Below, piece by piece: positions 1 to 64,000 of a DNA stretch of 64,000 bases; the stretch's first letter is position 1; each line of letters begins with the position of its first letter. This DNA is from Candidatus Eiseniibacteriota bacterium (lineage in GTDB: Bacteria; Eisenbacteria; RBG-16-71-46; CAIMUX01; WJJG01), in the NCBI GenBank assembly GCA_023129715.1, contig JAGMBO010000031.1, forward strand, positions 62,001 to 126,000, given 5' to 3'. A model generated the notes under the pieces. The model ran no database searches. It was given only the letters and a program-made list of their open reading frames with translations, and had not been told where the DNA came from. The translations under genes were made by a program, and so were the position numbers.

Positions 1-58
1 CGATCATTCGCTGTGCTTCCGGCGCCGCCTTGCGCAGCTCAAGGCCAGGGACTTCCAA

Positions 59-1549
59 CTAACGCTCTGGCCGGATGATTTCGCGGACCGAGAACCATGG
101 GCCGGCATGAAGCCGGGCGAAGTAAACACCCGCCGGGACAACATGCCCATTCCGATCGAGGCCTCTCCAGGCTACGCTGTACTCGCCCGGGCGCTTCTCC
201 TCGTCGACCAGGGTTGTCACAAGGCGCCCCATCGTATCGAAGATCCGGAGACGCACATGGCCTTCGTCACGCATTGCCCAGTCAATGCGCGTTGTTGTGC
301 AGCTCGGGTTCGGCCTCGGTTGATAGAGTGACATCCCGCTCATCGATTCCGGGATCCTCACACTGGTTGGGATGTTCAGTTCGCTGAATGCATGCTCAAC
401 CCGTGCCGTGACCCACGAGCGTAGTTCGTCAAAGTGCTCCGCGACCGTCTCGTCTTCGCCAATCTGGTTGTTTGGATCATTCTCCAGCGCTTCCGCAAGC
501 AGCCCCTCGACATCATCAAGAAACGTGACGAGGTCCCCTGCCGCCAACGGCCCGCACAGCAGATTGTTCATGATCTGTGTGAACAGATCATGAAACTCGG
601 GAACGCCAAGGAGCACCTCCGCGTATGCACTACCCGATGGGTAGATACTACTCCCACTATCGCGGATGACCGAGTCAAGGTCCCACGGGAAGTACATCCG
701 CGTCCTGCCCCCAAGGAAGTCCGCGAAGAAAACGTTTTTCCCGTGGGTGAACAATGCATCGGGATTCGTCGCGAAGGCGTTGACGGCGGCCAGCGTGAGC
801 ATGCCCTGCATGTTGACCAGCAGCGGCAGTTCTGCGGCCAGCGTCGCGGGACCAGGCGTCTCGCAGGCCGAGCCGTCTGATCGGAACGGCGAGTAGCACA
901 GTGCCTCATATGTCGGGCTGTCGCCCTCGCCAACCTTCAGCTCAGCCTCGCCTATGTCGCCGAGCTTGTAGAGCCAGGTTTCACCGCTGACGTACAGGTC
1001 GCGGTTTCTGAGGAACTGCTCGTCACGTTGCTCGACACTGACATAAACGCCAGTGTAGATGCCGTTGATGTACAGCGTGACCCAGCAACCGTGGCCAGCC
1101 GGGTATCCGTAGCCCTCCACTCCCGAGGCGAGGCGGTGCAGGTGCCAGGCCAAGCCCTCGGAGACGACGTCCTGATCGTCGCCGTTCTCAAGGCTGACTT
1201 TCTTGAGGTCGTGCCAGGTCTGACCTGAAACGTACTCGTTGATATCGATCTTCAGGCTGACCTTGAGAAACCCTTCTGCCTCAGTGAGCGGATCAGCGGA
1301 CTTTCGCCGGACGGAGACCAGGATCGGTTCTTCGCCATCAGCCCAGAAGTTGGCAGGGACTTCGATGTCGAAGGTCTCGTCGTTCTGGATCGTCGCCCAG
1401 TCCAACGGATTCATCTCCAGGTTGAGCGTGAGAACCTGAAGTGGGTCGAAGATCTCCGGCCACCCTTGAGCGTGTGCGGGAGTGAGGAGAATCGCAACGC
1501 TCAGCAGGGAGGTGACGACGGTGAGTAGCGTTACCCGCGGTGGTTCCAT
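59..1549 (-). CDS. Secreted CotH kinase family protein with C-terminal FlgD-like sorting domain
   Basis: A 496-residue protein with an N-terminal signal peptide (hydrophobic stretch about residues 8-25, cleavage near AHAQG). The central part has CotH-family features: an early NLEMNPLDWATIQND segment, the internal GVYVSVEQRDEQFL motif, and MYFPWDLDSVIRD near residue 290, which matches the FxPWDxD metal/ATP region of CotH kinases. Known CotH enzymes are atypical protein kinases of the spore coat or secreted pathogenicity factors. The last 85 residues (from about YQPRPNPSCTTTRID) form a FlgD-like Ig fold with a GRLVTTL...G.Y.W.G.D..G..V..G.Y motif set, as in type IX-like sorting tails. The start is supported by a strong Shine-Dalgarno (AAGGAGGTG, minus strand, 1555-1563). 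It is transcribed away from the LTD gene at 2279. CotH and LTD are often fused in one protein, so the two may cooperate on the cell surface. Confidence 0.85.
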   Translation of the reverse strand: MEPPRVTLLTVVTSLLSVAILLTPAHAQGWPEIFDPLQVLTLNLEMNPLDWATIQNDETFDIEVPANFWADGEEPILVSVRRKSADPLTEAEGFLKVSLKIDINEYVSGQTWHDLKKVSLENGDDQDVVSEGLAWHLHRLASGVEGYGYPAGHGCWVTLYINGIYTGVYVSVEQRDEQFLRNRDLYVSGETWLYKLGDIGEAELKVGEGDSPTYEALCYSPFRSDGSACETPGPATLAAELPLLVNMQGMLTLAAVNAFATNPDALFTHGKNVFFADFLGGRTRMYFPWDLDSVIRDSGSSIYPSGSAYAEVLLGVPEFHDLFTQIMNNLLCGPLAAGDLVTFLDDVEGLLAEALENDPNNQIGEDETVAEHFDELRSWVTARVEHAFSELNIPTSVRIPESMSGMSLYQPRPNPSCTTTRIDWAMRDEGHVRLRIFDTMGRLVTTLVDEEKRPGEYSVAWRGLDRNGHVVPAGVYFARLHAGPWFSVREIIRPER

Positions 1550-1578
1550 CCCCGCACCTCCTTTCTTGAAATCTACTC

Positions 1579-1584
1579 CTTATA
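1579..1584 (-). promoter_or_regulatory. Putative -10 box for the CotH-family gene
   Basis: On the minus strand TATAAG (within TGTATAAG) lies about 30 bases upstream of the ATG at 1549 and just before a strong ribosome-binding site. No convincing -35 hexamer is visible at the proper distance, so this is a weak assignment. Confidence 0.3.
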
Positions 1585-2106
1585 CAGTTTAGCAGAGTCA
1601 GAAGCGACATCGAAGAACAATCGTGCCGGGCCAGCTGTGGGGCGACGGATGATCTACTAGCGTGCGATAACCCAGGGCGGGACATCTCCTCCTCGCAACG
1701 CCCCAAGCCTGGCCGTACAGACATCGGCTCGCCAACTACCCCCCCCCAAGACAGGTGAGGTCTGAGGGATTCTGCGCCTGAGATCCATCAGAATGACGCT
1801 ACGGCATGATGGGCTAGCATTCGGATGCCTCGGCAAGCTGGCCAGGGTACTGGGAGGCCAACTTCTTCTACATCCCTCAAATGCAGGAAGGAGACTGCTC
1901 CTGCAAGTGCGGATTCCCGCAAGGTCTTCGAACCTCGTTTGTTCTGGGACTAGCACCTCCGGGGAGAGATGCATGCGACGCTTGAGGTCGCGTGCAACCA
2001 CTGGACTGTGGCGCCGAAGTGGCTTCTTTCCGCCAGTCCCTTTCTCCACCAGGTTCTGCTTCGCCCGTCTCCTTCGCCCGTCTGGTGGTCCGGAGGGCCA
2101 ATCTGC

Positions 2107-2112
2107 TATAAT
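2107..2112 (+). promoter_or_regulatory. Putative -10 box (TATAAT) upstream of the LTD gene
   Basis: A perfect TATAAT preceded by TGC, on the coding strand 166 bases before the proposed GTG start of the lamin-tail-domain gene. The -35 region at the expected position is poor. This would leave a leader of about 155 bases. Confidence 0.35.
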
Positions 2113-2278
2113 CGTATGGTCAGGCGCCAGGAGTTCACTTGCCTCTCGATGTTTGATCCTGGCCCGGACGATGTACTGGGCTAGCTACTACGGTAGGGTA
2201 TTGGCCTGCAAGGTCGGGCCGCTACTCCGGTTGACCGTAGCTTCCGAGTGATCTGTGCCAACCAGCAAGGAGATGGTC

Positions 2279-4333
2279 GTGCACCCACTGATCCGTACGC
2301 CTTCTGCCATCTCGCTCGTTCTTGTCCTCGCCACGGTTCCAGCCGCGGCCGAGATCGTGATCAACGAGATCATGTACAACTCGCTCGGGACCGACGTCGA
2401 GTTTGTCGAGCTCTACAACTACTCTGACGCCGCCCAAGACCTGACCGGCTGGTACCTGCTCGATGATAACGATGCACACGCACACTGCCCCCTGGAGGGC
2501 GTTCTCGGGCCGGGTGAGTACTTCGTGATTGTGGGCGACCTGTCGAACTTCGCGCTCTTGTACCCTGATGTAGAGAACGTCAACCCCAACGACTTCGACC
2601 CAGGGGGAACAGGCTGGAGCCTCGGTAATGATGGCGATCAGGTGCGGTTGTTTGAGGCACTGGAGGACCTTCACGACATCGTCGCCTACGACGACGAAGG
2701 TGAATGGCCAGGCTCGCCCGACGGGGGTGGGCCCTCGCTCGAGCTGATCAATCCTCGTCTGGACAATGCGCTGCCGACGAGTTGGGACCCAAGCCTGGCA
2801 AGCTGGGGAACTCCTGGCGAGCATAACAGCGTCTATGTCACGGACCCCCCGCCTGTCGCCACCGGTGGGCAGCGCGACGTCGACCTACCCACGAGCGCTG
2901 ACGAGGTGACGATTACCGTGATTGCCTTTGACGTTGATAGTCTGGTTTCCGTGGAACTCTTCGTCGACATGGGCGCTGGATACACACCGCAGGAGATGTT
3001 CGATGACGGCCTGCACGGTGATGGTACTGCGGAGGATGGGATCTTTGGTGCGCTGATCGCGCCTCAGCCGAGCGGTACCCTGGTGCGTTACTATGCAGTG
3101 GCCACCGACAGCCTCGGCCAAACCGATGCTTGGCCGGATTACGCCCCCAGCGAGTACCACGCTTACACCGTGGATCATGTGCTGCCTGGTCTCCAGATCA
3201 CAGAGATCCTCGCCGTCAACGTGACGGGCATTCAAGACGATTTCCTTGAGCGGGAGGACTGGATTGAGATCCACAATGGTGGTGAGGGCGCTGTGGACCT
3301 GGATGGGATGTTTCTGAGCGATGAGATGGATGGCTGCCGCGATTGGATGCTTCCCGCAGTGGTTCTGGACCCCGGCGAACGGCTCATCGTCTGGGCAGAT
3401 GACGAAGTTGGGCAGGGCCCGCTGCATGCAGGCTTCAAGCTCTCGGGCGGCGGTGAGGCGGTGGCTCTCTTCGAAGCCGTGAACCATGGGAACGTGCGCA
3501 TCCACGGCTTCGAGTTTGGGCTGATGAGCGCAGATGTCTCGGTCGGGTATCTCCCTGCTGACGGCAGCGCGCCCGAGTACCTGGGGACGCCCACACCCGG
3601 CGCGAGCAACGAGACTTCAAACCTTTTCTCACCGATCTGCATCAATGAGTTCCTAACCACGAGCGTCTTCGGCGGCATCGATGACTGGGTGGAGATCTAT
3701 AACCGTGGCCCCGTGGCCGTCGACATGGGCGGCTGGATGCTCTCGGACAGACGTTCGACCCCGGAGAGGTGGCTCTTCCCTCAGGGCACGGAACTCGAGC
3801 CAGGGGGGTTCCTCGTGATCGACGAGGATGTGTTGGGCTTCGGCTGGTCCTCTGCAGGCGATGAGGTCATCATGCTGACGGCTGCAGACAGCACCACCGG
3901 CATGGCCTTCTACGACTTCGGACCCCAGACGCCAGATGTTAGCGAGGGCCGCTACCCGAACGGAGTAGCGTACTGGCGCTTCTTCGAGGATCTGACTCCG
4001 GGGTCACCCAATCCGAATCCCTCCGTGGGCGTGGAAGAGGAACTTCCCTCCAAGACCACTCTGCGTCTGCTCGGGAACTTCCCGAATCCGTTCAGACCCC
4101 CAACGAGGATCATTCTCGAAACGGCTGTTGGGGCTGAGGCAAGCGTGCGGATCTATTCGGTGGATGGCCGGTTTGTGCGAACGTTGCACCAAGGTGCGCT
4201 GGAAGCAGGGGTACATGCGCTTTCCTGGAACGGCTGCGATGAGGCCGGTCGCGAGCTAGCCACGGGTCTCTACCTTGTGTGCGTGGACTCGGGGAGGGGA
4301 ACCCAGAGTGCCAGGATGTTGCTGCTCAGATAG
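2279..4333 (+). CDS. Secreted protein with three lamin tail domains and FlgD-like C-terminus
   Basis: A 684-residue exported protein. After a signal peptide ending near VPAAA, three lamin-tail-like domains can be read. The first starts at IVINEIMYN; the second at LQITEILAVN, with DWIEIHNGG...LSDE; the third at ICINEFLTT, with DDWVEIYNRG...LSDR. Each has the E-[LI]-[YH]-N...GW/GM..L[SD]D pattern of LTD folds. The C-terminus from about GNFPNPFRPPTRI is a FlgD-like beta-sandwich with the PNPF motif of FCB-type sorting tails. I place the start at GTG 2279 because AAGGAG (2267-2272) lies six bases before it; the GTG at 2255 and ATG at 2273 lack a properly spaced site. LTDs bind DNA or other ligands in extracellular bacterial proteins, but the exact role is unknown. 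Its neighbour on the opposite strand encodes CotH, a common fusion partner. Confidence 0.85.
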   Translation: MHPLIRTPSAISLVLVLATVPAAAEIVINEIMYNSLGTDVEFVELYNYSDAAQDLTGWYLLDDNDAHAHCPLEGVLGPGEYFVIVGDLSNFALLYPDVENVNPNDFDPGGTGWSLGNDGDQVRLFEALEDLHDIVAYDDEGEWPGSPDGGGPSLELINPRLDNALPTSWDPSLASWGTPGEHNSVYVTDPPPVATGGQRDVDLPTSADEVTITVIAFDVDSLVSVELFVDMGAGYTPQEMFDDGLHGDGTAEDGIFGALIAPQPSGTLVRYYAVATDSLGQTDAWPDYAPSEYHAYTVDHVLPGLQITEILAVNVTGIQDDFLEREDWIEIHNGGEGAVDLDGMFLSDEMDGCRDWMLPAVVLDPGERLIVWADDEVGQGPLHAGFKLSGGGEAVALFEAVNHGNVRIHGFEFGLMSADVSVGYLPADGSAPEYLGTPTPGASNETSNLFSPICINEFLTTSVFGGIDDWVEIYNRGPVAVDMGGWMLSDRRSTPERWLFPQGTELEPGGFLVIDEDVLGFGWSSAGDEVIMLTAADSTTGMAFYDFGPQTPDVSEGRYPNGVAYWRFFEDLTPGSPNPNPSVGVEEELPSKTTLRLLGNFPNPFRPPTRIILETAVGAEASVRIYSVDGRFVRTLHQGALEAGVHALSWNGCDEAGRELATGLYLVCVDSGRGTQSARMLLLR

Positions 4334-4550
4334 TATCATCACAATCTGACCGTCTACGGCCCCCTTCCATCTCCTGAGGCCAGCGATCGACGGTTACCTC
4401 CCAACCTCCGCCTTGCCCGGATCTGTCATGCTTGAACAGCGCAGAGGAGAGCGCAGAGCATCCACACCGCGCAGGAAGACCCGCCTGCCACCGGTTCCAG
4501 GCCAGCAGCCGGTAGACGATCCTACCGTGGGTCCGGCACGCCGGGAGAGA

Positions 4551-5402
4551 TCACCGATGTTCGCCGCCCAGGGTCTGGCACTGCGGGCAGTAGTGGGTTC
4601 CGCGCTGGGCAACGAGCATCCGGGCAATCTCGGTCCCGCAGTTGCGGCAAGGTTCTCCCGTGCGCTGATAGACACGCAAGCGCTGCAGGAATCCCCCGCC
4701 GTCATAGACATTGTCGAAGCTCGTTCCGTTGTGGCGGATCGCTTCGCGGAGGACTTGCCGGATCACGCGCCACAGGCGCCGGACCTCCTCGGGAGCCAAC
4801 GTATCGGCGCGGCGCAGGGGATGGATCCCGGCGCGGAAGAGGGACTCATCGGTGTAGATGTTCCCCAGTCCGGCGAGGAAGGTCTGATCCAGGAGCAGTG
4901 ACTTGATCTGCCGCCCTCGCCCCGCCAGGCGGGTGGCGAGCCCTGCCGCGGTGAAGGTGGGCGCCAGGGGTTCCGGTCCCAACGGATCCAAGATCGCCGC
5001 CGGGTCGGCCGTCAGCCAGACCCGGCCGAACTTGCGGGGATTGCGGAAGACGAGCCGCCAGCGGGATCCGAGGTCGATGCACAGCCGGCAATGGGGCGAG
5101 AGTGTCGCCGTCTGGGGTTCGATCAGGAGACTTCCGCTCATGCGCAGGTGAACGAGCATCACGTCGCGGGACAGCTGGAGAACGATGAACTTCCCCCGGC
5201 GGGAGATCGCGCGCACCCGCTGGCCGCGCAGGCGCCGGCGGAAGGTCTGCGGCGATGGCATGGCCAGCGTGCGCGCCCAGGAGAGACGGCTGCCGGTGAT
5301 CCGCCGGCCGATGAGCGCGGGCATCGGTGATGAGCCATTGGCGGGGGTCCACCCCTCGCGCAGGCGCCGGCAGATCGTCTCGACTTCAGGCAGTTCGGGC
5401 AT
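4551..5402 (-). CDS. mutM: Formamidopyrimidine-DNA glycosylase (Fpg/MutM)
   Basis: A 283-residue base-excision repair enzyme that removes oxidised purines (8-oxoguanine, FapyG) and nicks the DNA by beta,delta-elimination. It starts MPELPEVETI, so the catalytic Pro2 and Glu3 are present. The conserved Lys lies in RRGKFIVL, LLLDQTFLAGLGNIY is the helix-two-turn-helix, and a C-terminal zinc finger reads CRNC-x16-CPQC with the conserved QRGTHYCPQCQ. The length is normal for the family. The start at 5402 is fixed by Pro2 and by AGGAG six bases upstream; the frame is open further upstream only because of a GC-rich tandem repeat (5501-5597). It converges with the LTD gene and is divergent from the beta-barrel gene. 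Confidence 0.96.
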   Translation of the reverse strand: MPELPEVETICRRLREGWTPANGSSPMPALIGRRITGSRLSWARTLAMPSPQTFRRRLRGQRVRAISRRGKFIVLQLSRDVMLVHLRMSGSLLIEPQTATLSPHCRLCIDLGSRWRLVFRNPRKFGRVWLTADPAAILDPLGPEPLAPTFTAAGLATRLAGRGRQIKSLLLDQTFLAGLGNIYTDESLFRAGIHPLRRADTLAPEEVRRLWRVIRQVLREAIRHNGTSFDNVYDGGGFLQRLRVYQRTGEPCRNCGTEIARMLVAQRGTHYCPQCQTLGGEHR

Positions 5403-5500
5403 GCGCTGCTCCTGATGCTCGGTCCCGGAGAGCGACGGCCCCGATCTGGTGCCGCAGCTCGGCCCCGGACACCGACTACCCCGGCCTCGCGCCGCAGCAC

Positions 5501-5597
5501 GAGCGCGCCGCGCTGAACGCACCTCGCTGAGTACATCTCCCCGAGCGCGCCGCGCTGAACGCACCTCGCTGGGTGCACCTCCCCGAGCGCGCGCGAC
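5501..5597. repeat. 42-bp tandem repeat, 2.3 copies, upstream of mutM
   Basis: Copy 1 is 5501-5542, copy 2 is 5543-5584, and a third partial copy starts at 5585 (GAGCGCGC). The two full copies differ at only a few positions. The unit length is a multiple of three, so the array prolongs an open frame in phase with mutM, which explains the over-long ORF there. Confidence 0.8.
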
Positions 5598-5684
5598 CCG
5601 GAGAAGCGATAGCGTACCACATGCTATCATCTCAGGAACCCATCCGGGCTGCGGGTCCGGTCGTGTGGAATCGAGAGGCGGTTG

Positions 5685-6572
5685 ATGAGACGTTCCATTC
5701 TGGGGCGGGCGTTGCTGTTCGTCCTTGTCGCCGGCATGGCGTTCCTTGGAGGGGCGGGGGCGGGCGAGCATGGCACGCGGATCCTCCGCGCCTCGGATTC
5801 GAGGATCTTCTTGGCAGCGCTGCCCACGCACCAGCTGCAGATTGCTTACGAGGCGTCTTCGTTCGACTATGAGGAGCCCGCAGTGATGCGGGAGCAGGGT
5901 GGGCTCGAAGGATTCGCGCTCAGCTACGCATGGAGTCCGGGAGGCAGGTCCGACTCACCCTCGCGGCCGGTGCTGCGCTTCGCGCTTGTCGAGCGCAGCG
6001 GTACGGTCGACTATACTGGACAACTCACCGACGGCACGGACTATCGGATCGCAGGTATCAAAGACCGCCTCTTCGAATTCCGCGTGCTGATCGGCCTGAT
6101 GCGCCAGATCGATCCATCCTTCTGTATGATCGCCTATGCCGGGTATGGCCGGCGGAGCTTGCGAGACGATGCCTCCTTCGATCCCGCCGGCTATGAACGC
6201 GTTTCTCGCTACGACTACCTTCCACTCGGCGTGGAACTCATCCGGGCCCTGGGGGCGAATCTCCGCATCGGCGCAGAGCTGGAATACGACGCGCTGATCA
6301 CGGGAAAGCAGACGAGCCGCCTCAGCGAACTCGATCCCAGCCTACCGGATGTGGAGAACGAGCAGAAGAGTGGCTCCGGTGCCGGGGGATGGCTCTGGTT
6401 GCAGGTCGGCACGGGGGGGATCGCCATGACGATTGGCCCCTGGGTGCGCTACTGGAGCCTGGACACCTCGCTGCCCTCGGAGAGCAGTGGTCCCTTTTCC
6501 TCGCGCGTCGAACCGCGCAATCACTCGTGGGAGGTCGGAGGACGGGTCGGCGTGGTTGTCTCGATCCGCTGA
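5685..6572 (+). CDS. Probable outer-membrane beta-barrel protein
   Basis: 295 residues starting MRRSILGRALLFVLVAGMAF, a clear signal peptide ending near GGAGA. The mature part alternates polar and hydrophobic residues with many aromatic girdles (HQLQIAYEASSF, GLEGFALSYAW, YLPLGVELIRALG, GGWLWLQVG, MTIGPWVRYWSLD, WEVGGRVGVVVSI), as in small 8- to 10-stranded barrels. No enzymatic motif is visible. The ATG at 5685 has AGAGG six bases before it; a TTG at 5682 is less likely. It lies in the head-to-head gap with mutM and is convergent with the PHP gene. Family not recognised; a periplasmic beta-rich protein is the alternative. Confidence 0.6.
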   Translation: MRRSILGRALLFVLVAGMAFLGGAGAGEHGTRILRASDSRIFLAALPTHQLQIAYEASSFDYEEPAVMREQGGLEGFALSYAWSPGGRSDSPSRPVLRFALVERSGTVDYTGQLTDGTDYRIAGIKDRLFEFRVLIGLMRQIDPSFCMIAYAGYGRRSLRDDASFDPAGYERVSRYDYLPLGVELIRALGANLRIGAELEYDALITGKQTSRLSELDPSLPDVENEQKSGSGAGGWLWLQVGTGGIAMTIGPWVRYWSLDTSLPSESSGPFSSRVEPRNHSWEVGGRVGVVVSIR

Positions 6573-6659
6573 TTCCTGCATCTGCCCGCATACGACATGC
6601 GACGGAGGCTAGGGGACCAGCAACCGGGCCGAGTGGGCACGGCGTCTGCGCGCGTGCGT

Positions 6660-7610
6660 CTAGGCGTTTCCCGCCGCGCGTTGCAGATTCTCGAAATAGC
6701 GATAGGGGACCGGCACCGCGCCAAGCTCGATCTGTGGCTTGGGGATCCCGTGGAAATCGGAACCTCCCGTGGCGATCATGCCGAGACGTTGCGCAAGTGT
6801 CTCATAGTGATCGATCAGGGCGTGCAATGCCGACTTGTCGATCGTCTCCCGCGGTGAGCGGAAATAGGGCTTGTTGCAATCATAGGTATAGATCGTTTCG
6901 AGTCCCGGAACGCCGGCTGCGGCGCACAGCTCGATCATGCGGTCGACGTTCGGATCGATGAGCGTGCCGTCCTTCTTGTAGCGCTCGTTGTACGACCCGG
7001 GACTGGAGAGCACGGTCACCCCACCCGCGCGGCGAACGACGGCGACGCAGTCCTCGAGGCTCAGGCTGTAGGCCTTGGGGACATACCAGGAACCGCCGAA
7101 GTCGGTATGGGGAAAGAAGACATCGGGGGTCATCTCGGGGAAGTACTTCTTGAACACCTTGAAGATGTGGGGCCTGCGGATTGTTTCCCCCTGCGCCTCG
7201 GCGAGGATCTCCTCCTTGGGGAGCGGGAATCCCTCGCGCGCCAAGAGGGCAAGCTGGCCGTCGAGCTTGCCGTTCTTCGCCTCGCGCAGGCGGCGCAGGA
7301 CGTCGTTGAACTCGTCGTGGTCGGGATCGTAGAAGTAGGCGACGATGTCGATCTCCACCAGGCCGCGCTCGGGGTCGTGGGCGATGCCGATCTCGCAGCC
7401 GGGGGCGAATTCGATGCCGAATTCCTCGGCCAGGGCGAGGCCTTCACGAACTGCGCCGATCGAGTCGTGATCACAGAAGCCGACCGCGCGCAGATTGGCG
7501 GCGCGGGCCAATTCAAACAGACGCCGGGGCGACTCACTGCCGTCGGAGGCGGTCGTGTGGCTGTGCAGATCGACAACCCCGCGGGGATCGGGCTCGGTCC
7601 AGTGCGGCAT
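6660..7610 (-). CDS. PHP-domain metal-dependent phosphoesterase
   Basis: 316 residues. It has the polymerase-and-histidinol-phosphatase metal motifs in order: DLHSHTTASDGS (residues 14-25), FCDHDSIG (about 45), PGCEIG (about 70), RRPHIFK (about 145) and GGSDFHG near residue 288. This arrangement is that of YciV/TrpH-type phosphoesterases (RNase AM / 3',5'-nucleoside bisphosphate phosphatases). If the same activity holds, it could hydrolyse pAp, the by-product of PAPS-dependent sulfation, which would fit the sat-cysC cluster upstream. That link is inference. GGGAG lies eight bases before the ATG. It is the last gene of the leftward cluster, 115 bases after the membrane-protein gene. Confidence 0.88.
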   Translation of the reverse strand: MPHWTEPDPRGVVDLHSHTTASDGSESPRRLFELARAANLRAVGFCDHDSIGAVREGLALAEEFGIEFAPGCEIGIAHDPERGLVEIDIVAYFYDPDHDEFNDVLRRLREAKNGKLDGQLALLAREGFPLPKEEILAEAQGETIRRPHIFKVFKKYFPEMTPDVFFPHTDFGGSWYVPKAYSLSLEDCVAVVRRAGGVTVLSSPGSYNERYKKDGTLIDPNVDRMIELCAAAGVPGLETIYTYDCNKPYFRSPRETIDKSALHALIDHYETLAQRLGMIATGGSDFHGIPKPQIELGAVPVPYRYFENLQRAAGNA

Positions 7611-7725
7611 GTGCGCATCTCCCGGAAAGCAACTGCAGGTTGGGTGGATTGATTGCCGTCGCCACCGACGTCACCAGGTGCACTCGGCCGCCGCCGCTAC
7701 GTGCACCCAGCCGCCGCCGGTGTCG

Positions 7726-8562
7726 CTAGACTTCTACCCCAAAGAGCCCCTTGACCGAGAACCCCGCCACCATCGAGATGACGAAGAAGGCGATCAGCCA
7801 GTTGACCTTGAGTCCCAGGATCCGTAGATCCCGCGTCGGCCAGCCGGTGATCTTCAAGCTGACGATCCCGGTGTTCTTCGGCAGCGGCGGTTCGACCGGG
7901 AAGGTCAGGAATTCAGCCGAGAAGGTCTGTCCGCGTCCCGGTGCGATCGGCACGAGTGGCATCTTGCCTTCGCTGACCAGGATGGTCTTGGTGATCTCCC
8001 CGGCGGGAGTCTGCAGGGTCAGCTCGTGTTCACCGGGCGCGAGCGCCTCGACGCGCCAGTCGATTTCCCGCAGATCCGGGATGCGCAACGGAGCGCTGGC
8101 CACCTTCAGTCCGGGAGAGGCCAGCAACTGCACGGCATCGCCGTGTGTCCAGGAGGGATCGTCGACCTTCACGCTGACCAGCGCGCTCTCGCCGGGGTGG
8201 AAGGGACGATGCTGGTAGCGAACGCCGAGCATCACCATGATGATGATCACCGGGATCATCAGGAAAATCAGCGGACGGAGGCTGTGGACGAAATAGCGTC
8301 CGGTGTTGGCGAGGACGCGGAAGAAGGCAATCAGCATCTGGGGCAAATCATCGCGAAAGAGCCAGATCTCAGAGATGTGAGCCTTCAGCTTACCCTTGGC
8401 ATAACGGATCGCCCGTTGATTGGAGGTTTTCCCGAAGATCAGCAACATAACGATGCCGGTAATTACCGAGATGACCAGCAAGCCGATGGCGGGGTGCATG
8501 GCCTTGAAAGGCGCGAAGATGACATTGAAGATTCCGTTGATCACCAAGGCGATACTCCACAT
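7726..8562 (-). CDS. Uncharacterised four-TM membrane protein with periplasmic domain
   Basis: 278 residues. Hydrophobic segments are at about 4-19, 25-44, 98-117 and 252-274. Between TM2 and TM3 lies a basic amphipathic stretch (YAKGKLKAHISEIWLFRDD), somewhat like the cytoplasmic hairpin of Oxa1/EMC3-type proteins, but I cannot claim homology. Between TM3 and TM4 is a soluble beta-rich domain of about 130 residues with LTLQTPAGEITKTILVSEG. No catalytic motif is seen. It sits in the leftward sat-cysC-phosphodiesterase cluster, 69 bases after the RHH gene. It probably acts with the two membrane-anchored AP-superfamily enzymes. Confidence 0.65.
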   Translation of the reverse strand: MWSIALVINGIFNVIFAPFKAMHPAIGLLVISVITGIVMLLIFGKTSNQRAIRYAKGKLKAHISEIWLFRDDLPQMLIAFFRVLANTGRYFVHSLRPLIFLMIPVIIIMVMLGVRYQHRPFHPGESALVSVKVDDPSWTHGDAVQLLASPGLKVASAPLRIPDLREIDWRVEALAPGEHELTLQTPAGEITKTILVSEGKMPLVPIAPGRGQTFSAEFLTFPVEPPLPKNTGIVSLKITGWPTRDLRILGLKVNWLIAFFVISMVAGFSVKGLFGVEV

Positions 8563-8631
8563 CGCGCGTCTCCTGAAACCGGGTCACAGTGCCGACGGCC
8601 CCCCGCCGCAGCAGGCCCGGCCGGCGGGAGA

Positions 8632-8826
8632 CTAGCCCAAGTACCCGAGACCCTTCAACTTCTCCTTGATCTCCTCATCCGACTGCGCTTCCTCGAGATG
8701 GGCGAGCTGCGCCTCCAGGGCGTGGACGACGAACTCGTCGATTGAGGAATAACCGGCGATCTTGGCGTACTTCTCGACCCGCTCGTAGAGCTCCTTGCTG
8801 ATCTTGACCTTCGTGCCTCCGAACAT
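8632..8826 (-). CDS. Small ribbon-helix-helix protein with C-terminal LGYL tail
   Basis: 64 residues. Residues 5-42 (TKVKISKELYERVEKYAKIA and GYSSIDEFVVHALE) look like a CopG/Arc-type ribbon-helix-helix. The protein then ends EEIKEKLKGLGYLG. The same tail type closes CysC of this cluster ([11 protein letters not shown]). The start is supported by GAGGAG seven bases before ATG 8826; the longer open frame upstream (to 9039) overlaps the neighbouring phosphodiesterase and is rejected. It lies 47 bases after that gene. It may be a regulator of the cluster or a small adaptor; the tail suggests a shared docking or targeting function. Function inferred only. Confidence 0.75.
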   Translation of the reverse strand: MFGGTKVKISKELYERVEKYAKIAGYSSIDEFVVHALEAQLAHLEEAQSDEEIKEKLKGLGYLG

Positions 8827-8873
8827 GGCAGTTCTCCTCTCGGTCCAAGGTCGATTGCTGCCGGGAATCCCAG

Positions 8874-11048
8874 CTACAAGATGTTCTTTCCGGTCATCTC
8901 CTCGCCCGGCGGGACCCCGAACGTTGCCAGAATCGTGGGCGCCAGATCGATCAGCTCGGGGTCGCGGGCGCGGATCGGCGCGTTGGTGAGGATGACTCCC
9001 GGAAGCCTGCGCGGATCGGCGCAGTGATCCCCGCTCCAACGGCGGGTATTGTCGGCGATCACCTCACCGGAGATCTCACCGACGGCGCTCTCGTCGGTCA
9101 CCCGGTAACCCAGTTCATATCCGATCTGGGCATCCGGCCCGTCCGCCGCGCAGGGGCCGTGGTAGATGTCCTCGTTGAGATAAACGCGCAGAATCGGCCG
9201 CTTGCCGGTGGCCGGATCGACGATCGCCTCCAGCTTGCGGGAGACCTCCTCGAGCAGCCCGCGTTTCTGCAGGCCTGGGGGCACGATGCCGTAGCGCTCG
9301 CGCCCGAGCTGGTTGACGTACAAGCCGTTGATCCCCATCCCGTAGAGGCTCGTATTGTTCCAGTCGACCCCCTGCAAGTACTCGACATCCTCCGGTGCCG
9401 TGCCCGATTTCACGGCCAAGTAGCCCTCCTCATGGAGCCAGCGATTGAGATTGAACCCGCGCCGCCAGCTTGAGAAGCCGTGATCCGACATGACGATCAG
9501 CAGCGTGCGGTCATCGACGTGTTCGAGGGCCAGGCCGACGACGGCGTCGAGATCCTCGTAGAGCCCCGGGTAGATGTCCTTGAACTCATCGTCCAGGTCC
9601 GACACGTAGGCGGGATGCTCCTCCTCGCCGCGCATCGTGCGCCACATGGCGTGGCCGCACTGGTCGATCACCGTGAAGTAGAGGAACAGCAGCCCCCGCT
9701 CGAAGCGCTCCAGTTCATACTTCGCCATGCGTGTTTCCTCATCGAGGATGATCATGGCCTGCTTCATGAAATCGGCATTGCCGAAGACGTCCTTTTCGAG
9801 GGCCTTGGTGTCCTCGGGCATGCCCTGGGTGAAGAAGGGGCCAAGCGCTTCCGCCAACTCGGTGGCGTACTCGGGCGGTGTGCTGATCGGCAGGGCCGGA
9901 TTGCTGGGATCGATCTGCACCGGGGTCACGTAGAGGCCGAAGGTAGGGTGCGTGCTCTTCAGGTAGAACTGCACCGTGCCGTCGACACTGACGACGTCTT
10001 TCCAGGCCCATTGGACCACTCCCGGCGCCGGTAGCAGTGAGAAGCTGAGATGGACCCAGGGACTGAATTGACCCTCCTCGAGGAAGATCTCTTGATCGTC
10101 GATGACCACCTTGGCGACCGGGTTCTCCGCATCAATATAGACCTTGAAGGGGATCGACGCCTTTTTCTCCTGATAGGGCACCGGACGGCCGGTGCGCCGT
10201 TTGATCGCCTCGTAGTCGACGAAGTCGTTCGGCGGCCCATAGAACTTGGCCTCGACGACATCATTGATCACGTCGACAACGAAGATCTTCCCGCCGGTCG
10301 CCGACTCCCAGTCCGGCGGTGGATCGTTGGTGTAGTAGGAGTAGGTGCCGTTGGTGCCCTGGACGTCGGGCGTGCCCATTCCCGAGAGGGTGATCGCATC
10401 TCCGGCCACCGTCGGTGGGAAGTTGACCGGCACCCGCTGGATCACCGCGGGCCATCCCCCCGCCGTTAGCAGATCCCAGAAAGGGGTCCCACGGCGCATG
10501 TTCGTTGTCGTGCCCCCATTGAGCGGGATCAAGTAATCGGAGAAGGGCAGGCTGATGCGATTGGCGAAGCGCACGCCCAGGATGGAGACCTGATCATCGG
10601 GTGGGGTGACCGCCGACATCGCGGAGAAGGGCAGGTAGGTGCGCGGATCGCGATGGATGAAGTCGAAGATGCCGTGCACACCCGAATCGGCGCCGGTGAT
10701 GAAGTTCGACCAGGCGACCGGGCTCTGCGGCGGAGTGCTCGTCCCCAGGGGGAGGAAATCGCCCATCCGGGCCAACTGCGAGAAATTGGGCAGCAGTCCC
10801 TCATCCATCCACGCGGAGAGCAACTTGTGATCGACTCCGTCGATGCCGAGGACGATCACCCGATCGAACCGTGCCGCGGCCGGCGGGTCCTGGGCCCTTG
10901 CCGAGCCTCCCAGCCATCCCGTCTCCTGGGCGACGAACCCTCCGGCAAGGATGAGCAGGAGCACCAGCAGGGCGCCACCGATCAGGCTGGGGCCCCAGTC
11001 TCCCCGGCGCGGCCGGCGCTCCGAGGGCTGTAGTGATCTATTGTGCAT
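8874..11048 (-). CDS. Membrane-anchored alkaline-phosphatase-superfamily phosphodiesterase (paralogue 1)
   Basis: 724 residues. An N-terminal anchor (LIGGALLVLLLILAGGFVA, about 22-40) precedes a type I phosphodiesterase/nucleotide pyrophosphatase fold. Metal and catalytic motifs are visible: VIVLGIDGVDHKLL (first metal Asp), PPQSPVAWSNFITG (candidate Ser nucleophile), HGIFDF, DQCGHAMWR (Asp/His ligands), MSDHGFSSWRRGFNLNRWL (Asp-His) and SGDHC (His). An insert of about 200 residues with the LYVTPVQIDPSNPALPIS signature is shared with the next gene. AGGAG lies seven bases before the ATG, and only 12 bases separate it from the upstream paralogue. The enzyme is exported and should hydrolyse or transfer a phospho- or sulfo-ester; the substrate cannot be told from sequence. 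Confidence 0.88.
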   Translation of the reverse strand: MHNRSLQPSERRPRRGDWGPSLIGGALLVLLLILAGGFVAQETGWLGGSARAQDPPAAARFDRVIVLGIDGVDHKLLSAWMDEGLLPNFSQLARMGDFLPLGTSTPPQSPVAWSNFITGADSGVHGIFDFIHRDPRTYLPFSAMSAVTPPDDQVSILGVRFANRISLPFSDYLIPLNGGTTTNMRRGTPFWDLLTAGGWPAVIQRVPVNFPPTVAGDAITLSGMGTPDVQGTNGTYSYYTNDPPPDWESATGGKIFVVDVINDVVEAKFYGPPNDFVDYEAIKRRTGRPVPYQEKKASIPFKVYIDAENPVAKVVIDDQEIFLEEGQFSPWVHLSFSLLPAPGVVQWAWKDVVSVDGTVQFYLKSTHPTFGLYVTPVQIDPSNPALPISTPPEYATELAEALGPFFTQGMPEDTKALEKDVFGNADFMKQAMIILDEETRMAKYELERFERGLLFLYFTVIDQCGHAMWRTMRGEEEHPAYVSDLDDEFKDIYPGLYEDLDAVVGLALEHVDDRTLLIVMSDHGFSSWRRGFNLNRWLHEEGYLAVKSGTAPEDVEYLQGVDWNNTSLYGMGINGLYVNQLGRERYGIVPPGLQKRGLLEEVSRKLEAIVDPATGKRPILRVYLNEDIYHGPCAADGPDAQIGYELGYRVTDESAVGEISGEVIADNTRRWSGDHCADPRRLPGVILTNAPIRARDPELIDLAPTILATFGVPPGEEMTGKNIL

Positions 11049-11060
11049 GACCGATCTCCT

Positions 11061-13295
11061 CTAACTGGCCGGTTCCGCGTCCGCCTCAGCTGGGGAGACG
11101 TCCTCAGCGGCCAAACTGGATGGCACACCACGCGGGAAGTAGGCGTCGCGAGGGGAGTTGCGCGTCTCGCAGGCCTGCTCGTCGAAGAGTGAGATGCCGT
11201 CCATGTGAGCGGGCTTGTCGATTCCGAAGAGATCGAGGACCGTCGGTGCGAAGTCCATGATGCCCGGATAGTCCGTCTTGATCTTGCGGTTCGAGAAGAA
11301 GATCCCCGGTACGGTGAAGGGGTCGATACAGTGGTCCCCGCTCCAACTCTTGATGTTGTCCGCAAAGACGTGGCCGTCGGCGGCCCCCACGGCGCCATCC
11401 CAAGAGGCGCGGTAGCCGACATTGTAGCCGACGATCAAGTCGGGGCCGTTGCGCCGGTAGGGGCCGCGGAAGATCTCGGCGCCGTCGTAGACACGCAGGA
11501 TCCCGACGCGCCCGGTCTCCGGGTCCTTCAATCCGCTGAGCGTCTCGACCAGCTCGGCCTTGACCGCGCGGTACTCCTCCTGTGGGTCGACCGTGCCGTC
11601 GGTCTCGCGGCCCTTCACGTTGATATAGATCCCGGCGAGACCGAATGTGTAGGCCTTGGTGCGCGACCAGTCGACGCCGTCGAAGTAGCGGCCGATGTCC
11701 CCGTTCTTGCTCGCCATGTATCCGTTCTGCAAGAACCAGGAATTGAGGTTGATCCCGCGCTTGAAGGGCTTGAAGCCATGATCGGAGAGCACGAAGAAGG
11801 CGGTGTTTTCATCGTTCTTGACGTATTCGAGCGTGCGGCCGACCAGATCGTCCGCCCGGCGGTAGAGATCGAGCAGGGCGTGCTTGTGACGCTCGGTGTC
11901 CTTGCCGCGGTTGGCCGGGTGATCATCGCTCAGGTAGCGGAAAAACATGTGCTGGAGCCGGTCGGTGCCGTCGAAGACGATCACGTTGAGGCCCGACCTG
12001 TTCTTCTTCAGCGAGTTGAACCACATCTTCTCGCGCTCTTCATGGATCTTCCAGGCGTAGTCGAGGAAGGTGTCCTCGTCGATTACCTGCTCGTTGAGCG
12101 CCCAAGTGTCTTCGGCGAGACCCAGAGTCGCAAAGCTGCCGTTCAGGCGCGCGAGGTACGAGGCGAAGAACCCGGGGTAGGAAATCGGCATCGGCGGGCT
12201 CTCGGGATCGAAGTTGATCGGCGAGATGTAGAGGCTGAAGTGGGGGGCGAATTCCATTACCCGGAAGCGCGCGATCCCGCGCACCTTCTGGCCGAGGCCG
12301 GGACGGAACTCGATCGGGGTCCACTCGCTGAACTCTTCCTTTTTCAGTGTGAAGCGTGCTGCTCCGATGGTCACCGTCGCCTGCTCGGCAGGTGCGTCGA
12401 CTTCGACGGTGAAGGGGATCTTCATGACTTCGTGCTTCCGGGTGATCGGGTTCGGCGGCCCCGGGATCTCGCCCCGGATCGTGTTGCCCTGCTGCTCGAC
12501 GTGGATCACCGTGCCGCCTTCGAATGCGGCCGAGCGCTGCGGATCGGTCGTATAGAAGGTGAATGAGCCCTGAGTGCCGCGCAAGTCGGGTACGCACATC
12601 GCCGATAGCAGGGCGCCGTTGGGCACCTTTTCCGGCGGGAAGGTGATCGGGACGCGCAGCACATGGCAGGGGACATAGTGCTCACCGAGAATCTGCCAGA
12701 AGGACTTGCTCTTGCGTAGGAAGCGGATCGCGGGCTTGCTGATCGGGATCTCGTACTTGCCGAGCCTCAAGACCTTCTCGGGCGAACGGATGTCGGTCGA
12801 GGACAGCACTGGCATGTGGCTGCGCAAGTCGCGATTGAGGAAGTCGAAGATGTTATGCTTCGACGCATCGACGCCCGTGGCAAATGAAGACCAGGCCACC
12901 GGCGACATGGAGGGGAAGGTTGTTGCCAGATTGTGGAACGTGCCGCGCTCGGCGAGGCGGGCGAGGTTCGGCAAGTGGCCCTCGCGCATCCAGCGGCGGA
13001 TGAGCCCCGGATCGAGGCCGTCGAGGCCGAGGATGATTACCCGCTTCGTCGACGTCTTCCGCCGGCTGCGCAGCCGGCGCACGGCCCGAATCACCGCGCG
13101 GAAAGGCCAGGTGACGATCGCCGCCAAGGCGAGGAAGAAGGTGACGAAGATCACCCCGAGGGAGCCGACTACCGCGAAACCGGCCCCCGGTCCGACATAG
13201 GCCGCAGCGGGGGAGCTCCCGGCGGCCAGGCCCAGGAGGGCCAGCGCCGCGGCCGCCCCGACCGAGATCGAAGACGGGCGGTGATGTACGCGCAT
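11061..13295 (-). CDS. Membrane alkaline-phosphatase-superfamily phosphodiesterase (paralogue 2)
   Basis: 744 residues. A signal-like segment ending AAAYVGPGAG is followed by a long TM (about 42-66, VGSLGVIFVTFFLALAAIV) and a basic stretch RRLRSRRKTSTKR. The catalytic part parallels the downstream paralogue: VIILGLDGLDPGLI, PSMSPVAWSSFATG, HNIFDFLNRD, FDGTDRLQHMFFRY, LSDHGFKPFKRGINLNSWF and SGDHC. The insert signature LYISPINFDPESPPMPIS is also shared. The C-terminal 40 residues are acidic and disordered and carry no LGYL tail. It follows cysC by 88 bases. The two enzymes look like an ancient tandem duplication with different N-terminal membrane modules, perhaps acting in sequence or as a heteromer. 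Confidence 0.88.
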   Translation of the reverse strand: MRVHHRPSSISVGAAAALALLGLAAGSSPAAAYVGPGAGFAVVGSLGVIFVTFFLALAAIVTWPFRAVIRAVRRLRSRRKTSTKRVIILGLDGLDPGLIRRWMREGHLPNLARLAERGTFHNLATTFPSMSPVAWSSFATGVDASKHNIFDFLNRDLRSHMPVLSSTDIRSPEKVLRLGKYEIPISKPAIRFLRKSKSFWQILGEHYVPCHVLRVPITFPPEKVPNGALLSAMCVPDLRGTQGSFTFYTTDPQRSAAFEGGTVIHVEQQGNTIRGEIPGPPNPITRKHEVMKIPFTVEVDAPAEQATVTIGAARFTLKKEEFSEWTPIEFRPGLGQKVRGIARFRVMEFAPHFSLYISPINFDPESPPMPISYPGFFASYLARLNGSFATLGLAEDTWALNEQVIDEDTFLDYAWKIHEEREKMWFNSLKKNRSGLNVIVFDGTDRLQHMFFRYLSDDHPANRGKDTERHKHALLDLYRRADDLVGRTLEYVKNDENTAFFVLSDHGFKPFKRGINLNSWFLQNGYMASKNGDIGRYFDGVDWSRTKAYTFGLAGIYINVKGRETDGTVDPQEEYRAVKAELVETLSGLKDPETGRVGILRVYDGAEIFRGPYRRNGPDLIVGYNVGYRASWDGAVGAADGHVFADNIKSWSGDHCIDPFTVPGIFFSNRKIKTDYPGIMDFAPTVLDLFGIDKPAHMDGISLFDEQACETRNSPRDAYFPRGVPSSLAAEDVSPAEADAEPAS

Positions 13296-13383
13296 GATGG
13301 AGGGTTCTCCTTATCGATCACCCAGCGCGATCCGGTGCTACCGGTGGTGCAGTTCGGCGATGACAACCAGCCCTGCTTGCCTG

Positions 13384-13989
13384 CTACAGATAGCCCAGCT
13401 CTGCTAGACGCTCCTTAATCTTGGCTTCCTCTTCCTGGGGGATCCTAGTCGCCTCGGGATCCGGCGGGATGTAGTTCATCAGCTCCAGGGTGCGCAGGAT
13501 CTTCTGCAGACTCTCATCCTGCGACTCCTTCCCCGAATGAATCGTGATTTCCGGATTCTCGGGCGCCTCGTAGGGATCATCGATTCCGGTGAATCCCTTG
13601 ATCTCGCCGGCGAGAGCCTTCTTGTACAAACCCTTGGTATCGCGCTCGACCAACGTATCCAGCGGGCACTCGCAGTAGATCTCGATGAAACGCTTGATCA
13701 GTGCGCGGTTTTCATCGCGGATTGCCTTGTATGGCGAAATCGCAGCGGCGATCGCCACGGCATCGTTGCGCGTCAAGATGTGACAGACGAAACCAATGCG
13801 GCGGATATTGATGTCGCGGTCTTCCTTCGAGAACCCCAGGCCCTTGCTGAGGTTGGTGCGCACGACATCCCCGTCGAGGATCTCCAGCCGGGTCAGCCCC
13901 CGGCGTTTCAGTTCCGCTGCGACCAGTTCGGCCAACGTCGACTTGCCCGAACCCGACAGCCCCGTGAACCACAGCGTGAAACCCTTCAT
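13384..13989 (-). CDS. cysC: Adenylyl-sulfate (APS) kinase with LGYL C-terminal tail
   Basis: 201 residues. APS kinase phosphorylates adenylyl sulfate to PAPS with ATP. The P-loop is GLSGSGKST (residues 10-18). Further family motifs are [80 protein letters not shown] and [11 protein letters not shown], all as in CysC. The catalytic domain ends near residue 180, and an extra 20-odd residues close with [16 protein letters not shown], which is not part of the classical enzyme. Two adjacent ATGs exist; I chose 13989 because AGGAG then lies six bases away. It follows sat by 99 bases, so both reactions of sulfate activation are together. Confidence 0.95.
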
Positions 13990-14088
13990 CATCCACTCCT
14001 TCCCAGTGTCCGCTCTCCAGCCGCGCCGCCGGTGCCGGCGGCCCTGCCGATGGAAGGGGACGCACCTCGCGTGCGATCCCCGCGTGCT

Positions 14089-15249
14089 TTACTTCCCTTG
14101 CCGAGCATGCCGCAAGAGCACCTCGGCGACCTCCGGCCGGGTGAACTCCGGCGGTGGGGTCTCGCCGCGCCCGAGCATCTCACGCACCTTCGTGCCGCTG
14201 AGGAAGACGCGGTCCTCCTTGCCGTGGGGACAGGTCTTGACCGAGCCCATGTTCCCACACTTCGTGCAGTAGAAGGCGTGCTCGAACATCATCGGCGTGA
14301 TCTCGAGCTCGTCGTCGCCGAACTCCTTGAAGATGTCTTGCGCGTCATAGGTGCCGTAGTAGCTGCCGACGCCGGCATGATCGCGGCCGATAATCAGATG
14401 AGTGCAGCCGTAGTTCTTGCGGACGATGGCATGCCAGATCGCCTCGTTGGGTCCGGCATAGCGCATCGCCGCGGGGAAGATTGAGAGGGCCACGCGGTCT
14501 TTGGGGTAGTAGTTTTCGAGCAGGACCTCGTAGCATTCCATGCGCACATCGCCGGGGATGTCGTCGGACTTGGTCGCTCCCATCAGGGGGTGGATCAGGA
14601 TGCCGTCGACCATCTCGAGGGCGCACTTCTGCAGGTATTCATGGGCGCGGTGGATCGGGTTGCGGGTCTGAAAGGCAGTGGCCGTCTTCCAGCCCTTGGC
14701 CTTGAACAGCACCCGCGTCTCCTTCGGGTCGAGCCGGTAGCGATTGAAGTCCTGATGGATCGGCTTGCGCAGGGCCGTGATCGGCCCGCCGAGATAGGTC
14801 TCACCGATGCTCTTCAGATACTGGACACCAGGATGCGCCTCGTCGGTCGTTCGCAGGATGCGGTCGGCTTCCCTCAGCTTGTCGGGCTCGAACTTGCTCT
14901 CGACATCCATGACCGCCAGGGGCGTGTCGTTCTCATCGCAGAGGGTGACGCGGTTGCCTTCCCGGATCGTCTCGGCCGCCTTGGCGGTAATGCTCAGCGT
15001 GATCGGGATCGTCCAGGCGAGACCCTTGGCGAGGTGGCGCTGCTCGACGACGCCGGTGTAGTCCGCGTGCGTCATGAACCCTTCCAGCGGGCTCATGGCG
15101 CCGACGGTGATCATCTCGATATCGGCGAGCTCGCGGGGGTTGAGCGTTACGCGGGGCAGGCTCTTGGCCTGCTCGGCCAGTGCCTCCGCCTCCGCGGCGG
15201 AGGCGAGACGCTCCACCAGGCGTCCTCCATGCGGATTGATCAGCGACAT
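14089..15249 (-). CDS. sat: Sulfate adenylyltransferase (ATP sulfurylase)
   Basis: 386 residues, single-subunit Sat type. It converts sulfate and ATP to APS and pyrophosphate. Diagnostic motifs are [17 protein letters not shown] (QTRNP and the HxxH nucleotide site), [64 protein letters not shown] (likely zinc site) and [12 protein letters not shown] start at ATG 15249 (MSLINPHGG), preceded by GGGAG at eight bases; the frame extends 14 codons further without support. It is the first gene of the leftward cluster. The pairing with a dedicated CysC and no reductases nearby suggests PAPS for sulfation, not assimilation, but no sulfotransferase is in the window. Confidence 0.95.
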
Positions 15250-15772
15250 GGGTCTCTCTCCCTTCTCCTCCGGCATGCACCACAGTTGCACCCGGGTTGG
15301 TCACCCTCGCGGGGCCCACATACACGGAACGCCATTCCGGACAACACCATCGTTCCGGGAGCAGGTTCCCGCACGAACGGCCCTTTGGCCAAAAGAGGTA
15401 AGTCTACACGTTTGGGTGGTCGTTCGTGAAGGGGCCTTCCGCTCTGCCTCCCACCCCGCCTCCCACCTGCCCTGAGATGCCGAAGTCTCGATGCTAATGG
15501 TATCGGAAGGCTCTGGGCGATCTGTTGCCCCGGTTGCGGAACGAGGATTCGGCATCGGGCTCGGGCGGGCGGCAGCGCTGGCCGGGGACTGCGGTGGTGG
15601 CCGGGGACTGCCGTGCTGGCCGGGGGATGGTGCCGCCCCCTGCGCAGCAGGTCCATCAATGCTCGCGCAGCTTGTTGCAATGGAGCGCGTTACCCCGGTA
15701 TCGCGCCGAACCCCGAGCCGGGAGCAACACGTCTGGCGGATCTCGTCGATCAAGCGTAGGATCCGGGGCTGG
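15250..15772. other. Spacer between sat and the phosphatase gene
   Basis: About 520 bases between divergent genes. It must hold the promoter of the sat cluster, but I see no clear -35/-10 pair. Near 15328-15342 there is a small inverted repeat (CGGAACGCCATTCCG). The right half carries a 19-bp tandem repeat. An open frame running through to the phosphatase gene is low complexity and not considered coding. Confidence 0.5.
15579..15635. repeat. 19-bp tandem repeat, three copies
   Basis: Three adjacent units begin TGGCCGGGG: 15579-15597, 15598-15616 and 15617-15635. The first two differ at two positions near their ends and the third is more diverged. They lie upstream of the dual-specificity phosphatase start. 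Confidence 0.7.
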
Positions 15773-16312
15773 ATGAAGACACCGCCGCCATACACCTATT
15801 GGATCCTTCCCGGGAAGGTCCTCGGCGGGCCCTACCCCGGGGCCCACTCTACCGATGAGCTGCCGCCGCGCCTCTTCGCCCTGCTCGATTTCGGCATCTC
15901 CTGCTTTCTCGACCTGACCGAGCCGGGGGAATGCGACACGGCCCCCTACGTCGACCTCGTGGGCAAGGTAGCCAGATCCAGTGGCCGTGAGCTCGAGTAC
16001 CGCTCCCGCCCCATCTTCGACTTCGCGGTCGCAGCGCCGGAGTTCATGAGTGAGATCATCGACACGCTGGACGATCTCCTGGCCTCGGGCCATCGCATCT
16101 ACTTGCATTGTTTCGCCGGGGTGGGGCGAACCGCCATGGTCGGTGGCTGCTACCTCGTGCATCGGGGCATGGCACCGGAAGCGGCGCTGGCGGTGCTGAA
16201 CTCCGACGAAGAGGCAGCCCTGCACGGTGGCGCCTACCGCCCTGCGACAGCCGCGCAGCGTGCCCTGATCGAGGAATGGCCAAGGCATGATGGAGAGCCG
16301 GTGCGGGCCTGA
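15773..16312 (+). CDS. Dual-specificity / tyrosine protein phosphatase
   Basis: 179 residues. The active-site loop HCFAGVGRTAMVGG contains the HCx5R[ST] signature (Cys113, Arg119). The upstream family motif is YWILPGKVLGGPYPG at the N-terminus, and a general-acid region lies near PIFDFAVAAPEF. This is the compact DSP fold found in bacteria, dephosphorylating Tyr/Ser/Thr or small phosphate esters. I chose ATG 15773 because homologous proteins begin just before the YW(I/V)xPG motif; a good Shine-Dalgarno is missing, and an N-terminal extension of up to 94 codons is open but low complexity. It is divergent from sat and followed by the PEP-CTERM gene after 244 bases. Confidence 0.82.
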   Translation: MKTPPPYTYWILPGKVLGGPYPGAHSTDELPPRLFALLDFGISCFLDLTEPGECDTAPYVDLVGKVARSSGRELEYRSRPIFDFAVAAPEFMSEIIDTLDDLLASGHRIYLHCFAGVGRTAMVGGCYLVHRGMAPEAALAVLNSDEEAALHGGAYRPATAAQRALIEEWPRHDGEPVRA

Positions 16313-16475
16313 TAGTCGGTGCCGCGGCCTCCGAGGTTTTTTCTGCCGGGACATGTACATGAGCGGGTGCCCAGCGGTGATGTCACATTGCTGCTTTGAC
16401 TGTCAACCCGTTGCAATTCAATCGATAACGAGGCTAAGTACCTACCGGCGTTTCTTTCGGTCGGCGCGTCCTGGC

Positions 16476-16505
16476 TTGCCAATAGCGTATAAGATTTGCT
16501 ATAGT
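16476..16505 (+). promoter_or_regulatory. Sigma70-type promoter for the PEP-CTERM gene
   Basis: TTGCCA at 16476-16481, an 18-base spacer, then TATAGT at 16500-16505. The promoter sits 52 bases before the ATG at 16557 in a locally AT-rich stretch. Confidence 0.6.
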
Positions 16506-16556
16506 TAATGCAGTGATTTCTAGGTTTCCGAGGTATTCTCGACAGAGGTGGCGACA

Positions 16557-17261
16557 ATGAACCAATATCAGGCAGATCGTGTGCGGGCTCTGCGCATCGC
16601 AGCACTTCTCTCAGTTGCCCTGGTGGCGGGCCTTCTCTTGCCTTCGGCCCAGGCGTCCTACATGGGCGTGCTCGTGAGCACCGACCTGGGTCTGCTGGCG
16701 ACCGGCAACTGGCTTTATGCCGGTGAGACAAAGATCGAATGGAACGTTTTTCAGAACCCCGACAATTCCTGGCACTACTCCTATCTCTTCTCGCACCCCG
16801 AGGGGCAGACAAGTCATTTCATTCTCGAGACTTCGTTGAACTTCTCGAGTGGTGACGTACTCAACCCCGAGGGGCATTTCGGGGGCTTCGACGTCGGGTG
16901 GCAGCCGGCCAACCCAGGCAGTCCCTTCATGCCCGAGGCGGTTTATGGGATCCGTTTCGAGCCAATGACCGGGGTGGCGACGGCGATCAATTTCGATACC
17001 TGGCGGGTACCCGTCTGGGGGGATTTCTACGCGAAGGATGGGGCGCCTGGTGGGCATGGACACGCCACGGCGCGGAACGCAGGCTTTACGCTGAATGACT
17101 GGGACCCCACCGTTCCCGCCCAGAACGGATCCGTCGAGAATCATATTCTGGTGCCGGACACCGACGTCTCCACCGTGCCCGAGCCGAGTGTGATGATCCT
17201 GCTCGGTGTCGGTCTTGCCGGGGCGGGTCTCTATCGTCGGCTCAGGAAGCCGACCCGGTAG
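16557..17261 (+). CDS. PEP-CTERM sorting-domain exported protein
   Basis: 234 residues. The signal peptide runs to about PSAQAS. The C-terminus is a textbook PEP-CTERM tail: VPEPSVMILLGVGLAGAGLY followed by RRLRK, meaning a VPEP motif, one TM helix and a basic cluster. Such proteins are recognised and cleaved by an exosortase and usually end up in exopolysaccharide or on the surface. The body has no recognised domain; it is beta-rich with many Trp and Tyr residues (DNSWHYSYLFSHPEG, HFGGFDVGWQPA). ATG 16557 has AGAGG eight bases before it. No exosortase is encoded in this window. A strong hairpin follows the gene. Confidence 0.85.
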   Translation: MNQYQADRVRALRIAALLSVALVAGLLLPSAQASYMGVLVSTDLGLLATGNWLYAGETKIEWNVFQNPDNSWHYSYLFSHPEGQTSHFILETSLNFSSGDVLNPEGHFGGFDVGWQPANPGSPFMPEAVYGIRFEPMTGVATAINFDTWRVPVWGDFYAKDGAPGGHGHATARNAGFTLNDWDPTVPAQNGSVENHILVPDTDVSTVPEPSVMILLGVGLAGAGLYRRLRKPTR

Positions 17262-17353
17262 GCCGAGGCGATGTAGCGCGGCGGTTTGATCGGGCTGATT
17301 CGTCAGGCTGGAGTGAGATCCGGCCGTGACCCGTTCTCGAGATTGTAAAAGTG

Positions 17354-17379
17354 GCGGGAGCACCGCGGGGTGCTCCCGC
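17354..17379. terminator. Bidirectional transcription terminator
   Basis: A perfect 11-bp stem (GCGGGAGCACC, loop GCGG, GGTGCTCCCGC). Downstream on the plus strand is TTCTGTTCT, and on the minus strand TTTTAC, so it can end transcripts from both converging genes (PEP-CTERM and VIT/vWA). Confidence 0.8.
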
Positions 17380-17518
17380 TTCTGTTCTGGGCGCGCGCCG
17401 ATGGGAATCCTGCCGTTGCGACGGTCTCGAGAGCCGGCTGGCGCTGCACGTCGCCGGTCCCACAGGTTCCATCCGCTCCGCTCGCCCCAATGGCCTGCGC
17501 CGAATCGTGCGAAGTGAC

Positions 17519-19753
17519 TTAATCACGCGGCCGTGTTTCGTACCACTTTCCCTCCAACTCGAAGACCACGCGCGACCCGAGAGCGAAGATCGCACCTAGC
17601 TGCGGATGGGCCTTGAGCAGCTCGAAGTACTCATCGCCGGCGACCTCGATCAGCCGCGGCCTGGCCTCCGCCGGCCGTCCGAGCTGCGTCCATGTTTCAC
17701 CCTCCAGATGGAAAGTCCGTCCGGCGACGATGCGCACGCGGCTACCCTCGCCGCTGGTCTCTGCCTCGGCGGAGATCATCTCCGCCACCTGCTTGGAGAG
17801 TTCGAAAGCCGCCTGCCCGGTTTTTGCCCGCAAACGTTCCGCCGGCGCCGAAGAGGGCGTCGCCAGAGGGCCTCTACCGGCGTCGGCTGCCCGTAACTCC
17901 CGCGGGACACCGCTCATTGCATCTCCAGCGCTCGCCCACCGCTCTTCGCGGAAGGCATGGTTCTCGTCGACCAGGAAGGAGGTGTAGGGAGAGGCGATCC
18001 CGAAGCGCAGGCCGAGATCCCGAATCTCGTCGACCAGTTCCCGGCTCTCTCCGTAGAGGCGGATCTGGCGCAAGAGCGTGCCGACGCGCCGTGTGGCCCA
18101 CAGTCGTCCGACGAAGGCATTGTTGTTCTCGTCGCGCGGCAGTGTCCCGCCGTACTCGAAGGACCGTCGCCGGCCCTGGCTCCGCCCCGTGAGAGAGATC
18201 TCGATGGTGCCGCTGCCTCGGTAGCGCCCGAAGAGAACGAGCTGACTGCCGCGGAAGAGGTCGGGGATCGCGGATGGCTGCAGATCGTAGACGCGCACGC
18301 CATGGACCCGCAGGTCGAGATCGGTTAGCAGCGGGTGGGCGATCTGATCGTAGAAGCCCGCGATGCGCGTCTGGAGGTCCTCGCTCGGCCGCACATAGGT
18401 CGGAGTGCCGCGGTTCTCGGCGGCGAGCTGATCGAGCAGCACCGCGTTGACGTCATAGCCGACTCCGAAGGGGAAGATCCGCGCCCGATCGGCCGGGAGG
18501 CCTTGCAGGATGCGCCGGGGATCCTGCTCGCCGACCGTCGGAAGCCCGTCGGTGATGAAGACGACGAAGGCGGGGCGCTCCTTCTCGAAGCGAGAACGCA
18601 GGGCCAGGCCGAGAGCGCCGGCAATGTTTGTCCCCCCGACCGCCTCCAGCCGGCGAACGAAGTCGAGCGCGCCATCGAGCTCGCGCCGTTCTGCCGGCTG
18701 CAACCGATCGGCGAAGGGGTTGATCGCGGTCGAGAAGGCGATCACATTGAAACGATCGTCACGATTGAGATTCCGCAGGCAATGGGCCAGCGCCTCGCGC
18801 GCCTGCTCGATCTTGACTCCCTGCATCGACCCCGACTGGTCGATGACGAAGACGACATCCTTGGGCACTACCGGCAGGTCGCCGTCGGCGCCGGCCGAGG
18901 CGAGCAGCATGAAGTAACCATCGTCGCTGCCGTTGGGCCGGTAGGGCACCACGCGAATGTCCATCGCCTCCTCCGCCAGGGAGTAGTAGAGCACCAGATC
19001 GCGATCGGGCTTCGTCCCGCTCTCCTCCCATGTCATCCGCAGGCGGCGGCTGTCGAGGTATTCGATATGTACGTGATGAGTGGGGCAGTAGGCATTGCGG
19101 ATCGGGCGATCGGCCTCCAGGGAGATCTCGACATAGGCGCTCTCGAGCGGCTCGGAGGAGAACTTCTCGGTCGAGAGGGGATAGATGAAGCGATAGAGCC
19201 CGCCCTCACGCTCCACGAGCTGATCGTAGTCGAGCACCACACGCCGGTCCCCCAGACTGGGAAACGGGAAGATGCGCGCGCGAAAAACTTCACGACCAGC
19301 GTATTCGAGCAATGCCGGATCGACGTTTCGGCGAATCAGGTCCTCGTAGATCCGCAGGGCCTCGCTGGCATCCATCGCTTGCGCATGGACGGGTTTTCCA
19401 TCGACGTAGAGCGTGAAGTCGCTGACGGCGGCGCCGTCGGGCACCGGGAAGAGGTACTCGCCTTCGACCGGGCGCGCGTTGGGGTTGCGGAAGACTTGAT
19501 CGATGCGGACGCGTCCAACCTGATTGCGGATTTCGATGTCGACATGGTGATAACGCACGGCGAGTTGAACCGGCGCGGGGAGATCGGGCCGCGGGCGGAC
19601 GACGACGAAGCCGTCGGCAAGAACGGTCGCTGTCGTGAGGAGCAGAGCCGCGACAGTGAGCGCGGCCACGAGGAAAACCCGGGATGAAGCGCCGCGCTCG
19701 GTAGGGACCGAACCTGACCGACGATCTGCGAGAGGATGCCTTCTCCAGTGCAT
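17519..19753 (-). CDS. VIT-domain plus von Willebrand factor A protein
   Basis: 744 residues with an N-terminal signal/anchor (FLVAALTVAALLLTTATVLA). The VIT domain covers about residues 45-185 (DIEIRNQVGRVRIDQVFRNP, EGEYLFPVPDGAAVSDFTLY, YEDLIRRNVDPALLEYAG). The vWA domain follows at about 295-470, with an intact MIDAS (VFVIDQSGSM; FITDGLP; GGTNIAGAL). This order is that of inter-alpha-trypsin-inhibitor heavy-chain-like proteins, which bind metal-dependent ligands outside the cell. A C-terminal part of some 200 residues is not recognised. I start at ATG 19753, six bases after AAAGGAG. The gene is divergent from the macro-domain gene. Confidence 0.9.
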   Translation of the reverse strand: MHWRRHPLADRRSGSVPTERGASSRVFLVAALTVAALLLTTATVLADGFVVVRPRPDLPAPVQLAVRYHHVDIEIRNQVGRVRIDQVFRNPNARPVEGEYLFPVPDGAAVSDFTLYVDGKPVHAQAMDASEALRIYEDLIRRNVDPALLEYAGREVFRARIFPFPSLGDRRVVLDYDQLVEREGGLYRFIYPLSTEKFSSEPLESAYVEISLEADRPIRNAYCPTHHVHIEYLDSRRLRMTWEESGTKPDRDLVLYYSLAEEAMDIRVVPYRPNGSDDGYFMLLASAGADGDLPVVPKDVVFVIDQSGSMQGVKIEQAREALAHCLRNLNRDDRFNVIAFSTAINPFADRLQPAERRELDGALDFVRRLEAVGGTNIAGALGLALRSRFEKERPAFVVFITDGLPTVGEQDPRRILQGLPADRARIFPFGVGYDVNAVLLDQLAAENRGTPTYVRPSEDLQTRIAGFYDQIAHPLLTDLDLRVHGVRVYDLQPSAIPDLFRGSQLVLFGRYRGSGTIEISLTGRSQGRRRSFEYGGTLPRDENNNAFVGRLWATRRVGTLLRQIRLYGESRELVDEIRDLGLRFGIASPYTSFLVDENHAFREERWASAGDAMSGVPRELRAADAGRGPLATPSSAPAERLRAKTGQAAFELSKQVAEMISAEAETSGEGSRVRIVAGRTFHLEGETWTQLGRPAEARPRLIEVAGDEYFELLKAHPQLGAIFALGSRVVFELEGKWYETRPRD

Positions 19754-20412
19754 GATGTGCTCCTTTCCTCGAACACGACCACTGGGCGCCATCGCGAGTC
19801 GGGGCCTTGATTCTGATGCGCCCGTCGATCATTCGGTCGGCTGCTGTGCGCCTGCTCGGCGCCGGCCGCTCACCGGTCATTCACCTGCCGCGCCTGCCGC
19901 GCGCCTGCTGTGCGCCTGCTGTGCGCCTGCTGTGCGCCTGCCGTGCGCCTGCTGTGCACCTGCCGTGCGCCTGCTGCGGGCCTGTCGCGTGCGTGCTGTG
20001 CGTCTGCCGTGCGCCTGCTGCGCGCCTGCCGTGCGGTTGCCACCCACTTCCAGAATCATTGGCCCTACATCGCCGGGTTGGGTGGTATTCCCAGAACCGG
20101 CCCCGCGGGCAATCCTCCGGCGCGGGGCGAGCCGTGGAGCTGCCTGCCCACGAGAGGGAGGGGAATGGGCATCAGACTGCTGTGGCGGCAGTTGGCCTAT
20201 TCGGTGGTGTGGCCCGGGCGCGGCGCCCTCGGCGCCCTTGGCGCCCTGCCAGGCACGGACGCTGTACTTCTACGGGGCAGGCCCGGTATGATCACGGTGT
20301 GCAGCGGTCTGGTGAAACCGCTGCCTCACGCCACGCCAGGGAAGGCGGCAGCGGTGCCAGGGAAGGCGACCGGTTTGTTGGCATCACCACGCATTCCCAG
20401 ATCGAGGCGTAC
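19754..20412. other. Long spacer containing the 11-bp minisatellite
   Basis: About 660 bases between divergent genes. Apart from the minisatellite, no gene, hairpin or clear promoter was recognised. The open frame that crosses it on the plus strand in phase with the macro gene has no start signal and a repeat-derived Cys-rich composition. Confidence 0.5.
19890..20043. repeat. 11-bp minisatellite, about 14 units
   Basis: Fourteen consecutive 11-base units of the type GCGCCTGC[TC]GT run from 19890. They are near-perfect for the first eight units and more degenerate at the right end. The array lies in the spacer between the divergent VIT/vWA and macro-domain genes. As 11 is not a multiple of three, all frames read through it as Cys/Arg/Ala-rich nonsense. 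Confidence 0.9.
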
Positions 20413-21867
20413 ATGGCCGTGGACGTGAGCACACTCGCCTTCGCCACCGGCGTCATTGCCGGGATGATCTATTACATGAACGGCTGGGGGCCGCTTCCCG
20501 GCCTGCGCGGCGGCAATCCGTTCCATGCCACCCGCGGGTTGGCGACACTGCTCGGGGCGGCCGCGATCAGTTTGCTGCTCGATCGCTTCCTCTATCACAC
20601 CCCCGGCTTCGCCTATTTCACCGGCTATCTCGTCGGCGCGGTCTGCGGTTGGTTCGGACTGCTCGTCATGAGCGCCGGCTTCTACATCATCTGGCGCCTG
20701 GGAACCCGCCGGTCCTCCGCGGGGCCGATATCCGCGATCGCCCTCGCCTGCCACGCCATCCTCGAGGCGTTCTCTCTGTCGACAGCCGATGAGTCGCTCT
20801 CGGTTCCGGCAGCGGGCCAGAGGGGGGCGTCGATCAACGGTCAAGGCCGGTCGCGCAATGGGCTCCACGAGCTCCATGAACGTCTCAAGCGAGAGGACCC
20901 CGCCGCCTATTTGGAACTCGAACGGTTACGGATGGATGGCGATCAGCGCGCTCTGGAGTTGCAGCGCGGAGAGCTGGAGCGCATATGGCAAGAGGTTGTC
21001 CGGGCCCGCGAGGATCCGGTGCGGGCGGCAGAGGAGATGATCCGCTTCAAAGAGGAGTCGATGCAGTCCCTGCGCGACGAGCTCGCCAAGGCCCGGCGGT
21101 TCTACAACCGCGATCAGGACAAGCTGCAGGCTGCCCTGGCGGAATACGATCAACTGCTCGCCAACCAGGAAAGTGTGCATAGCGAGTTGCGGGCGTTGTT
21201 GCTGGACGCCGAGCGGGGGCAGGTGCCGCCCGACGACCTGCTGCGGGTGGTGACCTTCCAGAAGATCGGCCAGTACGAGGATGCCGGTCTGACCCTCGGC
21301 ACATTGGCCGTGGGGGAGGGCCAGATCCTCGTGCGCCAGGGGGCGGTCACCGGGGTCGTTGCCGACGTGCTGGTCAGCTCGGATGACAACTATTTGACGA
21401 TGAGCAGTGGATCCGCCCGTTGCATCCGCGAACAAGGCGGAGAGGAGATTTATGAAGAGGCGCGCTGCCGCATTCCGATGCGCCGCGGGGATGTTGCCAT
21501 CACCGGGCCGGGCACGCTCCCCGCGCGGCGGATCTTTCACGCCGTGGTCCTCGATTTGGACGCCCGCGAAGGACCAAGCGAGGAATGCATTCGTGAGGTC
21601 GTGCGCAATGCGATGCACAAGGCGCGGGAGCTGGGTTACCGGCGCCTCGCCTTTCCCCTCCTGGGGGCCGGGGCGGCGGGGTTTCCCGCGGTAGCCGCAT
21701 TCCACGCGATGTTCACCCAGTTCTGCGAGGAGCTCTCCCGGCAGGAGAGCAGCATTCGCGAGGTGGTCATCTGTCTCGAGGGACGACTTGCCGAGATGGT
21801 CGATGTGCCGGGGATGATCGCCGGGGCGGAAGAGAGCCTGCGCTACGGGTTCCAGCTGCAGCGCTAG
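20413..21867 (+). CDS. Membrane-anchored coiled-coil macro-domain protein
   Basis: 484 residues. Three or four hydrophobic segments lie at about 4-22, 44-62, 66-94 and 102-120. A charged helical stalk (about 150-275, e.g. RFKEESMQSLRDELAKARRF) leads to a C-terminal macro domain (about 300-470). Macro features are LVRQGAVTGVVADVLVSSDD, a GSARCIREQGG loop, GDVAITGPGTLPARRIFHAV and RLAFPLLGAGAAGFP. Macro domains bind ADP-ribose or remove it from targets. The first loop reads VSSDDNYLTM where catalytic MacroD enzymes carry an N-rich motif (NAAN), so binding without hydrolysis is possible. ATG 20413 has GAGG five bases upstream. It shares its stop bases CTAG with the converging anti-sigma gene. 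Confidence 0.78.
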   Translation: MAVDVSTLAFATGVIAGMIYYMNGWGPLPGLRGGNPFHATRGLATLLGAAAISLLLDRFLYHTPGFAYFTGYLVGAVCGWFGLLVMSAGFYIIWRLGTRRSSAGPISAIALACHAILEAFSLSTADESLSVPAAGQRGASINGQGRSRNGLHELHERLKREDPAAYLELERLRMDGDQRALELQRGELERIWQEVVRAREDPVRAAEEMIRFKEESMQSLRDELAKARRFYNRDQDKLQAALAEYDQLLANQESVHSELRALLLDAERGQVPPDDLLRVVTFQKIGQYEDAGLTLGTLAVGEGQILVRQGAVTGVVADVLVSSDDNYLTMSSGSARCIREQGGEEIYEEARCRIPMRRGDVAITGPGTLPARRIFHAVVLDLDAREGPSEECIREVVRNAMHKARELGYRRLAFPLLGAGAAGFPAVAAFHAMFTQFCEELSRQESSIREVVICLEGRLAEMVDVPGMIAGAEESLRYGFQLQR

Positions 21868-23576
21868 CGGCCATCGATCAAGTCGCGGTGTCGGTCGTGA
21901 CCGGCGATCCACTCGCGGAGCTGATCGATGCGCACCACCATCCGGCCGCGCGCCTCCGCCGCTAGCTGCGCCCCCGGCGTGACCCGCGCCATCCGCTTCG
22001 CCGTTTCGTCGACGCCGGCCTCATCGTCCCGATCGTCACGGCGGTCGTCACGGGTGACCGTGTCCAACTCGATGGCTTGCTCATAGGCGCCGAGCGCATT
22101 CTCGGCAAAGAGCAAGGTCTCTCCTTCCTCGCCGGCGGACAGGCTGATCGGTCGATCGCCGCGCTCATCCGGAACGCCCTTTTCCTCGGGCGCCTGCCAG
22201 AGGTCGAACCAGGCGTTGCCGAGCACGGCCCAGAGCTCCGCCAGCTCCGCGGCGCCGGGGGGGTGCGCTTGGATGAGGTCGTGGGCGCGCGCCGCCAACG
22301 CGCGGCGATCCTCCGGGGGGGATTCTGCTGCGCCGGCGGCAGCGACGAATTCGCGCAGGCGGACCCAGGCGGCCTGGCCTTCAGCCGGAAGGGGTGCGGT
22401 TTCACTGTCGGCCGCACTGAACACCGCCGTGTAGGGCGCCTCCTCGGCCAGGACTTCCCGCCGGGACGCGCCGGCCATGGGCTCCGCGCGCATCTTGGCC
22501 GCCACCGGTAACGGAGCGCTCGTCTCGTCTCTGGCGTTCCATTCCCCGGGTGCAGTCCCCCGCTCACCGGGCCGATCGGAGAGCGGGATTGTGCCCACGG
22601 CCCGCTCCAGCGCCTCATCGCGGGCTTCACGCGCCGCGTCTCCGCGCAGGAATTCGAGGTCCTCGCCCTCTTCCACTGCCGGAGGTGTCGCCGGGCGCGC
22701 GCGTTCGGTGGCCGGTGCAGTTCCCCAGCCCGCGTCACGTAGTGAGGATGCGAGTTTGTCGGAGGTGGGGGCGACACCCTCGCCTCCGCCCGGCGCGGCA
22801 GTTCCGCTGACGACCGGCGCGACCTGCTCCTCAGCATGTTTCGCCCTGGCGGTCACCTGGGCAGGTGCCTCACTCGTCATGGACTCGATGTCCGTGACGT
22901 AGCCGTCGGGCTGCGAGGTTTCGGGTCGTAGAGCGTCGGGCCGGCTCGATCTCATCGGGGTGGGCCGGCCGGGAGGCGCGATCTGATCAAGGGCGGTTTG
23001 GGGCAGATCGGGTTGGCGACCGATCAGCATGATCGTGACCACTGCCGCCAAGGCGACGGCGCTCCCGGCGCCGAGCCAGCGCCAGCGCGGGGTGGTCGGG
23101 GCCAACGCCTCGCGCAGCGCTCGCCAGAACCCGGGCCGTGCGGCGCTCTCGGCGCGTGCACGAGTCGGGTCGCTGGTGGGCGCTCGCTGGTGGGCGCCGG
23201 CCCGCTGCAGATCCTCTTCCAGCGGTGCCCCGGCGATCTCCGCGGGTGAGGCGTAGTGGGGCACGCCCTGCTCGCGCTCGATCTCCGCCCGCCGCAGACG
23301 CTCGGCTGCCGCGAGGTCATAGCGGCGGTTGAGCGACTCGCGCAGGCGGGCGAGATCGGCATCATTCGTACTGTCGGCGTCATCCGACCCGGGTCCGCCG
23401 GGCGTGCGAGAGGCATCCAGCACGAGCTGGTCGGCGGTCTCGCAAGCCGCCAGGGCCAGCCGGCAGGGTTCACAGGCGGCGAGGTGTTCCTCGATTCGTG
23501 TGCGCTCGCCGGCCTCGAGTTCACCGTCGTGATAGCGGGCCACGTGCGCCCGAACCCATCGACATGGCTCGTTCAT
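21864..23576 (-). CDS. Anti-sigma factor with zinc-finger domain, long periplasmic part
   Basis: 570 residues. The N-terminus has the anti-sigma zinc finger (His...EEHLAACEPCRLAL, HxxxCxxC). A low-complexity linker leads to one TM at about 170-190 (WLGAGSAVALAAVVTIMLIG). The remainder, unusually long and rich in Pro/Ala/Glu, ends in a helical, TPR-like segment (ELAELWAVLGNAWFDLWQAP) near residue 450. The start overlaps the sigma-factor stop (ATGA at 23573-23576), so the two are translationally coupled. It presumably holds the sigma factor at the membrane until an envelope signal is sensed. The 3' end overlaps the macro-domain gene by four bases. Confidence 0.85.
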   Translation of the reverse strand: MNEPCRWVRAHVARYHDGELEAGERTRIEEHLAACEPCRLALAACETADQLVLDASRTPGGPGSDDADSTNDADLARLRESLNRRYDLAAAERLRRAEIEREQGVPHYASPAEIAGAPLEEDLQRAGAHQRAPTSDPTRARAESAARPGFWRALREALAPTTPRWRWLGAGSAVALAAVVTIMLIGRQPDLPQTALDQIAPPGRPTPMRSSRPDALRPETSQPDGYVTDIESMTSEAPAQVTARAKHAEEQVAPVVSGTAAPGGGEGVAPTSDKLASSLRDAGWGTAPATERARPATPPAVEEGEDLEFLRGDAAREARDEALERAVGTIPLSDRPGERGTAPGEWNARDETSAPLPVAAKMRAEPMAGASRREVLAEEAPYTAVFSAADSETAPLPAEGQAAWVRLREFVAAAGAAESPPEDRRALAARAHDLIQAHPPGAAELAELWAVLGNAWFDLWQAPEEKGVPDERGDRPISLSAGEEGETLLFAENALGAYEQAIELDTVTRDDRRDDRDDEAGVDETAKRMARVTPGAQLAAEARGRMVVRIDQLREWIAGHDRHRDLIDGR

Positions 23577-24229
23577 GGCGCCTCCTCCGCTGTTCGCTCG
23601 GTCGCCGCGACGTCCGCCGGCTGCTCGCCGCGGCGGGCTGGTCCCATCCGCAACGCCGCCTGAAGCTGCCGGCGACCCCGATTGAGCCGCGACATCACCG
23701 TGCCCATCGGAACCCCTAGGGCGCCGGCGATCTCCTTGTAGCTCATTTCACCGATCAAGCGCATCTCCACCACCACGCGTTGCTCCAGCGGCAGCTTGGC
23801 GATGGCCGCGCGGGTGGCCGCGAGCAGGCGCTGGTGTTCGAGGGCCTCCAGCGGCCGCCGGTCGGCAAGCCATTCGCCTTCATAACTCTCTTGCTCTCCG
23901 CCGGCCGGGGTCTCGTCGAGCGAGAGCGTTGGTGTCCGGCGGGTGCGCCGCAGGTGGTTGCGGGCCAGGTTACTGCCGATCCGCAGCAGCCAGGGACCGA
24001 AGGGTCGCGTCGAATCGAACCGATGCAGGAAGCGATAGACGCGCAGGAAGGTCTCCTGCAAGAGATCCTCGGTATCCTGGGGGTTGCGCACCATCGCCCG
24101 CAGCATGCGTCTCAGAGGCGCATGGTAGCGGCACATCAGCGCATCGAAACCCCGCGGATCCCCCGCGAGCGCCTGGGCGACCCAGGCGGCTTCCTCGCTG
24201 CGCTCCTCCTGTGGGCGACTCTCGGCCAC
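23573..24229 (-). CDS. ECF-type RNA polymerase sigma factor
   Basis: 218 residues. Region 2 reads YHAPLRRMLRAMVRNPQDTE and DLLQETFLRVYRFLHRFD with RPFGPWLLRIGSNLARNHLR. Region 4 reads LPLEQRVVVEMRLIGEMSYK followed by EIAGALGVPMGTVMSRLNRG, a complete -35 recognition helix-turn-helix. The start is GTG 24229; the Shine-Dalgarno is weak (GAGAGG lies 16 bases away). It is followed by its anti-sigma factor with an ATGA overlap. Target promoters cannot be named. The divergent gene encodes a periplasmic methionine sulfoxide reductase, so oxidative envelope stress is a reasonable guess. Confidence 0.93.
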   Translation of the reverse strand: MAESRPQEERSEEAAWVAQALAGDPRGFDALMCRYHAPLRRMLRAMVRNPQDTEDLLQETFLRVYRFLHRFDSTRPFGPWLLRIGSNLARNHLRRTRRTPTLSLDETPAGGEQESYEGEWLADRRPLEALEHQRLLAATRAAIAKLPLEQRVVVEMRLIGEMSYKEIAGALGVPMGTVMSRLNRGRRQLQAALRMGPARRGEQPADVAATERTAEEAP

Positions 24230-24358
24230 GATGTTGCTCGCGCGACCTCTCGTTCCGGGCCCACCGGGCGTCCGTCGGTCACTACTCCGATCGGGAGCGC
24301 CCTATTCCGTCGATTCCCGCCGGTCCTATTCTCCCACAATGACGCGGGGGCGCAATTC

Positions 24359-24392
24359 CGGGGAGGGCCCTCTCCAGGAAGGGCCCTCCCCG
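24359..24392. promoter_or_regulatory. Long perfect stem-loop in the sigma/msrBA spacer
   Basis: A 13-bp perfect inverted repeat (CGGGGAGGGCCCT / AGGGCCCTCCCCG) with an 8-base loop. It lies 130 bases from the sigma gene and 186 bases upstream of msrBA. No T-run follows, so it is not a canonical terminator. It may be an operator or a leader structure. The remaining spacer (24230-24578) has no gene. Confidence 0.5.
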
Positions 24393-24578
24393 CCCGGCCG
24401 CCGGCGCGTCGCCAGGATCCGGGCGACCCCGGGCCGGCATCCCGGGATCGCCTTGGGGCACGCACCGGACTCCATCCCGTGGGTCCGGAACATCCTTTCG
24501 CGTAGAGGGTTCGAGGCAGACGGCGCCGACCCTCGGACGAATCGTGGCTCCTCGACGAGGGGAACCAGGAAGGGCAAC

Positions 24579-25664
24579 ATGCAACACATTGTGCACACTA
24601 TTCTTCGTGATCCCCTGACGCGGGGATGTCTAGGCCTGGCCGTCCTCCTGCTTCTCGCCGGGGGAGTCTTGGCCCGCGGGGGCTCGGCTGGGTATGCCGC
24701 GTCCGACAATGACACCATGGAGAGCACGATGACCCATCCGCAGTATTCGAGATCCGGGTACGACATCACTCCGTTGACCGATGCCGAGATCGCGGCGATC
24801 GCGAAGACCCTTACTCCCGAGCAGGCTCGCATCACCCAGCAGGCCGGGACTGAGCCGCCCCACTGCGGGGTCTTCACCGACGTCATGGAGCCGGGCATCT
24901 ATGTCTCGGTGGTTGGCGGTCTGCCGCTCTTCCGCTCGACGGGGAAGTTCGTCTCGAAGAGTGGCTGGGCCAGTTTCTTCGAGCCCATCGACCCCGAGCA
25001 CATCATCGAGCGCGAGGATCGTAGCCACGGCATGGTGCGCACCGAGATCCTCGATGCCCGCTCAGGTGCCCATCTCGGACATGTCTTCAACGACGGCCCG
25101 CCCCCGACCGGAAAGCGATACTGCATCAACTCGGTGGCCCTGACGTTCATCCCTGAGGGTGAGCCGCTTCCGCCGGAGTCACAGCCGGCAGCCGCCGAAA
25201 CCGCCTACTTCGCGGGTGGGTGCTTCTGGGGCATCGAGAAGTCCTTCTCGCAGATCCCCGGCGTCATCGATGTCGTCTCAGGTTATCAGGGCGGCAAGGT
25301 TGCCTCGCCCAGCTACGCGGAGATATGCCGCGGCGGGACCGGACACGCCGAGACGGTCAAGGTCGTCTTCGATCCGCAGCGCGTCAGCTACGGGGGCCTC
25401 CTGGCAGCTTTCTTCGGGATGCACGATCCCACCTCGCGCAACCGCCAGGGTCTCGATGTAGGCAGCCAGTATCGCTCGGTGATCTTCACGACCTCCGCGG
25501 CGCAGGCGCGGGCGGTGCATGTCTACATCGCTCAACTCGAAGCCTCCGACCGCTACGAAGGTCGCAAGATCGTCACCGAGGTGCGATCGGCGCCGGAGTT
25601 CTATTCCGCCGAGGAGTACCATCAGGACTACCTTGCGAAGCAGGGAGGGGCGTGCGGACTCTAG
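24579..25664 (+). CDS. msrBA: Exported MsrB-MsrA fusion, methionine sulfoxide reductase
   Basis: 361 residues. A signal/anchor segment (CLGLAVLLLLAGGVLA) directs export. MsrB comes first: KSGWASFFEP, HLGHVFNDGPPPTGKRYCIN with the catalytic Cys182. MsrA follows: YFAGGCFWGIEKSF with catalytic Cys215, GYQGGKVASPSYAEIC and GHAETVKVVFDP. The two reduce R- and S-methionine sulfoxide in envelope proteins. Unusually, both zinc CxxC pairs typical of MsrB are gone (GIYVSVVGG and ARSGAHLGHVF instead of Cys-containing versions). The B-A order is the less common one. The start is set by AGGAAGG five bases before ATG 24579. Confidence 0.93.
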   Translation: MQHIVHTILRDPLTRGCLGLAVLLLLAGGVLARGGSAGYAASDNDTMESTMTHPQYSRSGYDITPLTDAEIAAIAKTLTPEQARITQQAGTEPPHCGVFTDVMEPGIYVSVVGGLPLFRSTGKFVSKSGWASFFEPIDPEHIIEREDRSHGMVRTEILDARSGAHLGHVFNDGPPPTGKRYCINSVALTFIPEGEPLPPESQPAAAETAYFAGGCFWGIEKSFSQIPGVIDVVSGYQGGKVASPSYAEICRGGTGHAETVKVVFDPQRVSYGGLLAAFFGMHDPTSRNRQGLDVGSQYRSVIFTTSAAQARAVHVYIAQLEASDRYEGRKIVTEVRSAPEFYSAEEYHQDYLAKQGGACGL

Positions 25665-25696
25665 TCGATGGCGCATGATCCTCGGCCGACAGCCCC

Positions 25697-27196
25697 CTAG
25701 TGTTCGTGCAACTGATACCCCCGGTGCTGCGCATCCCCCCGTGCGAGACGCCATTCCTTGTCGGTGAGCTTCTCGAGGAATCTCCGATCGTGGCTTACCA
25801 GCAGCATGGCGCAGGGGCAGTCCGCGAGGGCTCGCTCCAAGCACTCGATCGAGGGAAGGTCCATGTGGTTGGTCGGCTCGTCCATGACGATCAGGTGGGG
25901 TTCCTGGGTGATCTCGAGCGCGAGGAGCATCTTGCGCAACTCGCCCGGACTGGGGAGATCGCTTTCCAGGAGCCGCTCCGGACGAGAGTTGAGGCGGCTG
26001 ACGATCATCATCATGTGGCCCAGCTTGTCTCGCGGGAGTGCCCGTGTTCGCGCGATGATTTCCTGCGTCGCCGCGATGTCGATTTCCTGGGGCACATAGG
26101 TCACGTGCTCGGCGGGCACGTTGACCCGGCCGATCAGATGCCGCACTAGGGTACTCTTTCCCGCGCCGTTGGGGCCGGTCAGGGCAATACGATCGGTGGG
26201 GAGGATCGCCAAGGCGGGATAGTGCAGCCAGCGTCCCGCGGACAAGGGCAGCTTTCCGGCGGGCGCGCGCACGAGGACGTTGCGCTGCGAGCGAGACCCG
26301 GGCAGCCAGATCCCGAGTTCATGTTCCCGGCGGATGCTCTTCTGCGCCTCCCGCTCGCGGGCTTGCTGGAGCCGGCCGTCGATCTGACGCAGCAGCTTGC
26401 CGGCCACGGCATCTTTCCCCGTTGCGCGAGCCCGGTCGATCTTGTCCTTGGCGTCGTGGTCGCGGGGGGCGATGCCGCGCTTCGAGCGCTTCCGGTCGGC
26501 CCGGGAAGCCTCTGCCCGCCTCCGATGGGCCTCGTGCTCGAGCTTCTTGCGCACGGACTTGGCCTGCCGGTGTTCGCGGGCGGCTGCTCGACGCTCGCCC
26601 TCGGCTTGGCGCGCCGCATCTGTATAACCCCCGGGGCGTAAAACGACGCTCGGCGGGTCGAGAAAGAGACACTGGCCACAGAGCTCATCGAGCAACTCAC
26701 GATCGTGACTGACGAGCAAGCCGATCCCGGCATAGGTGTGTAGCGCCTGGGCGAGCCAATCGCGTGCTTCGCTGTCGAGGTGGTTTGTTGGCTCATCGAT
26801 TGCCAGCACGTCAGGCGCCTGCCAGAGCGCGACTGCAATCTGAGCGCGCTTGCGCTCGCCATGGCTGAGCGTCTCCCAGCGACCGGGCCAGTCTGCGCCG
26901 ACGCCCAGGCGGCCGCAGGTGCGGCGGGCATCGGCGTCGGTCGCGCTGACCAGCTCGGAGAGCCGCGTGGGCTGGTGGTCGGTGCGTTGCGGGCAGTAGA
27001 CCGCCGTCCCCGGAACCTGGATGGTGCCCGCCCGGGGACTCAGCTCCGCCACGGCGAGTCGCAGCAGGGTTGTCTTGCCGGCGCCGTTGGCCCCGACGAC
27101 ACCGGTCCAGCCTGCCGCGAGGGCGAGGTCCACGTTTTCGAAGAGCGGCGTTGCGGCGGTCTCGTGGGTGAAGTCGACCCCATGGAGGAAGAGCAT
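25697..27196 (-). CDS. ABC-F family ATPase
   Basis: About 499 residues with two nucleotide-binding domains and no TM. NBD1 has GANGAGKTT, LSHGERKRAQIA and VLAIDEPTNHLD. NBD2 has GPNGAGKST, PGELRKMLLALEI (degenerate signature) and LIVMDEPTNHMD. Between them is a highly basic linker (RKKLEHEAHRRRAEASRADR) that takes the place of the P-site tRNA interaction motif. ABC-F proteins act on ribosomes, as translation factors or antibiotic-protection proteins. This short-linker form with an APRDHDAKDK stretch resembles the Lsa/Vga-like or Uup-like divergents, but subfamily is uncertain. I prefer ATG 27196 (GAGG six bases away) to 27211. It converges with msrBA. Confidence 0.85.
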   Translation of the reverse strand: MLFLHGVDFTHETAATPLFENVDLALAAGWTGVVGANGAGKTTLLRLAVAELSPRAGTIQVPGTAVYCPQRTDHQPTRLSELVSATDADARRTCGRLGVGADWPGRWETLSHGERKRAQIAVALWQAPDVLAIDEPTNHLDSEARDWLAQALHTYAGIGLLVSHDRELLDELCGQCLFLDPPSVVLRPGGYTDAARQAEGERRAAAREHRQAKSVRKKLEHEAHRRRAEASRADRKRSKRGIAPRDHDAKDKIDRARATGKDAVAGKLLRQIDGRLQQAREREAQKSIRREHELGIWLPGSRSQRNVLVRAPAGKLPLSAGRWLHYPALAILPTDRIALTGPNGAGKSTLVRHLIGRVNVPAEHVTYVPQEIDIAATQEIIARTRALPRDKLGHMMMIVSRLNSRPERLLESDLPSPGELRKMLLALEITQEPHLIVMDEPTNHMDLPSIECLERALADCPCAMLLVSHDRRFLEKLTDKEWRLARGDAQHRGYQLHEH

Positions 27197-27395
27197 TGGC
27201 GGCCTCGTCATTCGCCCCGGGGTTCCCGCCCGAGCCTGGCGGCGATCTACTCGATCGGTTCCGGCTGGGTCCGGGCGGCGATCTCGCGACTGCCGAGCAT
27301 CCTTGGCTTCCGCGTTCGCGTTCCGTCAAGGGCCCAATCTGTGACGAAAAGTACCTGCTCCGGCTGCGAAGGGGAAGATAGATCGCGACTGCCTC

Positions 27396-27424
27396 TTGGC
27401 AGATGCGTTTCGATTCGATACGCT
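27396..27424 (+). promoter_or_regulatory. Putative promoter of the tldD-tldE pair
   Basis: TTGGCA at 27396-27401, a 17-base spacer and TACGCT at 27419-27424, about 100 bases before the tldD start. It lies in the 327-base spacer with the divergent ABC-F gene, which otherwise shows nothing clear. Confidence 0.4.
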
Positions 27425-27523
27425 CACGACTTATCCGGCGGCCACCGCCCGGTGAGTGTGGCCGGAGGGGCGTGACCCCCGCTCGGGGCGGGCGTTGTGC
27501 GGCCCAGCCGCGAGGAGGAAGAG

Positions 27524-28957
27524 ATGTTCGAGGGACTGAAGCAGCGCTTCCACGATGTCCTGCCCGCGAGCGGTTTTTGTTCGCTGCGTGCCGAGCATGA
27601 GCGAACCGAGATGATCCGAGTGCGCCAGAACGTCCTCCAGCCGATTCAGACCTCTGAGGACGAGGGCGCCATGGTGACCCGCATCGTCGGCGCGGGACTC
27701 GGCTATGCGGCCGCGTCGGACCTCTCGACCGAAGGTCTGCGCCGGGGTGTCGAACGGGCGGGCTACTGGGCCGAGGCGACCGCGCGCAAGTCGGTTTTCG
27801 ACTTCTCGCGGGTCGCCATGCCCCATCCGCGGGGTGAATACGAGACGCCCGTCGCGAAGGCTTGGGACTCGATGTCTCTGGCCGAGAAGATCGCGATGGC
27901 CACGCGGGAATGCGAGCGGCTCAAGACCGACGATCGCATCGCCGACTTCGAGGCGGGGATCTGGTACGCACGCACGACGACGCTCTATCTGACGAATGCA
28001 GGCGGCGAAGCCCGGCGGGTGACCCACCGCGTCTATCCCTTCTTGCGCGTGACGGCGAGCGAGGGGACCGCATCGCAAACCCGTAGCCTCGGTGCGCTCG
28101 GCATCTGCCGCCAGGGCGGCCTCGAAATCCTCGATGGAGCCGGTTTCATGACCGATGGCCCGCAACTGACCGAGGAGGCACTCGCCCTGCTCAAGGCCCC
28201 CAACTGTCCCTCCGGGAAGATGGACTTGCTGCTCGAAGCCGATCAGATGCACCTGCAGATCCACGAGTCGATCGGACATCCCCTCGAACTCGATCGGATT
28301 CTCGGTGATGAGCGCAACTACGCCGGGACGAGCTTCGTGAAACCCGAGTACTTCGGGAGCTTCCGGTATGGTTCCGAGCACTTGAACATCGTCTTCGATC
28401 CGACCGACACGCAGGCCTTCGCCTCCTACGACTTCGACGACGATGGCGCCAAGGCCGAGAAACTCTACTTGATCGAGAAGGGCATCCTCAAGCGAGCCCT
28501 CGGGAGCACGATCTCACAGGCGCGCTCGGGGATCCCGGGCGTGGCCAACTCGCGCGCCGATACTTGGCGCCGCCCGCCGATCGATCGCATGGCGAATGTC
28601 AATCTGGAACCGGGTAACGCGTCGATGGAAGAGCTGATCGGCGCGGTCGAGCGCGGAGTCTACATGCGCGCCAACAACTCCTGGTCGATCGACGACTCAC
28701 GGAACAAGTTCCAGTTCGGCTGCGAGTACGGCCGGCTGATCGAGAATGGGAAGCTGGTCGGAGTGGTCAAGAACCCGAACTATCGCGGCGTTTCACAGAC
28801 CTTCTGGAACAATCTCAAGATGGTCGGAGACGCGAGCACGGTGCAGCGCATGGGTGCGATCAACTGTGGCAAGGGCGAGCCGAACCAGGTCATGCGCGTT
28901 GGACACGTCACCCCCACGGCTCTCTTCACGGAGGTGGATGTCTTCGGCGGGGAATAG
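27524..28957 (+). CDS. tldD: TldD-type metalloprotease subunit
   Basis: 477 residues. The metal site HESIGH (His247, Glu248, His252) followed by PLELDRILGDE is the TldD signature, and GTSF after it is also conserved. TldD/TldE heterodimers enclose an internal active site and cleave unfolded peptides, for example in microcin/RiPP maturation and CcdA antitoxin turnover. A very strong Shine-Dalgarno (GAGGAGG) precedes ATG 27524. The TldE-like partner starts 109 bases downstream, so both subunits are made together. No RiPP precursor was recognised close by. Confidence 0.93.
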   Translation: MFEGLKQRFHDVLPASGFCSLRAEHERTEMIRVRQNVLQPIQTSEDEGAMVTRIVGAGLGYAAASDLSTEGLRRGVERAGYWAEATARKSVFDFSRVAMPHPRGEYETPVAKAWDSMSLAEKIAMATRECERLKTDDRIADFEAGIWYARTTTLYLTNAGGEARRVTHRVYPFLRVTASEGTASQTRSLGALGICRQGGLEILDGAGFMTDGPQLTEEALALLKAPNCPSGKMDLLLEADQMHLQIHESIGHPLELDRILGDERNYAGTSFVKPEYFGSFRYGSEHLNIVFDPTDTQAFASYDFDDDGAKAEKLYLIEKGILKRALGSTISQARSGIPGVANSRADTWRRPPIDRMANVNLEPGNASMEELIGAVERGVYMRANNSWSIDDSRNKFQFGCEYGRLIENGKLVGVVKNPNYRGVSQTFWNNLKMVGDASTVQRMGAINCGKGEPNQVMRVGHVTPTALFTEVDVFGGE

Positions 28958-29066
28958 GGATGCAGGGGTCTTCAACGACGACTGCCCGCCGGCAGAGCAC
29001 CAGGGCTCTGATGTGGATGTCTCCCGCGGGCGAGGCGAGGCGGGCTGAGAGAGAAGGGATCGAGTG

Positions 29067-30389
29067 ATGCAGGAACGTTTCTACGAGATCGCCGATCATA
29101 TCGTTGCCCGGCTCAAGGGCGACGAGGTCGTCATCCTGACCTTTGATGGCGAGGAATCCGACTTCGTGCGCTTCAATCACAATGCCGTGCGCCAGGCGGG
29201 GTCGGTGACGCAGGCAGACCTGGGCATCGATCTCATCCGCGGCCAACGGCATGCCGAGGCGCGGTTGGCGCTGACGGGTGAACGGCAGGGCGACCGTACG
29301 CGCGCGGATGCCTTGGTGGCCGAGCTGCGCGCGCGGCTCGACTTCGTGCCCGAGGATCCGCATCTGCTCTATGCGACCGAGGTGCAGTCGACCGAGAAGA
29401 TCGGCGCCAACGAACTAGCCCCGGCGGATCAAGCCTTGGGGGCGATCCTCGCGGGAGGCGAAGGGTACGACTCGGTCGGCATCCATGCTCAGGGACCGAT
29501 CTACCGCGGATTCGCCAACAGCCTGGGGCAGCGCAATTGGTTGTCGACACATACGTTCAATCTGGACTGGTGCTTCTATTTGCGCGACGACAAGGCGGTC
29601 AAGTCGGACTATGCCGGATTCCGCTGGGATGAAGCTGCTCTGAGCGAGAAGATGAAGAGTGCGGGAGCGCAGCTCGGGCTGTTGGACAAGGAGCCGACGA
29701 CGATCAAGCCGGGCAAGTATCGCGTCTACCTGGCGCCCAAGGCGGTCCAGGAAGTCGTCAGCATCCTCGGCTGGGGCGGCTTCGGGCTCAAGGACCACAA
29801 GGCGAAGATCTCCTCGCTGATCCGCATGACCGAGGGGGACGGCAAGCTCCATGCGGCGATCACGATGCGTGAGAACACCGGTGAGGGCGTCTCTGCGAAC
29901 TTCGACCGGATGGGCTTCGTCAAACCCGATCAAGTCGTCCTGATCGAGAAGGGGTGTTTCAAGGAGCACATGGTCTCACCGCGCTCGGCCAAGGAATACG
30001 GTGTCCCGACGAATGGCGCGGATACGTATGAGTCGCCCTTCTCGTTCGAGATGGATGCGGGCGAGATCCCCACCGCGGAGGCTCTGCAACAGCTTGAGAC
30101 GGGGCTCTACATCAACAATCTCTGGTATCTGAACTACTCCGATCGTCCTGCCTGTCGGATGACCGGAATGACGCGCTTTGCGACCTTCTGGGTCGAGAAG
30201 GGCGAGCTGGTCGGGCCGCTGAACGTGATGCGGTTCGATGAATCGATCTATCGCATGTTCGGCAGCAACCTGATCGGGCTTACCGCCGAGCGGGTGATGA
30301 TCCTGGCCAACGACACCTACGGCCAGCGGGAGGTGGCCAGCTATCGCCTGCCGGGCGCGCTGATCAACGACTTCGAGCTGACGCTGTAG
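29067..30389 (+). CDS. pmbA: TldE/PmbA-type protease partner subunit
   Basis: 440 residues. Same overall fold as TldD, without the HExxxH site: the corresponding region has only VVSILGWGGFGLKDH. Family motifs include FNHNAVRQAG near the N-terminus, MRENTGEGVSANFDRMGF, NNLWYLNYSDRPACRMTGMT and a C-terminal RLPGALINDFELTL. ATG 29067 is chosen over the GTG three bases upstream because AAGGGA then has normal spacing. It pairs with TldD to form the active heterodimer. Confidence 0.9.
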   Translation: MQERFYEIADHIVARLKGDEVVILTFDGEESDFVRFNHNAVRQAGSVTQADLGIDLIRGQRHAEARLALTGERQGDRTRADALVAELRARLDFVPEDPHLLYATEVQSTEKIGANELAPADQALGAILAGGEGYDSVGIHAQGPIYRGFANSLGQRNWLSTHTFNLDWCFYLRDDKAVKSDYAGFRWDEAALSEKMKSAGAQLGLLDKEPTTIKPGKYRVYLAPKAVQEVVSILGWGGFGLKDHKAKISSLIRMTEGDGKLHAAITMRENTGEGVSANFDRMGFVKPDQVVLIEKGCFKEHMVSPRSAKEYGVPTNGADTYESPFSFEMDAGEIPTAEALQQLETGLYINNLWYLNYSDRPACRMTGMTRFATFWVEKGELVGPLNVMRFDESIYRMFGSNLIGLTAERVMILANDTYGQREVASYRLPGALINDFELTL

Positions 30390-30732
30390 GGGATCGCCCG
30401 TCAGGAATGTCGGTAACTCTGCATATCCGTGCCGTGCCGTCCCTATTCTGACAGCCCGTGCTCTCACCTACGCGAACCATTCATAGTGTCATGGTTCGAA
30501 TACCTTCCACGTAGCAGAGTATTGGCCGGACGCCAGAGGTGCGGCGCGGCTTGCAGCCCACCCCGGTTCTCTCTGGCGCAGGGATGCACAACCGAGTTAT
30601 CCTGTAACAGTTCCCGTGCCCCCGACGATGCCGAATCGGCTCGATTTGTCACCGCTGAAGGACTTGACCGGGTATGGGGGGCTGCAGAGACCGGGGGATC
30701 ACTGAAGCCAAGGGAACCAGTAGTCGGAATCC
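30390..30732. other. Spacer at the left edge of the cassette-like region
   Basis: About 340 bases without a gene. It contains a perfect 8-bp inverted repeat CGAACCAT/ATGGTTCG (30473-30480 and 30491-30498, loop of ten), without a T-run. Composition is more AT-rich than the preceding genes. No attI-like or integrase sequence was recognised. Confidence 0.4.
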
Positions 30733-31401
30733 ATGGAAAAGACCAAAGACAATCGCAGCTGGGAGGCCTACTGGAGTGGTGATCACGACCATTCCTGGTG
30801 GAAGCGTCCTGACCCGCACGTCCTGGAGTTCATTTCGACACAATCCCCTGAGCGACTGCCGCACGTGCTCGACCTCGGGTCCGGATTAGGACGCCATGCG
30901 ATTGCCTTCGCACAGGCTGGATTCCTGGTGAGTGCGACAGACGCCTCGGAAAGCGCCGTTTCCCATCGGCGGAAATGGGCAGCCGACCTGTCGCTGAGAA
31001 TTCCAACCCAGGTATGTGATGTTCTCGGCGACTCATTCCCAGACGGGAGCTTCGATCTCGTATTGAGCTACAACGTGATTTACCATGGCTCCCGAAACCT
31101 GTTTGCCGCTGTGATAGATCATGTGCACGCTCTCTTGAGGACGGGTGGCCTGTTCTACTTCACCCGCCCCACTCGAGCGGATGGGAAGTATGGCTTCGGA
31201 GAAGAGGTCGCTCTCCACACGTATCATTGCGAGAGATCCATTACTCCGGGAGGCATCCATTACTTCGCGGATAAGGCGGACCTCGAGGATTTCCTCTCTG
31301 GGTTTCGCCGACTCTCGATGGAGAAAGAGGAAGCCTACTGGAGCAACAGAGGGGTGCAGCAGTTCTATTCGACCTGCCACGTACTCGCGGAAACAGCGTG
31401 A
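30733..31401 (+). CDS. SAM-dependent class I methyltransferase
   Basis: 222 residues. Motif I is VLDLGSGLGRHAIAFA (about residue 45), an acidic motif II follows (VSATDASESAV), then FDLVLSYNVIYHG and LLRTGGLFYFTRPT, in the order of class I small-molecule methyltransferases (ubiE/tellurite-resistance-like). The Shine-Dalgarno is weak (CGGA four bases before ATG). It is the first of six plus-strand genes with unrelated functions, and an attC-like hairpin follows 15 bases after its stop. The substrate is unknown. Confidence 0.85.
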   Translation: MEKTKDNRSWEAYWSGDHDHSWWKRPDPHVLEFISTQSPERLPHVLDLGSGLGRHAIAFAQAGFLVSATDASESAVSHRRKWAADLSLRIPTQVCDVLGDSFPDGSFDLVLSYNVIYHGSRNLFAAVIDHVHALLRTGGLFYFTRPTRADGKYGFGEEVALHTYHCERSITPGGIHYFADKADLEDFLSGFRRLSMEKEEAYWSNRGVQQFYSTCHVLAETA

Positions 31402-31415
31402 CACTGAGGAGAGGA

Positions 31416-31502
31416 TCTCAACAATTGCATAAAGACGGACGTGGGTTTCGCTGCGCTCCGCTCGCGCGGCTTGTGGATCACGCCATGTGCAGATTGCAGG
31501 TC
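31416..31502 (+). repeat. attC-like integron recombination site (candidate 1)
   Basis: Begins TCTCAAC (R''-like). Left-arm segments CAATTGCA (31422-31429) and GGACGTG (31437-31443) pair with TGCAGATTG (31488-31496) and CACGCC (31479-31484). Two unpaired (extrahelical) bases result, as in attC. The outer right box (GCAGGTC) departs from GTTRRRY. It lies directly between two plus-strand genes. Confidence 0.4.
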
Positions 31503-31509
31503 ACCTAAA

Positions 31510-32031
31510 ATGGAAACACGAATGACTATAGAGAGAACAGTAGCCAGTATCTTTCACCTAACAGATCAAAACTGGATGAAACACTCTAACCCAGTAAGTG
31601 TATGGACAAGGTATTCAGTACTCCCCATAATTGTGATAGCCTTCTGGAGCAGAATGTGGATTGGTTGGTGGTGTTTGGCGCCTGGAATAGTATCAGTGCT
31701 CTGGATGTTTCTTAATCCCGTTTTCTTTAAGAAACCAAGATCAACCAAGAACTGGGCTTCCAAAGCAGTATTGGGTGAGAGAGTGTTTCTGAATCGAGAC
31801 AAGGTAAAGATACCTGAAAAGCACGACATTCCTTTGCATGGCATTCTCAATACCCTATCTTCACTAGGTATGATCTTGGCAATCTGGGCGATTGTATACT
31901 ATTCCGTTTGGGGAGCTATTCTGGGTGTTGCGCTGGCCTACATCGGGAAAAGTTGGTATTTGGACCGAATGGTTTGGCTATATGAGGATATGAAACATGA
32001 TAATGAAGTATACGAGAGCTGGGAGTATTGA
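31510..32031 (+). CDS. DUF6653-like small integral membrane protein
   Basis: 173 residues. It resembles what I know as the DUF6653 family: FHLTDQNWMKHSNPVSVWTR at the start, WSRMWIGWWCLAPG, LNPVFFKKPRSTKNWASKAV, LGERVFLNR and a closing SWYLDRMVWLYEDMKHDNEV. Two hydrophobic hairpins are at about 33-70 and 115-150. Function is unknown. Base composition is clearly AT-richer than the flanking chromosome, which points to acquisition. Several starts are possible; ATG 31510 follows the attC-like site by seven bases. Confidence 0.75.
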   Translation: METRMTIERTVASIFHLTDQNWMKHSNPVSVWTRYSVLPIIVIAFWSRMWIGWWCLAPGIVSVLWMFLNPVFFKKPRSTKNWASKAVLGERVFLNRDKVKIPEKHDIPLHGILNTLSSLGMILAIWAIVYYSVWGAILGVALAYIGKSWYLDRMVWLYEDMKHDNEVYESWEY

Positions 32032-32046
32032 ACAAATAGTAGGAAC

Positions 32047-32101
32047 ACATAACAGAAGTAGGCAGGGGACGCTAATGGGGCCGGTGATCCTGGCGTTGAC
32101 A
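32047..32101 (+). repeat. Weak attC-like remnant (candidate 2)
   Basis: ACATAAC at the left and GTTGACA at the right resemble the R'' and R' core sites. They enclose AGGCAGGGG and GATCCTGGC, which pair only over CAGG. At 55 bases it is at the short limit of known sites. Reported only because of its position between cassette-like genes. Confidence 0.2.
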
Positions 32102-32142
32102 AGAAGCCGTGTGCCCGGTGAGCAAACATCAGGAATTGACGG

Positions 32143-33210
32143 ATGACTGGAGTCAACGAACTGCAGCAGTACTTCCAGGCACTTGAGGAAGAAGGGCGAT
32201 TCTCTGGGGTCGTACTGATCACTCAAGGCGATTCGCAACTATACGGTGGTGCTTACGGATACGCCAGTCGCTCCTGGAAGATCCGAAATACACTCGATAC
32301 GTGCTTTGACACCGCATCCATCACAAAGCTATTCACGGCTGTGGCGACCCTCCAATTGATTGATCAGAAACGCCTCGCTTTCGATACAGGGGTGATTGAT
32401 TTCCTGAAACTTGAGGGGACAACGATTTCCAAGGGCGTAACCGTCTCTCACTTGCTGACTCATAGCTCGGGCATAGGTGACGACGCCGATGAAGAGGCCG
32501 GAGAAAGTTACGAGGAGTTGTGGAAGACCAAACCCAACTACTCGATCAGGGAGACGGCTGATTTCCTACCTCAGTTTATCCATAAGCCGCCCAACTTCCC
32601 GCCGGGCGAAGGCTGCCGCTATTGCAATTGCGGGTATGTCTTGCTGGGTTTGCTGATTGAAACTGCCAGCGGGTTGAAGTATCGCGACTACGTCCGGCAG
32701 AACATCATTACCCAAGCCGGGATGATCCACTCGGAGTTCCTCCGCATGGATCAGGTGCATGAAAACGTTGCCGAAGGCAACGATCCCCTACGAGATAACA
32801 CAGGCCAGATCATCGGATGGAAAAAGAATATCTACTCGTTCCCTCCAATTGGCTCACCGGATGGCGGCGCGTATGTGACCGCAAGCGATCTTGATCGCTT
32901 TCTCCGGGCGGTGAAAGCGGGCGAATTGCTTTCACCCAAGCTGACGGAAGCATTCTTCACGCCCCAAGTGCATCATAGTGCGATGGAGGGTGGAACGCAG
33001 CGATACGGCTACGGCCTATGGTTCTTGGTGGACCCAGCCAATCAAGTCATCTTCTGCCAGAAAGAAGGGACCAATGCGGGCGTAAGTGGGCTCATTCGCC
33101 ATTTTCCCAAAGACGATACGAATATAGTCATCCTGTCGAATATGGAGGCTGGGGTTTGGGAACCCGTGAGGAAAGTCCACGAACTGGTCATGGCCGGGCA
33201 ATTGGCATAG
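32143..33210 (+). CDS. Cytoplasmic serine beta-lactamase-fold hydrolase
   Basis: 355 residues. The class C/penicillin-binding fold is shown by the SxxK motif DTASITKLFTA (near residue 60), LLTHSSGIGDD, a YCN motif (CRYCNCGYVLLG) where the usual motif is YxN, and GGAYVTASDLDRF. The third box is atypical. No signal peptide is present (MTGVNELQQYFQAL), so it probably acts as an intracellular esterase or amidase, not as a resistance beta-lactamase. The Shine-Dalgarno is weak (AGGA eight bases away). It is one of two such genes in the cassette-like region, and they are not close paralogues. Confidence 0.85.
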   Translation: MTGVNELQQYFQALEEEGRFSGVVLITQGDSQLYGGAYGYASRSWKIRNTLDTCFDTASITKLFTAVATLQLIDQKRLAFDTGVIDFLKLEGTTISKGVTVSHLLTHSSGIGDDADEEAGESYEELWKTKPNYSIRETADFLPQFIHKPPNFPPGEGCRYCNCGYVLLGLLIETASGLKYRDYVRQNIITQAGMIHSEFLRMDQVHENVAEGNDPLRDNTGQIIGWKKNIYSFPPIGSPDGGAYVTASDLDRFLRAVKAGELLSPKLTEAFFTPQVHHSAMEGGTQRYGYGLWFLVDPANQVIFCQKEGTNAGVSGLIRHFPKDDTNIVILSNMEAGVWEPVRKVHELVMAGQLA

Positions 33211-33213
33211 GCT

Positions 33214-33282
33214 GCTCAACCACGCGTTGCAGCCGATTTGCTCCCCCAGCGCTCCGCAGAGGGCAGAACGCGACCGCTAGGG
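33214..33282 (+). repeat. attC-like site (candidate 3)
   Basis: Starts four bases after the stop with GCTCAAC, a perfect RYYYAAC box. CGCGTT followed by GCAGCC pairs with GGCAGAACGCG on the right, with one extrahelical base. The right core box is GCTAGGG, two mismatches from GTTRRRY. Moderate support. Confidence 0.35.
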
Positions 33283-33450
33283 GAGATTCTTGACTACGTC
33301 TCTGTATCATTATGTGCTCAGGCTGGCGACAAATCTCGGCGAGCCCGACCTGCAGGAGACCGGCGAACGGTCAAGAACACGGAGCCATTGGATGAGATGC
33401 CTTGTTGCTCGGTTCACGAGCGGGGTAGATTGGAATAGTGGAGGAGAACC

Positions 33451-34758
33451 TTGAACCGTAGCGCCAGATTCCTAGTACTTGTGCTCGCCGTGGGCGCGGC
33501 GGCAATCCTTCTCGTGACCCTGACGAGTCCGCCAAGCCTATCCCGCACAGAGATCTCTGACAGCCAGCGTGACGAAATCGCGTCGATCATGGAGGTGATG
33601 GCTGCCAATGGCCAGTTCTCGGGCACGGTGCTGGTGTCAGTGGGCGGCGAACCAGTGTATTCCGGTGCCTTCGGTCTGGCCGACATTGAGCGCGGCGTGC
33701 CCAACACTCTGGATACGCAGTTCCGAATCGCCTCCGCCACCAAGCCGTTTACTGCCTTGCTCGTATATCAGCTGGTGGCAGCAGGACAACTGGGACTCGA
33801 CGACAAGCTGTCCGATTGCTTGCCCGAGTATCCCACCGAGAAGGGCGCGAGCATCACCGTGTCCCAGTTGCTGACTCATAGGTCAGGCATCACCGGCGAG
33901 GGACGCATTCCAGAACTGGGGCAGATCGAGCGTCACCGCTGGACACGGGATGAGTTGCTGCAAGAGATCGCCAGTCGCGATCTTGTATTCGCCCCCAGTA
34001 CGCGTTACGAGTACAGCAATTACGGCTATTTCCTGCTGGGCTTGGTCATTGAACGCGCCGGCGGCGCCAGCTACGCTGATCAACTGCAGCATCGGATCTG
34101 CGGACCGGCCCGCATGACCCATACCCGAGGCGACGACAACGACGCTATCATACCTGGCCGAGCCCTGGGCTACCACTTCGACTACTTCGCCGGTCCAGAG
34201 AACTCCCCCTACCTGGACATGAGCTTCGTCTTCGCGTACGGACACCTGCTCTCGACCGTCCCTGACCTGCATCGCTTCACCCTGGCCCTCGACAATCCGG
34301 CCGTGCTCCCTCCGGACTTCCGCGAGATGTTCTTCAACAAGTGCGGATGGACGGTGCAGAGCACACCGGTTGGACAGGGCGGCCAAAGGATCCGCGGGAA
34401 CTACCTGTGCGGCAGCATCAACGGGTTCGCCAGTCACATCCTTCGCATAGAGAAGGACGGCATCTTCATCGCGCTGCTGAAGAACATGAAGGAGCCCGGC
34501 GCTCAGATCGTCGTGAAATGGCCCGCGTACGTTACCTCGCGGATCCTGGCCGTTATCTACGGCGAAGCATATGAGGTTCCTAGAAAGTCGGCGGCGTTCG
34601 CCGTTTTCGAGATGATCCGAGATCATGGGCCCGAAGCGGGTCGGCGAAAGTACGCCGAAGTGGTCATTGGGAAGGATCCCGCCTACTACGTTGAAGAAGA
34701 TGAATTCCACCGCTTGGCGGAAGTGCTGCCCGCAGTCACTGACGCAACCGGTCGCTGA
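33451..34758 (+). CDS. Exported serine beta-lactamase-fold protein (TTG start)
   Basis: 435 residues. An N-terminal anchor (FLVLVLAVGAAAILLVTLT) indicates export. Catalytic motifs are IASATKPFTA (SxxK), LLTHRSGITGEG and YEYSNYGYFLLG (YxN). The C-terminal third (about 340-435) lies outside the standard fold and contains FASHILRIEKDGIFIALLKN. The start is TTG 33451, with GGAGG six bases before it; no ATG or GTG with a better signal exists. It is probably a periplasmic esterase or D-Ala-D-Ala-type peptidase. The strongest attC-like site of the region follows 14 bases after the stop. Confidence 0.85.
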   Translation: MNRSARFLVLVLAVGAAAILLVTLTSPPSLSRTEISDSQRDEIASIMEVMAANGQFSGTVLVSVGGEPVYSGAFGLADIERGVPNTLDTQFRIASATKPFTALLVYQLVAAGQLGLDDKLSDCLPEYPTEKGASITVSQLLTHRSGITGEGRIPELGQIERHRWTRDELLQEIASRDLVFAPSTRYEYSNYGYFLLGLVIERAGGASYADQLQHRICGPARMTHTRGDDNDAIIPGRALGYHFDYFAGPENSPYLDMSFVFAYGHLLSTVPDLHRFTLALDNPAVLPPDFREMFFNKCGWTVQSTPVGQGGQRIRGNYLCGSINGFASHILRIEKDGIFIALLKNMKEPGAQIVVKWPAYVTSRILAVIYGEAYEVPRKSAAFAVFEMIRDHGPEAGRRKYAEVVIGKDPAYYVEEDEFHRLAEVLPAVTDATGR

Positions 34759-34772
34759 GGGTCACGGTGGCC

Positions 34773-34888
34773 GCCTAACACTGGATGGAGCGGACGGGGG
34801 CTGGCATCCCCGACTGGCACGCGCCTGGCTTGAGCCAATCGCGCGCCAGTTCAGCGGCAGCGGCCCGCCGCTCATCCTTGCGCTAGAC
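34773..34888 (+). repeat. attC-like integron recombination site (candidate 4, strongest)
   Basis: R'' box GCCTAAC (34773-34779, perfect RYYYAAC) and R' box GCTAGAC (34882-34888, one mismatch to GTTRRRY). The arms pair over most of 24 positions: GCCGCCTAACAC with GCGCTAGACGGC, then GGATG/CATCC and AGCGG/CCGCT. Two single unpaired bases lie on the left arm, as in attC. The centre forms further hairpins (CTGG..CGCG / CGCG..CCAG and GGCTTGAGCC). Confidence 0.6.
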
Positions 34889-34918
34889 GGCGAGACCAAG
34901 CAAAGGAGCCAGAGGGAG

Positions 34919-35812
34919 ATGAACAGTCAGCAACCAGTGCGTGTTCTGGTGGCCGGGGCAACCGGGACTCTTGGCAGAGCACTGATTCCTGTTCTAAGCA
35001 ACCGTGGGAGAGAGGTCGTAGCTCTCGCCAGACCTGCCAGCCAAGGGCGACTAGAATCGCTATCAGGACACATCAAAGAAGTAGTGACCGCGGAGGTGAC
35101 TGAACCCGACATCCCTGCCAGCATATTTGAGGGAGTGCATTCAGTCATTTCGTCTATCGGGATCACACGTCAGCGAGATGGACTTTCCTATGATGATGTC
35201 GATTTTGGGGGAAACCTGAATCTGCTGCGAGCAGCTGAACAGAGCGGAGTTCAGCGTTTTGTCTATGTGTCGGTCGTAGGGGTGGATCAAGAGGTGAACG
35301 TCCCGGGGTTGAAAGCGAAGCGCCGCTTTGAGGAAGTTCTGGTCGACTCCACCTTGGAGTGGCAGATCGTTCGACCGAGTGGATTTTTCACCGATATAGC
35401 GGATTTCTTGGCGATGGCCCGGAGGGGAACCGTTCATCTGTTTGGAAATGGTCGCAGCAGGATCTCGCCTATACATCCGACGGACCTTTCCGAAGCTATT
35501 GTGGACCGGCTCGAAGCCAAGCCCCGGACGATTGTCTCCGTTGGTGGTCCGGCTGATTTCACATGGGACGAGATCGCGGAACTATGTTGCCGGGTTACGG
35601 GGAGGCGTTGTCGCATTCGGCACTGGCCGGAGTCGTTATTGCAATTGGCGTTAGCGATAACACGCGTATTGTCGCGGCCAACGTACGGAACACTCAGCTT
35701 TCTGGTGCACGTAATGACCAGTGACACCACGGCCCGCAATTACGGTTCCCGTGGCCTGGAGGCGTTCCTGAAGGCCCAACAGGAGGCCGACCAACAAGTG
35801 CATACAGACTGA
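34919..35812 (+). CDS. NAD(P)-binding NmrA-like oxidoreductase
   Basis: 297 residues. The Rossmann motif VLVAGATGTLGRALIPVL is at the N-terminus, and SIGITRQRDG, YVSVVGVDQEVNVPG and VRPSGFFTDIADFLAMARR follow in the order of atypical SDR (NmrA/complex I subunit-like) proteins. These sense or reduce with NAD(P)H; there is no complete YxxxK site. The C-terminal end (ALAITRVLSRPTYGTLSFLV) may touch the membrane. ATG 34919 follows the attC-like site by 30 bases, with AAAGGAG ten bases before it. Confidence 0.82.
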   Translation: MNSQQPVRVLVAGATGTLGRALIPVLSNRGREVVALARPASQGRLESLSGHIKEVVTAEVTEPDIPASIFEGVHSVISSIGITRQRDGLSYDDVDFGGNLNLLRAAEQSGVQRFVYVSVVGVDQEVNVPGLKAKRRFEEVLVDSTLEWQIVRPSGFFTDIADFLAMARRGTVHLFGNGRSRISPIHPTDLSEAIVDRLEAKPRTIVSVGGPADFTWDEIAELCCRVTGRRCRIRHWPESLLQLALAITRVLSRPTYGTLSFLVHVMTSDTTARNYGSRGLEAFLKAQQEADQQVHTD

Positions 35813-36007
35813 CGGATGTGGCAAAGCCTGTCATTCTGCCATAGTCTGGACGGGGCCCTCGCTCGGCAACAGCGCCGAGACGACACAGTCTGACGAGTGA
35901 GTGGAGCAGACGAGAGGGCGTGGCCATCACCCACCGACCAAACAGTTTGATGTTCACAAGTCCTCGCGGATGTTGGGAAATCGTATTTGACGGGAGGTAC
36001 TCCGGGC

Positions 36008-36427
36008 ATGGCTCAAACGGCAGGCGATCATCAAGACATCGAGGTTTCAGGACCTGCTCCGTACGCGCGTGTCTACGCTGATTCCGATGGCGCGACGCAC
36101 TTCTCCGACGAGACGTTGTCGTTCCAACTCGTTGACTATGCGCCTCCAGCTCCCCCGATCTCGGTCTCCGAAGTCTTCGGGGCCGAGAACGTCAGTTTCA
36201 TATCGAGCCCAGCGGGGTGGGACGGTGACTGGCATCCGGCCCCTCGTCGGCAGTTCATCCTGGTGCTTGTGGGGGAGCTTGAGGTAGAAGTGTCGGATGG
36301 TGAGGTGCGGCGCTTCGGTCCGGGGTCCTTGTGCCTTGTGGAAGATACGGCGGGCAAGGGGCACGCTTCCCGAGTCGTCAGTTCTGACAGGGGGCTGGCG
36401 GCTGCTATCCCGCTGGTCGGCGAGTAG
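36008..36427 (+). CDS. Small cupin-domain protein
   Basis: 139 residues. A single cupin barrel: PAPRRQFILVLVGELEVEVS followed by DGEVRRFGPGSLCLVEDTAGKGH. The usual metal-binding His pair of motif 1 is not obvious, while the H in GKGHAS of motif 2 is present. Such small cupins are frequent in mobile cassettes, and their substrates are generally unknown. GGAGG lies ten bases before ATG 36008. It is the last gene of the same-strand run. Confidence 0.8.
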   Translation: MAQTAGDHQDIEVSGPAPYARVYADSDGATHFSDETLSFQLVDYAPPAPPISVSEVFGAENVSFISSPAGWDGDWHPAPRRQFILVLVGELEVEVSDGEVRRFGPGSLCLVEDTAGKGHASRVVSSDRGLAAAIPLVGE

Positions 36428-36962
36428 TGGACGGTCCAGCTTGTGGGCCAGGTTCCGCGGAGCTCGCTAATCCGCGGTAGGCCCTCCCCGTGGTCAGATA
36501 CTAGAATCGCACCAGGGTTCGCCGTACCCAGTCGTAGCTCTCCGCCCTCGAGGAGACGGCCATTCTCATGGCCATCGAGCCCGCCAGCAGTTGCCTAACC
36601 TATTCCATCATCTCAATCTGGAAGTTGTCCATGATGGTATTCATCCCTCCATCATGAACGGGAACACGCCCTCCGTTCAGGCTCATTCCATATTGGAATC
36701 AGGCTATCCGCCAGGCTCATTTCATGTTGGAAGAGGCTCCCCTTGACGGCGACCGGAGACCGGCGCTATCGTCGTGCCGGTTGGATGTGCGCCCACCTGG
36801 CCGGCAGGCCGTGCCTGCCGGATCGGTACAGACCACGGATCCGCCTTTCGCGGCGGATGTGGTGTTTCCCCCCTGCGGCCCGCAGTGCTCGGAATGCCTC
36901 CTTTGCTACAGTCCTCATGGGGCCGGCACAGCCTCGGCGATGCGTCCAGAGAGGGGGCGCCC
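36428..36962. other. Spacer upstream of the sigma54 activator gene
   Basis: About 535 bases with no supported gene. It has CCATCAT/ATGATGG as a 7-bp inverted repeat (36605-36611 and 36631-36637) and a duplicated palindrome-containing element at 36678-36738. A GCCTAAC heptamer at 36593 has no matching partner. Presumably this is the regulatory region of the activator gene. Confidence 0.5.
36678..36738. promoter_or_regulatory. Duplicated operator-like element
   Basis: Two copies of a 27-28 base element, CAGGCTCATTCCATATTGG...AGGCT at 36678-36705 and CAGGCTCATTTCATGTTGG...AGGCT at 36712-36738, 34 bases apart start to start. The first holds ATTCCA-TAT-TGGAAT, a 6-bp dyad; the second is a weaker version. 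Spacing of about three helical turns suits paired dimeric regulator sites. Confidence 0.5.
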
Positions 36963-39755
36963 ATGCGTGCAGAGGCCTCGGTTCCCTGGATCGGCCGGCA
37001 GGTCGTCATTGAGCGGGCACTGGCCGCCGGCTCACTCTCACTGGCGTGGCGGGAGAGCGAGCGTCTGCGGCGGCAGATCCGTCGCGAGGCGCCGGTGGAC
37101 CGCAATCGCGCTGTCGAGCATTGCATTTTGCGAACCACGATCTTGCTGCTGCGCATCCGAGAGAATCTGGAAGAGGTTGAACACCGCTCCGGCGACGACG
37201 GCCTGTACTCGCCGGCGAGCATTGGCATGCAGAACGCCGCCCGGCCGATCCACGATTCATCCATGCAAGAAGTCGAGCGCAATCTCGATGTGCTCCGAAC
37301 ATACCGATCACTTGTCCAGCCCGGCCGAGTCGTCAGGCTACACATCGTTTGGTTGGAGATGATTCACTCGGCGGTGCAGGGCCGGGACCACGCCGTCATC
37401 GACCATCTTGTCCGTATCGAAGCGGTGGGACCTGATACGGCTGCCGAAGTGAGGTCTGCTGCCGGTATGGAGGCGGAGGCTGACGCGGAGCCAGGAGGTA
37501 AGCCGGGAGGCAAGCCATGGGACACGCCGGGAAGCAAGGCAGGAGAGACGCATGATGCCCGGACCGGCGTGCTACTCGCCAGGCTCTATCTCTGTGGGGG
37601 CGAGGCGGCCGTTCGGCTGCGCGAGTGGGGTTGCGCGGAGGCGTGGCTGCGGGCGGCGATTGCCTGGGCCCGGCGGTGTGCGGCGCAAGGCGAGACGATG
37701 GCGGCACTCGAGGGGGCAGCCTTCCGTGCGCTCGGCCGATTGGAGGTCGAGCGTGGGCGTCTGACCGAGGCGCTCGATCACCTGCAGATCGCCGATCAGA
37801 TCCAAGCGCATCACGGTTTCCTGCGGGCCTCGCTCGAGACACGCGTGGCGATCGCGCGACTCTGGATACGGCAGGGGTTTCTGGGGCAAGCGGAGCGCCG
37901 CCTGCTGCGCCTGCGCCGGGATGCGGCCAGCCTGGGCTGCCCGCGGATCGAGGTGCAATTGGCTCTGTACCTCTGCACGGTCAGGCTGCTTCTCGGTTCC
38001 ACGGATTTGGCGCGCAAGGACGCCGTGCAGGCGCTGAGGGGCGCGCGCGAGCATGGCTGGCCCGCGGAGCTCATCCGCGCGTTGCTCGCCATGGTCGCCG
38101 TCCACATCCAAGCCGGATCATCCGCCCACCCTGCGCGAGATGCGCGCATTGCGCGTCTGCTCTCCCGCGCCCGCCGTCTCTTGAAGCGTATCGAGCAGTC
38201 GGGCATCCAGGCTCCCGGCTTGGCTGCCGGCATCTCCTGGAGTGAGGCGCTTCGGCTCTTGGCGCGTGGAGATATCGGCGTGGCCGAGGACAGTGTGCGA
38301 GATCTGCTGGCCCGCGCCAGCGCGCTGCGCGCAGGGGGCACCGGGGACGACTCGGTGGTCTCTGCGCACCGCCTTCTGGGAGAGATCCTGCTCACCGAGG
38401 GGCGCTGGGAAGAGGCTGCGGAGACCTTGCAGCGCAGCCTCGAGATGTCCTTGCGCCTCGGGGATCGGGTCGAACAGGGGCTGAGTGAGATCGCCCTAGC
38501 CAAGGCGATCTGCGCCGATCCGTCGAAGAAGGAGACGCGCGGGGCCGCGCAGCGCCTACTCTCGCGGGCGGGAGCGCGGATCCTGCGGGCGGGCATTCCA
38601 CGCGAGCGGCTGGACTTGGTCGGGGCCGGTCCCGCGCTGATTCGCAGTCGCGCGCCGCTGGCGCGTCCCGGGGGAGCGCACGCCCCGCGACCCAAGGCCG
38701 ACGAAGCGCGGGGCGCGTCTCGCCCGGCTTGGGATTGGGAGAGGCGCAAAGCGGGACCCGAGTGCTGGAGCTGCTTCGGCATCATCACCCGGAGTCCCGA
38801 TGTCCATGCCGAGATGCTCCATCTATCCTGCGTGGCCAAGAGCGAGTTGCCCGTGTTGATCCATGGCGAGACCGGCTCGGGCAAGGAACTCGTGGCAGCC
38901 GCGCTGCACGAGATGAGTGGACGTGCGGGGCGTCTGGTCGGGTTCAATGCCGCGACGGCCCGCAACGAACTCCTCGAGGCGGAGCTCTTCGGGCATCGCA
39001 AGGGGGCGTTCACCGGCGCCCATCGCGATCGTCCCGGCCTCATCGCCCAGGCCGAGGGGGGGACGCTCTTTCTCGACGAGGTGGCCGACCTGCATCCATC
39101 GGCGCAGGCTGCATTGCTGCGCTTCCTCGACACCGGAGAAGTACGCGCCGTCGGGTCGGACAGGATCGAGCGGGCGAGCGTGCGGATCGTCGCCGCCAGC
39201 CTGCGTTCACTGCGGCGCGAGGTGGCGCGCGGCCGTTTTCGCCAGGACCTCTTCTTTCGCCTGGCGGGCGCCGAGATCCGCCTGCCCCCCCTGCGCGAGC
39301 GGCCGGAGGACCTGCTGCCCCTGCTGCGGCACTTCGCCGCCCGCCGCCATGTTCCTCCGGCGGCGCTGGAGGAGCTGCTGGCGGATGGAATGGAGGCGCG
39401 ATTGCGGGCCTACGGCTGGCCCGGGAATGTGCGCCAGCTTGCCCACTGGGTCGATCAGTTGGCTGCGCTCTGGCACAGCCAGGTTGCTCCGCGAGAGGTT
39501 CGTCGCCGACTTGGTCGGGTCTTGGGACCGGAGGGTGAGTCCCTGAGCAGGTTTCCGGGGACCGGCCGGACGGCGGAAGGGGGCGCGGCGGCGACGCGCG
39601 AAGACCTGGTCCGGCTCTTGCGGATCCATCGCGGCAACATCTCGGCCGTCGCGCGCGATCTGCACACCTACCGCACGCATGTCTATCGGATGTTGCGCAG
39701 CGCGGGGGTGGACTTGCGTGAGCACCGCAGGCCGGCGGAAGCCCCCCCCGGATGA
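36963..39755 (+). CDS. Sigma54-dependent transcriptional activator with TPR-like N-terminal half
   Basis: 930 residues. The first 600 are alpha-helical TPR-like repeats (for example ALDHLQIADQIQAHHGFLRA, EEAAETLQRSLEMSLRLGD) interrupted by a GGKPGGKP-type linker. An AAA+ domain follows: GETGSGKE (about 634), GAFTGAH (about 680, the sigma54-contact loop), GGTLFLDEVADLHP (Walker B), FRQDLFFRLAGAEIRLPPLRERPEDLLPL split over sensor 1 and 2, and GWPGNVRQL. A Fis-type HTH ends the protein (IHRGNISAVARDLHTYRTHV). The core is complete, so it should activate sigma54 promoters. In place of a receiver or GAF domain it has the TPR array, suggesting control by protein-protein contact. ATG 36963 has GAGGGGG just upstream. 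Target promoters were not found. Confidence 0.9.
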   Translation: MRAEASVPWIGRQVVIERALAAGSLSLAWRESERLRRQIRREAPVDRNRAVEHCILRTTILLLRIRENLEEVEHRSGDDGLYSPASIGMQNAARPIHDSSMQEVERNLDVLRTYRSLVQPGRVVRLHIVWLEMIHSAVQGRDHAVIDHLVRIEAVGPDTAAEVRSAAGMEAEADAEPGGKPGGKPWDTPGSKAGETHDARTGVLLARLYLCGGEAAVRLREWGCAEAWLRAAIAWARRCAAQGETMAALEGAAFRALGRLEVERGRLTEALDHLQIADQIQAHHGFLRASLETRVAIARLWIRQGFLGQAERRLLRLRRDAASLGCPRIEVQLALYLCTVRLLLGSTDLARKDAVQALRGAREHGWPAELIRALLAMVAVHIQAGSSAHPARDARIARLLSRARRLLKRIEQSGIQAPGLAAGISWSEALRLLARGDIGVAEDSVRDLLARASALRAGGTGDDSVVSAHRLLGEILLTEGRWEEAAETLQRSLEMSLRLGDRVEQGLSEIALAKAICADPSKKETRGAAQRLLSRAGARILRAGIPRERLDLVGAGPALIRSRAPLARPGGAHAPRPKADEARGASRPAWDWERRKAGPECWSCFGIITRSPDVHAEMLHLSCVAKSELPVLIHGETGSGKELVAAALHEMSGRAGRLVGFNAATARNELLEAELFGHRKGAFTGAHRDRPGLIAQAEGGTLFLDEVADLHPSAQAALLRFLDTGEVRAVGSDRIERASVRIVAASLRSLRREVARGRFRQDLFFRLAGAEIRLPPLRERPEDLLPLLRHFAARRHVPPAALEELLADGMEARLRAYGWPGNVRQLAHWVDQLAALWHSQVAPREVRRRLGRVLGPEGESLSRFPGTGRTAEGGAAATREDLVRLLRIHRGNISAVARDLHTYRTHVYRMLRSAGVDLREHRRPAEAPPG

Positions 39756-39889
39756 ACGGGAGCGCCGGCGGTATCTCAGCATGAGGATCGTCCTGCCGCC
39801 CATCCTGTGATAGCATGGCTGTTTCGTAGAAATGGCGCGATGGTGAACGGCCATCCCGCAGGAGCATTTCCCAGGTCAAGGAGGTTCGC

Positions 39890-42004
39890 GTGGAAGGGCA
39901 TCATCGCCCCAGGCTGCATCCGCATCCGGGCATCTCATGCCGGTTGACGATTTGGACGCTGGTCATGGCGGCGCTCTCACTCACCGCTCCCGGAATTCGA
40001 GCGGACGATCCTGAGCAAGTGGCGCCTGATCTTGCTCCGGGTGATCATCCTTCGCCCACCGTCTTCTCCCGCATCGCCGACGCCGGTGGGGCCGAGGACT
40101 ACGAGGGTGCGGACTATTCGATCGTCTACCAGACGACGACCAACCGGGTGAAGCCCTCGGGCGTCATGCGGGGTGAGGAGTACGTCCTCTACAAGATTCT
40201 CACGCGGGCGGGTGCACGTCACCACGCAGTCCAGACCTGGCGCTACGAACCCTGGTCGAGCTTCATCGATGTGAGAGAGGTCAACATCATCCGCGGAGGC
40301 GAACGCATTCCGGTCGACGTCTCCGCGGTGCGCGATCTCCCCGCACCGCAGTCGGCGATCTACTGGAACGCGCGGCTGAAAACCCTCCAGCTGCCGCGCC
40401 TCTACGTCAATGACGGGATCGAGATCCGCGTCTTCCGCAAGGGGTACAGCTACGCGCTGCTCGAGGGGGGTGGCGCCGGAGCCGGCGGCGCGGGAGCCTC
40501 GAACGAGGAGCCCGGCGACGAGAAATACATTCCCCCGATGCCGGGTGAGTACTTCGACATCGTGCTCTTCCAGGCATCGGTGCCGATCCTCGAGAAACGC
40601 TACGAACTGCACCTGCCGCCCGAGAAGCGGCTGCACTCGCAGATCTACAATGGGCCCCTCTACGCGAGTACGAGCTACTCCGAGGAAGCCAACCGCTACG
40701 CCTGGTGGGCGCTCGATATGCCCGCGCGCCCGAGCGAGCCACGTCAGGCGGATCCCTCCGACTTCGTCGCCAAAGTCGTCGTCGCGACCGTCGAGAGCTG
40801 GAAGGCGAAGAGCCGCTGGTTCTTCGATGTCAACGAGAGCCAGTTTGCGGTGACGCCCGAGGTTCAAGCGAAGGTCGACGAGATTCTCGAATCTGCTGGT
40901 GTGGCCGATGGGACCGAGGCGGAGAAGGCCGAAGTGCTCGTCCACTGGGTGGCACAGAACATCCGCTACAGCGGCCAGACCATGGGCGAGGGGGAGGGAT
41001 TCACGCTCCACTCCGGAGAGATGATCTTCGAGCAGCGCAGCGGCGTGTGCAAGGACATCGCGGGAATGCTGATCACGATGATGCGGGCCGCGGAGATGGA
41101 CTCCCACGGTGCGATGACGATGGCGGGCAGCCGGATCGAGGAAGTGCCCGCCGATCAGTTCAACCACTGTGTGACGGCGCTACGAAAGGAAGATGGCACG
41201 TTCGTGATGTACGATCCCACTTGGGTGCCCTTCACCAACGACATTTGGTCGAAGTACGAGGCCGAGCAGCAGTACTTGATCGGCAGCGCGGCGGGCGAAT
41301 CGCTGGCGACCATCCCCTATAGTTCCCCCGAGGAGTCGCCGCTCTACATTACGCACGAGGCTGTGCTCGAGGAGGATGGGACGCTGGTCGGGACCTTCCG
41401 GTTCCGGGGCCGGGGGACGATGGATGGGCGTCTGCGGCGCATGGCGACCTACACACGCATCCTCGACCTGGAGGACGACATCGATGGGATCTTGGCGCAC
41501 GTGAGTCCAACCATCCGTGATGTGCGCTTCGAGCATCCCCGCCCGGACGACTTCAGCCAGGATATGTACTTTGAGGTCAGCTATCGGGCTCCCGACTTCG
41601 CGCTTCCAGTGGGGAACGGACTCGAATTCCGCAGTCCGATGATGGCGGTGACGATGAACGAGGGCTGGTTCTTCCGCGCGGGCGTGACCGACTGGCCCGA
41701 GGAACGAGAGAGCGAAGTCTTCCTCTGGTTCAGCCAGCTCATCGATGGGACCGAGCGGATCCGCCTGCCGCGGGGATACGCGGCGGTGGAGACGCCGGCG
41801 TCGGAGACGATCGATGAGACCTATGCCTTCTTCGAGGGGGCGAGCGAGATGGACGGGAGAGAACTCGTGATCACCGAGAACGCCGAGGTGCGGCGGCGGC
41901 AGTTCCCGGCTGAAGCCTATGAAGGTTTCGTCCAGGCAATGGAGGAGGCCGGTGAATGGGAAGAGGTGCTCTACCGGGTGACACCGAAGGAGGAGGGACG
42001 ATGA
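39890..42004 (+). CDS. Secreted DUF3857/transglutaminase-like protein, active triad
   Basis: 704 residues with a signal peptide ending about TAPGIRA. The N-terminal half matches DUF3857 (YEGADYSIVYQTTTNRVKPS, REVNIIRGGERIPVD). The transglutaminase-like core follows with a complete triad: Cys387 in RSGVCKDIAGML, His426 in FNHCVTAL and Asp442 in MYDPTWVPF. A beta-rich C-terminal domain ends the protein. Such proteins are periplasmic or surface peptidases or cross-linkers of unknown substrate. The start is GTG 39890 with AGGAGG five bases upstream. The next gene begins inside its stop codon (ATGA), so the two are coupled and probably work as a pair. Confidence 0.88.
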   Translation: MEGHHRPRLHPHPGISCRLTIWTLVMAALSLTAPGIRADDPEQVAPDLAPGDHPSPTVFSRIADAGGAEDYEGADYSIVYQTTTNRVKPSGVMRGEEYVLYKILTRAGARHHAVQTWRYEPWSSFIDVREVNIIRGGERIPVDVSAVRDLPAPQSAIYWNARLKTLQLPRLYVNDGIEIRVFRKGYSYALLEGGGAGAGGAGASNEEPGDEKYIPPMPGEYFDIVLFQASVPILEKRYELHLPPEKRLHSQIYNGPLYASTSYSEEANRYAWWALDMPARPSEPRQADPSDFVAKVVVATVESWKAKSRWFFDVNESQFAVTPEVQAKVDEILESAGVADGTEAEKAEVLVHWVAQNIRYSGQTMGEGEGFTLHSGEMIFEQRSGVCKDIAGMLITMMRAAEMDSHGAMTMAGSRIEEVPADQFNHCVTALRKEDGTFVMYDPTWVPFTNDIWSKYEAEQQYLIGSAAGESLATIPYSSPEESPLYITHEAVLEEDGTLVGTFRFRGRGTMDGRLRRMATYTRILDLEDDIDGILAHVSPTIRDVRFEHPRPDDFSQDMYFEVSYRAPDFALPVGNGLEFRSPMMAVTMNEGWFFRAGVTDWPEERESEVFLWFSQLIDGTERIRLPRGYAAVETPASETIDETYAFFEGASEMDGRELVITENAEVRRRQFPAEAYEGFVQAMEEAGEWEEVLYRVTPKEEGR

Positions 42005-43923
42005 GCTACGCAAACACTTCCGCTCGGGGAGGGCTCGTGATGCTCTTCGCCCTGGCTCTTCTCGCCGGTGTCGCCGGGGCCACGCCGATGGCGGCCTCCG
42101 GGGGACACGATATCGGCGAACTCATGGAAGATGCCCGTGCGTGGGTCGACTTCTCGCGCATGGATGCGGTCATTCTCCTGGAGGAGACCTCCGTCGAGGT
42201 GCTCGCCGGAGGCGGAATGCGTACAACCGTGCATGAGATCATCTGGATCGGCACCGATCTGGGCCTCGACACCTATGGCGACCTGCGCATTCCTTATCGT
42301 TCCGATCGGGCGGAGTTGAAGGTCCACACGCTGCGCACGTGGCGGGACCAGACCTGGTGGCCCGCTCCCCAGGGGATCAGCCCGACGGCGGTGGTCGAGA
42401 CCCTGCCCGGCGCGCTCTCCCGGGCCGACGACTACACGGCGATGCGCGAGACGATGCTGCTCCACGACGGCATCGAGATTCCTTGTGTTGTCGAGACGCG
42501 CTACGAGATCACCGACCGGGGCGCCGGGGGAGAGACGCGCGATGGGTCGCGGCTCTTCTCGCGGGCCGATCCGGCGGTGCGAGTGATCTTCCGGCTGTCG
42601 GTGCCGCGCGGGATGCGGGCGATCTTCGCCTTGCGCAATGGCGCGCCGCAGCCCGAGGTGCTCAGCCAGGGAACCTATGTCTGGCGGCAGGAGCGCGTCG
42701 AGCGCCTCCCGCGCCCGTTGACCGATGCGCCGGCGGCCTACCTGCCCTGCGTGATCTGGTCGGCGTGGGAATCGTGGGATGCGCTGGGGAGCGCCTTTTC
42801 TTCCGCGTTCGAGGCGGCGCAGGTCGTCGGGGCGACGCTTGGGGACAGCCTGCATGCGGCGATCGAACACGAACCCGATGCGCGGTCTCGGGCGACCGCC
42901 GTCTCGGAGTTCGTCGATGAGTGGACCCGGGCGGTCCATTACGACGACCAGAGCTGGACTTTTGAACCGCGGCCGGCGGATCGCACCTGGGAGACGGCCT
43001 ATGGGCACACCCTCGATCGCGCGGTGCTGGCGGCGGCCCTCTTCCGCGAGGCGGGGCTGGAGGTGGCGCCGATCTTCCGCAGCCGAACGCCCGGGCGGGT
43101 CGAGGCGACCGTGCCGGCCCTTGCCTGGTTCGACCGGTTGGTTCTCGCCCTGGACGGGAAAGACGACGGTCTTGCCTATCGTGGCTACTACGATCCTGAA
43201 GACGGGCGGCTCGTCGACTTCGCGGCCACGCTGGCCGGATATGCCGGCTGGACGCCTGGGTCGGAGCCCGAGTTCTTTGCCGGTCCGTCCCGTGGGGAGC
43301 TATTCGTGGCGTTGACCTTGGAGCCGGGGGAAGAGGGCGCCTGGACGGGGAATGGATATCTGCGCGGCATCGAGGGGCTCGCGCCCCATGCGGAGCTCTC
43401 CGGGCTCGAGGGAGAGACCGCGGCCTGGATCGGGAGCGTCGCCGGAGTGATCGAGGGGGCCGAGCTTACGGAGCACTCCGTCGCCACCCTCGAGCCGGGC
43501 GCGGTCGCGGCGGGGTTCTCGTTCGACTGGACGGAGGGAGATCCAGACGAATACGAGCGCGTCACGCTGACCCTGGGTGATCCCGCCGGGGGAGTCATCG
43601 CGCACTTGCCCCACGACGTCGCGCTCTGCGACGAGCGCCGTGACTCGCCGGTGATGCCGTCCTCCCCGATGCGGCAGCGGGTCAAGCTGCGACTCGCGGT
43701 CGGCGATCGCGAGGTCGTCTACGCGCCGGCGCCGATGGAGCTGGCGACGGCTGTCGGGCGCTTCAGCATCTCCGTCGATCAGCAAGAGGGTTGGCTTACG
43801 ATCATCCGTGAATTGGCGATCGATGAAACGCGCATCACTCCCGAGATGTGGCCGGAGCTACGGGCACTGCTGCTCGCCGACAACGCGCCCCGCAACCGGC
43901 GGGTGATGCTGCGAAGCGAGTGA
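42001..43923 (+). CDS. Secreted DUF3857/transglutaminase-like protein, degenerate active site
   Basis: 640 residues with a signal peptide (GLVMLFALALLAGVAGA). It has the same layout as the upstream gene: a DUF3857-like N-terminus (AVILLEETSVEVLAGGGMRT, GDLRIPYRSDRAELKV) and a transglutaminase-like core. The catalytic positions are lost: the region corresponding to GVCKDIAGML reads GHTLDRAVLAAALFREAGLE, with no Cys, and WFDRLVLALDG replaces the His segment. The C-terminal 200 residues are beta-rich. It starts in the upstream gene's stop (overlap 42001-42004). It is likely a non-catalytic partner or substrate-binding subunit. A GC hairpin lies 14 bases after the stop. Confidence 0.8.
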   Translation: MSYANTSARGGLVMLFALALLAGVAGATPMAASGGHDIGELMEDARAWVDFSRMDAVILLEETSVEVLAGGGMRTTVHEIIWIGTDLGLDTYGDLRIPYRSDRAELKVHTLRTWRDQTWWPAPQGISPTAVVETLPGALSRADDYTAMRETMLLHDGIEIPCVVETRYEITDRGAGGETRDGSRLFSRADPAVRVIFRLSVPRGMRAIFALRNGAPQPEVLSQGTYVWRQERVERLPRPLTDAPAAYLPCVIWSAWESWDALGSAFSSAFEAAQVVGATLGDSLHAAIEHEPDARSRATAVSEFVDEWTRAVHYDDQSWTFEPRPADRTWETAYGHTLDRAVLAAALFREAGLEVAPIFRSRTPGRVEATVPALAWFDRLVLALDGKDDGLAYRGYYDPEDGRLVDFAATLAGYAGWTPGSEPEFFAGPSRGELFVALTLEPGEEGAWTGNGYLRGIEGLAPHAELSGLEGETAAWIGSVAGVIEGAELTEHSVATLEPGAVAAGFSFDWTEGDPDEYERVTLTLGDPAGGVIAHLPHDVALCDERRDSPVMPSSPMRQRVKLRLAVGDREVVYAPAPMELATAVGRFSISVDQQEGWLTIIRELAIDETRITPEMWPELRALLLADNAPRNRRVMLRSE

Positions 43924-43936
43924 GCCTGTTCCGCGG

Positions 43937-43957
43937 GCGGGCGTGTGTGACGCCCGC
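43937..43957 (+). terminator. GC-rich hairpin after the DUF3857 pair
   Basis: A perfect 8-bp stem GCGGGCGT/ACGCCCGC with a GTGTG loop, 14 bases after the stop at 43923. No T-run follows, so Rho-independent activity is uncertain. Confidence 0.45.
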
Positions 43958-43963
43958 AGTGAC

Positions 43964-44034
43964 CGGCTGAAGCCTGCTGTTCGTGTGCACCGGCCCGGGC
44001 GGCTGAAGCCTGCCTTCGTGCGCACCGGCCCGGG
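43964..44034. repeat. 35-36 bp tandem duplication
   Basis: Copy 1 is 43964-43999 and copy 2 is 44000-44034. Both start CGGCTGAAGCCTGC and end GCACCGGCCCGGG, differing by one length change and one substitution. A degenerate third GCACGCCGGCC follows. It lies between converging genes. Confidence 0.8.
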
Positions 44035-44103
44035 CGAAGGCAGCTGCTTGCACGCCGGCCATGGTCTGGCGCGCCGCCTTCGCGCCGGCCTGGAGTCGTC
44101 CTG

Positions 44104-44730
44104 CTAGTCGAGTGCGAACTCGAACGGAATCACCACCTGGCACCGCACCGGGGTTTGGCCCTGCATTGCCGGGCGGAAGAGACACGCGCGGGCCGCCTCG
44201 AGAGCGGCCGCCTCCAGCGCGGCGGTCGCGTTGCTGGCCACGATCCGCGCAGCGATGACCTTTCCCGTCTCGTCCACGGTGGCGAGCACCTCGACGATCC
44301 CCTCCGCACCCATGGCTGCGGCCAAGGCGGGGTACTCCGGAGTGGCGCAGTAGACCAGCACCGGATCACCCTGCGGCAGCGGGTCGATCACATCGGGGAC
44401 CTTGATCGCCGGCGCGATCCAGGCATCGAAGCCCCCGACCAACGGTAGGGTCACCCCGGGATCGGCGAACGGATCGACCACGAAGTCGGGATAGATCTCG
44501 GGGCGGATGACGGCCCGTGGAGCGGGGGGGACATGGATCGCTGGAGGAGGCAGCATCTTAATCGGCATGCGATCCGGGGGCAGCTCCCATGGGCTGGGGA
44601 TATAGGGCGGAGCGAATACAGCTCCCAACCCGAAGATCAGCAGTGCCACAAGCGCGGCCCCACCGAGGCACACTCGGTGCTGCCGCTTGAACATCTCGTG
44701 CGCGGAATCCGACCAGTCCGGGGACCACAT
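44104..44730 (-). CDS. TonB-family C-terminal domain protein
   Basis: 208 residues with a TonB layout. A short cytoplasmic N-terminus and one TM (CLGGAALVALLIFGLGAVFA, about 21-40) are followed by a Pro-rich periplasmic span (PPPAIHVPPAPRAVI). The TonB C-terminal domain covers about 128-205: TPEYPALAAAMGAEGIVEVL, VDETGKVIAARIVASN, ARACLFRPAMQGQTPVRCQV. TonB proteins transmit proton-motive energy to outer-membrane receptors, but no ExbB/ExbD or receptor gene is near, so the partner is unknown. The start is set by AGGAGG six bases before the ATG. Confidence 0.88.
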   Translation of the reverse strand: MWSPDWSDSAHEMFKRQHRVCLGGAALVALLIFGLGAVFAPPYIPSPWELPPDRMPIKMLPPPAIHVPPAPRAVIRPEIYPDFVVDPFADPGVTLPLVGGFDAWIAPAIKVPDVIDPLPQGDPVLVYCATPEYPALAAAMGAEGIVEVLATVDETGKVIAARIVASNATAALEAAALEAARACLFRPAMQGQTPVRCQVVIPFEFALD

Positions 44731-44950
44731 GAGTCACCTCCTGCGCGCGGGATGTCCTGCATCGGGCGCGCGGTGTTGCGCCCGTACGCCATCAGTATAG
44801 GCTGATCGCGGGAGGCGGAATCCACTGCCCGGCAGATTCATGCAGGTCCGGATTCCGGGACGCACCCCCGGGGAGGTTTTCCGCCGATCAGCCCCGGCGA
44901 TTCCCTGAGTGCGCTTGTGTCGAGAGTCCGCCACAGTGGCGCGGATCCAG

Positions 44951-45817
44951 CTACTTCACCGCCACCAGATAGGAGACATGCGCCGGAGAGTTGTCCCCCC
45001 GGCGTGAGGGGCGATAGATCCCGTTGCCTTCCCCCGTCTTTCGCTCGGTGCCTTCCCAGTAGATGAGGAAGTCGGCGAAACCCGCCTCGCGAGCGATGTC
45101 CTCCAGCTCGGGGATCTGCCAGAGCCGCCAGTCGTAGGAAAACGCCCGCCGGAGCGCGCTGCCGTCGGGGAATTCGAAGTGGATGTAGCACTTCGTCTCA
45201 TGCGTGATCGGGTTGAACGCGTCCTGGTCCCAGACGTAGGTGAAGTCGGGGTAATCGGTCCGTTCTTCGCGTAGCTCCATCGCCTCGGGCCCGCCGTAGA
45301 GGTCGAGATAGAAAATGCCGTCGGGGGCGAGGCCCGCGCGCACGAGCTTGAAGTAATCACGCAGCATGCCGCGGTCCTTGAATGCGAGATAGGAGAAGTT
45401 GAAGGCGGCGATCACATCGCTCTTGAACGGCACGCGGTCACGGACGTCGGCTCGGATCAGCTCGACCTTGGCGGCGCGCTTGCCGAGCGGCACGAGATGG
45501 TGCCGGATGCCCCAGTTGAGTGTGCGCTCGTCGAGATCGATTCCATAGGCGCGGCGATCGACGCCCCGGCGCACCCAGTCGGCGCACAGCGCGGCGGTGC
45601 CGCAGAAGTCTTCGCGCAGTGTCTGGGGCGCCCGGCGGCGCAGGCGGCGGAAGGTGCGCTGGATGAAGTCGGTGTCGGCCGGCGGGTTCTGAACCGCCCG
45701 CTCGTAGTAGACGTGGCGGTCGGCCTGTTGGGCCGTCGTCCGCCGGGCGGAGCGCCCGCGGTGGCGCCCGCCGGATGCTTGCCGAGTCGTGGCCTTCCGG
45801 CCTTTCTTCTGCTGCAT
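44951..45817 (-). CDS. SAM-dependent class I methyltransferase
   Basis: 288 residues. A basic, low-complexity N-terminus (QQKKGRKATTRQASGGRHRG) precedes the fold. TLREDFCGTAALCADWVRRG stands at motif I (degenerate glycine loop), AYGIDLDERTLNWG is the acidic loop, and DVIAAFNFSYLAFKDRGML with GIFYLDLYGGPEAMEL carries motifs II and III. The C-terminal part has TDYPDFTYVWDQD. The substrate is unknown. ATG 45817 has GGAG seven bases upstream; the open frame continues far upstream antisense to the FapA gene, which I reject. It is divergent from the FapA-like gene. Confidence 0.82.
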   Translation of the reverse strand: MQQKKGRKATTRQASGGRHRGRSARRTTAQQADRHVYYERAVQNPPADTDFIQRTFRRLRRRAPQTLREDFCGTAALCADWVRRGVDRRAYGIDLDERTLNWGIRHHLVPLGKRAAKVELIRADVRDRVPFKSDVIAAFNFSYLAFKDRGMLRDYFKLVRAGLAPDGIFYLDLYGGPEAMELREERTDYPDFTYVWDQDAFNPITHETKCYIHFEFPDGSALRRAFSYDWRLWQIPELEDIAREAGFADFLIYWEGTERKTGEGNGIYRPSRRGDNSPAHVSYLVAVK

Positions 45818-46120
45818 GTGTTTTCTCCGCAATAGGTTGCGGGCCCAGGCCCTTGGCGGGAAAGTCCCGAATCCGGGACGATAGAGGGCGCCCCGCGGCC
45901 AGTCAAGGCCCGCCTCGGGGGTGGGATCCGCCATCGGCGCGCCACAGCCACTCGCCGGCCGATGGGTAGCCACAAAGACGTGAGAAAGGCCTCCGGAATG
46001 CCGATAGGCCGAATGTGGGCATTCCCGGGGAGTTGCACTGGATAGCGTCCCGCCGCTTACCCCCCGCGGGCTGCCCGGAAGACGAGTATCAAGGCAGTCC
46101 GGGCATACCGGAGGGAGCGC
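45818..46120. other. Divergent spacer with inverted repeat
   Basis: About 300 bases between the methyltransferase and FapA-like genes. It contains the 8-bp inverted repeat GGAATGCC (45995-46002) / GGCATTCC (46018-46025), separated by 15 bases, which could be a regulator site or leader hairpin. No clear promoter hexamers were assigned. Confidence 0.4.
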
Positions 46121-47551
46121 ATGCCGCGGCCTTTTCGGCCCGACAAGCAGGTGGAAAGCAAGGAGGCAGCCGGCCGGATCGTTGTTGAGACCGACCGGTT
46201 GTTCATCCACGCTGCATTGAGCCTCTTCCCCAACGAGAGCGGAGAACGCTTCTCGATGGAAGGGGTGTTGGCGCTGCTCAAGGAGCTCGGGGTCACCCGC
46301 GGCATCGACGCCTACGAGATCCAGGCGCTGGTCGATCGCGTGGCCGAGAGCGGCCGCCCCGTCGAGCGCGAGATCATCGCCGCCGGCCGTGAGCCGATTC
46401 CCGGCGAGGACGCCTATGTCGAGTTCCCCCCCCTGCAGCGGCGCGAGGCGCAAGAGACTGACCCGGAAGACCCGGTCGAGCTGAGCAAGCGCCGGATCAT
46501 CAACATCAAAGCCGACCAGGTCGTCGCGCTCTATCATCCGCTCACCGACGGAGTCGCCGGTGTCAATCTGCGCGGCGAGTATCTCTCCGCCGAGCCGGGA
46601 ATGGATGCCACGCCGGGCGCCGAGCGCAACTTGCGCCGTGAGGACGATCGGATCTACTCGGAGATCGACGGACGCCTGGTGATCGAGAGACGGCAGATCT
46701 ACGTCGACGAGCAGGTCACCATCGATGATGACCTGACAGTGCTCTACGGCGACATCGACTTCGTCGGCAACATCATCGTGTGGGGCAACATCGAATCCGG
46801 CGTGACCATTCGATGCCTGAAGAACATCAGCGTGGGCGGATCGATCTACGGCAGTAGCATCCACTGTGAAGGCGATCTGAAAGTCGCCAACGGTATCGTG
46901 GGTTCGGACGAGACCGCCATCATGGTGAAGGGAGATCTCGAGGCGACCTTTGTCGAGAATGCCGACCTGCGCGTATGGGGCGATTGCCGTATCCGTGACA
47001 GCCTGGTCAGTTCGAGTGTGCTCTGTTCGGGCAAGCTCGAGATGACCGGATGCGGCCACATGGTCAGTGGACAGGTCAGCGCCAAGGAAGGCTTCTTCGC
47101 CACGACCGTCGGGATTCCGGTAGGGACGAACGCGAAGATCTCCGTCGGCACCGACGCGTTGGCGATCGTACGGATCGCCGAACTGGGCAAGGAGATCGAG
47201 GCGGCCCAGGAGCGCGCCGAGAAGATCATCGAGATCGAGCGTCAAGTGGGGCCCAACACGCCCGGATACAAAGATCTGTTGTCACAGAAGCGTGCAGAGA
47301 TCGACCGGTTGCTCGAACTACTCGCCGAGGTTCAGAAGGCGACCCTGGGCATGCAGAACGAGCGCGCCTGGTTGGTACAGCGTCCCAAGCGGAACTACGA
47401 TGCGGTCGCTAGTGTGCGCAGGAAGACGCACGAGGACACGGTGATCGAGTTCCCGCTCGGGAGGCTCGTCGTGCGTCCGGCGGCCACCGCCGGACGATTC
47501 ACCTACGACTCCGAGATGGATCGCGTCGCGATCCTGCCCCTGGCTGCCTAG
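46121..47551 (+). CDS. FapA-family (DUF342) polymer-forming protein
   Basis: 476 residues. The N-terminal third is helical. Then come INIKADQVVALYHPLTDGVA and a long right-handed beta-helix (about 195-330) of short repeats, such as VLYGDIDFVGNIIVWGNIES, ISVGGSIYGSSIHCEGDLKV and VWGDCRIRDSLVSSSVLCSG, typical of FapA. A coiled coil (LGKEIEAAQERAEKIIEIER) and a short beta domain end the protein. FapA proteins have been linked to flagellar or surface-polymer assembly, but no motility gene is near. The start is given by GGAGG six bases before ATG 46121. A tandem repeat follows about 56 bases after the stop. Confidence 0.88.
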   Translation: MPRPFRPDKQVESKEAAGRIVVETDRLFIHAALSLFPNESGERFSMEGVLALLKELGVTRGIDAYEIQALVDRVAESGRPVEREIIAAGREPIPGEDAYVEFPPLQRREAQETDPEDPVELSKRRIINIKADQVVALYHPLTDGVAGVNLRGEYLSAEPGMDATPGAERNLRREDDRIYSEIDGRLVIERRQIYVDEQVTIDDDLTVLYGDIDFVGNIIVWGNIESGVTIRCLKNISVGGSIYGSSIHCEGDLKVANGIVGSDETAIMVKGDLEATFVENADLRVWGDCRIRDSLVSSSVLCSGKLEMTGCGHMVSGQVSAKEGFFATTVGIPVGTNAKISVGTDALAIVRIAELGKEIEAAQERAEKIIEIERQVGPNTPGYKDLLSQKRAEIDRLLELLAEVQKATLGMQNERAWLVQRPKRNYDAVASVRRKTHEDTVIEFPLGRLVVRPAATAGRFTYDSEMDRVAILPLAA

Positions 47552-47607
47552 CTGCCCCTAGCCTGACTTCTGCCACGGACTGCTAGCTGCCGGACACCCC
47601 TTCTGAA

Positions 47608-47715
47608 TCACTCCGCAACGGCGGCTCACTCCGCAACGACAGTTTACTCCAGAACGACGGCTCACTCCGCGACGACAGTTCACTCCACAACGACGGCTCA
47701 TTCCGCGATGACGAC
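47608..47715. repeat. 18-bp tandem repeat, six copies, carrying a gene's stop codon
   Basis: Six 18-base units from 47608 to 47715, consensus TCACTCCGCAACGACGGC with alternation between GGC and AGT endings. The rightmost unit (47698-47715) is the coding end of the metallo-hydrolase gene: read on the minus strand it is GTCGTCATCGCGGAATGA (V V I A E stop). The other five units repeat that coding end, each with its own in-frame stop (TGA or TAA). Confidence 0.9.
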
Positions 47716-48516
47716 GATCTCCGACGGTGTGTGACGGGGCGCTGCGATCAGCGCGAGGTCATCCCCGCCGCTATTCGGACCGAGCGCTGCACGCACGGTC
47801 TCGAGGGCGAGCGCGGGTCTGTTGCGGTCTTCGCTCAAGTGGCCGAGCATGACTGCTCCGGGAGGGCGCCGGCTCGACTGGAGCGCGTATTGCAGTAGCT
47901 GTGCGGCGGCGGGATTCGAGAGATGATAGAGGGAGGCGGGATTGAAGTAGAGGCGCAGCAGCTCGAGATCGTGGTTCGACTCCAGGTAGATGAAATCGCA
48001 GTTGTGGATGTGGGGGGCGATCGCCTGGGGATCGTTGAAGTCATTGGCGACCAGCAGGCGGTGAGAGCCACAGCGGATCACGAAGGCATGGGTGGTGACC
48101 TCGGGCGCGTGCGGCACGGGGACCGGCTTGATGGTGAACATGCCGATGGAGAAGGCGGCCGTGCCGAAGCGCCGCAGGAGGAAGCTGCTGGGATCGACAC
48201 GCGCAGGAAGGCGGTAGGGATTGAGGTAGCGGGAGGTGACCTCCATGGACGTGCGCTGGTGGAGATAAACGGGAATCTCCAAATCCGCCATGACCCGCAG
48301 GGCCGAGTAGTTGATGTGGTCTCCGTGCGCGTGGGTGACGATCAGAGCATCGATTGGTTTCCCGAGTCCGACCTCCTCCTCCAGGGCTTGACGGCAGCCA
48401 CGCTGTGAGCGGATCCCGCAGTCGATCAACAGGCGCGTGCGCCGACGGCCGATCCGGCCTTCGAGCAAGAGCAGGTTCCCGCTGCTGCCGCTCCTGAAGC
48501 TGCGAAAGGTGAGCAT
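47698..48516 (-). CDS. MBL-fold metallo-hydrolase (YycJ/WalJ type)
   Basis: 272 residues. It starts MLTFRSFRSGSSGNLLLLEG, the classic YycJ/VicX beginning (SGSSGN). The metal motif ALIVTHAHGDHINY is HxHxDH, RLLVANDF gives the bridging Asp region, and LGHLSEDRN carries a late His. The HNCDFIYLESNHDLELL stretch is family-typical. The enzymes are exonuclease-like phosphoesterases. ATG 48516 was chosen by family start; its Shine-Dalgarno is weak, and 19 further codons upstream are open. The stop codon lies in the last unit of an 18-bp tandem array. Confidence 0.87.
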   Translation of the reverse strand: MLTFRSFRSGSSGNLLLLEGRIGRRRTRLLIDCGIRSQRGCRQALEEEVGLGKPIDALIVTHAHGDHINYSALRVMADLEIPVYLHQRTSMEVTSRYLNPYRLPARVDPSSFLLRRFGTAAFSIGMFTIKPVPVPHAPEVTTHAFVIRCGSHRLLVANDFNDPQAIAPHIHNCDFIYLESNHDLELLRLYFNPASLYHLSNPAAAQLLQYALQSSRRPPGAVMLGHLSEDRNRPALALETVRAALGPNSGGDDLALIAAPRHTPSEIVVIAE

Positions 48517-48784
48517 GTGATCTGTGTCCGCCCTTCGGGAAGTCCGTGACCCCGCGCTGCCGGAGAGGGGCACGCGGGCCGCCTTGAGTGCAACCGATGA
48601 TCTCCCAGGATGCTAGACCACCCGGGAAGGCCTTGTAAACCAGGGTTCGGGTGAGGTCTAATAGGCGTTCCGGCGTCCGGGTTCCCCGGGAATGAAGCGG
48701 GAAAGCCGTCACGCGTCGCCGCGGGCCTCTCGACTCCATGCGGAACCAGTCCCCGCCGGGGGTCCCTTGCACCAAGGAGGCAGG

Positions 48785-49582
48785 ATGGCGTACCCCAGAC
48801 CGCTGCGGGTCTCACGTGGTTGGTCATTGCTTCTCGCCGCCGTACTGGTTCTGGCCGGCTGTGCCGGCTCCCAGCAAGCGTCGGAAACCACCCGAGAAAT
48901 CACGCTCAAGGCGACCGCCTCGCAGACCCGGATCACCGACGCGCTCGCCGAGGATCCGCAGGTCGAAGAACTCGTCGCGCCCTACCGCGAGACGATGCAG
49001 GCGACGATGGGCGAGCCGCTGGCCGTCTCCCCGCAGCCGATGGAGACCGATCATCCGGAGGGCCTGCTCGGGGCCTTGATCGCCGATTTCGTTCTGGAGC
49101 GCGCCCGCGCGGAGAGCCGGGAGAGAGTGGATGCCTGCGTGATCAACAACGGCGGCCTGCGGATTCCCTGGCCAAAGGGTGTGATCACCTTGCGGCTGGT
49201 CTACGAAGTCATGCCGTTCGACAACGAGATCGTCCTGCTCCGCCTCGATGCAGACCAGATGCGCGCCTTGGCCGCGGAGATCGGCGCCCGCCGCGGCGAA
49301 CCGATCAGCGGTTTCGGATTCGCGATTTCGGGGAGTGAGGTCGTGGATGTGCAAGTTGGGGGCAAACCGGTCGAGGCCCGGGACTACTGGGTGGCGACCA
49401 GCGACTACTTAGCCGGCGGCGGTGGCGGGATGTCGACCCTCTGGGAGCCGCGCGAGATCCGCCGCACGGGGGTCTTGGTCCGCGATGCGATTGCCGACGC
49501 CCTGCGCGGCCACGGGCAGGTGGGGGGCGGCGAGCTGGGCGAGATCCCGCTTCCCGCGATGGGACGGATCCGCGAGCGATAG
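48785..49582 (+). CDS. 5'-nucleotidase C-terminal domain lipoprotein (split enzyme part)
   Basis: 265 residues. A lipobox (VLVLAGC, Cys26) predicts a lipid anchor. The body is the C-terminal substrate-binding domain of UshA-type 5'-nucleotidases: PEGLLGALIADFVLERARAE, CVINNGGLRIPWPKGVITLR, VYEVMPFDNEIVLLRLDADQ and SDYLAGGGGGMSTLW (nucleobase-stacking region). The metallophosphatase half is encoded by the next gene, 11 bases downstream. AAGGAGG precedes ATG 48785 by four bases. It acts at the membrane with its partner, on nucleotides or nucleotide-like substrates. Confidence 0.9.
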   Translation: MAYPRPLRVSRGWSLLLAAVLVLAGCAGSQQASETTREITLKATASQTRITDALAEDPQVEELVAPYRETMQATMGEPLAVSPQPMETDHPEGLLGALIADFVLERARAESRERVDACVINNGGLRIPWPKGVITLRLVYEVMPFDNEIVLLRLDADQMRALAAEIGARRGEPISGFGFAISGSEVVDVQVGGKPVEARDYWVATSDYLAGGGGGMSTLWEPREIRRTGVLVRDAIADALRGHGQVGGGELGEIPLPAMGRIRER

Positions 49583-49593
49583 GAGAGCGAGGA

Positions 49594-50577
49594 ATGACCA
49601 CGCGCAGGGGTTTTCTCAGACACGCGGGAGCGGGGTTGGCCTCGATTGGGCTAGGGAGTCTGGCAGGGGGGCTGGAGGGATGGTTCCAGGACGCCCTGGC
49701 CCGGCCCGGCGATTCCGATGAGCTGGTCATCACCGTGCTCCATACCAACGATGTCCATTCGCGGATCGATCCCTTCCCCGCGGATGGCGGCCGCAACGCC
49801 GGCCTGGCAGGAGCCGCGCGCCGCGCAAGCCTGATCGACCGAATCCGCGCGGAGAACCCGCGGACGCTGCTGCTCGACGCCGGGGACGTCTTTCAGGGGA
49901 CCCCCTACTTCAACCTCTTCAAGGGGGAGGTCGATTTCAAGGTCATGTCGGCGCTGGGATACGATGCAATGACGGTCGGCAATCACGATTTCGACGCCGG
50001 TATCGACGGCCTGCAGGCTGCCTTGAAGTACGCGGACTTCGAGTTGGTCAGCGCAAACTACGACTTCTCCCAGACGCCGCTCGCTGATCGCATCAAGCCC
50101 TTTATCACCCGCACCTTCGATGACGTCAGGATTGGTATCTTCGGTCTCGGTGTTGGTCTCGAAGGCCTCGTCGCGCCCGCCCTGCGCCGGGGTGTGATCT
50201 ACCGCGAGCCCTATCCGGTGGCCGCGGAGATGGTGCGCCGCCTCCGCGAGCAAGAGGCGTGCGATCTGGTCATCTGCCTCTCCCACATGGGCAACCAGGG
50301 ATACCACGGAGAGCCGGGGGAGCAGGAACTCGCCCGCGAGGTCACCGGGATTGATCTCATCATCGGGGGCCACAGCCACACGTTCATGGAGGAACCGAGC
50401 CGCGTGCATCACGGCGACCGCGAGACCCTCGTCTTCCAGGTCGGCTGGGGGGGCATCAACCTCGGCCGCGTCGACTTCCACGTCCGCCGCGGAGCCGTGA
50501 TTCGCAGCCAGGCAGCGGCGCTGCGCGTGGGGCGAGCGGCGCGTCGCCATGCAGTCGACGCGCTCAAGATGAGCTGA
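49594..50577 (+). CDS. 5'-nucleotidase metallophosphatase domain, Tat-exported (split enzyme part)
   Basis: 327 residues. The N-terminus has a twin-arginine signal (TTRRGFLRHAG, then LASIGLGSLAGG). Metal motifs are VLHTNDVHSRIDP, LLLDAGDVFQGTPYFNLF, MTVGNHDFDAG, LSHMGNQGYHG and IIGGHSHTFMEEP, all as in UshA/CpdB N-terminal domains. The enzyme is complete in metal ligands, but the C-terminal nucleotide-binding domain is missing because it is the product of the preceding lipoprotein gene. The operon order (C-half first, lipoprotein; then N-half, Tat substrate) implies folding in the cytoplasm and assembly at the membrane. Confidence 0.92.
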   Translation: MTTRRGFLRHAGAGLASIGLGSLAGGLEGWFQDALARPGDSDELVITVLHTNDVHSRIDPFPADGGRNAGLAGAARRASLIDRIRAENPRTLLLDAGDVFQGTPYFNLFKGEVDFKVMSALGYDAMTVGNHDFDAGIDGLQAALKYADFELVSANYDFSQTPLADRIKPFITRTFDDVRIGIFGLGVGLEGLVAPALRRGVIYREPYPVAAEMVRRLREQEACDLVICLSHMGNQGYHGEPGEQELAREVTGIDLIIGGHSHTFMEEPSRVHHGDRETLVFQVGWGGINLGRVDFHVRRGAVIRSQAAALRVGRAARRHAVDALKMS

Positions 50578-50685
50578 AGAAACAATCGCCCGGTGGGGGA
50601 ATTCCATCGGGTGTGTTGTTGCCCGACAATCCAGTAGGCTGTGGCTGGACAATCCGCACGCTTCCAGGCACCGGGTAGAGAGCCG

Positions 50686-52485
50686 ATGTGGTACGAGCCC
50701 GACGAGCAGGCCCTCGATGACGAACCACGCACGCGGCATCTGCCCTTGCGGGAGATGCTCGGGCGGATCGTGCCTCTCTTCCGGCCCCATCGGGGAGCCG
50801 TCGCCCTCGCGTCCCTCTTGCTGTTGATCGCCGTTGCCGCCGAGCTCGGCGGGCCGCTGATCGTCCGGCATCTGCTGGACGTCGACATTCCCTCGGGCGA
50901 TGCCACCGGCGTGCTCATCCGGGCACTCGCTTACGTGGTGCTCTTCGCGGTGGGGATGGGTGCCGCCTACCTTCAGGTCGTCCTGATCGCCAAGGCGGGG
51001 CTGAAGATCGTCACCGCCCTGCGCGAGCAAGTCTTCGCCCACCTGATGACCCTCTCGCTCGCCTACTTCGACAAGAACCCGCCGGGGAGCTTGATGGCGC
51101 GCGTCGAGAGCGATGTCGAGCGCTTGATGATGCTCTTCTCTGATGTCGCCCTAGCGCTCTTCCGCAACCTCATCCTCTTCGTCGGCACTTTCACGGTGAT
51201 GCTCGTCTTCAATCCGCGGGTCACCCTCGCGGTGCTCGCGCTGGTGGCCCCCCTGGTCGCCGGCACCTATTTCTTCCTGAAGTACATTCGTCGCGTCTCA
51301 CGCACGGTGAGACAACTCTATGCGCGGATTTCCGCCTTTCTGGTCGAGTATGTGCAGGGCATTCCGATCCTGCAGATCTTCGGCTACACGGAACAGGCCC
51401 AGCTCGGCCTGATGAATCGCAACAAGGAGAAGTACTCGAAGGAGGTGCGTCTCTACTTCGTCGAATATGCCTTCTGGGCCGCCTTTGCGTCGGCCGAGAT
51501 TGCGGCGGTGATGATCATCATCTATGTCGGCGCCCGCCAGGTGTTCGATGCGGCGATGACCATCGGCACGCTGGTGCTCTTCATCGAGTACACGCGGCGG
51601 CTCTTCTGGCCGCTGATCATGTTCTCCGAGCAGCTCGACTTCATTCAGCGGGCGTTTGCCTCGGCCGACCGCGTCTTCCAGGTACTCGACACGCCCTCAC
51701 GGACGCCTGAGCGTCCGGGGGCGAGCGCGGAGATTCCTGCCGATTGGCGCGAGATCGCCTTCGAGGATGTGAGCTTCGTCTACGACAGCGGTGTGAAGGC
51801 GGTTGACCGGGTGAGCTTTCGGGTCCAGCGCGGGGAGAAGATCGCTCTGGTGGGTCTCTCGGGGGGCGGCAAGACGACGATCACCAACTTGCTGCTGCGT
51901 TTCTACGAGCCGGCCGCAGGAAGGATCACGCTCGATGGGATCGATATCCGCGACTACCGGCAAAAGAGCTGGCGGGCGGAAATCGGGCTGGTCCTGCAGG
52001 ACATCCACCTCTTCCCCGGAAACCTAGGCGACAACTTGCGCGTCTTGCGCGACTCGATCGGGGACACCGCCCTCGACCGGGCGCTACACGTCGTGCAGGC
52101 CGATGAGATGTTGAGCCGACTACCAGACGGGTACGCCACCGAGCTCTCGGAGGGCGGGGCGAATCTTTCGATGGGCGAACGGCAACTGCTCTGCTTCGCC
52201 CGGGCGGTGGTTGAAGATCCCGACATCCTGGTTCTGGATGAGGCGACCTCTTCAGTCGATCCGGTTACCGAGGCGCGCCTGCAGCGGGCGCTCGATGCCC
52301 TGCTCAAGGGACGCACCTCGATCATCGTCGCCCACCGGCTGGCGACGATCACGCGCGCCGACCGGATCCTGGTCATGCACCAGGGGCAGCTTGCCGAGGA
52401 AGGGACCCACGCGGAACTCTATGGCCGCAAGGGCATCTACCGGGATCTCTTCGATCTGCAGTTCGCCTCGCAGATGGGGGCGTGA
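50686..52485 (+). CDS. ABC exporter half-transporter 1 (canonical Walker B, altered signature)
   Basis: 599 residues, a TM domain of six helices followed by an NBD. TM features include VALASLLLLIAVAAELGGPL and LVAPLVAGTYFFLKYIRR; the helix-loop VFAHLMTLSLAYFDKNPPGSLM is typical of type I exporters. NBD motifs are GLSGGGKTT, VLQDIHLFPGN (Q-loop), LSMGERQLL (signature, departs from LSGGQ), ILVLDEATSSVDP (catalytic Glu present) and IVAHRL. I start at ATG 50686; a GTG at 50641 is also possible. It forms a pair with the next gene; see finding on the degenerate site. Exported substrate unknown. Confidence 0.88.
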   Translation: MWYEPDEQALDDEPRTRHLPLREMLGRIVPLFRPHRGAVALASLLLLIAVAAELGGPLIVRHLLDVDIPSGDATGVLIRALAYVVLFAVGMGAAYLQVVLIAKAGLKIVTALREQVFAHLMTLSLAYFDKNPPGSLMARVESDVERLMMLFSDVALALFRNLILFVGTFTVMLVFNPRVTLAVLALVAPLVAGTYFFLKYIRRVSRTVRQLYARISAFLVEYVQGIPILQIFGYTEQAQLGLMNRNKEKYSKEVRLYFVEYAFWAAFASAEIAAVMIIIYVGARQVFDAAMTIGTLVLFIEYTRRLFWPLIMFSEQLDFIQRAFASADRVFQVLDTPSRTPERPGASAEIPADWREIAFEDVSFVYDSGVKAVDRVSFRVQRGEKIALVGLSGGGKTTITNLLLRFYEPAAGRITLDGIDIRDYRQKSWRAEIGLVLQDIHLFPGNLGDNLRVLRDSIGDTALDRALHVVQADEMLSRLPDGYATELSEGGANLSMGERQLLCFARAVVEDPDILVLDEATSSVDPVTEARLQRALDALLKGRTSIIVAHRLATITRADRILVMHQGQLAEEGTHAELYGRKGIYRDLFDLQFASQMGA

Positions 52486-52563
52486 GATCGGGCCGAGGGC
52501 GCCCCCGAGGTGGGAGGGAGCAGGCGAACTTACCGGGAAACACAGCGAGGGACTGGAGAGAAG

Positions 52564-54402
52564 GTGAAGGCAGCGGAAGTCGACAGCGGGGGGCGCGAGC
52601 GCTCCCACGGGCAGATCCGCCGGCGGGCGATCTGGCTGCGGCGCTATTGGCGTGGGCACGGCCGGGTCCTTGTCTTCCTTCTTTTCTTCACACTGGTTTC
52701 AACCATCGTGGCCGTCGCCTACCCGCTGGTGTTTCGCTGGGTCATCGACCAGCTCTCCGGAATCTTGAGCAAGCAGGGTGCCGCGGGACAGATCGGCCAG
52801 GTCCTGCTCGTGCTCGGGGCGATTCTGATCGGCCGCTTCATTGCCGGCTTCTACCCGGCCACCCGGGCGCTGATGAATCTGCGGCTCGAGGTCGGCATCC
52901 GCGAAGATGTCTTCGGCGAGTTGATGAAGAAGGACTACCGCTTCAACACCCGCTACCGCACCGGCGACGTCGTGACCCGCCTGACCGACGACATCGGTGA
53001 ATTTCCCAAGATCGCCTGGTTCGGCTGCTCGGGCGTATTTCGAGCGCTGGAGTCGACCTCGAAGATGATCTTCTGTCTCGCGGCGATGGCGGTGATCAAC
53101 TGGAAGCTGACGCTGATCTCGGTCATTCCGTTGCCCATCATGATGTGGGTCTTCTATAGTCTGCGGCATCGCATGCGCTACTACATGCGCGCCTCACAGC
53201 AGTGCATCTCGGAGACGAACGACATGCTCGAGGCGGCCTTCTCCGGGGTCCGGATCGTCAAAGCCTTCCGCGCCGAAGATGGACAGAAGGGCCGGCTGGC
53301 CGCGATCATGCGCGAGCGAGTCGGGATCTTCGTCAATCTGATCAAGCTGCAGACGCTGATCCACTCACTCGATACGGTCGCCAGTCGGGTCGGACAGATG
53401 ATCGTCCTTGCCGTTGGCGGATTCATGGTCATGCGCGGGGAGACCTCGATCGGAACGCTGTATGCCTTCTACGTCTATCTCGACATGCTGACCCATCCGA
53501 TGATGGACATTCCCTTCCTATTCATGACCGGGCAACAGGCATTCGTCTCGATCGACCGGGTCGAGGAGATCCGCAGCTTCCCGGTCTCCGAAGAGCGGCC
53601 CGGGGAAGCGCGGCTCGATGGAATCGAGACCATCGCGTTCGAGAATGTCGGCTTCAGGTACGACGAGGGCCGGCGTATCCTCGAGAACCTTAGTTTCCAG
53701 GTGCCGTTGGGGGGCAAGATCGCGCTGGTCGGACCGGTGGCGAGTGGGAAATCGACGCTGCTGAAGCTGATCGCCGGGATTCTCACCCCGACCGAGGGCC
53801 GCATCGTGATCAACGGTCGGGATCTGAAGGCCTGGAATTGGGATCACTACCGCAAGAGAATCGGCTATGTGCCCCAGGAGGCGATGCTCTTTTCCGATAC
53901 GATCGAGCGCAACGTGATCTTCGGTCGCTCGGCGCCGGGGGATTGGCGCTCCTCGAAGGAGGAATGGGCGCGCCGCTGTCTCAGCGTCGCACAGATGGAC
54001 GATGACTTGGCCCAGCTTCCCGAGGGCATCGCGACGATGGTGGGCCAGAAGGGCGGCCTGGTCTCGGGGGGGCAGAGGCAGCGGGTTGCGATTGCCCGCG
54101 CCCTCGCCGGGGCGCCCCAGATCCTGCTGCTCGACGACTGCACCGCGGCTCTCGATGCGCGGAATGAGGACCGCTTCTGGAAGCAGCTCGATGAGACTTT
54201 CACGGGCCGGACCAGCTTCATCGTTTCCCACCGGATGGCGACCATCCGCCGCGCCGATCAGATCATCGTGCTCGAGACGGGACGGCTCGTCGACCAAGGC
54301 ACCCACGACGAGCTCGCGATCCGGTGCGAGACCTATCGCGAGTTCCTACAGGTCGAACGAGCCAAGGCACATCTCGAGGAATCGGCTGCTCCTGCGGGGT
54401 AG
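52564..54402 (+). CDS. ABC exporter half-transporter 2 (degenerate Walker B)
   Basis: 612 residues, TM domain plus NBD. It begins with a basic region (RRRAIWLRRYWRGHGR) and TM1 VLVFLLFFTLVSTIVAVAYP. The NBD has GPVASGKST, YVPQEAMLFSDTIERNVIFG, VSGGQRQRVAIARA (canonical signature) and ILLLDDCTAALDA, with Asp where the catalytic Glu should be, and VSHRM. Together with the previous gene it matches heterodimeric exporters such as TM287/288 or BmrCD, which have one active and one degenerate ATP site. GTG 52564, preceded by GGAGAG, is preferred to the earlier GTG at 52510. Confidence 0.88.
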   Translation: MKAAEVDSGGRERSHGQIRRRAIWLRRYWRGHGRVLVFLLFFTLVSTIVAVAYPLVFRWVIDQLSGILSKQGAAGQIGQVLLVLGAILIGRFIAGFYPATRALMNLRLEVGIREDVFGELMKKDYRFNTRYRTGDVVTRLTDDIGEFPKIAWFGCSGVFRALESTSKMIFCLAAMAVINWKLTLISVIPLPIMMWVFYSLRHRMRYYMRASQQCISETNDMLEAAFSGVRIVKAFRAEDGQKGRLAAIMRERVGIFVNLIKLQTLIHSLDTVASRVGQMIVLAVGGFMVMRGETSIGTLYAFYVYLDMLTHPMMDIPFLFMTGQQAFVSIDRVEEIRSFPVSEERPGEARLDGIETIAFENVGFRYDEGRRILENLSFQVPLGGKIALVGPVASGKSTLLKLIAGILTPTEGRIVINGRDLKAWNWDHYRKRIGYVPQEAMLFSDTIERNVIFGRSAPGDWRSSKEEWARRCLSVAQMDDDLAQLPEGIATMVGQKGGLVSGGQRQRVAIARALAGAPQILLLDDCTAALDARNEDRFWKQLDETFTGRTSFIVSHRMATIRRADQIIVLETGRLVDQGTHDELAIRCETYREFLQVERAKAHLEESAAPAG

Positions 54403-54500
54403 TTGTCTCTGTTTTCGGTGTTTGCGAACTCGCCCGACTCTGCTAGCCTGCCGACACCACTGCCGGACTCTCTCTGTTCTCCAGGGGAAGGAGGCCTGCC

Positions 54501-55652
54501 CTGAACCGCTGGCTCCGCAGATCCCTGATCCTCGCGGCAATCGTGCTGGTCATTGTCTTTCTGCGTCTGGTCGTCTTCCGCCCGGCGCCGGTGTCGGTGA
54601 CGATCATCGTAGTGGAGAAGGGTCGTGTCGAAGAGACGGTCGTCAACTTTCGCGCCGGTACGGTCAAGTCGCGGCTGCGTTCCCAAATGAGTCCGGGGAT
54701 CTCCGGGCTGGTGGCCGAGATTCCGGTCGAGAAGGGCACTCCGGTCGAGAAGGGCCGAGTTCTGCTGCGGGTCGATGACAGCGAGTACCGGCACCATGTC
54801 GCGCTTGCCGAGCGGTCCGTGGATGCGGCGCGCGCGGCGGCCGAGGAGGCCTGTCTCTCGGCGGCGCAGCTCGAACGCGATTGCCGACGCACCGAGTCAT
54901 TGGCCACCGAAGGACTTGCTTCCGACCAGGCTCTCGAGGAGGCCGGCACCGCGGCCGCGGCGGCCGCGGCGGCCTGCAACGCGGCCCGGGAACGGGTCCG
55001 GGAGGCGGAAGCGGCGCTGGCGGTCGCCCAGGTGACGCTCGACAAGACCGTCATGCGCGCCCCCTTCGCCGGCGTCGTCCTCGATGTGACCACCGAGGTG
55101 GGCGAGTGGATCAGCCCCTCGCCGCCCGGAGTCATGATCCCACCAGTGATCGACCTGATCGATCCAGGGTCGCTCTATGTGAGCGCGCCGATCGACGAGG
55201 CCGATGTCGCGCGGCTGCGCGTGCCCCTGCCGGTGAGGATCACCATGGACGCCTTCCGGGGCCGCTCGTTCCAGGGGACGCTTTCCTATCTGTCCTTCTT
55301 TGTCGAGACGACGCAGGAGCAGAACCGGACCCTGACCGTGGAAGCCGAATTCACCGAGCAGGAACTTCCCGCGAATGTTCTGCCCGGCCTATCGGCCGAC
55401 CTCGAGATCATCCTCGACGTACGTGAGGATGTCCTGCGGATCCCGACCTATGCCTTGCTCGAGGGGGATCGGGTGCTCGTCGTCCGCGAAGGGGAACTCG
55501 CCAGCGTTCCCGTGACAGTTGGATTGCATAATTGGGCTTCCGCCGAGATCACCGATGGTCTGACGGCCGGTGATCGTGTCGTCGTCTCTCTCGACCGTCC
55601 CGAGGTCAAGGCGGGAGCGAAGGTACGGGTCGCTGGGGAGGTCGAGCAATGA
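54501..55652 (+). CDS. MacA-like periplasmic adaptor (membrane fusion protein), CTG start
   Basis: 383 residues. It begins with a short basic N-terminus and one anchor helix, then has the HlyD/MacA order: lipoyl half (ISGLVAEIPVEKGTPVEKGR), a helical hairpin (about 95-170, AEEACLSAAQLERDCRRTES), second lipoyl half (VMRAPFAGVVLDVTTEVGEW) and beta-barrel (SLYVSAPIDEADVARLRVPL). The start is inferred as CTG 54501, with AAGGAGG six bases before it; the next possible start, GTG 54543, has neither a ribosome site nor basic residues before the helix. It precedes the ATPase and two permeases, so it is the adaptor of a MacAB-like efflux or export pump. Confidence 0.88.
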   Translation: MNRWLRRSLILAAIVLVIVFLRLVVFRPAPVSVTIIVVEKGRVEETVVNFRAGTVKSRLRSQMSPGISGLVAEIPVEKGTPVEKGRVLLRVDDSEYRHHVALAERSVDAARAAAEEACLSAAQLERDCRRTESLATEGLASDQALEEAGTAAAAAAAACNAARERVREAEAALAVAQVTLDKTVMRAPFAGVVLDVTTEVGEWISPSPPGVMIPPVIDLIDPGSLYVSAPIDEADVARLRVPLPVRITMDAFRGRSFQGTLSYLSFFVETTQEQNRTLTVEAEFTEQELPANVLPGLSADLEIILDVREDVLRIPTYALLEGDRVLVVREGELASVPVTVGLHNWASAEITDGLTAGDRVVVSLDRPEVKAGAKVRVAGEVEQ

Positions 55653-55680
55653 GTGGCCATTTCCTCCATCGAGAGACGGT

Positions 55681-56370
55681 GTGATCGAACTCGAGAAAGT
55701 CAGTCGGACCTTCGTGGTGGGGGGACGTCCGGTCCACGCCCTGCGGGAGATCAGTATCGAGATCCCCGACGGTGAGTATGTCTCGATCATGGGGCCTTCC
55801 GGATCGGGGAAGTCAACGCTACTCAACATCCTCGGTTGCCTCGACCGGCCGAGCTCCGGCTCTTACAGGCTCGATGGTGTCGAGACGGCGCAGCTCTCGG
55901 AGGGCGAGCTCTCGCGCATCCGGCGCCATCGGATCGGCTTCGTCTTCCAGGTCTTCCATCTCGTTGCGCGCCTGACGGCGGCGGAGAATGTCGAGTTGCC
56001 GATGACCTTCGCCGCGATCGCTCCCGAGGAACGCCGCGGAAGGGTCTCCCGCGCGCTCGAGGCCGTCGGCTTGCTCGCCCGCGCCCATCATCGCCCCGAT
56101 CAACTCTCGGGCGGCGAGCGCCAGCGTGTCGCGATCGCCCGCGCGGTGGTCATGGAGCCTTCGATTCTGTTGGCCGATGAGCCGACCGGGAATCTCGACA
56201 GCCAAGCGGGGGCCGAGATCGTCGAGCTGATCGAGGAGATGAACGGCCGGGGGTTCACCGTGCTCGTCGTGACCCACGACCCCAGCATCGGCAATCGCGC
56301 CCGGCGGCACGTCCGTCTGGCGGATGGCGCGATCGTCTCCGGACACGCGCCGGCGATATCGATGGAGTGA
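55681..56370 (+). CDS. MacB-type ABC transporter ATP-binding protein
   Basis: 229 residues. A soluble NBD of the LolD/FtsE/MacB class: [36 protein letters not shown] (Q-loop), LSGGERQRVAIARAVV and LLADEPTGNLDSQ, ending with VTHDPSIGNRARRHVRLADG. Start GTG 55681 with GAGAG five bases before it, 28 bases after the adaptor gene. In MacB of E. coli this domain is fused to the permease; here it is separate, serving the two permeases downstream. Confidence 0.93.
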   Translation: MIELEKVSRTFVVGGRPVHALREISIEIPDGEYVSIMGPSGSGKSTLLNILGCLDRPSSGSYRLDGVETAQLSEGELSRIRRHRIGFVFQVFHLVARLTAAENVELPMTFAAIAPEERRGRVSRALEAVGLLARAHHRPDQLSGGERQRVAIARAVVMEPSILLADEPTGNLDSQAGAEIVELIEEMNGRGFTVLVVTHDPSIGNRARRHVRLADGAIVSGHAPAISME

Positions 56371-56374
56371 TGCG

Positions 56375-57580
56375 GTGCGCACGCTCGACCTATTGCGCTT
56401 CTCCGCCGGTGGCCTGCGCGGCCACCGGCTACGCACGATTCTCTCATTGATCGGCGTTGCGATCGGCGTCGGCTCGGTGATCATGCTGACCAGCTTGGGG
56501 GAGGGGGCGCGGCTCTATGTGACCGGGGAGTTCACCTCCTTGGGGTCGAACTTGCTGATCGTCATGCCCGGCAAGACCGAGACCCACGGCGGCGCGCCTT
56601 TCGTCAGCAGCGCTCCCCATGATCTGACCCTCGACGATGTCGACGCAATCCGGCGCCGGGTGCCCGCGATCGGGCAGGTGGCCCCAGTCTCGCTCGGTAG
56701 CGGACCGGTCGCCTACGGCGAACGCAGCCGCGAGTGCGTGGTAATCGGCACCGAGCACGAGATGCTCGGCATCCGCCATCTGGCGATGGGGATCGGCCGC
56801 TATCTTCCGCCCGGAGAGCGCGATGCGCCGGTCGCTGTTCTGGGGGCGAAACTACAGCGCGAGCTCTTCGGCCACCAGAACCCCCTCGGCCGGATGATCC
56901 GCATCGGCGACTGGCGCTTCCGCGTGATCGGGGTGCTCGCCGCACGCGGAACCTCGATCGGCCTGAATCTCGATGAGGTCGTCATGATTCCCGTCGAGAC
57001 GGCGATGCGTCTCTTCAACCAGACGAGCCTCTTCCGGATCCAGGTGGAGGTGCGAGCCCACCAGGAATCGGATGCCGCATGCGAGGCGATCATGCGGGTG
57101 CTGATGGAGCGGCATGATGGAGACGAGGATGTCACCGTTCTCACCCAAGATGCCGTGCTCGCGACCTTCACACAGATCCTCAACGCCCTGACGGCAGCTC
57201 TAGTCGGGATCGCCGCGATCTCGCTGACGGTGGCCGGGATCGGGATCATGAATGTGATGCTGGTGTCGATCTCGGAACGCACGCGCGAGATCGGGCTGCT
57301 CAAGGCTGTCGGTGTTACCAGGAGGCAGATCACCGGCGTCTTTCTGATCGAGGCCGTGATGATCTCGACGACCGGAGGGGTCCTGGGGCTATTCGTCGGA
57401 ATCGTCAGCGGACGGATCTTCCAGCGCATCGTCCCCGACTTTCCGATTCATGCGCCGCTCTGGGCGGTGGGTGCCGCGCTGGGAGTATCGATGACGGTCG
57501 GCATTCTCTTCGGCAGCCTGCCGGCGCGCCAGGCCGCGCGCCTCGACCCGGTCGAGGCGCTGATGCGCAAGCGAGCGTAG
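56375..57580 (+). CDS. MacB/FtsX-type ABC permease 1
   Basis: 401 residues. TM1 (LRTILSLIGVAIGVGSVIML) is followed by the large periplasmic core domain (about 45-270: SRECVVIGTEHEMLGIRHLA, LGRMIRIGDWRFRVIGVLAA) and three C-terminal helices with the FtsX signature ISERTREIGLLKAVGVTRRQ. This four-TM mechanotransmission fold couples ATPase to adaptor. Start GTG 56375, seven bases after GGAG, four bases after the ATPase stop. It is a paralogue of the next gene, so a hetero-oligomeric transporter is likely. Confidence 0.9.
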   Translation: MRTLDLLRFSAGGLRGHRLRTILSLIGVAIGVGSVIMLTSLGEGARLYVTGEFTSLGSNLLIVMPGKTETHGGAPFVSSAPHDLTLDDVDAIRRRVPAIGQVAPVSLGSGPVAYGERSRECVVIGTEHEMLGIRHLAMGIGRYLPPGERDAPVAVLGAKLQRELFGHQNPLGRMIRIGDWRFRVIGVLAARGTSIGLNLDEVVMIPVETAMRLFNQTSLFRIQVEVRAHQESDAACEAIMRVLMERHDGDEDVTVLTQDAVLATFTQILNALTAALVGIAAISLTVAGIGIMNVMLVSISERTREIGLLKAVGVTRRQITGVFLIEAVMISTTGGVLGLFVGIVSGRIFQRIVPDFPIHAPLWAVGAALGVSMTVGILFGSLPARQAARLDPVEALMRKRA

Positions 57581-57591
57581 GGGCCGCAGCC

Positions 57592-58794
57592 ATGCTCTTC
57601 GATGATGTGATCCGACAAGCCGCGCGGTCGATCAGCGGACACCGCCAGCGTTCGATCCTGACGATGCTCGGGATCGTGATCGGGATCGCCTCGGTGATCC
57701 TGCTGACCTCGCTCGGGGAGGGGCTGCGGATCTACATCCTGGCGCAGTTCACCCAGTTCGGGACGAATGTCGTGGCGGTCAACCCGGGCAAGGCCGAGAC
57801 GACGGGAATTCCAGGCGCCCTGGGGGGGACCCTGCATCCCTTGCGGCTCGGTGACAGCGAGGCGCTGCGCCGCATTCGCGGCGTGGAAGAAGTTGTGCCC
57901 ATCTCGATGGGGACGGCTGGGGTGGAGTACCGCGGCAAGGAGCGGAACATCTTCATCTACGGGGTGACCTCGGCCGGGCCGGAAGTCTGGAAGATGAACG
58001 TGCGTGCCGGCCGCTTCCTTCCGGCGGGCGATGCCCGCTATGGATCTCCGCTGGCCGTGCTCGGTCCCACCGTCAAACGCGAGCTCTTCGGCGAGAAGAA
58101 CGCGCTGGGGGAGCACGTGCGGATCGGAGGTCAGCGTTTCCTGGTCATCGGGATCATGGAATCGAAGGGCCAGTTCCTCGGCTTCGACATCGATGACGCC
58201 GTCTACATTCCCGTTGCCCTGGCGATGCCGCTTTTCAACCAGGACGAACTCCAAGAAATCGATGTACTCGTCGCCAACTCATCGGTGGTCGATAGGGTTG
58301 TTGCGCAAGTGAAAGCCATCCTCACGGAGCGTCACGGCGGTGAGGAGGACTTCACGGTCACCACCCAGACCGGCATGCTCGAGACCCTCGATCGCATCAT
58401 CCGGATCATCAGTTTGGCCGTTGCCGGCATCGGGGGGATCTCGCTGTTGGTTGGGGCAATCGGCATCCTGACGATGATGTGGATCTCGGTCAACGAGCGC
58501 ACCGAGGAGATCGGTCTCGCCAAGGCGATCGGCGCCACCCGGGGGCAGATCCTTGCGCTGTTCTTGAGTGAGGCGATCATCCTCTCCGGCAGCGGGGGGG
58601 CGCTGGGACTCCTGGCGGGCATGGGGCTGGCCAATCTGCTGCACCTGGCGATTCCCGCGCTCCACGTTCATACCCCGCTTGCCTACGTCATCTTGGCGCT
58701 GGTGGTGAGCCTGCTCGTTGGCATCGCCGGCGGGATCCTGCCCGCGCGGCGGGCGGCGGCCCTCGATCCGATTGAGGCGCTGGCGGCAGAGTAG
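57592..58794 (+). CDS. MacB/FtsX-type ABC permease 2
   Basis: 400 residues with the same architecture as permease 1: TM1 (LTMLGIVIGIASVILLTSLG), periplasmic core (GVEEVVPISMGTAGVEYRGK, LGEHVRIGGQRFLVIGIMES) and C-terminal TMs with VNERTEEIGLAKAIGATRGQ. It is clearly homologous but not identical to the upstream gene. Start ATG 57592, 12 bases after permease 1; the Shine-Dalgarno is modest (AGGGG). Last gene of the transporter operon, convergent with the FmdB gene. Confidence 0.9.
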   Translation: MLFDDVIRQAARSISGHRQRSILTMLGIVIGIASVILLTSLGEGLRIYILAQFTQFGTNVVAVNPGKAETTGIPGALGGTLHPLRLGDSEALRRIRGVEEVVPISMGTAGVEYRGKERNIFIYGVTSAGPEVWKMNVRAGRFLPAGDARYGSPLAVLGPTVKRELFGEKNALGEHVRIGGQRFLVIGIMESKGQFLGFDIDDAVYIPVALAMPLFNQDELQEIDVLVANSSVVDRVVAQVKAILTERHGGEEDFTVTTQTGMLETLDRIIRIISLAVAGIGGISLLVGAIGILTMMWISVNERTEEIGLAKAIGATRGQILALFLSEAIILSGSGGALGLLAGMGLANLLHLAIPALHVHTPLAYVILALVVSLLVGIAGGILPARRAAALDPIEALAAE

Positions 58795-58909
58795 GGGCGG
58801 GGTCTCCGGATCCAAGCCGGATGCGCGATGCGGGCCCTGTCTTGCAACGGGGCCCACGCAGGAACTCGAGCAGCGGGAGGGAGCGCACGGCTCCCGGAGG
58901 CTAGATCCG

Positions 58910-59122
58910 TCACCCGCCAGGCGAGCAAGACGAATCCGAAGAAGAGAAGCCTGAGGAGCCGAACGAGCCACCGGTGGCGAAGGCCGAGATCTGCCGCTCG
59001 GGCCTGCGCGCCCCGCACTCGGGACAGGTGAGCTTCTGCTCCTCCTCGTCGCGGCGGGTGATCGAGAGCAGCGCCTCGAAGCGGGCGCCGCACTTGCTGC
59101 ATCTGTATTCGTAGAGCGGCAT
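58910..59122 (-). CDS. FmdB-family zinc-ribbon protein
   Basis: 70 residues. [18 protein letters not shown] with a second CPECG pair makes a four-Cys zinc ribbon of the FmdB (putative regulatory protein) type; the MP-x-YEY start is typical. A Ser/Gly-rich tail ([10 protein letters not shown]) follows. FmdB-like proteins are suspected regulators; the function is unproven. GAGGAG lies nine bases before the ATG at 59122. It is convergent with the transporter operon. Confidence 0.9.
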
Positions 59123-59615
59123 GATCGATGACTCCTCAGTGCATCGTCTCGCGGTTCCCGTGCACCGCCGAATGGCTCGTCCAGCCTGTGGCAGCCTGTG
59201 CCGGTCCCTCCGCGGCATTCGGGCAACCTTGATTCTAGCCTAGGAACCGACCCTAAGTCCAAACCTCGGCAAGAAACACGTCTACCAGCGTGCCGGTTCC
59301 CGCCAGATGGTGAAGCTGGGCGCATCCTTCTTGGATGCCTCCCCCCCCCCCCCGAGGGGAGCGAGGCCCGAGATCCGAGGCCTGAGGCCTGAGGTCCAAG
59401 GCCCAAGGCCCGAAGCCCAATGCCCAGGCCTCCCGGTTCGGCGATCCCGCAGTCCCGGCACCTGGACCCGGTTCGGCTGGTTTGCGCAGGAGACCACACG
59501 GGCCTCCACAGAGGCCTCCACAGAGCCTTCCCGCCCCCTAAGCCCCTGTGCTATAGTCTGTCTTCTTCGATCGGATTCCACCTGCAGAGAGGGACGCAAT
59601 CGGGAGGATTGGCGG
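59123..59615. other. Divergent spacer with homopolymer and degenerate repeats
   Basis: About 490 bases between FmdB and the dehydrogenase gene, no gene supported. Near the right end TATAGT at 59551-59556 may be a -10 box, with a weak TTCCCG 18 bases upstream. The open frame that runs across it in phase with the dehydrogenase is Pro/Arg-rich and repeat-derived. Confidence 0.45.
59341..59436. repeat. C13 homopolymer followed by degenerate 7-9 bp repeats
   Basis: A run of 13 C at 59341-59353, then about ten imperfect units of the type AGGCC[CT]GAG between 59361 and 59436. Homopolymers of this length are prone to slippage. It is upstream of the dehydrogenase gene. Confidence 0.7.
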
Positions 59616-60950
59616 ATGGATCTCGCGCAACGTTACACCAATGTTGGGGTTATCGGTGCAGCCGGGAAGATGGGCAGTGGCATCGCCCTGCTTCTGACCC
59701 ACGAGATGGCCCTGCGCAAGACGAGCCCCGGTGCCAGGGAGGAGCGCTTCAAGCTGACTCTGATGGATGTCAACGACGAAGCGCTCGATGGGCTGAAAGG
59801 GTACTTGCGGTCCCAGATGCGCCGCCTCGCGGAGAAGAGCACCGTCCGCTTGCGTGCCCACTACGCCGACCGCCCCGACCTGGTCGAGAACGGCGAGATC
59901 ATCCAGGCTTATGTCGACGACGCCCTCGATCTGGCCCGCTTCACAACCGACCTCGACCAGCTGGCCGGATGCAGGTTGGTCTTCGAGGCGATTGCCGAGA
60001 ACATCGACCTGAAGGTCAAGATCTACAAGCAGGTCAAGAAACTGGCGCCCGAGGCCTTCATCTTCACCAACACCTCTTCAATCCCGATCCGCTTGCTTGA
60101 CGAGCAGGCGGGGCTGGGCGGTGGGCTCGTCGGCTTCCACTTCTACAATCCCCCCGCCGTGCAACGGCTGCTCGAGTTGATCACATCGCCGACGACCCGG
60201 GACGACTTGGTTGCCGATGCACAGCAGATCGCCAAGGATCTGAAGAAGAAGGTCATTCCGGCGAGCGACATCGCCGGCTTCATCGGCAACGGGCATTTCA
60301 TTCGCGATGGATTGTACGGCATCGCCGAGATGGAGAAGCTGCGCGGCGACTATGGATTCGCCGGGGGGACGTACATGGTCAACCGCGTCTGCCAGGACTG
60401 GCTGATCCGGCCGATGGGCATCTTCCAGCTCATCGACTACGTCGGGGTCGATGTCTTCCAGTGCATCCTGGGCGTGATGAACCAGTTCATCGAGGGTGAG
60501 GAACTGCACAGCGACCTGATCGACGAACTGATGAAGCGCGGCGTGCGGGGTGGCCAGAATCCGGACGGCAGTCAGAAGGATGGCTTCTTCCGTTACGAGA
60601 AGGGGCAGATCAGCGCGGTCTACGATCTCGACAAGGGTGACTATCAACCGATCGCGGCCGCCTGGTCCGACCGCTTCGACAAGGCGCTCGGGGGCCTGCC
60701 CGATGGGCACTTCCCCTGGAGAGCGCTCTCGCGGGACACGAGCAAGACGGCCAAACTGGAAGGCTACTTCGGTAATCTGGCCAAGGCCGAGGGGCTTGGT
60801 GCCCGACTGGGGCGCGACTACCTGAAGCGGTCGAAGGAAATCGGCGAGCAACTCGTCAGCAGCGGCGTGGCAGCCAAGGCCGAGGATGTCAACGGCGTGC
60901 TGCTCAATGGGTTCTTCCACCTCTATGGACCAATCAACGACTATGCGTGA
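59616..60950 (+). CDS. 3-Hydroxyacyl-CoA dehydrogenase family protein
   Basis: 444 residues. The NAD-binding motif GVIGAAGKMGSGIALLL (GxxGxMG) is at the N-terminus; VFEAIAENIDLKVKIYKQV, FTNTSSIPI and GFHFYNPPAVQRLLELI are typical of the family, as is the FIGNGHFIRD region. The C-terminal half (after residue 300) contains helical dimerisation segments and an extension. Oxidises 3-hydroxyacyl-CoA to 3-ketoacyl-CoA. GGAGG lies eight bases before ATG 59616. With the thiolase after it (147-base gap), it forms the last two steps of a beta-oxidation-type cycle. No hydratase gene is close. Confidence 0.9.
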   Translation: MDLAQRYTNVGVIGAAGKMGSGIALLLTHEMALRKTSPGAREERFKLTLMDVNDEALDGLKGYLRSQMRRLAEKSTVRLRAHYADRPDLVENGEIIQAYVDDALDLARFTTDLDQLAGCRLVFEAIAENIDLKVKIYKQVKKLAPEAFIFTNTSSIPIRLLDEQAGLGGGLVGFHFYNPPAVQRLLELITSPTTRDDLVADAQQIAKDLKKKVIPASDIAGFIGNGHFIRDGLYGIAEMEKLRGDYGFAGGTYMVNRVCQDWLIRPMGIFQLIDYVGVDVFQCILGVMNQFIEGEELHSDLIDELMKRGVRGGQNPDGSQKDGFFRYEKGQISAVYDLDKGDYQPIAAAWSDRFDKALGGLPDGHFPWRALSRDTSKTAKLEGYFGNLAKAEGLGARLGRDYLKRSKEIGEQLVSSGVAAKAEDVNGVLLNGFFHLYGPINDYA

Positions 60951-61097
60951 GGAACATTGCCGGAGGCGGCGGCCGAGCGGTCTCTGGATGGCAAGTTGGT
61001 GTATTTGCGGATCATGCGCGCCGCCCAAGGGGCGGTGTGAGGAATTGGCGCTGCGGGGCTCATCGATGATCGCATCCGCTTCGACGGAGGTAGAGGC

Positions 61098-62339
61098 ATG
61101 AAGCTGAGAAAGAAGGTCTACATCGCGGCCGGAACATACACCATCTCCCTGGGAACTGGTCGCAAGGAGTTCCATCCGCGCAAGCCGCGCCCGGGTCTCG
61201 AGCACTACATCATCGAGGCCGGCCAGGGTGTGCTTGCGCAGGTCTCCGATCCCCGTGTCATCGATGAGTGCGTCGTCGGGAACTTCATGGCGGCGCGCTT
61301 CAACCGCCAGGGGAACCTCGCCGCCTTGATGCCGACGATCCACCCCTCCCTCGAGTACAAGCCGAGTACGCGCGTCGAGGGTGCCTGCGGCTCGGGCGGG
61401 CTGGCGGTGATGACGGCGATGAAAAGCATCTTGGCCGATCTCTCCGATGTGGTTCTCGTGATCGGCATCGAGGTGCAGAACACGGTCAAGGCGATCTACG
61501 GCGCCGATGTCCTAGCCGGTGCGGGCCACTATGCGTCGCATCGCAAGAACGGCCACGCCTACTTCTTCCCCTCATTCTTCTCCGACCGGGCCGGCGCGGC
61601 ATTCAAGAAGTACGGCCATGACGAGGTACGCCGGGCGATGACGCAGTGGTTCGTCAATGCGATCGAGGCCGGGCGGCGTTGTCCCGAGGCGCAGGAGCAT
61701 CACAATCGCGTCGAGGATCTACACGCCCTGGGCAACACGCCGCCGAATCCCACTGCCTTCGTCGATAACTTGAATGTCTTCGACTGCTCGAAGGTCTCGG
61801 ACGGGGCCGCGGGCCTGCTGGTGCTCTCCGAAGAGGGCCTTGCCAAGGCGGGGATTGCGAAGAAGGATGCCGTCGAGATCGTCGGCTGTGGCACCTCGGT
61901 TGCCAACCTCACCGAGTTGCCCGCGGATCCGACGACGCTGGCGACCAGCCGCTCCGCTGTCGAGAAGGCCTACGGCATGGCCGGGGTCTCGGTGAAGGAT
62001 CTTGCCTTTGCGGAAGTTCACGACTGTTTCTCGATCACCGGCATCCTGATGGCCGAGGCAGCCGGCATCTGTGCGCAGGGCGAGGGCTTTGACTTCGTCT
62101 CGGACGGCGGTACGCGTCCCGACGGGCGACTGCCGATGAATCTCTCGGGCGGACTGATCGGCCATGGGCACTACACCGGCGGCACCGGGGTGCGCCAGAC
62201 GGTCGATAACTGGAAGCAGCTCACCGGCAAGGCGGGCGACTTCCAGCTCGAGATTCCCGCCAACCGGCCCCATGGGCTGGTGATCAGCATGGGCGGGAAT
62301 GATAAAACGGTCGTGGTGTTTGTCGCCAAGCAGGCGTAG
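61098..62339 (+). CDS. Thiolase family protein (SCP2-type)
   Basis: 413 residues. The acylated Cys97 lies in STRVEGACGSGGLAVMTA. FAEVHDCFSITGILMAEAAG is the SCP2-thiolase-like motif, and GGLIGHGHYTGGTGVRQ replaces the usual GHPxGxTG. The second catalytic Cys (normally near CxGGGxG at the C-terminus) is absent; SMGGNDKTVVVF stands there. Such thiolases act on 3-ketoacyl-CoA, but these changes make the exact reaction uncertain. GGAGG lies seven bases before ATG 61098. The gene is downstream of the hydroxyacyl-CoA dehydrogenase. Confidence 0.85.
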   Translation: MKLRKKVYIAAGTYTISLGTGRKEFHPRKPRPGLEHYIIEAGQGVLAQVSDPRVIDECVVGNFMAARFNRQGNLAALMPTIHPSLEYKPSTRVEGACGSGGLAVMTAMKSILADLSDVVLVIGIEVQNTVKAIYGADVLAGAGHYASHRKNGHAYFFPSFFSDRAGAAFKKYGHDEVRRAMTQWFVNAIEAGRRCPEAQEHHNRVEDLHALGNTPPNPTAFVDNLNVFDCSKVSDGAAGLLVLSEEGLAKAGIAKKDAVEIVGCGTSVANLTELPADPTTLATSRSAVEKAYGMAGVSVKDLAFAEVHDCFSITGILMAEAAGICAQGEGFDFVSDGGTRPDGRLPMNLSGGLIGHGHYTGGTGVRQTVDNWKQLTGKAGDFQLEIPANRPHGLVISMGGNDKTVVVFVAKQA

Positions 62340-62480
62340 GGATCGGTGAGTCGGGGCCGACGGCTCCGCGTTCCATGAATATCTGGCCCGCCGCCCAGAT
62401 GTCCCCCTAACATATTATAGATCAACGAGTTGTGGGTCTGGCACGTCTGACCAGAAGATGGCAGCGGATCGGATCGCAGG

Positions 62481-62531
62481 CAGAATTGCCCAATCTTGTG
62501 CCAATCGCTGGACAGAATTGCCCAATTCTGT
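62481..62531. promoter_or_regulatory. Duplicated operator-like palindrome
   Basis: CAGAATTGCCCAAT occurs at 62481-62494 and again at 62513-62526, 32 bases apart (about three helical turns). The second copy extends to a perfect 8-bp dyad ACAGAATT-GCCC-AATTCTGT at 62512-62531. It sits immediately upstream of the ATPase remnant and may be its former autoregulatory operator. Confidence 0.5.
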
Positions 62532-62565
62532 CTCGATTCTCCAGGGATTAGTGGCCATTCTCACG

Positions 62566-62760
62566 CCATAAACTACGTTCCTCGCGGATTGGAGCCCATT
62601 CTAGTCGACCTCCTGCGCGACTCTCGTCCGCACCGCGACGTCATCCTCATCGAGGGACCCCGCCGGGTGGGCAAGATCACCCTCGCCGAGCGCGCACTGG
62701 CACAGGTCGATTGCCCGGTGACCTCCCCGCATCTTCAGGCGGGATGTTCGCTATCCAGTC
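62566..62760 (+). pseudogene. Remnant of an AAA ATPase (DUF4143-type) gene
   Basis: The readable stretch NYVPRGLEPILVDLLRDSRP followed by VILIEGPRRVGKITLAERAL looks like the N-terminus of the AAA ATPases with a C-terminal DUF4143 domain. In these the P-loop is normally GxRQVGKTT; here the Thr is replaced by Ile. After about 50 codons the similarity stops, no Walker B or further domain follows, and the remaining frame is low quality. It is best seen as a truncated, inactive copy. Confidence 0.6.
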
Positions 62761-62970
62761 GGGAGGGTCCGCCGGTTCCTCGTGCGCGGTTGCCTGCGCA
62801 GTGCGGCGAACTTCGTGGGAAGCCCGTCGAAGAACGCAAGCGTGATTCCACAACCGACCAGCAAGATCAATGACGAGATCAGGCGAGTCTTCGAGCGCCT
62901 CGAGAGCTGGCGCCTGATGCTCCATTGCGAGCAGCGGGGTGAGCATAGAGGGTCTCAGGATTGCCCTGGA

Positions 62971-64000
62971 TCATTGCCCGTACAGCGTTCCCTGTGGCGC
63001 TCGTTCCTGCATGCGGAGCAGCATCGTCTCGGCCATCAGAAGCTCCCGCTCGAGAACGATGCGATCTTCCGGATTCTGGTCGGTCAGCGCATCGAGATCG
63101 GATCCGAAGCGCACGATGGTCGCCGCCATGACAGATAGCGACTCATTGTAGTGCTCAGCGTAGATGTCCGCCGCTTCGTGCATCCCGGCGACGAGGAGGG
63201 CAAGCGCAGTGGTCTTCTGTGCGCTGTACTGGTCGAAGTAGCGTCCGTCATCATCGAGGTGAGCTCCGCCCGGGAGCTGGAGATTCAGGGCCCGCTCGAT
63301 CGGCTCACCGGCGGGCGTACGGTAGCGAAGCCTCAGGTCAGCCGCGAGCTGCTCGAACGGTCCGCCATCGAACCGCAGCAACAACGCCCCTCTTCTCCTG
63401 CTTAGGAACACGGTGGCCGCTCGGAGTTCTCCTTGATCGGCCGGAAAGCCGTATCCCTGGCCCAGCGTGAATCCACCCACGGGCTGGGCCACCACCGTCA
63501 GGTCGTAGGCGATTGGGCAGATCATCCAGGGCCAGTTGTCATCCATGAACGCCGGCACCTGGCCGGCCGTCGAGATACTGAACCCGTTGCCCCCGCTCAG
63601 ATTGACCATCGCCTGCATCACATCGGGGTTGAGGCCGATTCCGGTGCCGATGATGGTCAAGCCGATCCCATCCTGCTCCAACTCACCCGCCAGCTCCATG
63701 AAGGTCCCCGGGCTCGTGGCCCCGACATTCGGCTGCGCGTCGGTCAGCAGAATGACCCGCTTCTGATCGGCCTCGATTTCTGCATCATCGAACATGGAGA
63801 TCACAAGGCGCAATCCGGCCTCCATGTTGGTCGATCCTCCTGCAGTCAGGGCGGCGATCTTCGAGTTCAACTGATCGTGCTGATCTCCCGAGACGAATCC
63901 CTGGACAAGCCGTGCACTCGAGGCAAAGGCAGCCATCCCGACGACATCGTCCGAGTCGAAATGCTCCACCATTGCCGTCATTAGATCGTGGGTGATCTTG
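62971..64000 (-). CDS. von Willebrand factor A domain protein (5' end outside window)
   Basis: At least 343 residues, open to the right window edge. It begins inside a vWA domain: DSDDVVGMAAFASSARLVQG, AGGSTNMEAGLRLVISMFDD, RVILLTDAQPNVGATSPGTF, IGTGIGLNPDVMQAM. The DxSxS part of the MIDAS must lie beyond the window. The following beta-rich domain (about residues 165-245, e.g. GALLLRFDGGPFEQLAADLR) and helical C-terminus (NPEDRIVLERELLMAETMLL) are also found in bacterial secreted vWA proteins. It is distinct from the VIT/vWA protein at 17519. Function unknown; surface or periplasmic binding is likely. Confidence 0.85.
   Translation of the reverse strand, partial: KITHDLMTAMVEHFDSDDVVGMAAFASSARLVQGFVSGDQHDQLNSKIAALTAGGSTNMEAGLRLVISMFDDAEIEADQKRVILLTDAQPNVGATSPGTFMELAGELEQDGIGLTIIGTGIGLNPDVMQAMVNLSGGNGFSISTAGQVPAFMDDNWPWMICPIAYDLTVVAQPVGGFTLGQGYGFPADQGELRAATVFLSRRRGALLLRFDGGPFEQLAADLRLRYRTPAGEPIERALNLQLPGGAHLDDDGRYFDQYSAQKTTALALLVAGMHEAADIYAEHYNESLSVMAATIVRFGSDLDALTDQNPEDRIVLERELLMAETMLLRMQERAPQGTLYGQ

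Follow-up and report, generated by a model that had tools for sequence, protein, structure and literature searches.

A probable, partly decayed integron cassette array at one of about eleven dispersed attI-like sites in a Candidatus Eiseniibacteriota genome

We analyzed a stretch of 64,000 nucleotides (hereafter the window) on contig C112 of a Candidatus Eiseniibacteriota genome, in which a block of six genes separates a pmbA/tldD-type gene from the gene of a sigma-54 regulator. We propose, with a probability of roughly 0.78, that this block is a partly decayed integron cassette array, that it starts at an attI-like site carried in about eleven dispersed copies, and that its cassettes were joined by an integrase acting in trans. 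Integrons are bacterial gene-capture platforms with the canonical crossover G^TT. An earlier note on this DNA, made from its letters alone, had already described an integron-like array with no integrase beside it. The core of that description stood, being supported by an attC, an attI-like left end, an intI gene with dozens of attC elsewhere in the genome, and flanking genes that are adjacent in a relative; the idea that the attC recur through the block was not supported, as only one attC was recognisable for six genes. The features of the block and its flanks were as follows.

29064..30389, plus strand: pmbA/tldD-type gene, host gene of the left flank (PF19289; orthologues 49-65% identical in relatives)
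30393..30723, plus strand: attI-like element (about 330 bp) separating pmbA from the methyltransferase gene; a dispersed repeat, whose last base, 30723, is the crossover G
30733..31401, plus strand: SAM-dependent methyltransferase gene, first passenger (PF13649/PF08241)
31510..32031, plus strand: DUF6653 gene, GC 0.43 (PF20358, 175 bits)
32143..33210, plus strand: serine hydrolase / beta-lactamase-fold gene 1 (PF00144)
33451..34758, plus strand: serine hydrolase / beta-lactamase-fold gene 2 (PF00144)
34773..34888, plus strand: attC of 116 nt with the altered crossover triplet G^CT (three covariance models, homology to an attC on C45, fold)
34919..35812, plus strand: NAD(P)-binding / NmrA-like (SDR) gene, possible further cassette (PF13460; best relatives about 31-35% identical)
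35807..35920, plus strand: segment 89% identical to a stretch of C139 (repeat match)
36008..36427, plus strand: cupin-like gene, candidate array member (PF07883 below cutoff, E 1e-4)
36470..36740, minus strand: decayed start of an insertion-sequence transposase gene (82% identical to C159:27158-27428; stops break the frame)
36963..39755, plus strand: sigma-54 activator with a TPR region, host gene of the right flank (PF00158; adjoins pmbA in the relative G003)

The attC at 34773-34888 has paired R''/R' and L''/L' boxes and extrahelical bases, as expected of an integron recombination site. The earlier reading of this space was upheld: the R'' box, GCCTAAC, matches perfectly, there is a single mismatch in the R' box, GCTAGAC (34882-34888), and two bases are extrahelical. 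Scoring by boxes and stem alone ranked the site first in about 104 kb, nearly tied with others, and this scoring was dropped as too weak a test for attC. Covariance models, the check that had been proposed with the first reading, returned a clear match at this place in three versions. Model R1, built from 16 aligned attC of other genomes that were collected by pattern, was run over the 64-kb window on both strands with no filters, and its best match was 34774-34887 on the plus strand (21.3 bits, E 0.009), obtained with no sequence of this genome in the model. With model R2, built from 27 attC of this genome that R1 had found, none of them from the window, 34773-34888 scored 40.2 bits (E 6.7e-8) and was the sole clear match in 64 kb, the next having E 0.15; with model R3, built from 50 other attC of this genome, it scored 43.5 bits (E 2.3e-9). 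The site is also about 80% identical over its full length, variable loop included, to a 116-nt attC at C45:4065-4180, with an alignment score of 121 compared with at most 32 in 200 shuffles, and further relatives were found on C34, C69, and C168. The bottom strands of this site and of the C45 attC both fold into the expected attC hairpin (z -4.1, not equalled by any of 200 shuffles, and z -4.5, respectively). Judged by model scores, homology, and folding, 34773-34888 is a real attC. The second-best R3 match in the window, at 20475-20527 on the minus strand (19.1 bits, E 0.012), is an incomplete attC-like hairpin over a long plus-strand ORF and is probably due to chance.

A search for an intI gene elsewhere in the genome, also proposed earlier, was successful. 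One gene in the genome, on contig C8, exceeded the integron-integrase cutoff (394 bits compared with 265):

G000:C8:253-1836 (L001, L012): integron integrase gene, 527 aa, intact-looking

In an alignment with the solved integron integrase 2a3v, the C8 protein retains all the catalytic residues (R, K, H, R, H, and Y) together with the integron-integrase-specific segment. Its N-terminus is extended by about 200 aa; IntI frames of similar length were observed in G004:C30 (545 aa) and G005:C35 (494 aa). On C109 and C161, two recombinases resembling IntI fell below the integron-integrase cutoff and were set aside. Integrons have been described as carrying one attI, directly beside intI (PMC9668308); no intI lies between pmbA and the sigma-54 regulator gene, and a search of 20 kb around the integrase gene on C8 revealed neither an attC nor an attI-like element. 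Candidate substrates for such an enzyme are plentiful in its own genome, where R1 gave many strong matches of up to 56 bits and R2 recognised 45 attC (E < 0.001) on 23 contigs (L140-L163). Many of these attC have long variable loops, with total lengths of 90-148 nt, and fall into a few families by sequence. One of the 45 attC is on the contig of the window, at the far end (C112:166-311). We infer that the C8 integrase is the enzyme that acts on these sites.

The block also has a left end, which the earlier note did not describe and which is marked by a repeated element. In a BLAST search of the block against other attC-bearing contigs, 30396-30727 proved to be a repeat, and a genome-wide search added further copies, giving about eleven in all, the window copy and about ten more; this total comes from one genome search and local BLAST of selected loci and is possibly under-counted. 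The element is 72-86% identical to clear copies on C127, C165, C46, and C164, all of them long, and on C168, where only the last 170 bp are present. Weaker copies occur on C38, on C111, and at a second place on C165, and those on C72 and C12 were recognised chiefly through their conserved 3' end. Several copies lie deep inside contigs of 77 to 194 kb (C112, C127, C165, C168), so that they are unlikely to be assembly duplicates in this draft genome of 186 contigs. Among the eight best copies, mean pairwise identity was 0.79-0.84 over the last 30 nt and 0.88 over the next two bases (mostly TT), and from the third base onward it was 0.34, which is near chance; the bases there vary like the starts of cassettes. 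The break in similarity thus falls at the canonical integron crossover G^TT. Downstream of eight copies (C127, C165, C168, C46, C38, C111, C72, and C12) an attC follows in the same orientation; none was recognised downstream of the second C165 copy, and the C164 contig ends shortly after its copy. The first cassette after the C164 copy starts with the best-preserved crossover, G^TTAGGC; an insertion sequence apparently interrupts this cassette where the contig ends. A scan of 30380-30760 for a cassette promoter (Pc) of the sigma-70 type found no consensus. A sharp end at the crossover G, cassettes downstream, and no attC fold are the properties expected of attI, and on this comparison of sequences the element may be used as one.

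The element could be a dispersed repeat unrelated to attI and, by coincidence, a good target for the integrase, with cassettes piling up at its end. This is unlikely, although parts of the element also occur alone (on C182, on C37, and in parts of C72 and C164) and no copy was found beside intI. If a repeat had been split by incoming cassettes, the second half of the target would be expected after the arrays, whereas we found nothing common to the copies there, nor any common sequence upstream of the element; moreover, conservation is highest in the last 30 nt, as selection on the crossover end would lead one to expect. For practical purposes, such a repeat differs from an attI only in its origin.

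Under the preferred reading, the genes between the attI-like element and the attC would all have arrived as cassettes. The methyltransferase ATG is 10 nt 3' of the crossover G (30723). The lower GC that the earlier note ascribed to several of the six plus-strand genes in 30733-36427 was borne out: the values are, in order, 0.57, 0.43, 0.53, 0.60, 0.56, and 0.62, an uneven series compared with 0.62-0.69 in the flanking genes, and those of the first four suggest that these passengers have several origins. Two other parts of its description fell away, since two of the six supposedly unrelated genes belong to one family (PF00144, about 34% identical) and several genes have a plausible ribosome-binding site (33451, 34919) where few good ones had been noted. 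Relatives of the DUF6653 gene that are 46-78% identical are spread across unrelated phyla, and this patchy distribution of sequences points to frequent transfer; those at 67-78% identity come from Oleispira, Rhodobacter, Flavobacteriales, Lutibacter, and the archaeon Methanoculleus. The flanks of the relatives in other phyla were searched for attC, and none was recognised. With its ORF ending 14 nt upstream of the attC, hydrolase gene 2 is the safest cassette passenger. A cassette probably once held the SDR gene as well, since the 114-bp segment after this gene (35807-35920) recurs on C139, where the similar sequence lies 58 nt upstream of an attC. An Rfam scan of the 64-kb window gave no match.

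The remaining spaces of the block gave no comparable signal. Weaker or marginal attC had been suggested for three of them, and one is retained as a candidate:

33214..33282, plus strand: candidate decayed attC (rank 2 with R1, 16.0 bits, E 0.17; unlisted by R2; E 1.3 with R3; fold z -0.5)

By these values the candidate does not clearly rise above chance. The space at 31416 was never a covariance match (fold z +1.1), and that at 32047 was matched with R3 only, at E 7.6 (fold z +0.2). Local alignments of 30390-30732, 31402-31509, 32032-32142, 33211-33450, 35813-36007, and 36428-36962 against the attC of the genome all scored within the range of shuffles. As the other spaces are thus unsupported, the genes from the left end up to the attC may represent several cassettes with decayed attC, or fewer and larger cassettes.

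Comparison with relatives places the block as an insertion-sized difference between two neighboring host genes. The genome G003 belongs to the same family, and its tldD, pmbA, and sigma-54 regulator genes are consecutive: about 230 bp separate pmbA from the regulator gene, and the six genes are missing there. In the window, the distance from pmbA to the regulator gene is 6.5 kb; the whole block is absent from G003. Hydrolase gene 2, in the family and order, and the SDR gene, in the relatives searched, have no close intact homologue. Broken fragments of a hydrolase gene 2 homologue, up to 84% identical, were observed at G007:C96:11958-12343 (L172), in another family of the same order; attC were looked for around these fragments, and none was found. 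Relatives in the family and order carry intI genes, some with attC nearby. At three such loci (L092 in G003, L093 in G008, and L098 in G010) the nearest attC shares the strand of intI and follows it downstream, an arrangement opposite to the classical one, and just before the first cassette stand sequences such as GTAGACTTATAG^TTAGGT. The earlier note had named, as a result that would speak against an array, the lack of any attC hit together with a gene order of all six genes conserved in relatives; an attC was found, and the six-gene order is not conserved.

A single cassette, comprising hydrolase gene 2 and its attC, might instead have entered an attG-like chromosomal site, the remaining genes forming an ordinary genomic island acquired by other routes. 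The block has only one clear attC, its GC varies from gene to gene, and a transposase remnant lies at its right end, all of which would suit such a history. However, we consider it distinctly unlikely, because the left border is a conserved element that stands directly before cassettes at eight other loci and ends sharply at the crossover G, because the methyltransferase gene begins right behind this element, and because attG sites, according to the description in PMC12901181, diverge from the classical att sites.

A further proposal, that the element is itself an ORF-less cassette (a promoter cassette, for example) with an attC at its 3' end and always in first position, would account for its ending at G^TT like a cassette; it is very improbable, since none of the attC covariance models reports the element, its 3' ends in six copies fold no better than shuffles (z -0.6 to +1.6), and it is always first and never found inside an array after another attC. 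That the resemblance arose by chance, in a mere run of horizontally acquired genes with no integron, has a negligible probability and is refuted for 34773-34888 by the 40 to 44 bits obtained with models from the other attC of the genome and by the roughly 80% identity, over its full length, to the attC on C45, even if boxes and stem alone gave a near tie and three of the four sites first named were at or near chance level.

We therefore return to the partly decayed array and propose the following history for it. An integron integrase acting in trans would have joined circular cassettes to the attI-like site at the G^TT crossover, which would have produced the order attI-like site, methyltransferase, DUF6653, hydrolase 1, hydrolase 2, attC (34773-34888), and probably at least one more cassette, that of the SDR gene. 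The other attC would since have been lost or have decayed, both crossover triplets would have mutated, and the array, with a transposon remnant at its right end, would now be fixed between pmbA and the sigma-54 regulator gene. The triplets are now G^TC at 30723 and G^CT at 34882, and since both are altered the array is, to judge from its sequence, probably frozen. We counted against the array explanation that a single attC is recognisable among those expected, that both crossover triplets in the window differ from GTT, that neither attC nor attI-like element turned up within the searched 20 kb of C8, and that the genome is a draft of 186 contigs.

Lone attC and clusters that lack an integrase are known (PMC9024848), and CALINs at several loci of one genome have been reported in Xanthomonas (PMC12444791). 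The block shares with CALINs, as defined for IntegronFinder (PMC9024848), attC cassette DNA with no integrase nearby; it differs in having one clear attC, where the IntegronFinder 2 default calls for at least two, and in its attI-like start, which lies outside the CALIN definition. With a sedentary chromosomal integron it has in common a normal attC anatomy, one cassette orientation, the G^TT crossover, an attI-like left end, and an integron-integrase gene in the genome, but here intI is away from the array, the attI-like sites are about eleven and dispersed, and the arrays are short (one to four recognised attC). Insertion of cassettes into non-classical sites termed attG, described by Loot et al. 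(2024) and cited in PMC12901181, likewise takes place in trans at scattered chromosomal places away from intI; the sites described there are divergent from classical att sites, whereas the left border here is a conserved and repeated element of about 330 bp, not a non-conserved secondary site. Our search of open-access papers turned up no description of a single genome with many attI-like sites at a distance from intI.

More broadly, the genome may harbor a distributed integron, in which a single integrase with its gene elsewhere would allow cassettes to enter at any of about eleven dispersed attI-type sites; we advance this tentatively, at slightly less than even odds. The proposal is directly testable, as sequences are available for the sites, the attC, and an integrase. 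An attI-like site combined with an integrase in trans would provide a simple origin for some integrase-less cassette clusters. If the proposal is true, captured genes would be scattered around the chromosome instead of being kept in a single array behind a single promoter, and many attI-like entry points served by a solitary integrase would represent a different organisation of captured genes.
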